From positions 1 through 22,968 of IMG/VR virus record IMGVR_UViG_3300046000_002700: DNA of 22,968 nucleotides; one strand, 5' to 3'. Shown piece by piece: positions 1 through 22,968 of this stretch. Each line of letters starts with the position of its first letter. The first letter of the stretch is position 1. Made by a program: the position numbers and the translations under genes. This DNA comes from a virus. The notes under the pieces are model-generated. The model was not told the origin of the DNA. It made no database searches and saw only the letters and a list, made by a program, of their open reading frames with translations.

Positions 1-381
1 AACCTTCTGAATCGTTTCAGCGGATGTATTAAACCTAACCGCCAAGTCACCGATTCGATCAAACTCATCCATCAGTTGCTTTGTGCCAGAAATGATCTCT
101 GTAAAAGCAAATCCGGTTGCGAAGTCACGCACAAGGTTTCCCGCGCCAGCAAACTTTTCGGTCTTTGCCTTCGTTTCATCCATCGCCCCGCCAAGAGAAC
201 GAATGCGCCTTTCCATTGCATCGTTTTTACCGATCTTCCGCATGATGACTTCAATGTCCTCCATCCCAAGCTCAGTTCCCTTGAGGCTGTTCTTTAGTCT
301 TTCAGTCTCTTCGCGGATCTGCGTGAGAACCTTTTCAAACCCCACGTCCTTCGCGCCAAATTCTACGGTTACATCTGCCAT
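1..381 (-). CDS. Tape measure protein, N-terminal part (runs off the left edge)
   Basis: An open frame of 127 codons starts at ATG 381 and is still open at base 1, so only the N-terminus is visible. It begins MADVTVEFGAKD and continues with long, charged, helix-prone sequence rich in K, E and R. A stretch near residue 117 reads RFNTSAETIQKV, the kind of segment found near the N-terminus of phage tape measure proteins, which often carry a text like 'G.ST..LQ.L'. A GAGG ribosome site lies 8 nt before the start, and the preceding gene stops 3 nt upstream. Its position right after the frameshifted tail chaperones and one more tail gene matches siphovirus order. Tape measure proteins set tail length and line the tail tube. 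The call rests on position plus N-terminal character; the diagnostic length is outside the window. Confidence 0.8.
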   Translation of the reverse strand, partial: MADVTVEFGAKDVGFEKVLTQIREETERLKNSLKGTELGMEDIEVIMRKIGKNDAMERRIRSLGGAMDETKAKTEKFAGAGNLVRDFATGFAFTEIISGTKQLMDEFDRIGDLAVRFNTSAETIQKV

Positions 382-384
382 AAT

Positions 385-1218
385 TTATGCCTCAACTAAT
401 TTTGATTGATCGCCTTTTAAGATTTTGCTGAGTTGCTTTTTCATTTTTTGAGCAACAATAGATTGCGCTTTGCCTTGCTCCATAACATCAATTACATCCG
501 ATGCCCACGGAACTTTGTTCGTAAGCAAGACCGTGGGATTGTTTTTATTTGCGGTATTGTCTCTAACTTCTCCGCTTCTGAAGTCCTCTAAATGCCGAAG
601 AACCCATTTTGGAATGCTTGCCGTGAGTTTTCCTTTGTTAATCTTTTTAAGTTGCGAGGCGCAACTCGCCCAACCGGACTTGGCAATACCAACTTTTTTA
701 AGCGTTGCTTCCAGATAATTGTCCAAGGTTGCAGCATCTACAAATAACCGATCAACAAACTTCCATCGCCCGATGTCTTTAGTTCTTCCACCAGCAGATG
801 ACATCCTACCATTTACAAAATTCTTTTTGTGGAATGCTCGCAGAGTGCTTTCCGTTGCGTCTGGCAAGAAATGACTACGGTCCGTTCCGTAAACCGTGCC
901 GTCTTTAGAAACAAACAACCTTACATTGGTTGTTTTTTTGTAGAAAACGGCATCGTCCATTACGGCTGAGATTGGAGAAAATAATCCTGCTCTTGCTTTA
1001 CTTCCGCCGCTTTTCCCCAACAAATCCCTTGTGATTGCCTTCTCCCCTGCTTTCTTTGAGCTATCGCTCATGCCGAATGGTTGCGTCCTGCGCGCAAGCT
1101 CCACGCATAACAAGCGAGCATTCAGCATAACGGCATCAGGAATGGAGACATTTTTAGCGTCAGCATACCTTTTCATGATTTGCTCAAATCTTAGGTCTTG
1201 GAATTTGAATTTTGCCAT
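385..1218 (-). CDS. Conserved tail-region protein of unknown function, 277 aa
   Basis: The start is taken at ATG 1218 (MAKFKFQDLRF); a longer frame to 1266 would begin inside the upstream chaperone gene with an unlikely hydrophobic leader. The protein is basic, with no membrane segment or signal peptide. It holds an SGWASCASQLKK stretch near residue 185 and a late NPTVLLTNKVPWASD segment; I recall similar wording in unannotated phage tail-region proteins but cannot name a family. It overlaps the end of the frameshift-only chaperone frame by 35 nt and stops 3 nt before the tape measure start, so it is translated within the tail operon. A role in tail assembly or as a minor tail component is inferred from position only. 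No clear Shine-Dalgarno precedes this start; coupling to the overlapping frame is plausible. Confidence 0.75.
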   Translation of the reverse strand: MAKFKFQDLRFEQIMKRYADAKNVSIPDAVMLNARLLCVELARRTQPFGMSDSSKKAGEKAITRDLLGKSGGSKARAGLFSPISAVMDDAVFYKKTTNVRLFVSKDGTVYGTDRSHFLPDATESTLRAFHKKNFVNGRMSSAGGRTKDIGRWKFVDRLFVDAATLDNYLEATLKKVGIAKSGWASCASQLKKINKGKLTASIPKWVLRHLEDFRSGEVRDNTANKNNPTVLLTNKVPWASDVIDVMEQGKAQSIVAQKMKKQLSKILKGDQSKLVEA

Positions 1219-1842
1219 TTGAATTGAATGTGCTAAATGCCCCTTCAATAATGGACAAATTGTCAATAGAACCTTGCTCCTGATCGTTTATATGAATGCG
1301 AGGAATATTGTTTGACCAATTATCGAAATCCATCAACTGAAGCCCCGCATACAATGGAAGTTCGTGTAGAATGTAGTTGCGCGACCATCCCGTCATTACA
1401 GCGATTCTCCCCAAGTAGGCACATAACCAACTTGGGGATGCTATTTTTTTTCGCTCAGTTCTTCTTGGCGGCTAAATTTTGCAATCGTTTTAGCTGCGGA
1501 GTATTTAGCCCAAGCCTCATCTACAATCGGTTCAAAGGCGAGAATACGCGAATGATGTTCGTTTAGGCTTGTTTGTGAAATCCATTTGATAACTTCCTTT
1601 TTGAAGTTTGAAGTCCCGTAAACAACATCCAGAATCTGATCGATTGAAGCGCAATGCAAAAATAAGAATTGCGCAATTTGTTCAACCTTATTGTTTTCTG
1701 AAGAGAAAATTTCCTCGTTCAGAATCCACATGAATGATGCGCCTGTGATTGGCCGAACAATCATGTCGTCAATTTTCCGTTCACGCTCCAAGAGTCCGCA
1801 TTCTCTCAGAATCTCATCATCTTTTTTCATTTCGTCGTTCAT
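1184..1842 (-). CDS. Tail assembly chaperone, -1 frameshift fusion (lambda G-T type)
   Basis: The 133-aa frame starting at 1842 stops with TAG at 1441-1443. A -1 slip on the run of A residues just before that stop leads directly into an open frame that ends with TGA at 1184. The joined product would be 219 aa: 133 from the first frame and 86 from the second, entering through I-A-S-P-S-W. The second frame encodes WSRNYILHELPLYAGLQLMDF, the helix-rich sort of text seen in the T-type half of tail chaperones. The second frame has no convincing start of its own: its first start-like codon, TTG 1414, lies inside a predicted stem. Such fusions bind the tape measure and recruit tail tube subunits, and sit between tail tube and tape measure genes, as here. 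Slippage itself is inferred from sequence; a homopolymer sequencing error is the alternative. Confidence 0.82.
1408..1450 (-). promoter_or_regulatory. Programmed -1 frameshift signal: slippery A-heptamer plus stem-loop
   Basis: On the minus strand the zero frame reads GAA AAA AAA TAG. The heptamer A AAA AAA (1450 down to 1444) allows both tRNAs to re-pair after slipping back one base. After a 5-nt spacer (1443-1439) comes a perfect 9-bp inverted repeat, TCCCCAAGT at 1408-1416 against ACTTGGGGA at 1430-1438, with a 13-nt loop. A slippery heptamer, a short spacer and a stem is the known architecture of -1 frameshifting. The stop codon follows the heptamer immediately, as is common for such sites. 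Confidence 0.82.
1441..1842 (-). CDS. Tail assembly chaperone, unshifted product (lambda G type), 133 aa
   Basis: ATG 1842 overlaps the previous gene's stop by 4 nt. The protein is acidic at the N-terminus (MNDEMKKDDEILREC), has a central segment with ITGASFMWILNEEI, and ends QEELSEKK. It resembles the G-type half of tail chaperones in size, position and in ending at a slippery A-run. Ribosomes that do not slip make this form; it would be the major product. The call depends on gene order (tail tube gene 455 nt upstream, tape measure downstream) and on the frameshift signal rather than on a recognised motif. Confidence 0.8.
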   Translation of the reverse strand: MNDEMKKDDEILRECGLLERERKIDDMIVRPITGASFMWILNEEIFSSENNKVEQIAQFLFLHCASIDQILDVVYGTSNFKKEVIKWISQTSLNEHHSRILAFEPIVDEAWAKYSAAKTIAKFSRQEELSEKK

Positions 1843-2252
1843 ATCATTTTAGCAATATTTCTTTTGTCTTCGTCCGTTGCGTCTTCACGAATGAGAATAT
1901 GCTTTCCATTTGTAATCACCTCAAGCATTCGCGGAGTGTTCCGAATCAGATCGACAAAAACATCCCGATTTGAAGCATACGCCCTCAAATAATTTATGAT
2001 GTTCTCGGGGTCGGCTTTATCAAGTGCCTCTCCACCCTTCGTCATACCCGAATAAACGTCCTCTGCCTTTTCTCCTAAGTGATTCAAGGAATCAAACCAA
2101 AATACGGTTGATTCTTTCCCGTCATTACGAACCGTTCTGGTTATTGGATTGGGATTTTTCAGCTTGAAACCGAGCGTGGCTAAAGCTGTCGCGGCCTTCA
2201 AATTGGCCGTGTAAAAGTATTCTTCTTGTATATTTATTGTCTCAATGTTCAT
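1839..2252 (-). CDS. Hypothetical tail-region protein, 137 aa
   Basis: ATG 2252 follows the hairpin behind the tail tube gene; the stop overlaps the chaperone start by 4 nt (ATGA). The protein is soluble and mixed in character, with text such as FKLKNPNPITRTVRNDGKE near the N-terminus and ATDEDKRNIAKMI at the C-terminus. I do not recognise a family. Position between tail tube and tail chaperones, and translational coupling to the chaperone, suggest a small tail assembly factor or an extra chaperone-like subunit. No membrane segment, cysteine cluster or nucleotide-binding motif is visible. Confidence 0.7.
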   Translation of the reverse strand: MNIETINIQEEYFYTANLKAATALATLGFKLKNPNPITRTVRNDGKESTVFWFDSLNHLGEKAEDVYSGMTKGGEALDKADPENIINYLRAYASNRDVFVDLIRNTPRMLEVITNGKHILIREDATDEDKRNIAKMI

Positions 2253-2259
2253 TTTTATT

Positions 2260-2281
2260 TGCGCTCTTTAACCGGAGCGCA
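2260..2281 (-). other. Hairpin between tail tube gene and the next tail gene
   Basis: A perfect 7-bp inverted repeat, TGCGCTC (2260-2266) and GAGCGCA (2275-2281), has an 8-nt loop. On the minus strand it lies 15 nt past the tail tube stop and 7 nt before the next start. It is not followed by a T-run on that strand, so it is unlikely to be an efficient terminator. It may act as an RNA-stability or processing element that lets the tail tube mRNA be more abundant than the downstream chaperones, or it may be incidental. Confidence 0.4.
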
Positions 2282-2296
2282 TCGGCTTTTTTTGAA

Positions 2297-2668
2297 TTAC
2301 ATCGAAGGATACTGCGTAGCGTCAATATTGATCATTCTGAAGGTATCGCCGCCAGTTTCAAACGAAACGGAATCCACCACGATCTTGCCGCCCGTTACAC
2401 CGCCAGAAGTTGTCGAGTTAGCAAGCGTAATAAGTCCTCCCACGCCAGCTGTGGCAACGCCAGATGCCCCGTTAAGCACACCGGAGATCGAAATGGAGGC
2501 GTTAGCCCCATAAAAGGAAAGAGCGACAATATCGCCAACCTCGTTCGACACTTCAGCCTTCTGCGATTGAATTGTGCGAGTGAATTTAGAAAGGATGATG
2601 CCAGTTTCGGCAGTCGCACCGAATGAGACGTTTGCTGCGGATGTGGAAGTGATGACGGTAGCGGCCAT
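2297..2668 (-). CDS. Major tail tube protein, 123 aa
   Basis: A small protein rich in A, G, S, T and V with alternating hydrophobic residues (MAATVITSTSAANVSFGATAE at the start, then KIVVDSVSFETGGDTFRMINID near the end), suggesting a beta-sandwich like siphovirus tail tube subunits. It lacks charged helices, signal peptide and cysteines. It sits after the tail terminator candidate and before the chaperones, the expected place for the tail tube gene. The text NEVGDIVALSFYG fits the N-terminal loop and strand region of such subunits. No Shine-Dalgarno is seen; the leader is AT-rich. I place it in the tail tube class by composition and order, not by a specific motif. Confidence 0.72.
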   Translation of the reverse strand: MAATVITSTSAANVSFGATAETGIILSKFTRTIQSQKAEVSNEVGDIVALSFYGANASISISGVLNGASGVATAGVGGLITLANSTTSGGVTGGKIVVDSVSFETGGDTFRMINIDATQYPSM

Positions 2669-2687
2669 ACTTCGTAAAAATTGTCAA

Positions 2688-3143
2688 CTAAGGATTGGCG
2701 ATCAGAGAAGCGTGGCAAGTAATCCTTACGCTTCTTTCAAAATGCCGCTCGTTCGTTGCAAATGAAACCGGACCATCTCTCAAGATTCCATACACGTATG
2801 CAAACTGCGGTCGTATTGCGTTCAGCTTGTCCTTTAACCCGAAAACATCGTGCGAAATACACAGGATATTTGACCATAGGTTTTCAACTGCTTGAGCGTC
2901 CGTATCATCAGCCTGTGCCAGTAGGATAACATCCACAGAGAATTGAAAGATCGCAGAGTTTACAATCGATTCTTGGTTGCGAGTGCATTTAACGAAGCAA
3001 GCGGGTAAGGAAATTTGATTGAAGTTTTCCGATGCCGTAACAACTAATGCCCCGCGCATCTCTTGTTGTAGTGCCAAAATAAAAGCGTCCGTCAACGCCT
3101 TTTCAAGCGTGAGCGTATAGGTTGCTGCCTGTTGAATAATCAT
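2688..3143 (-). CDS. Tail terminator or tail completion protein, 151 aa
   Basis: The start ATG 3143 overlaps the preceding stop by 4 nt and has an AGGAG 11 nt upstream within that gene. The N-terminus MIIQQAATYTLTLEKALTDAFI is helical and is followed by strand-rich sequence (AIFQFSVDVILLAQADD) and a C-terminal segment RSVRITCHASLIANP. Tail terminator proteins of siphoviruses are about this size, have an N-terminal helix packed on a beta sheet, and are encoded just before the tail tube gene, as here. The family cannot be named from motifs, so the role is inferred from size, predicted fold and position. Confidence 0.6.
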   Translation of the reverse strand: MIIQQAATYTLTLEKALTDAFILALQQEMRGALVVTASENFNQISLPACFVKCTRNQESIVNSAIFQFSVDVILLAQADDTDAQAVENLWSNILCISHDVFGLKDKLNAIRPQFAYVYGILRDGPVSFATNERHFERSVRITCHASLIANP

Positions 3144-3388
3144 CTTTTTTCTACTCCTCGAATCCTTAGTTCGTGATCTGCTAAAATTATGTCATGCCTC
3201 TTGTCCACCTCAGCATTCGCTTCCATCCGAATCAAAACCTGCTCGATCTTGGAAATCCTATCGTCAATTTTTTGAAACTCAACCCGTGTTACAAATTGAG
3301 ATTGCAACCAGATCATTATTATTACTCCGATTGGGGCGGCAAGCTTTGCGATAATATCAATCCCCCTGTTTATATCCTCAATTTTCAT
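3140..3388 (-). CDS. Small membrane protein with one TM segment and a coiled coil, 82 aa
   Basis: I choose ATG 3388 (MKIEDINRG), with a weak GGA about 6 nt upstream; an in-frame TTG at 3397 abuts the previous stop. Residues about 10-30 (IIAKLAAPIGVIIMIWLQSQ) are hydrophobic enough for one membrane helix. The rest is a charged heptad-like helix (FQKIDDRISKIEQVLIRMEAN). This layout occurs in small phage membrane proteins, including some holin-like or XhlA-like proteins, though XhlA has the coil first. Being inside the tail operon, far from any visible lysin, argues against a firm holin call. It ends in an ATGA overlap with the tail terminator candidate. Confidence 0.65.
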   Translation of the reverse strand: MKIEDINRGIDIIAKLAAPIGVIIMIWLQSQFVTRVEFQKIDDRISKIEQVLIRMEANAEVDKRHDIILADHELRIRGVEKR

Positions 3389-3397
3389 GGCGTCCAA

Positions 3398-3580
3398 TCA
3401 GGCTTTAATTAAAAATAATTTTGCTTCAGCTTGGGAATCGAACCAATACCACCCATCGACGGGATATGTATGCTGTTCGTGCGTTTCCTTGCGGAGTTCG
3501 TAGTTTTTATTGAGCACAAAATTTGGCCCATAAATCAACTCTCCGCTTTCCTCCTTGTAAAATCCAGATGTGTTTTCCAT
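3398..3580 (-). CDS. Small conserved phage protein, 60 aa, after the fibre genes
   Basis: ATG 3580 has an AGGA 9 nt upstream. The protein begins MENTSGFYKEESGELIYGPN and later has YPVDGWYWFDSQAEAK. From memory, short proteins with NTSGFYK near the start and PVDGWYWFDS near the end recur beside fibre genes in unrelated phages, but I know of no assigned function. It is rich in aromatic residues and lacks membrane segments. Its place, 6 nt after the BspA-repeat fibre, suggests a fibre-associated accessory or chaperone role, which is inference. Confidence 0.75.
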   Translation of the reverse strand: MENTSGFYKEESGELIYGPNFVLNKNYELRKETHEQHTYPVDGWYWFDSQAEAKLFLIKA

Positions 3581-3586
3581 ATAAAA

Positions 3587-4933
3587 TTATCCTGCAACGG
3601 TCCAATTTTTTGCTGTTGCGATTGCGCGGTTGTCCGTTGCTGTTCCGTAGTTGTTTGATACGGTTATGGTTTGTGTTGGTAGCGCAGTTAAATCGGCAAG
3701 GTTAGTGTAAATTTCGTTTAGTTCGGTTGCGCCAAGCGTGGAACTTGAAAATGAAACACTGCTCTTTATACCTGTTGCTAAAACCCGTTTAAGTGAGCTG
3801 CCACTTGAAACAAAAAGACTCATGTTTGTTGCGCTTGAGCAATCAAGTGCTGGAATGCTCTGAAGCGATCTACAATTGTTAAACATAACGGCCATTGATT
3901 GTGCTAAAGAAGTATTAAATAAAGAAATGCTCTGAAGTGATGTGCATCCAGAAAATATACTGGTCATGTTTGTTACCGCCGAAGTATTTAATAAAGGCAT
4001 ACTTTGAAGTGATGTGCAATTGGAAAACATGCTGGACATGTTTGTTACCGCCGAAGTATTTAATAATGGAATGCCCTGAAGTGATGTGCATCCAGTAAAC
4101 ATACTGGTCATGTTTGTTACCGCCGAAGTATTTAATAAAGGAATGCCCTGAAGCGAGGAACACCCAGTAAACATGCTAATCATGTTTGTTACAGCAGAAG
4201 TATTAAACAACGGAATGTTTTGAAGTGAGGGGCAAAAATTGAACATAAAATTCATGTTTGTTACAGCCGAAGTATTAAGCAACGGAACATTTTGAAGTGA
4301 GGAACACCCACTAAACATACCATTTATACTTGTTACCGCAGAGGTATTAAATAACGGAACACTTTGAAGCGAAGAGCAAACATTAAATAAATTTTCTAAA
4401 TTTGTCGCATTATGCGAAAGAATAGTGCATTGTTGAAGCAATCTTGTTCCTGCTATTGTCCCACCGATTGCCAATGTTGTGCAATTTGGAGCGGATAAGG
4501 TAATTTCAAGAATTGGAGTAGTATATGACGTGATCCCAAGTGCTGAGTGCTTAAAATTAAACGAGATAGATGTAAGGTCTACTCCTGCTTGCGGGGTTAT
4601 GACAATCATTGCCTGTCGCATTTTAGAACCAATCGGCCCAATTTCTGTTGATGCGGAGAGACTGCTATAAACATAATTATGCTGCGCTGTAACTCCAGTT
4701 GCAATATTTTCAATGATACCGTCACCCCAATCAACGGTATATTCTTTGGAACAACGAAAAGCAAAAAAATTGCTGTTATTGTCTCCAACAAGAACAAGCG
4801 CGGCAGCTTTCTGTTCTGAAGAAGTAATTATTGGCATAGCAATCCAATCGCTTGGTCGAACCCAACCAGAATCGGGTGTCACGCCAGATACAAGAGTAGT
4901 GCCAAGATAGATTTTCCCAGTAGTTGTAGGCAT
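3587..4933 (-). CDS. Tail fibre/adhesin with BspA-type (DUF285) leucine-rich repeats, 448 aa
   Basis: The start overlaps the stop of the upstream fibre by one base (TAATG). Residues 1-60 look like an attachment domain. A segment around 64-72 reads EYTVDWGDG, as in PKD-like beta domains. Residues 169-384 hold nine 24-residue repeats with the consensus NTSAVTNM..MF..C.SLQ, the BspA/DUF285 leucine-rich pattern known from bacterial surface adhesins. The C-terminus (LNEIYTNLADL, then NYGTATDNRAIATAKNWTV) resembles the end caps of other repeat-bearing phage fibres. The likely role is host recognition as a distal fibre or an adhesin on the virion. The protein lacks a signal peptide, which fits a virion protein rather than a secreted one. 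Confidence 0.87.
   Translation of the reverse strand: MPTTTGKIYLGTTLVSGVTPDSGWVRPSDWIAMPIITSSEQKAAALVLVGDNNSNFFAFRCSKEYTVDWGDGIIENIATGVTAQHNYVYSSLSASTEIGPIGSKMRQAMIVITPQAGVDLTSISFNFKHSALGITSYTTPILEITLSAPNCTTLAIGGTIAGTRLLQQCTILSHNATNLENLFNVCSSLQSVPLFNTSAVTSINGMFSGCSSLQNVPLLNTSAVTNMNFMFNFCPSLQNIPLFNTSAVTNMISMFTGCSSLQGIPLLNTSAVTNMTSMFTGCTSLQGIPLLNTSAVTNMSSMFSNCTSLQSMPLLNTSAVTNMTSIFSGCTSLQSISLFNTSLAQSMAVMFNNCRSLQSIPALDCSSATNMSLFVSSGSSLKRVLATGIKSSVSFSSSTLGATELNEIYTNLADLTALPTQTITVSNNYGTATDNRAIATAKNWTVAG
3782..4429 (-). repeat. Nine tandem 72-bp coding repeats (24-aa LRR units)
   Basis: Nine in-frame units of 72 bp encode the BspA-type repeats (residues 169-384). The middle six are closely similar in DNA, each with a form of GTTACCGCCGAAGTATT or its near variant on the plus strand, while the first and last units have diverged. 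Such arrays can gain or lose whole units by recombination without breaking the frame, since the unit is a multiple of three. This is coding repetition, not a CRISPR array. Confidence 0.9.
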
Positions 4934-6399
4934 TAGTCTGTAATAATGTAAAGAGTTTTCGTATCAGGCGTTGGAATATTGTTATATTCCGTCTGTGTAA
5001 GAGATACCATATTTGTTACTGCTTCTGCTCCTGTGATTCCAGTTGGGTTGCTACCTACTGCAGCGATTGCCAAAGGCGTTAAGGGATCAGACCCGCCAAC
5101 GGCATGAGAAGAGGCGTGAGAGGTTGGCGATCTGGCATCGCTTAACCTCGCGTCTGTAGTAATTACTGCTGTTCCAGAAATGGCACTCGGAGAAATCCCT
5201 GTCGATGGTGCTTTCCCTGCCAAGTCACTTGTAAGGCTTGCAATTTTGCTTTGTGCAATCGCTGCCGCTGCGTCAACATCAGCGTCAAAAATCAAGTTTG
5301 CTGGTGTTTGGAAAACACCATTTACAACTTTGACAACGCCCGTTCCAGCTACAGATGAAAATGTCGTGTGCGCGTGGGATGGCGTAACATTCCCGAAGTG
5401 AAGTGAAATGTGAATGTTATTCTGCGTGGCTTTGCCTCTAAGCTCAATGTATATCCGGTCGGTCGCAAGGATTGTTGTAAACGGGAAAACAACCGATGCT
5501 GAGTATTGGTTTATGACCGTGGGATCATAAACATAAATGTCATCCGACTCCGATAATAAAGTTGTCGTTGTCCCGTTGTATTTGTAGACAAACAATCTAA
5601 GGATACACTCGTCTGAGCTATTCGCATTTGAGTCTGCCCAAATATTGAAGTCCCATAATCCAGCAGGAATTTGGGTCACATTTGGATCGGCAGGATCGCT
5701 TACAAATCCAGCGACTAAATCATACGCAACTTTCGACAAGTGCGCCGATGTGATAGCCGACTGCGTTATTGTTGCAAACCTTGAGAGCCTTGCAGCCGAT
5801 TGCGGACTTGTCGGCAATCCCGTGATGGGAGCAACTGCCGCCTCGTTAAAGTTGAAAAAGTAGTTTACCCCACCGCCACCAGAACCTCCCTGCGGGATAG
5901 CCGCTGGCAACCATGACGATCCGCCCCATTGCAAAATCTGGCCGATTGATGGACTCGTTGCGGATACAGAATACCCTTGGAGTTTTGCAACGCTTGGAGC
6001 GGGATATGTGCCGCCTAAATCACCCGTTGCTGATCCGTTCGGAGAGCGTGAATCTGATAGCCTCGGGTCGGTAGTAATTACTGCCGTGCCTGATATTGCC
6101 GATGGTGAAATCCCCGTTGATGGTGCCTTCGCATTTAGAACATCCTGCAAATCGGTTTGATTTGAAAGCGTGCCTGTAATTGTTCCCCAGCTTACAACGC
6201 TAACCGAATTGATCCATTCTGTATCATAGTTGGCGTTTGATTTTTTGGCTAAAACTTGCCCTGTTATCCCGCCAATCGTAACGCCTACTCCCGCTGCCCC
6301 TTGGTTTCCTGTCGGTCCAGCCGGACCAGTGACAAATTCAGTCCGTAATGGGAGATCGCGTATTTCCTCAGAATTGAAAAAAAGATTGTTGTCGCTCAT
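4933..6399 (-). CDS. Tail fibre with collagen-like start and internal duplication, 488 aa
   Basis: ATG 6399 has a strong GGAGG at 6410-6414 and a 4-nt overlap with the upstream stop. Residues 25-38 form a short collagen-like stretch (GPAGPTGNQGAAG). The segment at 91-120 (KAPSTGISPSAIS...RSP) returns almost unchanged at 396-425. Between them lies a beta-rich domain (about 178-340) opened by a glycine hinge, GGSGGGG. The C-terminus LTQTEYNNIPTPDTKTLYIITD is a familiar ending of phage fibre proteins. These traits point to a trimeric fibre with repeated stalk modules. It probably acts together with the downstream BspA-repeat fibre, to which it is translationally coupled. Receptor specificity cannot be told. 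Confidence 0.85.
   Translation of the reverse strand: MSDNNLFFNSEEIRDLPLRTEFVTGPAGPTGNQGAAGVGVTIGGITGQVLAKKSNANYDTEWINSVSVVSWGTITGTLSNQTDLQDVLNAKAPSTGISPSAISGTAVITTDPRLSDSRSPNGSATGDLGGTYPAPSVAKLQGYSVSATSPSIGQILQWGGSSWLPAAIPQGGSGGGGVNYFFNFNEAAVAPITGLPTSPQSAARLSRFATITQSAITSAHLSKVAYDLVAGFVSDPADPNVTQIPAGLWDFNIWADSNANSSDECILRLFVYKYNGTTTTLLSESDDIYVYDPTVINQYSASVVFPFTTILATDRIYIELRGKATQNNIHISLHFGNVTPSHAHTTFSSVAGTGVVKVVNGVFQTPANLIFDADVDAAAAIAQSKIASLTSDLAGKAPSTGISPSAISGTAVITTDARLSDARSPTSHASSHAVGGSDPLTPLAIAAVGSNPTGITGAEAVTNMVSLTQTEYNNIPTPDTKTLYIITD
5125..6129 (-). repeat. Duplicated 30-residue fibre module (two copies)
   Basis: Copy one is at 6040-6129 (residues 91-120), copy two at 5125-5214 (residues 396-425). 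Both encode KAPSTGISPSAISGTAVITT followed by D-x-RLSD-x-RSP, with only two residue changes that I can see. The copies flank the central beta-rich domain and are each preceded by similar helical text (LQDVLNA and LTSDLAG). They could allow recombination that deletes or swaps the central domain in frame. Confidence 0.85.
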
Positions 6400-6704
6400 T
6401 TATTTATATCCTCCAAAGTAAAGTTCACGCTTACGGCATCCTGCGCCAATTCGGCGGAGGTTACTCGGAATTTCCTGCCGCCAATAACCAGCGTGTCGCC
6501 TAAAGAAATCGATTGGGTTATCGCATCGTATGCGGCAATGATTGACATATTCACATCGTTCATAAATCCCCCTTCGCTGAGAGAATTGTCGCGCCTATAT
6601 GCCGTTCTGTTTGCGGTAAAAACATTGCCGTTGAAGGAAACGCCTACTGGCAATTCGTTCATCACCGCATACAGGTCATTTGTTAAAATATCAAGTAGCC
6701 CCAC
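6396..6704 (-). CDS. Head-tail joining (neck) protein, 102 aa
   Basis: The start is GTG at 6704, 14 nt after the previous gene's stop; no good ATG is nearby before the conserved-looking N-terminus GLLDILTNDLYAVMNE. The C-terminal half (LGDTLVIGGRKFRVTSAELAQDAVSVNFTLEDINK) reads like a small beta barrel. Size, an N-terminal helix plus beta-barrel plan and a place between capsid and tail genes fit head-tail joining proteins such as lambda FII-type or related adaptors. The family cannot be fixed by motif. Its end overlaps the fibre start by 4 nt and carries the fibre's ribosome site. Confidence 0.6.
   Translation of the reverse strand: MGLLDILTNDLYAVMNELPVGVSFNGNVFTANRTAYRRDNSLSEGGFMNDVNMSIIAAYDAITQSISLGDTLVIGGRKFRVTSAELAQDAVSVNFTLEDINK
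6410..6414 (-). promoter_or_regulatory. Strong ribosome binding site GGAGG for the collagen-like fibre
   Basis: GGAGG reads on the minus strand at 6414-6410, 10 nt before ATG 6399, embedded in the last codons of the upstream neck gene. It is one of the few full Shine-Dalgarno sites in the window and supports the chosen start. Confidence 0.75.
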
Positions 6705-6718
6705 AATTGGTTGTTAAG

Positions 6719-7378
6719 TCAAATCGCTGCGAGTCTCTTTTGATTTGCATGGGAAAAATCATCTTGTTCAGAATCTGGAATGTGAAACCAAGAAGAACGG
6801 AGAGCAGAGCAAATGACCGTTGGTGCCGAGTTGATGGTAACGACCTGCCTTGCCTTTGCTATGTATGCGCAAAGCGTCTCGATTGAATCAAACTCACGCA
6901 TTCCGAGGTCTTTCTTTCCAACGCAAATCACAGGATTCCCATTCGCAATTATATGGGCAAGTTGAATGATTTTGGATGTGTCGTATCTGATGTTTTGCGA
7001 GTATCCAAGCGGGAAGCATAGAACCGAGTCCTGTATTATTGGAGGAACGCAAATTGCAGGAGCGTTTAAATGTATTTCCCTTGGTATTTCCTCTCCTTCT
7101 TCAATCAAATCCCAAATGTAATCAGCCCATTTTTTCCCGCTCGTTCTGAAATTATTATACCTATTCGGCCAAATCTGAAGATCAATCACCCTGTCGAAGT
7201 AATTCCTGTCAGAATCTGGACGGCAAGGCGCACAATAATCAACCGTCTCAAAAAGGTTGTGATATTCCTCGTTGCATTCAAATACAACCTCGTTTCCTAA
7301 TTTGTGAAAGTATTCAGCGATTGGAAGGCATCGCAAAATGTCGCCAAGTCGCAAGTGATAAATTATTAAAATTCTCAT
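6719..7378 (-). CDS. GT9-like (heptosyltransferase-type) glycosyltransferase, 219 aa
   Basis: The N-terminus MRILIIYHLRLGDILRCLPI matches the opening of ADP-heptose:LPS heptosyltransferases and other GT-B family 9 enzymes, where a basic residue and LGD start the first Rossmann fold. Late residues TLCAYIAKARQVVTINSAPT with VICSALRSS match the second GT-B half, which normally reads L..L...A...V..DSGP.HLA.A. At 219 aa it is much shorter than the usual 320-350 aa, so one lobe is reduced. It starts in a 4-nt overlap with the methyltransferase. It probably transfers or recognises a sugar within the cassette; loss of activity through shortening is possible. Donor and acceptor are unknown. Confidence 0.72.
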   Translation of the reverse strand: MRILIIYHLRLGDILRCLPIAEYFHKLGNEVVFECNEEYHNLFETVDYCAPCRPDSDRNYFDRVIDLQIWPNRYNNFRTSGKKWADYIWDLIEEGEEIPREIHLNAPAICVPPIIQDSVLCFPLGYSQNIRYDTSKIIQLAHIIANGNPVICVGKKDLGMREFDSIETLCAYIAKARQVVTINSAPTVICSALRSSWFHIPDSEQDDFSHANQKRLAAI

Positions 7379-7998
7379 ATTCTCTCAAACACCATTGAAA
7401 GGATGTTCTTGTTGCCGTCTTTTCGTATTGTATCCTCAATATCCGAGTCGATGATTGGCAAGAAATTGCAAGAGCGCATAATTGCTATCAGAGAATCTGT
7501 CTTGAAGTGGTGCAGGTGTTCGTCTTCTCGCCTGTGCTTCCAAGATTTGAACCAATCGTCCGATGGGTAATGGCAATGTGGAACAGAAATGACAACATAT
7601 CGGCAATTCAAATTTTCAATTGTTGGTGCTGGATTCTCGAAATGCTCTAACACGTCAAAAAATGTTACAACTTCCACGCCGATGCTAAAAATATCTTCAA
7701 CAAATTTAACCCCAGTTGGCGGCATTATTCCTGTGATGTCGTTTCCGAAGCAATGCGGGATGATGTTCTTTGCAGCGTCTAAAAACTCTCCGCTTCCATA
7801 GCCAACATCCAAAATTGAACTTGGAACATGGCCGATCGCCCCAACGATGAAGCCCAAACGCAAGTGCGCCATTTGCTGGCATTTCTCAGGATATTTTTTG
7901 TATCTGTCGGCAATGTATTTTTTGTCGTAGTTCGTTTTCTCTGCAATTTCAATCTGAGAAATCACACCGAATTCGTCTTTTCTGTAATTCTCAAGCAT
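7375..7998 (-). CDS. Class I SAM-dependent methyltransferase, 207 aa
   Basis: Start at ATG 7998, with GAAGGA about 9 nt upstream inside the end of the preceding gene; a longer frame to 8076 would overlap that gene by 86 nt. Motif I, ILDVGYGSGEF, is at residues 62-72 and binds S-adenosylmethionine. FFDVLEHFENP at 113-123 is the post-I acidic loop typical of Methyltransf_23-like enzymes. ISVPHCHYPSD and WKHRREDEHLHHF at 137-165 form a histidine-rich region seen in many sugar-cassette methyltransferases. There is no DNA-methylase catalytic motif (DPPY/NPPY or PC). Set between two glycosyltransferases, it most likely methylates a sugar or glycan; this is inference from context. Confidence 0.85.
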   Translation of the reverse strand: MLENYRKDEFGVISQIEIAEKTNYDKKYIADRYKKYPEKCQQMAHLRLGFIVGAIGHVPSSILDVGYGSGEFLDAAKNIIPHCFGNDITGIMPPTGVKFVEDIFSIGVEVVTFFDVLEHFENPAPTIENLNCRYVVISVPHCHYPSDDWFKSWKHRREDEHLHHFKTDSLIAIMRSCNFLPIIDSDIEDTIRKDGNKNILSMVFERI

Positions 7999-9667
7999 TG
8001 CCGTGGATTCCTTCAAATATCTTCTTTGCTCTGTTGTATTCCTCAACATCATTCCCTCGCTCATAAGTCGCGTCAAGCGGCCTATTCTCCCAAAACGGAT
8101 GATGATGAATTATTGCGATGTCCTTTGCCTCAACAATCGCATTATTTTTTGCTGCCCTAAATGTAAAGTCCGTGTCTGAGTAAACATTTTTGAAGGCAGG
8201 GTTAAAAAGCCCATGCTTTTCAAAATATGGTTTTGTCAGGATCGCCATGCACAACAATTCGTCTTTTCTGTATCCATCAGAAATGCGAAGAACTTGTTCC
8301 TTTGTAATATCAAGCCTCGCTTCAATCATTTCATCCCATGCGGGAGGGCATTCCCAATCATCCGACAACTGAATAATTATGTCCCCGATACATTCTTTCG
8401 CACCTAAATTCCACGCACCGACTGAATATCCGTTATCCTTCTGAATTATGTGCCTAAATCTTTGAAGAGTTTTTGATTTTTCATCGTCCTCATCAAAAAC
8501 AAAGATATGCTCGATCCTTTCTGGATGTTTTGCCCTTGCAAACCACATTGCCATTGCCTGAGTTGCGACTAACGGTCTGCCCCTTGTGGCATGAATCAAG
8601 GATATTTTGGGAAGTGCGGAAGAATTCAGAACCGACATTTCAAATCCCTTCGCTTCATCGCCTCGTCCCAATTCTCGTAAGCACCACGCTTTTAGGTGTT
8701 GAGCCTTCCACGTATACCACTCTTCTCTGTGCGTCCACTGCTTAAAGCTTGGAACAGGAATCTTCAGCATTTCCTCAACAAGTAACAACGCCTCTTCTGG
8801 CTTTTTGTTATCAAGCAAAGTTGAAGCTTCCAATCCGTATGCCTCGCGCCTGTTTGGTTCTAATGCTCTCGCCTGTTTTACAAGGCGCAATGCCGTTTCC
8901 TCTGTTGTCAGCATCGAGCAATTCATAAGCGTCTCGTATTTATGAACGCCATCAAGGTCGATCATCGCTAATGCCTCAGAACCATACTTTGCAGACTCGG
9001 CATGGTTTCCGGTGATGAAGTTTTCGTAATGAAGGTAAAATTTGTAATGCGATGACATTTTGTCGTTGTGCATCAAAATCCGCTTGTTCCTTTCGTTGCT
9101 TGGCCGAACGCCGATTGGAGGTTGATGAACAATCTCAAGGTCGCGCCTCATGTATAGCTTCACGTCATTTGTAGGTTGGACATTTTCGTGAATCGGGCGA
9201 TGCCACCATCCCGTTTTGTAACGGAAGAACCTCTCCCTCGGAGCGCGCTTGTTTTGCTCTGCAATTACATAGTCTGTAAGAATCCATTGGAAGTCTGACG
9301 GGCAATCTTGCAACGCTTTTAGGTGAGGTTCTGCCATCTCCGGCATGAGAACATCGTCGCAGTCCGCCCACATTGACCACCCATCGACTCCTGCAAGCTC
9401 GTAGGCTTGTGCGAACGCTTGATTCCTTGCCGCTCCAAAATCATCCAAGTGAGCCCACTCGGCAACAAGTGGAGAGTTAAAATATTCCCCCACATAACAC
9501 CCAAGCTTTTTTGCAATGCTTAACGTCTTGTCTGGCTCAAGTGAACCAATCGCTCGGATGATTACAATTTCATCGCAAATTTGTTGAAGTGACTTTACGC
9601 ATCGCTCGATCCTTGGCTCTTCATTGCCGCAAATCAGCCCAGCTACCAACTTATTTTTTCGGTTCAT
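7991..9667 (-). CDS. Two-domain glycosyltransferase (two GT-A/GT2 folds), 558 aa
   Basis: ATG 9667 opens MNRKNKLVAGLICGNEE, a usual GT2 beginning; the longer frame upstream reads through the terminator and is rejected. Domain one (about 1-200) has the metal-binding acidic motif WADCDD at 100-105 and a conserved WWHRPIHEN segment. Residues about 205-345 are helical and TPR-like (ALEPNRREAYGLEASTLLDN, then EEALLLVEEML). Domain two (about 353-558) begins KISLIHATRGRP, has FDEDDEKS, then QLSDDWECPPAWD and YSDTDFTFRA, a second GT-A fold. Such double enzymes can add two sugars or make a repeat. It leads the three-gene sugar cassette and follows the capsid terminator. Targets could be the virion, host surface glycans, or a nucleotide-linked sugar. 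Confidence 0.87.
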   Translation of the reverse strand: MNRKNKLVAGLICGNEEPRIERCVKSLQQICDEIVIIRAIGSLEPDKTLSIAKKLGCYVGEYFNSPLVAEWAHLDDFGAARNQAFAQAYELAGVDGWSMWADCDDVLMPEMAEPHLKALQDCPSDFQWILTDYVIAEQNKRAPRERFFRYKTGWWHRPIHENVQPTNDVKLYMRRDLEIVHQPPIGVRPSNERNKRILMHNDKMSSHYKFYLHYENFITGNHAESAKYGSEALAMIDLDGVHKYETLMNCSMLTTEETALRLVKQARALEPNRREAYGLEASTLLDNKKPEEALLLVEEMLKIPVPSFKQWTHREEWYTWKAQHLKAWCLRELGRGDEAKGFEMSVLNSSALPKISLIHATRGRPLVATQAMAMWFARAKHPERIEHIFVFDEDDEKSKTLQRFRHIIQKDNGYSVGAWNLGAKECIGDIIIQLSDDWECPPAWDEMIEARLDITKEQVLRISDGYRKDELLCMAILTKPYFEKHGLFNPAFKNVYSDTDFTFRAAKNNAIVEAKDIAIIHHHPFWENRPLDATYERGNDVEEYNRAKKIFEGIHGNA

Positions 9668-9689
9668 ATCTATTTCGGGTTTTATGTCA

Positions 9690-9721
9690 AAAGCAAAACC
9701 CCGCTCCGTATGGAGCGGGGT
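9690..9721 (-). terminator. Intrinsic terminator after the major capsid gene
   Basis: A perfect 10-bp GC-rich stem, ACCCCGCTCC (9698-9707) and GGAGCGGGGT (9712-9721), closes on a 4-nt loop. On the minus strand it is followed by TTTTGCTTTTG, a U-rich tract. It lies 35 nt beyond the major capsid stop at 9757 and 30 nt before the glycosyltransferase start. It should end most capsid transcripts and lower or separate expression of the sugar cassette and tail genes. Confidence 0.85.
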
Positions 9722-9756
9722 ATATGAACCCAAACATAACACACTAAACCTACATA

Positions 9757-10710
9757 TCAGGCAAATCCTGTGGTGATGCGAATGATGCTCGATCCGTCGA
9801 TAACTTTCTCAGCGGAGTTCTGACGAACGCGAAGAACATCTGCGCGGCGTGCCTCATCGCGGTAGGTCTCGGAAACAAATGGAACAGGAGAATCCTGCGC
9901 CCAGATGATTGTGCGACCGAATCCGCCACCAGCAAAGTCACCGCCAACGGTGTTACAAAGCGCAAGGTAGGTGTTCGACCAGAGGAATCCGCCAGAATAA
10001 GGTTGTCCTTTTTTGGCTTGATTCTTTGCACCGCGACCAACAAGAACGCGATCCACTCCAACTGCCGCAGCGAGTTCTGCCTCATTCAGCAAGCGGCTTT
10101 GATTTGTGGCAACAACACCGAAGAATTGGTTTTGCACAAATGTCGAGCGGCGAATGCGCTCAAAAACAGGTTGTGACATAACCAATGTGTTCGGAAGCAC
10201 ACCATACTTGGCGAGTTCCAGCTTTGCTGCTGCAACATCTCCAGGGACATTGAAACTGGTGATGTTCGCTTCTGTGTAGGCGGCTGTTGCGGAGATCGCA
10301 GTCAAACCATTAGCGGCGAAGGTTGCTGTAGCAACGCGAGCCTCATGGCTGATTTGGATTTGGCGCAGGAGCATCGCGGCGATATTCACTTCAGTATCGA
10401 AGAATCTGTCGAGGTCGCGGCGATTGGAGTCTGGAAGAACCTCTTCAAGACCGTATTCAATCGCATCGTATGTATCGCTTGCGAAACGGCGACTTGTGCG
10501 AGCGTAGCCAGAACCAGCGGCAACCTTCAATGCGTCATCGTTGAGCAGTTCAGCATCGCCAAGGTTCAGTTTCAGATATGCGCCAGAGCGAACATCTGCG
10601 CTATAAATTGGCATCACTTCCGTGCCAATGAAAAGATTGTTATTGTTGCTGAGTCCCTCAAAGACCGCTTGAGCAATGTCAGCGCGAATGGTTGTGTATG
10701 ATAGTGCCAT
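9757..10710 (-). CDS. Major capsid protein, 317 aa
   Basis: The protein starts MALSYTTIRADIAQAVFEGL, without signal or membrane segments, and has the mixed alpha/beta text of an HK97-fold shell subunit. Residues near 90-125 (SDTYDAIEYGLEEVLPDSN, then EVNIAAMLLRQIQISHEARV) suggest the long spine helix. SGGFLWSNTYLALCNT and IIWAQDSPVPFVSETYRDEAR in the C-terminal third look like strands of the P and A domains. The order portal, protease/scaffold, decoration, this gene, terminator is the classic head operon. The leader TTTTAATTTT before ATG lacks a Shine-Dalgarno, unusual for a gene expected to be highly translated. I cannot assign a specific capsid family beyond the HK97 fold. Confidence 0.88.
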   Translation of the reverse strand: MALSYTTIRADIAQAVFEGLSNNNNLFIGTEVMPIYSADVRSGAYLKLNLGDAELLNDDALKVAAGSGYARTSRRFASDTYDAIEYGLEEVLPDSNRRDLDRFFDTEVNIAAMLLRQIQISHEARVATATFAANGLTAISATAAYTEANITSFNVPGDVAAAKLELAKYGVLPNTLVMSQPVFERIRRSTFVQNQFFGVVATNQSRLLNEAELAAAVGVDRVLVGRGAKNQAKKGQPYSGGFLWSNTYLALCNTVGGDFAGGGFGRTIIWAQDSPVPFVSETYRDEARRADVLRVRQNSAEKVIDGSSIIRITTGFA

Positions 10711-10722
10711 AAAATTAAAAGG

Positions 10723-11088
10723 TTACTGATTGAATTTAGGGACGTATTCGACAACATCACCAGCGACTCCGCTGTTGATAGCAACGCCCAAAGTTACGGT
10801 GCTTGCATTTGCGTAAACACCAAGGATGCCGCCGCCTGTGATAGCGTAAACGGTATTCCCAGCGGTAACGCTAACGCCAGAGGTCACAATTCCGAATTGC
10901 GAGGCGAAGAACAATTTCACGCTGCCTTGATCGTTTGCGGCAACGTCATCTTGAAGCACTCCAATTGCGGAAGCACCTGTTGCCGCAATTTGAGCGGCGT
11001 TATCCCCGCTGATTGCAACGAGGCTGTTTGCTGTTACGGCTGCGGCGAAGTTAAAACTCCGGAAGCCATTGTCATTTTGTGTTGCCAT
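10723..11088 (-). CDS. Capsid decoration (head stabilising) protein, DUF2190-like, 121 aa
   Basis: A small protein rich in A, G, V and S (MATQNDNGFRSFNFAAAVTA; then GASAIGVLQDDVAANDQGSV; then VSVTAGNTVYAITGGGILG). This text resembles the DUF2190 or capsid cement family, with a GVL..D....G..V.V motif and a strand-rich core. Such proteins sit on the outer shell and stabilise heads after expansion. Position between protease/scaffold and major capsid genes is exactly as expected. The stop is 12 nt before the capsid start. The leader reads TAATTTTAATTT with no Shine-Dalgarno, like that of the capsid gene. Confidence 0.82.
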   Translation of the reverse strand: MATQNDNGFRSFNFAAAVTANSLVAISGDNAAQIAATGASAIGVLQDDVAANDQGSVKLFFASQFGIVTSGVSVTAGNTVYAITGGGILGVYANASTVTLGVAINSGVAGDVVEYVPKFNQ

Positions 11089-11097
11089 AAATTAAAA

Positions 11098-11949
11098 TTA
11101 GAAATTGAGTTCGTTATTATCGCGTGCTGCGATGTATTCGGTTGGGTGGTTTGCCATGGCAAACTTGATTGCGGCTGTGCGACTGCCGAGTTCCTTGGTT
11201 TTCTCAACGATCAAACCCTTGAGAGAAAAATCAGCTTTCTTATCCTCAACGGCAACCGATGCCTTAACTGGCATTGCGCCAAAGTTGGAAATGATGCGGT
11301 CGAGTTTTGCTTCAAGCTTTTCAGCAACTCCCATTACCTCGATGACTTCATCTTTCATCGGAGCGGCTGGCATCATTGCTTCCATTTGAGTCTTGTAGGT
11401 GAGCATCGTCTCTTCCAAGGCGTCCATACGCTTTGCGAGTTCAACAATTGTTACTCCCTCTTCGGAATCGGGCATATCTGGTGTTTCGGTTGTTTCAGCC
11501 ATTTCCATGTGAGAATTGTCAACTGGCTTTGCCGTAAAGCTGAAAAGCCCTGTCGCGTTTGCCGCTGGCGTTTGAACTAAATCAGCGGAATAAAGCTCTT
11601 CGCAGCTTGCAAAAAACATTCCATTTGATTCGCGTGTTGGTCCGCTAAATGAAATTGAGATTCCGAATGTATCTGGAAGTTTTGTGGAGATTTCCAAGAC
11701 ATATTCCTTCATCGGAGAAGACTCCAAAAGGTTTAGATCGGCAACCAACTTGTCGTTTTCAATGCGGAAGTTGGTGCAATATCCAACGATGTCTCTGATC
11801 CCTGCCCCGTGATCGAGATTCACTTTAACCCCGCCCCTATAAGATTCAGCGCAGCCCTTTACCTCAAGCAAAGTTTGACTATCGACATAAATCCCATGTC
11901 CCTTTGCCTCACCGATTGAAATTACAGATACGCCTTCAATTACATTCAT
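11098..11949 (-). CDS. Head maturation protease fused to scaffold region, 283 aa
   Basis: Residues 1-145 look like a phage prohead serine protease: VNLDHGAG holds the likely catalytic H47, and FGISISFSG at 95-103 holds the likely serine (S98 or S100), followed by ELYSADLVQTPAANATGLF, a usual closing segment. Residues about 150-235 are acidic and then helical with heptads (AKRMDALEETMLTYKTQMEAM, then AEKLEAKLDRIISNF), as expected of a scaffold domain. The C-terminal tail (EKTKELGSRTAAIKFAM) may bind the capsid subunit. The protein would guide shell assembly and then cut itself and possibly capsid N-termini. The start codon lies within a 10-bp hairpin described separately. Catalytic residues are my assignment by pattern and need structural support. 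Confidence 0.85.
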   Translation of the reverse strand: MNVIEGVSVISIGEAKGHGIYVDSQTLLEVKGCAESYRGGVKVNLDHGAGIRDIVGYCTNFRIENDKLVADLNLLESSPMKEYVLEISTKLPDTFGISISFSGPTRESNGMFFASCEELYSADLVQTPAANATGLFSFTAKPVDNSHMEMAETTETPDMPDSEEGVTIVELAKRMDALEETMLTYKTQMEAMMPAAPMKDEVIEVMGVAEKLEAKLDRIISNFGAMPVKASVAVEDKKADFSLKGLIVEKTKELGSRTAAIKFAMANHPTEYIAARDNNELNF

Positions 11950-11965
11950 GCTACGGCATGAATGT
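11942..11965 (-). promoter_or_regulatory. 10-bp hairpin that contains the protease/scaffold start codon
   Basis: The perfect inverted repeat ACATTCATGC (11942-11951) and GCATGAATGT (11956-11965) has a 4-nt loop. In the minus-strand RNA the start codon ATG (11949-11947) is in the 3' arm, paired with the 5' arm. It lies between the portal stop at 11971 and the protease start. Pairing could limit initiation unless a ribosome finishing the portal opens the stem, coupling protease/scaffold output to portal translation. No T-run follows, so it is not a terminator. Confidence 0.55.
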
Positions 11966-11970
11966 CAAAA

Positions 11971-13956
11971 TTACTTTTCTTCGCGCATTTTTTCAGCTCT
12001 CCCTCTTGCCCAAGTTTGCCCAGCATCCCCCCCCCACAACGCCCAAGCAATTCGGCCATTTGATGGGAATCCGTCTTCGTTCGGCGTGAATCCTTTCCCT
12101 TTTTTATCTACCTCATGGCGTGAAAAAAAAGAGTGCATTCTTTTCACCGTATCGTCGGAAAGGTCTTTACCATTTGAAATATCTCTCGCTCTGGCCACGC
12201 CAACAAGCGTCCCGCCCCTTCCAAATTTTCTACGCCATTCAAGCCCCTTCTTTGCTTCAGAAATCATTCCTGCGGTCGGTTTGTTTTCATCGGCAAATCC
12301 TGTTGGAATTTGCGGTTGTGGCGTTGCGCTTTGCGGTGCCGTTTTTATGAAGGCATCGATAGCGACATCATCCAATCCGAACACCGATTTCATCAGAACC
12401 GCAGCTTGAGCAGATGTTAATTGACCGCCAGCCATTGCCGAAATAAGTAACATCAGGGATTGAGTGCCACCAATGCCGATCGTCTCAATCAATGGTGCGG
12501 CACCATCGGTATCCAACGAATCAATAACCGTCTCGGGAACTGAATCAGAAATTCTAATTGGCTGTAATCCAAATTCTTGTCCCAAATCTTTTATTATTGA
12601 AGCCTCTTTTGCTCTTGCCCGTAATGCCTCTTCGTAATCTTCGCCTGAGTCGGCATAAATCTGCGATGCTGTTTTTAGCCCAGCCTTCCAAAGTGCAATA
12701 TCTGCGCTTGCCTCACGCCCGTAATCAATGCTCACCTTTGCTGGCCAACACCATCTTCCATCAAGAATATATTCGGAGTCTGGAAGCAATCCTCGGGACA
12801 CCGCATCCAGCAAGATAATATTTTTTATCTTGTTCAGAAATTGGCTTTCCAACAAACCCCTCCAACGGAGAAAAGTTCGCTCGGCCATTGCTGCGTCCAT
12901 GCGAGCCATTGGGCCGCTTTTATCAGCGTCATAGGCGAATCCATAGGGAAGGCCAACCGCCATGCAAATATGAGCTTGGATCAGCTTTATGAACTCCCCG
13001 AATGCGCCTGTCGGACGATCCGACTTGAACATTTCCATTTTCTCTCCCGCTGAAAGATAATTGACGGTCGCAGGGTCGAGGCTTTGCAATCTGGTTGTTT
13101 GCCCCTGATCGTTTGGAGCAGAACGGGAAAAGTAATCAGATGGATCAGCGGAACCTAATTCTGTCGTGATAATGCCGCTCTGGTATGAAGCGTATTTGAT
13201 TGCCATCACTTCGGCTTTGATTGCCTCTTGCAAGTCTCTCGTTGCGTTCAATGCTGCGGCGAATGCTGATCTGCCGCGATATTCATCAAGTCGCGTAGCA
13301 TCAAAAATGTGAATAAATTCCTCTGCCGCAATGTCTGTTGGTGAAACGAATTGATTGTTAATCGTCCTCTGGAAAATCGTGTAAGAAAATGGTCTGCCAT
13401 ACTCATCAACATTGATTCCACCAATGTATTTATCCGTGTCAGTCCTGTCATAAGGTGATCCGATGCGATCAGCCTCAACCGATTGAAGTCTTAAATTTTC
13501 CCCATCACGAACAATGATAAATCCGCAGTCTCCGTCTCGGAGCGTTGCGATTGTAGCGAGTTGAAGCAATGCCGTGAAGTCATGCCGCCTCAAGAAATCA
13601 CATTCTTTGCACCACTTTTCCCAATATGCTTCGATCTGCGAATCAATAACCTTGTCGCCTGTTCGTGCCTGATAGCCAATCCGACCAGCAACATAGGTCG
13701 AGAATTTTAGCAGGATTGATTTAACTGGTGAAAAGTTGTCCGCGAGGTCTCTTGCTGCGCGAATGAGAGAATACCTTTCCCTTGTTCCCGATGTGTCTTC
13801 TGCCCCTGATATGTTCCTTGGAATCCCCCGCTTGTCACTTATCAACGCAGAATCAAATCTTCCGAAGTTTCGCAGTCTTGACTGCTCGACCATTCTGTTG
13901 AGTGCCAGTTTTGGCGAAATAAACGAGATCGCTTTTGTGATAAAATCTTTTTCCAT
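11971..13956 (-). CDS. Portal protein (lambda B type) with extra C-terminal domain, 661 aa
   Basis: Start at ATG 13956 overlaps the gpW-like stop by one base (TAATG). Residues 1-530 read as a lambda-type portal: RYSLIRAARDLADNFSPVKS near the start, GDCGFIIVRDGENLRLQSVE, then AEEFIHIFDATRLDEYRGRS, and GLPYGFAYDADKSGPMARMD near residue 330-350, all typical of this family, which forms the twelve-part ring for DNA passage. Residues 560-661 (GLEWRRKFGRGGTLVGVARA, then SFFSRHEVDKKGKGF and GRIAWALWGGDAG) form a separate domain. I recall it in other phage structural proteins without a known role. The usual lambda portal is about 530 aa, so the extra length equals this domain. Packaging partner is the terminase upstream. 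Confidence 0.93.
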   Translation of the reverse strand: MEKDFITKAISFISPKLALNRMVEQSRLRNFGRFDSALISDKRGIPRNISGAEDTSGTRERYSLIRAARDLADNFSPVKSILLKFSTYVAGRIGYQARTGDKVIDSQIEAYWEKWCKECDFLRRHDFTALLQLATIATLRDGDCGFIIVRDGENLRLQSVEADRIGSPYDRTDTDKYIGGINVDEYGRPFSYTIFQRTINNQFVSPTDIAAEEFIHIFDATRLDEYRGRSAFAAALNATRDLQEAIKAEVMAIKYASYQSGIITTELGSADPSDYFSRSAPNDQGQTTRLQSLDPATVNYLSAGEKMEMFKSDRPTGAFGEFIKLIQAHICMAVGLPYGFAYDADKSGPMARMDAAMAERTFLRWRGLLESQFLNKIKNIILLDAVSRGLLPDSEYILDGRWCWPAKVSIDYGREASADIALWKAGLKTASQIYADSGEDYEEALRARAKEASIIKDLGQEFGLQPIRISDSVPETVIDSLDTDGAAPLIETIGIGGTQSLMLLISAMAGGQLTSAQAAVLMKSVFGLDDVAIDAFIKTAPQSATPQPQIPTGFADENKPTAGMISEAKKGLEWRRKFGRGGTLVGVARARDISNGKDLSDDTVKRMHSFFSRHEVDKKGKGFTPNEDGFPSNGRIAWALWGGDAGQTWARGRAEKMREEK

Positions 13957-14204
13957 TATGGTCGTTGGGTGGGGAATGTTGAAACGAATCTTTTTACACG
14001 ATTGCCTGATACCGCATCAATCGCGGCCTGAAGTTCTTTGATGGTTTGCGAAACTTCGGCAAGATTTGCCCTCGTGAAGCTGCGCCCCGCTATGCTGTAA
14101 GATGCTCCCGCAACTGCGATTGCTTTTAGGCAAGCGATAAAGTCCGTTTGCAATTCTTGCAGGGTCGCAAGAGGCAATCCGAAGAATGATTTCTGTAATC
14201 CCAT
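13956..14204 (-). CDS. gpW-like head-to-tail connector, 82 aa
   Basis: The text LQELQTDFIACLKAIAVAGA, then SIAGRSFTRANLAEVSQTIKEL matches the pattern of lambda gpW and related small connectors: an N-terminal helix, a glycine-rich turn, GRSFTRANL, and a second helix. gpW joins the portal-filled head to the neck. The size fits (gpW is about 68 aa), and the gene sits right before the portal as in lambda, where W lies between A and B. The stop overlaps the portal start by one base. Confidence 0.8.
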   Translation of the reverse strand: MGLQKSFFGLPLATLQELQTDFIACLKAIAVAGASYSIAGRSFTRANLAEVSQTIKELQAAIDAVSGNRVKRFVSTFPTQRP

Positions 14205-14220
14205 TTGTTGGTGTGTTATG

Positions 14221-14304
14221 TCAATTTATTGCGTCCCTGCATTGCCTCGATAACAAGCAGTCTTCCGTCCAATAATCGCAAACAGCATTTAGTGCGTCAA
14301 GCAT
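14221..14304 (-). CDS. Possible 27-aa peptide gene in the gap before gpW
   Basis: ATG 14304 begins 2 nt after the stop of the RHH-like gene and runs for 27 codons to TGA 14221, ending 16 nt before the gpW start. The peptide begins MLDALNAVCDYWTEDCLL and has three cysteines. It fills an otherwise empty 102-nt gap in a region where every other gene is nearly contiguous, and its start spacing fits coupling. No homology or ribosome site supports it, so it may be chance. Confidence 0.3.
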   Translation of the reverse strand: MLDALNAVCDYWTEDCLLSRQCRDAIN

Positions 14305-14306
14305 TT

Positions 14307-14486
14307 TTAGCTCTTGTTCAATTCATCAACGATATATTTGCTGCGTGATTTTTCACCTCTTACAAGATCAATCTTTTGCCAGAATGATTCCGATGCTGAA
14401 ATTGATTTGCTGATCTTTTGCCTTCCTTTTCCGGAGCCTTTTTTCCTTCCAGAACCAATCCGTTTTCCGCCGCTTTGTTTTTTCAT
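14307..14486 (-). CDS. Small basic protein, RHH-like with AT-hook-like N-terminus, 59 aa
   Basis: ATG 14486 overlaps the HNH stop by one base (TAATG). The first 24 residues are strongly basic (GGKRIGSGRKKGSGKGR), resembling an AT-hook or other DNA-backbone-binding tail. The rest (KISKSISASESFWQKIDLVR, then SRSKYIVDEL) fits a strand-helix-helix pattern as in ribbon-helix-helix regulators, in which a dimer inserts a beta ribbon in the major groove. It may regulate a phage promoter or coat DNA. The fold is my reading of a short sequence and not certain. A longer frame to 14528 would lie inside the HNH gene and is not needed. Confidence 0.65.
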   Translation of the reverse strand: MKKQSGGKRIGSGRKKGSGKGRQKISKSISASESFWQKIDLVRGEKSRSKYIVDELNKS

Positions 14487-14974
14487 TACCAGTTTCTCTT
14501 GCGAAATTTTCCATCTTCCCATGCCCATGTGTTTTTCTCTTTTTGTTCTCCGCTATTAGGAGACCAATCCTCTTGGTCGGACTTTGCTGAGTTGCAATCT
14601 TTGCAAGCCACAACGCAATTTGCGATGTGATCTAATCCGCCTTTGGCCTTTGGCGTGATATGATCGACCGTAGGCATCGGGCCATCCCAGCCATTGAAAC
14701 AAGTCTCAACTCCACAATAAGCGCATTTCCATCCGTCTCGTTCAATGATTTTCAGAATGCGTTTTCCGCCAACCGGAGGCATTAAAACTTCAAAAGCCGA
14801 TGCAATTTTTTTCCAATGATCTCGTTCATTTTCAACCTTAACAAGTTCGCTCCGCGCCTCGTCGCGCTCGCGCTCCAGTTTGCGAGCAAATTCTGACTGG
14901 ACAAGCCACTCATCGTTTTTTCTGCCAATTGAAATTAAGTATTCAGCCGCATCTGTTTCTGGTGTGTCACTCAT
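14486..14974 (-). CDS. HNH endonuclease with N-terminal coiled coil, 162 aa
   Basis: ATG 14974 overlaps the previous stop by 4 nt. Residues 1-55 form an acidic/basic helix (MSDTPETDAAEYL, FARKLERERDEARSEL), text that recurs at the N-terminus of small phage proteins. The nuclease domain follows: CAYCG (C84, C87), TVDHITPKAKGG with D104 and H105 as the first HNH element, then CVVACKDCNSAKSD with C124, C127 and N128. Zinc and a metal at the HNH site cut DNA. HNH proteins near terminase and portal genes can assist packaging in cos phages; others are mobile or degrade host DNA. The fusion to the coil is uncommon and may give oligomerisation or partner binding. Confidence 0.9.
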   Translation of the reverse strand: MSDTPETDAAEYLISIGRKNDEWLVQSEFARKLERERDEARSELVKVENERDHWKKIASAFEVLMPPVGGKRILKIIERDGWKCAYCGVETCFNGWDGPMPTVDHITPKAKGGLDHIANCVVACKDCNSAKSDQEDWSPNSGEQKEKNTWAWEDGKFRKRNW

Positions 14975-15378
14975 TTCGCGCCCTCCAATGCGTTTCTGGC
15001 AATAATTCCCATATTTTCTCTGTCCGCGTAAATGTCTGTGCCATCAATAAATAAATCCTCGATTTTCATCAATGCCTCCCGCGCCTCGTCGCGCTCTTTA
15101 TTTGCTTCGCGTAACTTTCCTTGAGCAATAACCATTTGATCTGTTGCAATAACAAACGCCTCCCGCGCATCAGTCAACAGCTTCCGCAACACAGGGACGC
15201 ATCCGCAATGCTTCTCATCTGGATGGTCTGCCTCAACATGAAGTGCCGCATTCTCCCAATCCGATAACGCCTCCCTCGCCTCGTCGCGCTCTTGCTTGAG
15301 AGTCTTTGCCAATTCAGTAAATACTTCCAAAGCTAACTTCAAGGTTCTTTCGTTGCTTGTTTCTGGTGTGCCGTTCAT
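14971..15378 (-). CDS. Coiled-coil hypothetical protein, 135 aa
   Basis: ATG 15378 and the stop both lie in ATGA overlaps with neighbours. It begins MNGTPETSNERTLKLALEVF and carries QERDEAREAL near residue 30 and KERDEAREAL near 95, close copies of the FARKLERERDEAR segment in the HNH gene that follows. The middle has HVEADHPDEKHCGCVPVLRK, with several H and C that might bind metal. The rest is charged helix. The shared opening (TPET) and shared RERDEAR text suggest the two proteins come from one duplicated family and may form a mixed coil. No function is known to me. Confidence 0.7.
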   Translation of the reverse strand: MNGTPETSNERTLKLALEVFTELAKTLKQERDEAREALSDWENAALHVEADHPDEKHCGCVPVLRKLLTDAREAFVIATDQMVIAQGKLREANKERDEAREALMKIEDLFIDGTDIYADRENMGIIARNALEGAK

Positions 15379-15638
15379 ATCAATTCTTGCTGTAGATTTT
15401 CATTTTTTTTATTCTTCGCCTTTAATTGTTTCGCTTTCCATTTCATAACATCTTCACGAATCAATTCATCTGTGTCGGGATAGTAAATATACATACTGCC
15501 ATTGAAATTGATTCCGCCATAATACCGCGCAATGGAAAATTGGGTTTGCGTAACATTTGTTATTCCGAATGGTGATTTTCGGTGGAGTGGACAAGCATCC
15601 AGATCGGAAAGGATGCTGAATTTTTTTGAATCATTCAT
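15375..15638 (-). CDS. Hypothetical protein, 87 aa
   Basis: I choose ATG 15638 (MNDSKKFSILSD), overlapping the preceding stop by 8 nt; an in-frame TTG at 15647 is a weaker choice. The protein has strand-rich text (TQTQFSIARYYGGINFNGSM, YIYYPDTDELIRED) followed by a lysine-rich tail (KWKAKQLKAKNKKNEN). I recognise no family. The start and stop overlaps place it firmly in the run of small genes between the zinc-ribbon gene and HNH. The basic tail might bind nucleic acid. Confidence 0.6.
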   Translation of the reverse strand: MNDSKKFSILSDLDACPLHRKSPFGITNVTQTQFSIARYYGGINFNGSMYIYYPDTDELIREDVMKWKAKQLKAKNKKNENLQQELI

Positions 15639-15954
15639 GGTCTGCAACTGATTGTTTAAGGTTAAAAATCCCTTCCAAGTCTGGCTCGTTCTGCATTATC
15701 AAACGAGCGTAAAATGCCGTGTAGGAATTACTCAACTTGTATTCGTCTTGACTATCTGTCGCCAAGAAATACTCCCATCGCAAAACTTCATACAGCATTT
15801 TAATTCCCGTTTGCGCGCTCCTGTTCTTTGCTCTAAATCGCCGTGCTAAAGCAACAAGCGAGGCGTAAACATGAGGATTGGAAGCGTGAAAGAGTTCAAA
15901 CTTGATTGCCAGTTTCCTTTTTTCGTGAAACTCAAATTCGCATTGGTCGCTCAT
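15631..15954 (-). CDS. Conserved phage protein of unknown function, 107 aa
   Basis: ATG 15954 (MSDQCEFEFHEKRK) overlaps the zinc-ribbon stop by 4 nt; the longer frame to 16110 lies within that gene and is rejected. The pattern NPHVYASLVALARRFRAKNR, then LYEVLRWEYF and NSYTAFYARLIMQNEPDLEGIF is one I recall from many phages: helices with conserved aromatic and arginine residues and a closing P-x-L-x-G-x-F. No function is assigned that I know of. It has no membrane segment and looks all-helical. Confidence 0.75.
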   Translation of the reverse strand: MSDQCEFEFHEKRKLAIKFELFHASNPHVYASLVALARRFRAKNRSAQTGIKMLYEVLRWEYFLATDSQDEYKLSNSYTAFYARLIMQNEPDLEGIFNLKQSVADHE

Positions 15955-16127
15955 TTTGTTTTTTTGTCGAACCACTTTTGGAAGTGCCCGAAGTCGCGGG
16001 GTTCTGTTACGCTTTTGTTCTGGTTGCAAACATCGCACTTGCCGAAGTGCCATGTTGAGATCCGTTCTTTTTTTGTGCCGTGCTTGATGCCGCATTCCCA
16101 ACAAGACCATTGAGGATAGTTTTTCAT
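15951..16127 (-). CDS. Small zinc-ribbon protein, 58 aa
   Basis: ATG 16127 (MKNYPQWSCWECG) comes just after the hairpin at 16136-16159; a longer frame to 16160 would start inside that hairpin. Two CxxC pairs, CWECG-type at residues 9-12 and CDVCN-type near 31-34, are set to bind one zinc. The segment HFGKCDVCNQ and a tail DFGHFQKWFDKK complete a form I have seen in other phages. It may bind nucleic acid or a protein partner. The stop overlaps the next start by 4 nt. Confidence 0.75.
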   Translation of the reverse strand: MKNYPQWSCWECGIKHGTKKERISTWHFGKCDVCNQNKSVTEPRDFGHFQKWFDKKTK

Positions 16128-16135
16128 ATTTAGAG

Positions 16136-16159
16136 TGCGGGAGGGTTTACCCTCCCGCA
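16136..16159. terminator. Strong hairpin at the end of the IbrB/IbrA insert
   Basis: A perfect 11-bp inverted repeat, TGCGGGAGGGT (16136-16146) and ACCCTCCCGCA (16149-16159), lies 5 nt beyond the IbrA-like stop. On the minus strand it is preceded by an A-rich tract and followed by CTCTAAATATG, which lacks a good U-run. On the plus strand it is followed by AATAATTATTTTTT. It could therefore end transcripts from the plus side, act weakly on the minus side, or stabilise the upstream mRNA. It marks the edge of the AT-rich insert. Confidence 0.6.
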
Positions 16160-16163
16160 ATAA

Positions 16164-17378
16164 TTATTTTTTAGTTAATTTATTTTTGTTCTTCTTGATT
16201 TCAAGATATTTTGCATACGCATCAGACTTCGGTTGAGTCATGCCAAGTCCTTTGCACCACCAATCATTTCTTAAAAGAACTTTGCAAAGCCTTCTCCAAG
16301 ATGGAACCCAATGCTTGTTTTCTAATTCTTTTGGTGCGTAATCTGGTATTTCACCATTATATCCTCTTTTCCTCCATCCCTTAATATGATCCTTAAACCT
16401 TTCAATAAAGTGATCTTTGCTGATTTCAGGCAATGTTGATAATAGCAAATTGCAAAAACTTTTATATGTATGATTGGGAGGCAATGTTATTTTATTGATT
16501 CCATTTATATTACCAATTTCATTAATATATAACGAACCACTATTTGCCCCATTAACGCGAGCTACAACCTTAAACCAACTTTGTGGTTCAAGTATATGGT
16601 ATAACCATAGTCCTTTTTTTTGATCATCCCCATAGGGTTGACACAACCTTTGTTGTGATAAAGGAACTCCAGCTTGATGCATTAAATCATAAATGTGATT
16701 ATGACATTTATCAGCTTTTTTATTATAAATCCAAATATCTTTCGTTTTCCAATCATATATTGGATATACGTTATATATACCCCCTGTTATTTTTGTAGTC
16801 CATCTTTTATTATTATATGTTTCTTTATCGGAAACAGCAATTGTTCTAAATCTGTTCAAACTTTCGTCTGCGCGTATTCCAACAAAAACAGCTAATGGAT
16901 TCCCATTGGAATACCATTCAGCAAACATAATTATAAATTCTTCAAATTCTAAGTTTTTTACAAAAAATGGATAATAATTTTGATCACTTACTACTCCATC
17001 AAATTTAGGGATTTGCCTCACCCAATCATTTTTATGATCATCATCCCAGCAAGTCCATGAAGGTTGATAATTCGATACAGCATTTCTTAGTTTCATTGGA
17101 AGACATATCCAATGTAATTCAATGTGATCTTTGTATAATTCAAACATTTCACGGGCATGATTTGATGTAGCAATATATTGAGCTTCAAAATCAATTAGCA
17201 TTATCCCAATTTTCCGGTTCCTTTGAATTGCTTCATCCATTACTAAATGAAACATTACAGAAGAATCCTTCCCTCCAGAAAATGAAAGAAGTATTTTTTC
17301 AAAATTATCAAATGTATATGCAATTCTTTCCTTTGCAGCAGTCAATACGTTTTTTGAGATCGGTCTTTTAAGTTGCAT
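16164..17378 (-). CDS. ibrA: IbrA-like PAPS reductase-family (DUF3440) protein, 404 aa
   Basis: Residues 31-42 hold the PP-loop LSFSGGKDSSVM, which binds ATP and is shared by PAPS reductases, DndC and other adenylating enzymes. Further segments fit the IbrA/YbdN (DUF3440) group: TCWDDDHKNDWVRQIP near 109, FVGIRADESLNRF near 165, YPIYDWKTKDIW near 205, LCQPYGDDQKKGLWLYHILE near 244. The length matches (IbrA is about 400 aa). The cysteines are not set as an iron-sulfur cluster that I can see. In E. coli, ibrA and ibrB raise expression of eib immunoglobulin-binding genes, but the reaction is unknown. It follows the IbrB-like gene by 1 nt (TAA-T-ATG), so the two are co-translated. True sulfate assimilation is unlikely without cysH partners. 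Confidence 0.88.
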   Translation of the reverse strand: MQLKRPISKNVLTAAKERIAYTFDNFEKILLSFSGGKDSSVMFHLVMDEAIQRNRKIGIMLIDFEAQYIATSNHAREMFELYKDHIELHWICLPMKLRNAVSNYQPSWTCWDDDHKNDWVRQIPKFDGVVSDQNYYPFFVKNLEFEEFIIMFAEWYSNGNPLAVFVGIRADESLNRFRTIAVSDKETYNNKRWTTKITGGIYNVYPIYDWKTKDIWIYNKKADKCHNHIYDLMHQAGVPLSQQRLCQPYGDDQKKGLWLYHILEPQSWFKVVARVNGANSGSLYINEIGNINGINKITLPPNHTYKSFCNLLLSTLPEISKDHFIERFKDHIKGWRKRGYNGEIPDYAPKELENKHWVPSWRRLCKVLLRNDWWCKGLGMTQPKSDAYAKYLEIKKNKNKLTKK

Positions 17379-17379
17379 A

Positions 17380-18522
17380 TTAATAAATGTCTGCTTTCGT
17401 TTTTGATTGAGCCTCTTCCCATTTAAGCTGAGTTCTATTATTTTTTAAAAGCCAGATATTTAAATACTCTAATGCCTTTAAATCTGCATCCTTTTGTTGT
17501 TCACTTGAAAGCAGGTTATACCCACCGCAAAAACGTGAGGGTATTCCAGAATCAATGCAAAGCGAAGCTTGTCCAAGCCAAGCGATGCGATTCATTTTTG
17601 AATTTGTTAAATAATGCTCACAAGAGTTCTTCCATTGCTCAATCACTTTTTTTAATGCTGATTCAAATCTTGGAATGTCAGATAAAAAATCTTTATACAA
17701 AATCTCACATTCTTCGGCAGTCATACTCTTCGGTGGCTTGTCTGAATAGAATCCAGATGGGAAGCATTCCCAATCTTCCCATTCGTGGAATATTCTTTCA
17801 TTGTCTTGCTCACTTTCTGAAATGTCTGATTCATCTAACAAATTAAATTTCTCTTCATCAACAATTGCAGAATCCCATGCTTGACTAAATTTTTGATCTG
17901 AAAAAACATCTTGTAATCCAGAAATTTGACAAAGCCTTAAAACCTCATCGCTATCCATTCCAAGTTCTTTTGCGATTCGCTCATCATTCCAATTCCTTTT
18001 TTTCAATTCGATGACAATATCAGACATCGCATTTACAGCGTGCTTACCCCTTGCCCTGTTATGACGGATTGTTGATGCCATACGGTTCGTCTTATCGATT
18101 TGCGTTTCTCTTATTTGAACGAGTGGCAAGTATCCGCAAATTCGTGATTGTATGCTTTCACATTCTTTCCCTACTCGATGTCGATGAAACCCATCAATAA
18201 CCTCAAAGCTACCATCAGGATCAGACATTGAAACAATTGGTTGAGTATAGCCATCAGAGTCTATTGATAAACGAAGTAATTCCATTTCTGGAGGGGCAAC
18301 GCTATTCGGGTTGTAGTCATTTGAATGAACCAAGTCATTTTTTACCCATCGTACAAAATCAACAGGTTCATTTTTGAATGGGGAAATTTGATGCAGCTTA
18401 AATCTTATCTGATTCAACGCATCAACTTTTTCAGCTAATTGAAGGGCGGAAATTGAATTGATTAAATTATCAATTGTATTTTCTGATTTGCCGAATAATT
18501 CCATTTGTTTTTCGTCGTTCAT
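17380..18522 (-). CDS. ibrB: IbrB-like ParB-fold protein with extra C-terminal domain, 380 aa
   Basis: Residues about 75-160 form a ParB/Srx-type domain: QPIVSMSDPDG, then VIDGFHRHRVGKE at 108-120 (the nucleotide-binding G-x-x-R signature) and STIRHNRARGKH at 150-161. An HTH-like stretch follows at about 178-202 (NDERIAKELGMDSDEVLRLC). IbrB of E. coli is about 210 aa and ends near here. Residues 243-362 add a distinct domain with HEWEDWECFPSGFY, SCEHYLTN, MNRIAWLGQASLC and a GGYNLLS segment. I recall a similar domain near IbrA genes in other phages, possibly as a separate gene. With no ParA, chromosome partition is not its job. Together with IbrA it may regulate genes or modify a nucleic acid or nucleotide. 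Confidence 0.85.
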   Translation of the reverse strand: MNDEKQMELFGKSENTIDNLINSISALQLAEKVDALNQIRFKLHQISPFKNEPVDFVRWVKNDLVHSNDYNPNSVAPPEMELLRLSIDSDGYTQPIVSMSDPDGSFEVIDGFHRHRVGKECESIQSRICGYLPLVQIRETQIDKTNRMASTIRHNRARGKHAVNAMSDIVIELKKRNWNDERIAKELGMDSDEVLRLCQISGLQDVFSDQKFSQAWDSAIVDEEKFNLLDESDISESEQDNERIFHEWEDWECFPSGFYSDKPPKSMTAEECEILYKDFLSDIPRFESALKKVIEQWKNSCEHYLTNSKMNRIAWLGQASLCIDSGIPSRFCGGYNLLSSEQQKDADLKALEYLNIWLLKNNRTQLKWEEAQSKTKADIY

Positions 18523-18577
18523 ATTTTCTATTTCTGTTTAGGTTTATTTTTTGTTGATGTTCTGGGGAGAACAAAAA

Positions 18578-18868
18578 TCATGCAGGGATTGCAAGAATCC
18601 CCTGACCGCAACAATTGTAATACTCGATTCCAACCATTCCGTTTTCTTCAAACTTGGTGAAGTAATCGCCTCCACCATTAACGAGCCAAACTCCCTTGAT
18701 TCCCAAGCTATGCTCGACCCATTTTTCAGACTCTTCAACTGGCTTGAAAGAACCACCAATTGATTGAACACAATCTGTCATTCCATCGAATGAAGATTTA
18801 ACCCAAACTTGCAGGTTGTTCTTATTTTTTTTGATGAAGCTTTTGAAGGTTGCTTTTGTGATGTTCAT
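18578..18868 (-). CDS. Hypothetical small protein, 96 aa
   Basis: I choose ATG 18868 (MNITKATFKSFIKKNK); an in-frame ATG at 18898 would add ten residues of charged repeat-like text (ETKIEIEK). The protein has SSFDGMTDCVQSIGGSF near 26 and LGIKGVWLVNGGGDYF near 56, then GIEYYNCCGQGILAI near the end. I recall similar proteins in other phages without a function. It lies 55 nt before the IbrB-like gene, at the start of the AT-rich insert, and may be part of that unit. Confidence 0.65.
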   Translation of the reverse strand: MNITKATFKSFIKKNKNNLQVWVKSSFDGMTDCVQSIGGSFKPVEESEKWVEHSLGIKGVWLVNGGGDYFTKFEENGMVGIEYYNCCGQGILAIPA

Positions 18869-18898
18869 TTTTTCTATTTCTATTTTTGTTTCTATCAT

Positions 18899-18999
18899 TG
18901 GGATTCGTTCCCTTTGATGTTTCTAATCTCTCACAGAATTTGATTTCTGTAAATAGTTTTTTTCATTTATTTTTACCCACCCGCAAACCCTGATAAACA
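18899..18999 (-). promoter_or_regulatory. Gap between terminase and AT-rich insert, possible promoter/operator
   Basis: About 100 nt of AT-rich sequence without a gene. It holds the inverted repeat ACAGAA (18933-18938) and TTCTGT (18945-18950) with a 6-nt spacer, an operator-like size. A TTTACA-like hexamer is present on the minus strand, but no matching -10 at proper spacing is convincing. It is one of the wider gaps in the window and lies where the composition changes, so a separate promoter for the insert is plausible but unproven. Confidence 0.25.
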
Positions 19000-20733
19000 C
19001 TACGCCTCCGCGCCTATCGGCAAAACTCCTGCCAACATTGCCGATGCGATTGCGATACATTCGCAGTCCCAAAGATGGTTTGGCCTTCCACCAATGCGCA
19101 CCCATCTTTGCTCAACCTGTTTCGTCTTTGCGTTCACAATATCCTTTTTCATCTCGCTCAACATTTGCTTGCGGTAATTGTCGGAAACATCCCTCGGGAC
19201 TTCCCATTTCAATGTTGCATCAGGCTGTCGAAGCGATGCCAACTTGTCCTTCACCTTTTCGTTGCTGTAGAAAAAATATGCGCATTTTAGCCCGTCCGAT
19301 CCGGCTTGCGCCCCTTCAATTTTAGAAACAAATCGACGCGTCCTTCTGCTCCCCTCCATGTGATAAAATCCATCTTGCCCTGATCCGTGGGAGGCGGTCC
19401 AATTTCTTCGTGCGCATTGTTCGTAAACCAGCGGCGTATCATACCCAGCATCAATAACCACGCACCTCGGTTGGATTTCGAACTGCGATTGGATTGCATC
19501 GATGGTTTCCCAAGTCAAAGGACGCGATTCGTGCAGAAGCATCGAAGACCCGTCAACCCTAAACGCCCGGACGATTGCCCAAAAGTGATCCCGCTGTTTA
19601 TCCACGCACAGAAACCTCCGATGCTCCCCATCTATTTTCTGCCCTTCCAAAAATTCTGTTTTGGAAAAGTCGCCCACCGATATTTCTGGCAAGTCGCTCG
19701 TGATTTCATTCTGCCAAGTTTGCGCCTTCCGTTTCTGCACGAATTGTTTTAGCGGTTCAATGTTCCCGCTGTTCTTTGCCTCGTTCGCCTCAATCCATTC
19801 CTTAACGATGGTAAACCAAGGAATCCACCAGACGGCATAAGCCGGATACTCGTAAGATTTATGACCACGAATCGGATGCGGGTTTAATGATCGATAGCTG
19901 GATCTCGTTGATAAATCCCTACGGACTGCTGCCGTGTCCTGATATTCGTGCTTGCAATGCTCGCAAACCATCCGCACAGAGTCTTGCACGTTGTCCCATA
20001 GAACATTGTTCCTTTCATCCCTGTCAGCAACGTATTTTATAGCCTCAAATAAGTATCTCTGCCAGTTCCCACATTGGGAACATTCCCATCCCCAAGCTTC
20101 CCTTGTCCCACTCTCCCATTCGACGTCTGCTTCATGCCCTGCATCCCATCCCTGCGAGACAAGAATTGTCTTCCGATTCCATCTGTCGTGATGCCGTGCC
20201 TTGAGTTCCTTGATCATTCCTCCCTTCCACCGCCAAACCTCGTCCCCAATGCAGTAACGCATGGACTTCTCTTGAAGGTTTGTCATGTTCGCCCCTCCTG
20301 CGAAAAGAACCATGTGCGGGAACAGGATCGTAGTTTTGCGCATTGCGTGCCTGTCTTGAGGGAATAGTTCCCTGACAGGCTGGCACTCGTTGAAAATAGG
20401 AATCAATCGGCTTTCAGTCCAATCTTTCACCATATCGTCAGTTTGACCCACAAACAATGTCGGTCCAGACTTCTGAGCGACAATAAAACACGCAATCGTT
20501 TCCATCATTGTCGTCTTTCCTCCACCAGTAGGGGCGCGAAGAAAGATTTGCGTTGTCTCGTCATCACTTGCCGCAAGCAAGGGATCGTTCAGCCAAGGCG
20601 CAACGCTTGGATCAAATCTGCTCGCACGATCAGAATTAGGAAAATTCACATTCTCACTTGCCCAATCAAGAATCGTCCCAGAATACGCCAGTTTGATGCC
20701 GGCCGCTATGCCTTCCAATAACGGATTGATCAT
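19000..20733 (-). CDS. Terminase large subunit (lambda gpA type), 577 aa
   Basis: The start overlaps the small subunit stop by 4 nt. ATPase: Walker A RAPTGGGKTTMMET at 66-79, a Walker B-like CIGDEVW at 161-167 with D164 and E165. Paired cysteines C218/C221 and C257/C260 likely bind zinc, as in gpA-family enzymes. Nuclease: CVDKQRDHFW with D378, VVIDAGYDTP with D428, and HLWDCECIAIA with D556, the three acids of the RNase H-like fold. GpA packs DNA into the portal and cuts concatemers, in lambda at cos. At 577 aa it is a little shorter than lambda gpA (641 aa). It works with the small subunit, portal and perhaps the HNH protein. Confidence 0.94.
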   Translation of the reverse strand: MINPLLEGIAAGIKLAYSGTILDWASENVNFPNSDRASRFDPSVAPWLNDPLLAASDDETTQIFLRAPTGGGKTTMMETIACFIVAQKSGPTLFVGQTDDMVKDWTESRLIPIFNECQPVRELFPQDRHAMRKTTILFPHMVLFAGGANMTNLQEKSMRYCIGDEVWRWKGGMIKELKARHHDRWNRKTILVSQGWDAGHEADVEWESGTREAWGWECSQCGNWQRYLFEAIKYVADRDERNNVLWDNVQDSVRMVCEHCKHEYQDTAAVRRDLSTRSSYRSLNPHPIRGHKSYEYPAYAVWWIPWFTIVKEWIEANEAKNSGNIEPLKQFVQKRKAQTWQNEITSDLPEISVGDFSKTEFLEGQKIDGEHRRFLCVDKQRDHFWAIVRAFRVDGSSMLLHESRPLTWETIDAIQSQFEIQPRCVVIDAGYDTPLVYEQCARRNWTASHGSGQDGFYHMEGSRRTRRFVSKIEGAQAGSDGLKCAYFFYSNEKVKDKLASLRQPDATLKWEVPRDVSDNYRKQMLSEMKKDIVNAKTKQVEQRWVRIGGRPNHLWDCECIAIASAMLAGVLPIGAEA

Positions 20734-21314
20734 ATTTTCAAAAGTTCCCCCTGCATTTCTCCCAAAATGCCCTGCACTCGATCATTCAACTTCTTCCTCA
20801 ATTCCACTTCCCCCAATCCTGCTAAAGCTCCGCTGGCATCGTTTACAAGCGCGGAAAGCTTTGCCGATAGGATTGCCCCAAATCTAATCCCTGCTTCTCT
20901 CACCTCCAGGTTCTTCACGTATTCACCCCGATCAACTGCAAGCGCATATTCAATCCGTTCGCATTCCAACAATGTTTTGCGTAGCCTCGCCTCGTTCAGT
21001 CCTTTCGGCGCATCCTTTCCCCTCCCATTGGTTTCAAGGAATTTCTTGCGCCACGCTTCAGCCTCGGCCATCGAAGTCATCGGCATTCCTGCCTTGACCA
21101 TCTTGTGGACGTTGGGTTGCGTCATCCCCCATGCCTTTGCGATTTTCTGTTGAGTAAGTTTCCCTGTCTTTTTTTCCGATGCAAATTCTGAAGCGATCTT
21201 CGACTCTCTGGCGGTTAGAGTTTTCCCGCTCTTTAATTTTTGCAGGATATTCTTAAACTCGGCCTCTTTTATCTTCTGCTCTAAATCAACTGGTTTCTCG
21301 CTTTCCTTTTTCAT
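20730..21314 (-). CDS. Terminase small subunit, 194 aa
   Basis: Both ends lie in 4-nt overlaps. After a charged N-terminus, residues 53-74 form a helix-turn-helix (LTQQKIAKAWGMTQPNVHKM), as expected for recognition of the packaging site. The C-terminal half (GLNEARLRKTLLECERIEYAL, then VREAGIRFGAILSAKLSALV) matches the usual Nu1-like ending that joins the subunit to its ring and to the large subunit; lambda Nu1 is about 181 aa. Position directly before gpA confirms the role. Confidence 0.9.
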   Translation of the reverse strand: MKKESEKPVDLEQKIKEAEFKNILQKLKSGKTLTARESKIASEFASEKKTGKLTQQKIAKAWGMTQPNVHKMVKAGMPMTSMAEAEAWRKKFLETNGRGKDAPKGLNEARLRKTLLECERIEYALAVDRGEYVKNLEVREAGIRFGAILSAKLSALVNDASGALAGLGEVELRKKLNDRVQGILGEMQGELLKI

Positions 21315-22165
21315 TTCTTAAATGATTCATCCAAGATACACGGAACTGCATTCTTCCAAGAAACCCGATGGTGCATCCTCCGGAATACCGGACCCATATC
21401 CATCACCTTAACGCATGACGGAGAATACATTACAGAATACATCGACTTTACGTATGTTCCTGATTCCATGTATAACTCCGTCATCCCTCCTGAGTTGCTT
21501 TGCGTCTGCTTTTGCCTGATTGCCACATTTGGGATCGTCAGGAACAAATCGCCCCTTCTTCCTCCGCACGTATATAAATTAACGTCCTCGTTGATCCTGC
21601 CAAAGAATTTAAACGGCCTTTCAGTAGAACAAACAAAGGTGTTCATCGCTTTGCGCCAAGGTTTAACCTTTTGCGCTTTGCTTCCATTCTTTCCACCTAT
21701 GAAATCTCCATTTTGTGCCATCGCAACCGACAATGCTTGGGAAGCTTCAAGAAAATCAATCATCGAATCAAAAACAGAATCAAGGTTTGAAAGGTTTGTC
21801 TTTTCAGAATAATTATTTTTAGAGTCAAACTTATACATAAAATCCGTATAATCATCATCCAATTCAATAAAGTATTTGATCCCAAGTTTTTTTGCTACAT
21901 CAAAACAAGCATTCCTTGCATAAACGATTGATCGCCTATCCCCAAAATTATCGCCCTCGTCAAATGTATCAGATATTTTCTTCTTGTTGAAAACATTAAC
22001 GATGCCCTTAAATTTCTTATTGTATTCCTCCAATGTTTTGTCTTCGTTATCAACTAAAATAATAACCTTTCCAGTATATCCGTGCTTCTTTAACGAATTG
22101 AAAGTATAAACTTTGCTCGCTCTCCCGTGGGTTAAAATGAAAGCAACAAAGTCTTTATTCTTCAT
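21311..22165 (-). CDS. TET-associated-type glycosyltransferase (TAGT), 284 aa
   Basis: The start is ATG 22165, inside the ParB-fold gene's last 11 nt. The N-terminus FVAFILTHGRASKVYTFNSL, then GKVIILVDNEDKTLEEY, and DEGDNFGDRRSIVYARNACF near 69-88 are the wording I know from the TAGT family (TET-associated glycosyltransferase, GREB1-related) in phages. FIELDDDYTDF at 99-109 carries the metal-binding DxD. GRINEDVNLY at 189-198 is a second acidic site. The end, FRRMHHRVSWKNAVP, is also typical. Family members are predicted to add sugars to modified bases in phage DNA. No TET/JBP hydroxylase or hydroxymethyl-pyrimidine synthase is in the window, so its acceptor is open. It sits between ParB and terminase, as in other phages I recall. 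Confidence 0.82.
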   Translation of the reverse strand: MKNKDFVAFILTHGRASKVYTFNSLKKHGYTGKVIILVDNEDKTLEEYNKKFKGIVNVFNKKKISDTFDEGDNFGDRRSIVYARNACFDVAKKLGIKYFIELDDDYTDFMYKFDSKNNYSEKTNLSNLDSVFDSMIDFLEASQALSVAMAQNGDFIGGKNGSKAQKVKPWRKAMNTFVCSTERPFKFFGRINEDVNLYTCGGRRGDLFLTIPNVAIRQKQTQSNSGGMTELYMESGTYVKSMYSVMYSPSCVKVMDMGPVFRRMHHRVSWKNAVPCILDESFKK

Positions 22166-22910
22166 CTGGATTATCTATGTTATACATCTCATTTATTTTT
22201 TCAGTCAAAGAAACAAACCCAAGCTCGATCGCCTTCTTGAAGTCGATAATTACCAAAACAGATTCCTCCATCAATTCTTGAACCTCCTTCGAGGAATGTG
22301 CGTAATACTCCGCAATGTTTTCAAAGTTGAAAACCGTATGCCTTTGCGCAGCCGTAATCAAAAAATCCTTCTCATCCTTTGAAAGCTTTGAAAGATTTAT
22401 GCTTTCAATTATCTTTTTTGTTTTTGAATCATCAAACAATTCAGGGATCGATGGTTTAGTTCCCTTCGGTTCATATTTTGGCGACTCAACTTTCCTCGTA
22501 TACGCATCCCCCTTCGACTCTAAATCATCCTCCCATCCATCATCCCACCCCAAGCCCGAAATGTCGATTCCTTCCCCCAGCAATCCTTTCAACTCATTTC
22601 TAAGAATCTCTTCATCCCATCCGCCACCGATCTCCGCCAGTCTGTTGTCGGCGAGAATGTAGGCTTTCCTCTGAACGTCGGTTAAGTGATCGAGCCTGAT
22701 GCAAGGAACCTCGGCAAGTTCAAGCTTCTGCGCGGCCATCACCCTACCATGCCCAGCAATGATCCCGTTGTCGCAGTCGATCAAAACTGGATTGTTAAAA
22801 CCAAATTCTCTAATCGATCCAGCAATTTTTGAAATTTGAATCTCGTCGTGCTTTTTTGCGTTCCGTGCGTAAGGAATCAGCTTTTCAGTAAGGATTTTCT
22901 CGATTTTCAT
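22155..22910 (-). CDS. ParB/Srx-fold protein with extra C-terminal domain, 251 aa
   Basis: Residues 1-95 form the ParB N-terminal domain: KLIPYARNAKKH at 10-21, GFNNPVLIDCDNGIIAGHGR at 37-56 with the GHGR nucleotide site, and YILADNRLAE at 84-93. In many phages this domain is fused to a DNA methylase; here no methylase motif follows. Instead, a domain at about 140-240 (KYEPKGTKPSIPELFDD, then QRHTVFNFENIAEYYAHSS and LVIIDFKKAIELGFV) follows. I recall that text from phage proteins next to TAGT genes. ParB folds bind CTP or ATP and some act as kinases or in base modification. With no ParA, partition is unlikely. It overlaps the upstream frame by 4 nt and the TAGT by 11 nt. Confidence 0.85.
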   Translation of the reverse strand: MKIEKILTEKLIPYARNAKKHDEIQISKIAGSIREFGFNNPVLIDCDNGIIAGHGRVMAAQKLELAEVPCIRLDHLTDVQRKAYILADNRLAEIGGGWDEEILRNELKGLLGEGIDISGLGWDDGWEDDLESKGDAYTRKVESPKYEPKGTKPSIPELFDDSKTKKIIESINLSKLSKDEKDFLITAAQRHTVFNFENIAEYYAHSSKEVQELMEESVLVIIDFKKAIELGFVSLTEKINEMYNIDNPDEE

Positions 22911-22968
22911 GCGTTTTTTGTATAACTGAGAATTTTGACATTGTTCATACCCATTTTAAGAGTCTTCT
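22907..22968 (-). CDS. C-terminal end of an upstream gene (partial)
   Basis: One minus-strand frame is open from the right edge to TGA at 22907-22909, overlapping the ParB-fold ATG as ATGA; the other two frames stop early. It encodes KTLKMGMNNVKILSYTKNA. The overlap style is that of nearly every junction here, so a gene ending at this point is likely, but 19 residues do not allow a name. A short gene starting at one of the two internal ATG codons is also possible. Confidence 0.4.
   Translation of the reverse strand, partial: KTLKMGMNNVKILSYTKNA

Follow-up and report, generated by a model that had tools for sequence, protein, structure and literature searches.

The enzyme of phage T6 that glucosylates glucosyl-hmC in DNA belongs to PF20691, the family of the TET-associated glycosyltransferases, or TAGTs (PMC13216743, PMC13390438). 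Solitary TAGTs have been found in 288 of 753 phage genomes in a 2026 study that left their function open and listed them as probable novel transferases (PMC13216743). A named relative, GREB1, is reported to glycosylate the oestrogen receptor, according to a citation in PMC12645433. Our analysis shows that a phage TAGT can have an obligate partner, a small domain that is often carried at the C-terminal end of a ParB-type protein, and suggests that the two form part of a module acting on phage DNA.

The window studied here, a single IMG/VR virus record of 22,968 bases, contains an operon on the minus strand in the order ParB, TAGT, TerS and TerL, with neighbouring genes overlapping by 11, 4 and 4 nt. 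The initial annotation had placed and called the ParB and TAGT genes correctly, and the overlaps that it described, of ParB with TAGT and of TAGT with the small terminase gene, are visible in the sequence. The first gene (22155-22910, minus strand) encodes a ParB/Srx-type protein of 251 aa (phrog_620, 206 bits), consisting of a ParB/Srx N-domain (residues 1-120; 22551-22910, minus strand) with a conserved GxxR motif (G53, R56), N17 and N89, and of a helical TAGT-partner domain (residues 132-251; 22155-22517, minus strand) delimited by its conservation and its co-occurrence with TAGT; we agree with the earlier view that this C-terminal part is not a methylase. It is followed by the TAGT gene (21311-22165, minus strand), which encodes a glycosyltransferase of 284 aa with a GT-A fold, by the gene for the terminase small subunit TerS (20730-21314, minus strand; phrog_57, 50 bits) and by that for a terminase large subunit of the gpA type, TerL (19000-20733, minus strand; PF05876, 102 bits; PF20454, 66 bits), which matches the Pfam families GpA_ATPase and GpA_nuclease.

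A profile search that could have moved the 284-aa protein to another glycosyltransferase family kept it in PF20691, with 124.7-125.1 bits against a gathering cut-off of 27.5, and it also matches phrog_842 with 245 bits. Its AlphaFold model (pLDDT 86, pTM 0.86) matches GT-A enzymes and viral TAGTs in Foldseek (TMq 0.85-0.86 for the best ones), the viral TAGTs being the best structural matches of all; a search of PDB sequences with the TAGT gave no convincing match. Three motifs stand out in an alignment of 23 diverse TAGTs: L-DDD-Y (residues 102-106; 21848-21862, minus strand), a putative metal/nucleotide-sugar DxD motif in which D104, D105 and Y106 are invariant; N-E-D-V (residues 192-195; 21581-21592, minus strand), a putative catalytic acid/base region in which N192, D194 and V195 are invariant; and an equally invariant H-H pair (residues 265-266; 21368-21373, minus strand). 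With its motifs intact, this GT-A enzyme is under strong purifying selection, dN/dS being 0.024-0.025 among close relatives.

These properties bear on two alternative roles, both of which are unlikely. ParB, the C-domain and TAGT might be used non-catalytically, as a regulator or packaging accessory, since the TAGT of the L. delbrueckii phage phiLdb is annotated as two ORFs and the copies in Ld17 and LL-Ku are partial, from which the enzyme would appear dispensable in these three phages. The invariance of the GT-A motifs in the 23 diverse TAGTs, the very low dN/dS and the insertion of a donor-synthesis-like gene in one lineage (see below) make such a use barely credible. Alternatively, TAGT could modify a glycan or the virion surface (O-antigen, teichoic acid, tail or capsid protein) and lie next to the terminase genes by chance, an idea with which the presence of TarP and chondroitin polymerase among its PDB fold neighbours and of a GT2-type glycosyltransferase cassette in the window would agree. 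This cassette sits apart (6719-9742), however, the modules examined are found with ParB-terminase or replication genes rather than with tail or membrane glycan genes, and it is TAGTs that the model resembles most closely, so that we consider a glycan substrate very improbable.

Relatives of the TAGT were found in 41 IMG/VR loci and 44 phage records, and their carriers include prophage-type phages of E. coli and Salmonella, the Lactobacillus phages jlb1, c5 and phiLdb, the Nocardia phage NTR1, Porphyromonas phages and the haloarchaeal virus HHTV-2. A ParB-type ORF lies immediately upstream of the TAGT gene and overlaps it in all 47 TAGT loci that include upstream sequence, the C-domain standing alone in L042, and at least 44 of 48 TAGT loci have a TerL gene downstream at a distance of no more than about 4 kb, these TerLs belonging to clearly different families. 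Because the overlapping upstream gene is a ParB-type ORF in 47 of 47 loci, the ParB-TAGT-terminase arrangement is far beyond chance; whether this neighbourhood is conserved was a question raised by the initial annotation, and our survey finds that it is, across phyla. At least 80% of the pair is present in Rac-type prophages in 887 of 5,426 complete E. coli genomes, where PGAP naming gives ynaK and 'GREB1-related protein'; the ynaK of K-12 is a truncated 5' remnant joined to ydaY. In the literature we found nothing relevant on a ParB-TAGT link, on ynaK or on DNA modification in these phages, and a mention in the 2013 paper defining the TAGTs is possible. Nine related loci carry, between ParB-C and TAGT, a fusion resembling histidine phosphatase and glycerol-3-phosphate cytidylyltransferase, plausibly an enzyme that makes the donor; as all nine insertions belong to one phage lineage, they count as one event.

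The initial annotation regarded ParB and TAGT as the functional pair. The coupling is real, but the true core of the pair is TAGT together with the C-terminal domain of about 110 aa, and the ParB N-domain is exchangeable. In the ParB alignment, the N-domain is variable and the C-terminal 110 aa or so are conserved (Y146, R190, H191, Y203, D223 and G231), with Y146 and Y203 as invariant tyrosines. A search with the C-domain by itself gave 46 genome and 80 viral loci among the matches listed, and TAGT was present in 126 of these 126 loci, a sample whose neighbourhood counts take in related sequences and many of whose records are fragments. Among the same listed matches, TAGT lies within 300 bp of the C-domain in 117 of the 126 loci, and in 30 the C-domain has a gene of its own and ParB is missing. 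Each locus fetched with ParB that has the C-domain likewise has TAGT. Identity to the window can be as low as 19-32% for the N-domain in loci where it is 42-58% for the C-domain and 50-60% for TAGT; in loci such as L014, L017, L019, L021 and L041, the three ranges are 19-28%, 42-54% and 53-60%. Conversely, N-domains 70-86% identical to that of the window are found without the C-domain, at the same site upstream of terminase genes and with other partners. The C-domain and TAGT form an obligate pair, and the partner of TAGT is this C-terminal domain rather than the ParB fold. The domain is undescribed: it has no Pfam match, its profile gave no convincing match among PDB sequences, and the Foldseek matches of the ParB model fall on the N-domain.

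Stand-alone pairs of C-domain and TAGT tend to adjoin genes for DnaB, sliding-clamp-like, AAA and PDDEXK proteins, usually in replication modules. In Vibrio phage pv27, a 139-aa 'hypothetical protein' encoded directly upstream of TAGT is a stand-alone C-domain. This phage also has one PF00303 gene, annotated as thymidylate synthase. The idea that pv27 is an hmC phage that lost its ParB was rejected, as the gene annotated as thymidylate synthase lies beside DHFR and the 'missing' partner exists as the stand-alone C-domain gene.

The two forms of the module differ in their relation to the terminase. Among the matches listed, TerL was found in 71 of 96 ParB-linked and 7 of 30 stand-alone loci (Fisher p 1e-6), counts that are lower bounds given the incomplete TerL references. 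The proposal that the module leaves a mark on DNA that is read by the terminase did not hold up as a default explanation, as the module is found beside terminases that are unrelated to one another and its stand-alone versions are mostly away from the terminase, in replication loci. The adjacency is better read as a matter of late-gene timing. Temperate phages have a reason to spare the lysogen's chromosome from modification, a concern that has been raised for phage eta (PMC3918226).

The ParB protein of the window scores 21.9 bits against Pfam ParB_N, under the cut-off of 26.3; the N-domain of its AlphaFold model matches Noc/ParB CTPases, sulfiredoxin and free serine kinase, and G53, R56 and N89 are invariant in the ParB alignment. 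Full-length matches to this protein (at least 80% coverage) come from 22 phage records, all of which have TAGT, and the remaining ParB matches listed cover the N-domain only. In sibling phages, the N-domain also lies upstream of terminase-type genes and is followed by, or fused to, other enzymes: Mom (L079 type; PF25680, 122 bits), TET/JBP (L075 type; PF12851, 45 bits), a C5-cytosine methyltransferase (L077 type; 170 bits), fused N6/N4 methyltransferases (L078 and L084 types), an ABC-ATPase/GNAT fusion (L085 type; phrog_11143), a phosphoribosyltransferase domain (L094) and other TAGTs (L070, L098 and L108 types). To the module, the ParB N-domain is an exchangeable addition, coupled elsewhere to methyltransferases, Mom and TET/JBP. 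The recurrent arrangement is that of a hub, in which a conserved N-domain directly precedes a DNA-modifying enzyme, or is fused to it, and lies upstream of TerS/TerL. At a single genomic position, the same kind of ParB N-domain thus occurs with Mom, TET/JBP, C5- and N4/N6-methyltransferases, a GNAT fusion and TAGTs of two types. Phage ParB domains are usually annotated as partition proteins; these combinations make them look more like a general unit of DNA modification that serves for docking or as a switch. Most of these partners have DNA as their substrate, in fact or by annotation, which makes DNA the likely substrate of TAGT as well and is the strongest argument here for it.

The most serious rival to this reading is that TAGT glycosylates a protein, be it the terminase, ParB or another DNA-bound phage protein, with the C-domain as acceptor or docking site. 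Because the named relative GREB1 is reported to glycosylate a protein, DNA is not the sole possible acceptor, and the PGAP name of the E. coli homologue, the invariance of Y146 and Y203 and the lack of an acceptor-base gene in about 60 records (see below) would all be compatible with a protein target. On the other hand, the ParB N-domain is common to Mom, C5- and N4/N6-methyltransferases and TET/JBP, which act on DNA, the terminases beside the module are mutually unrelated and the stand-alone modules mostly lie away from them. We therefore regard a protein acceptor as unlikely, albeit worth keeping in mind.

If DNA is the acceptor, the base that receives the sugar has to be considered. The initial annotation saw no TET/JBP or hydroxymethyl-pyrimidine enzyme in the window and suggested that the base-modifying step might be encoded elsewhere or that the pair uses another acceptor. 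Record G001 (locus L002) has a length of 36,010 bp. Two blocks of it, of 14,613 and 8,475 bp, match the window with 100% identity, and its ends share a direct overlap of 126 bp, for which reasons we take it to be a closed genome of the same virus. Searches with PF12851 and PF00303 found neither TET/JBP nor a member of the thymidylate-synthase/hydroxymethylase family, and hence no dCMP/dUMP hydroxymethylase, in this closed genome, and no further base-modifying gene was recognised among the ORFs scanned, apart from a PAPS-reductase pair. The idea of an acceptor gene hidden in the rest of the genome was rejected, no candidate having been found by Pfam in the closed 36,010-bp genome. The absence noted in the window is also borne out by about 60 other records: PF12851 was found in none of the module-bearing records searched (33, then 37, the L075 TET locus being detected as a positive control in the latter search) and PF00303 in 0 of 33 and 0 of 35, a total of about 64 records for the two families, so that the TET/JBP association from which TAGT takes its name is seen in none of these. 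Besides the window TAGT, no alpha-GT or beta-GT was recognised among the genes scanned.

The next rival after protein glycosylation is the classical route, in which TAGT would depend on a hydroxymethyl base made by TET or a hydroxymethylase and supplied by the host or by a diverged, unrecognised phage enzyme. It has family precedents in T6, the TET-phage TAGTs and base J, and a C5-methyltransferase is present in 3 of 45 records. The lack of a Pfam candidate in the closed genome, the empty PF12851 and PF00303 searches and the fact that E. coli, in which many of these prophages reside, is not known to make 5hmC or 5hmU in DNA render this route improbable. Because no recognised enzyme for a hydroxymethyl-pyrimidine occurs in the closed genome, in about 60 records or in the Rac-type prophages of E. 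coli, recognised phage enzymes do not supply 5hmC or 5hmU as the acceptor; judging from gene content, the acceptor would be either a normal base or the product of an unrecognised step. That no record has a source of a hydroxylated base counts against DNA as the acceptor, since a hydroxyl to carry the sugar would then have no evident origin.

Taken together, the module is probably a late-expressed one for the glycosylation of phage DNA, as the initial annotation had suggested. What stands of that suggestion is the conserved neighbourhood, the membership in the family of the T6 enzyme and the N-domain common to DNA modifiers; DNA glycosylation itself we infer, along with its chemistry, acceptor and donor and the role of ParB. 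In such a model, TAGT would transfer a sugar or polyol to phage DNA from a nucleotide donor of the host, sometimes made by the phage, and the partner domain would position or dock TAGT on the acceptor or present the acceptor to it. The ParB N-domain, as an NTP-binding DNA clamp or switch, may load the complex onto phage DNA or target it there. With the module in the terminase operon, expression would be limited to the late lytic phase, such that DNA would be marked before packaging and the lysogen's chromosome spared, and the likely benefit would be protection from restriction or CRISPR when the next host is infected. It is possible, and we put it forward tentatively, that TAGT and its partner domain glycosylate DNA at a canonical base (for example at an exocyclic amine), or at an acceptor from an unknown step, without a hydroxymethyl-pyrimidine pathway, the complex being targeted by the swappable ParB NTPase domain as with Mom, TET and methyltransferases in sibling phages. 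If true, this would be a new class of DNA glycosylation, perhaps sequence-specific, that phages of both Bacteria and Archaea carry, as do prophages of about one-sixth of E. coli genomes, and DNA glycosylation without hydroxymethyl bases would offer both a new anti-restriction chemistry of phages and a labelling tool.

Compared with known systems, the module would appear to be a conserved variant of phage DNA hypermodification, with the chemistry that we infer above. The β-glucosyl-HMC-α-glucosyltransferase of T6 is likewise a phage GT-A enzyme of PF20691 translationally coupled to an upstream partner gene: its gene overlaps by 4 nt a gene annotated as thymidylate synthase whose product, at 246 aa, has the size of dCMP hydroxymethylase (gene 42). 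The T6 partner thus looks like a dCMP hydroxymethylase and the substrate is glucosyl-hmC, whereas the window module has the C-domain, with or without ParB, as partner and lacks a hydroxymethylase. The two TAGTs share about 17% identity in a doubtful alignment. They also lie on opposite sides of a 98/91 branch in a tree of which only the deep split was used, given a mis-framed row (P_L119) and several long branches; the C-domain TAGTs are on one side, and those of T6, Aeromonas 65, Vibrio 1.124.O, L070, L098 and L108 on the other. Homology (E ~1e-8) links the ParB tail of L098 with the N-terminal extension on the TAGTs of Aeromonas 65 and Vibrio 1.124.O, and the second TAGT type therefore comes with a different accessory domain, carried either by ParB or by TAGT itself. 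Among eukaryotic enzymes, JGT acts on hmU in DNA and GREB1 on protein, and we know of no C-domain or ParB associated with GREB1 or the base-J glucosyltransferase. Both are assigned to the wider glycosyltransferase group of TAGT.

The likeness to the partition CTPases ParB and Noc is limited to the fold of the N-domain and the GxxR motif, whereas the C-terminal half of the window protein is the TAGT-partner domain, in which no parS-binding HTH is seen, and no ParA was found among the genes scanned in this virus. The ParB-methyltransferase fusions (phrog_498) and the ParB-Mom and ParB-TET loci have the same N-domain in the same position upstream of terminase genes; they differ in having a methyltransferase, Mom or TET/JBP as the enzyme and another tail after the N-domain. 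Lastly, the window TAGT is of the same kind as the solitary TAGTs of phages, a large subset of which now gains a partner domain, an operon as gene context, a taxonomic range and tractable hosts, namely those of the isolates Lactobacillus jlb1, HHTV-2 and Nocardia NTR1 and of the Rac-type prophages of E. coli.

The ParB/TAGT module is not the only pairing of a ParB-type protein with an enzyme beside the window's terminase genes. At 16164-18522, a second ParB-type protein of 380 aa (phrog_2159) is directly followed by a DUF3440/PAPS-reductase gene, whose product is IbrA-like and shows weak similarity to DndC/BrxP. These two genes constitute a further ParB-plus-enzyme pair, adjoining the same terminase as ParB/TAGT.

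Other partners follow the ParB N-domain in loci retrieved in our searches with TAGT, ParB or the C-terminal, TAGT-partner domain of ParB (ParB-C). At four of them (L075, L076, L080 and L089), a gene for a TET/JBP dioxygenase comes next after this N-domain, then one further gene (phrog_28597, methyltransferase-like phrog_8156, in the case of L075), with terminase-type genes downstream, an arrangement that possibly represents a TET-dependent hypermodification locus. In L085, L099, L109 and L121, the N-domain is followed by phrog_11143, a fusion of an ABC-type ATPase and a GNAT acetyltransferase, which its gene context makes a candidate for a new DNA-modification enzyme.

The TAGT loci themselves vary in gene content. 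A fusion of a histidine phosphatase and a glycerol-3-phosphate-cytidylyltransferase-like domain lies between ParB-C and TAGT in L187 (4299-5285) and in eight relatives (L188, L191, L196, L226, L229, L234, L236 and L262), and is a candidate for donor synthesis. Between TAGT and TerL, a separate DNA methyltransferase gene is found in L007, L012 and L036, and a phrog_691 'partition protein' in L022 (1668-2585) and L023. L156 (4041-6204) has a stand-alone C-domain gene flanked by a TAGT gene on either side, the first of which is very divergent (72 bits).

The structural-gene region of the window also contains a cassette (6719-9742) whose genes specify a GT2-type glycosyltransferase of 583 aa, a class I methyltransferase of 233 aa and an unassigned protein of 219 aa. 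A 448-aa protein bearing DUF285 BspA-like repeats is encoded at 3587-4933, just behind the gene for a Phage_tail_C domain protein; the underlying DNA repeats are imperfect, with shifted copies about 80% identical.

In Lactobacillus delbrueckii phages, the phiLdb TAGT (L044, 848-1713) is annotated as two ORFs and the Ld17 and LL-Ku copies are partial: TAGT is decaying in some of these phages. The K-12 gene ynaK (E. coli BW25113; L049, 5959-6562) is a truncated ParB of the ParB/TAGT module that overlaps ydaY following a deletion, and intact copies are present in many other E. coli.
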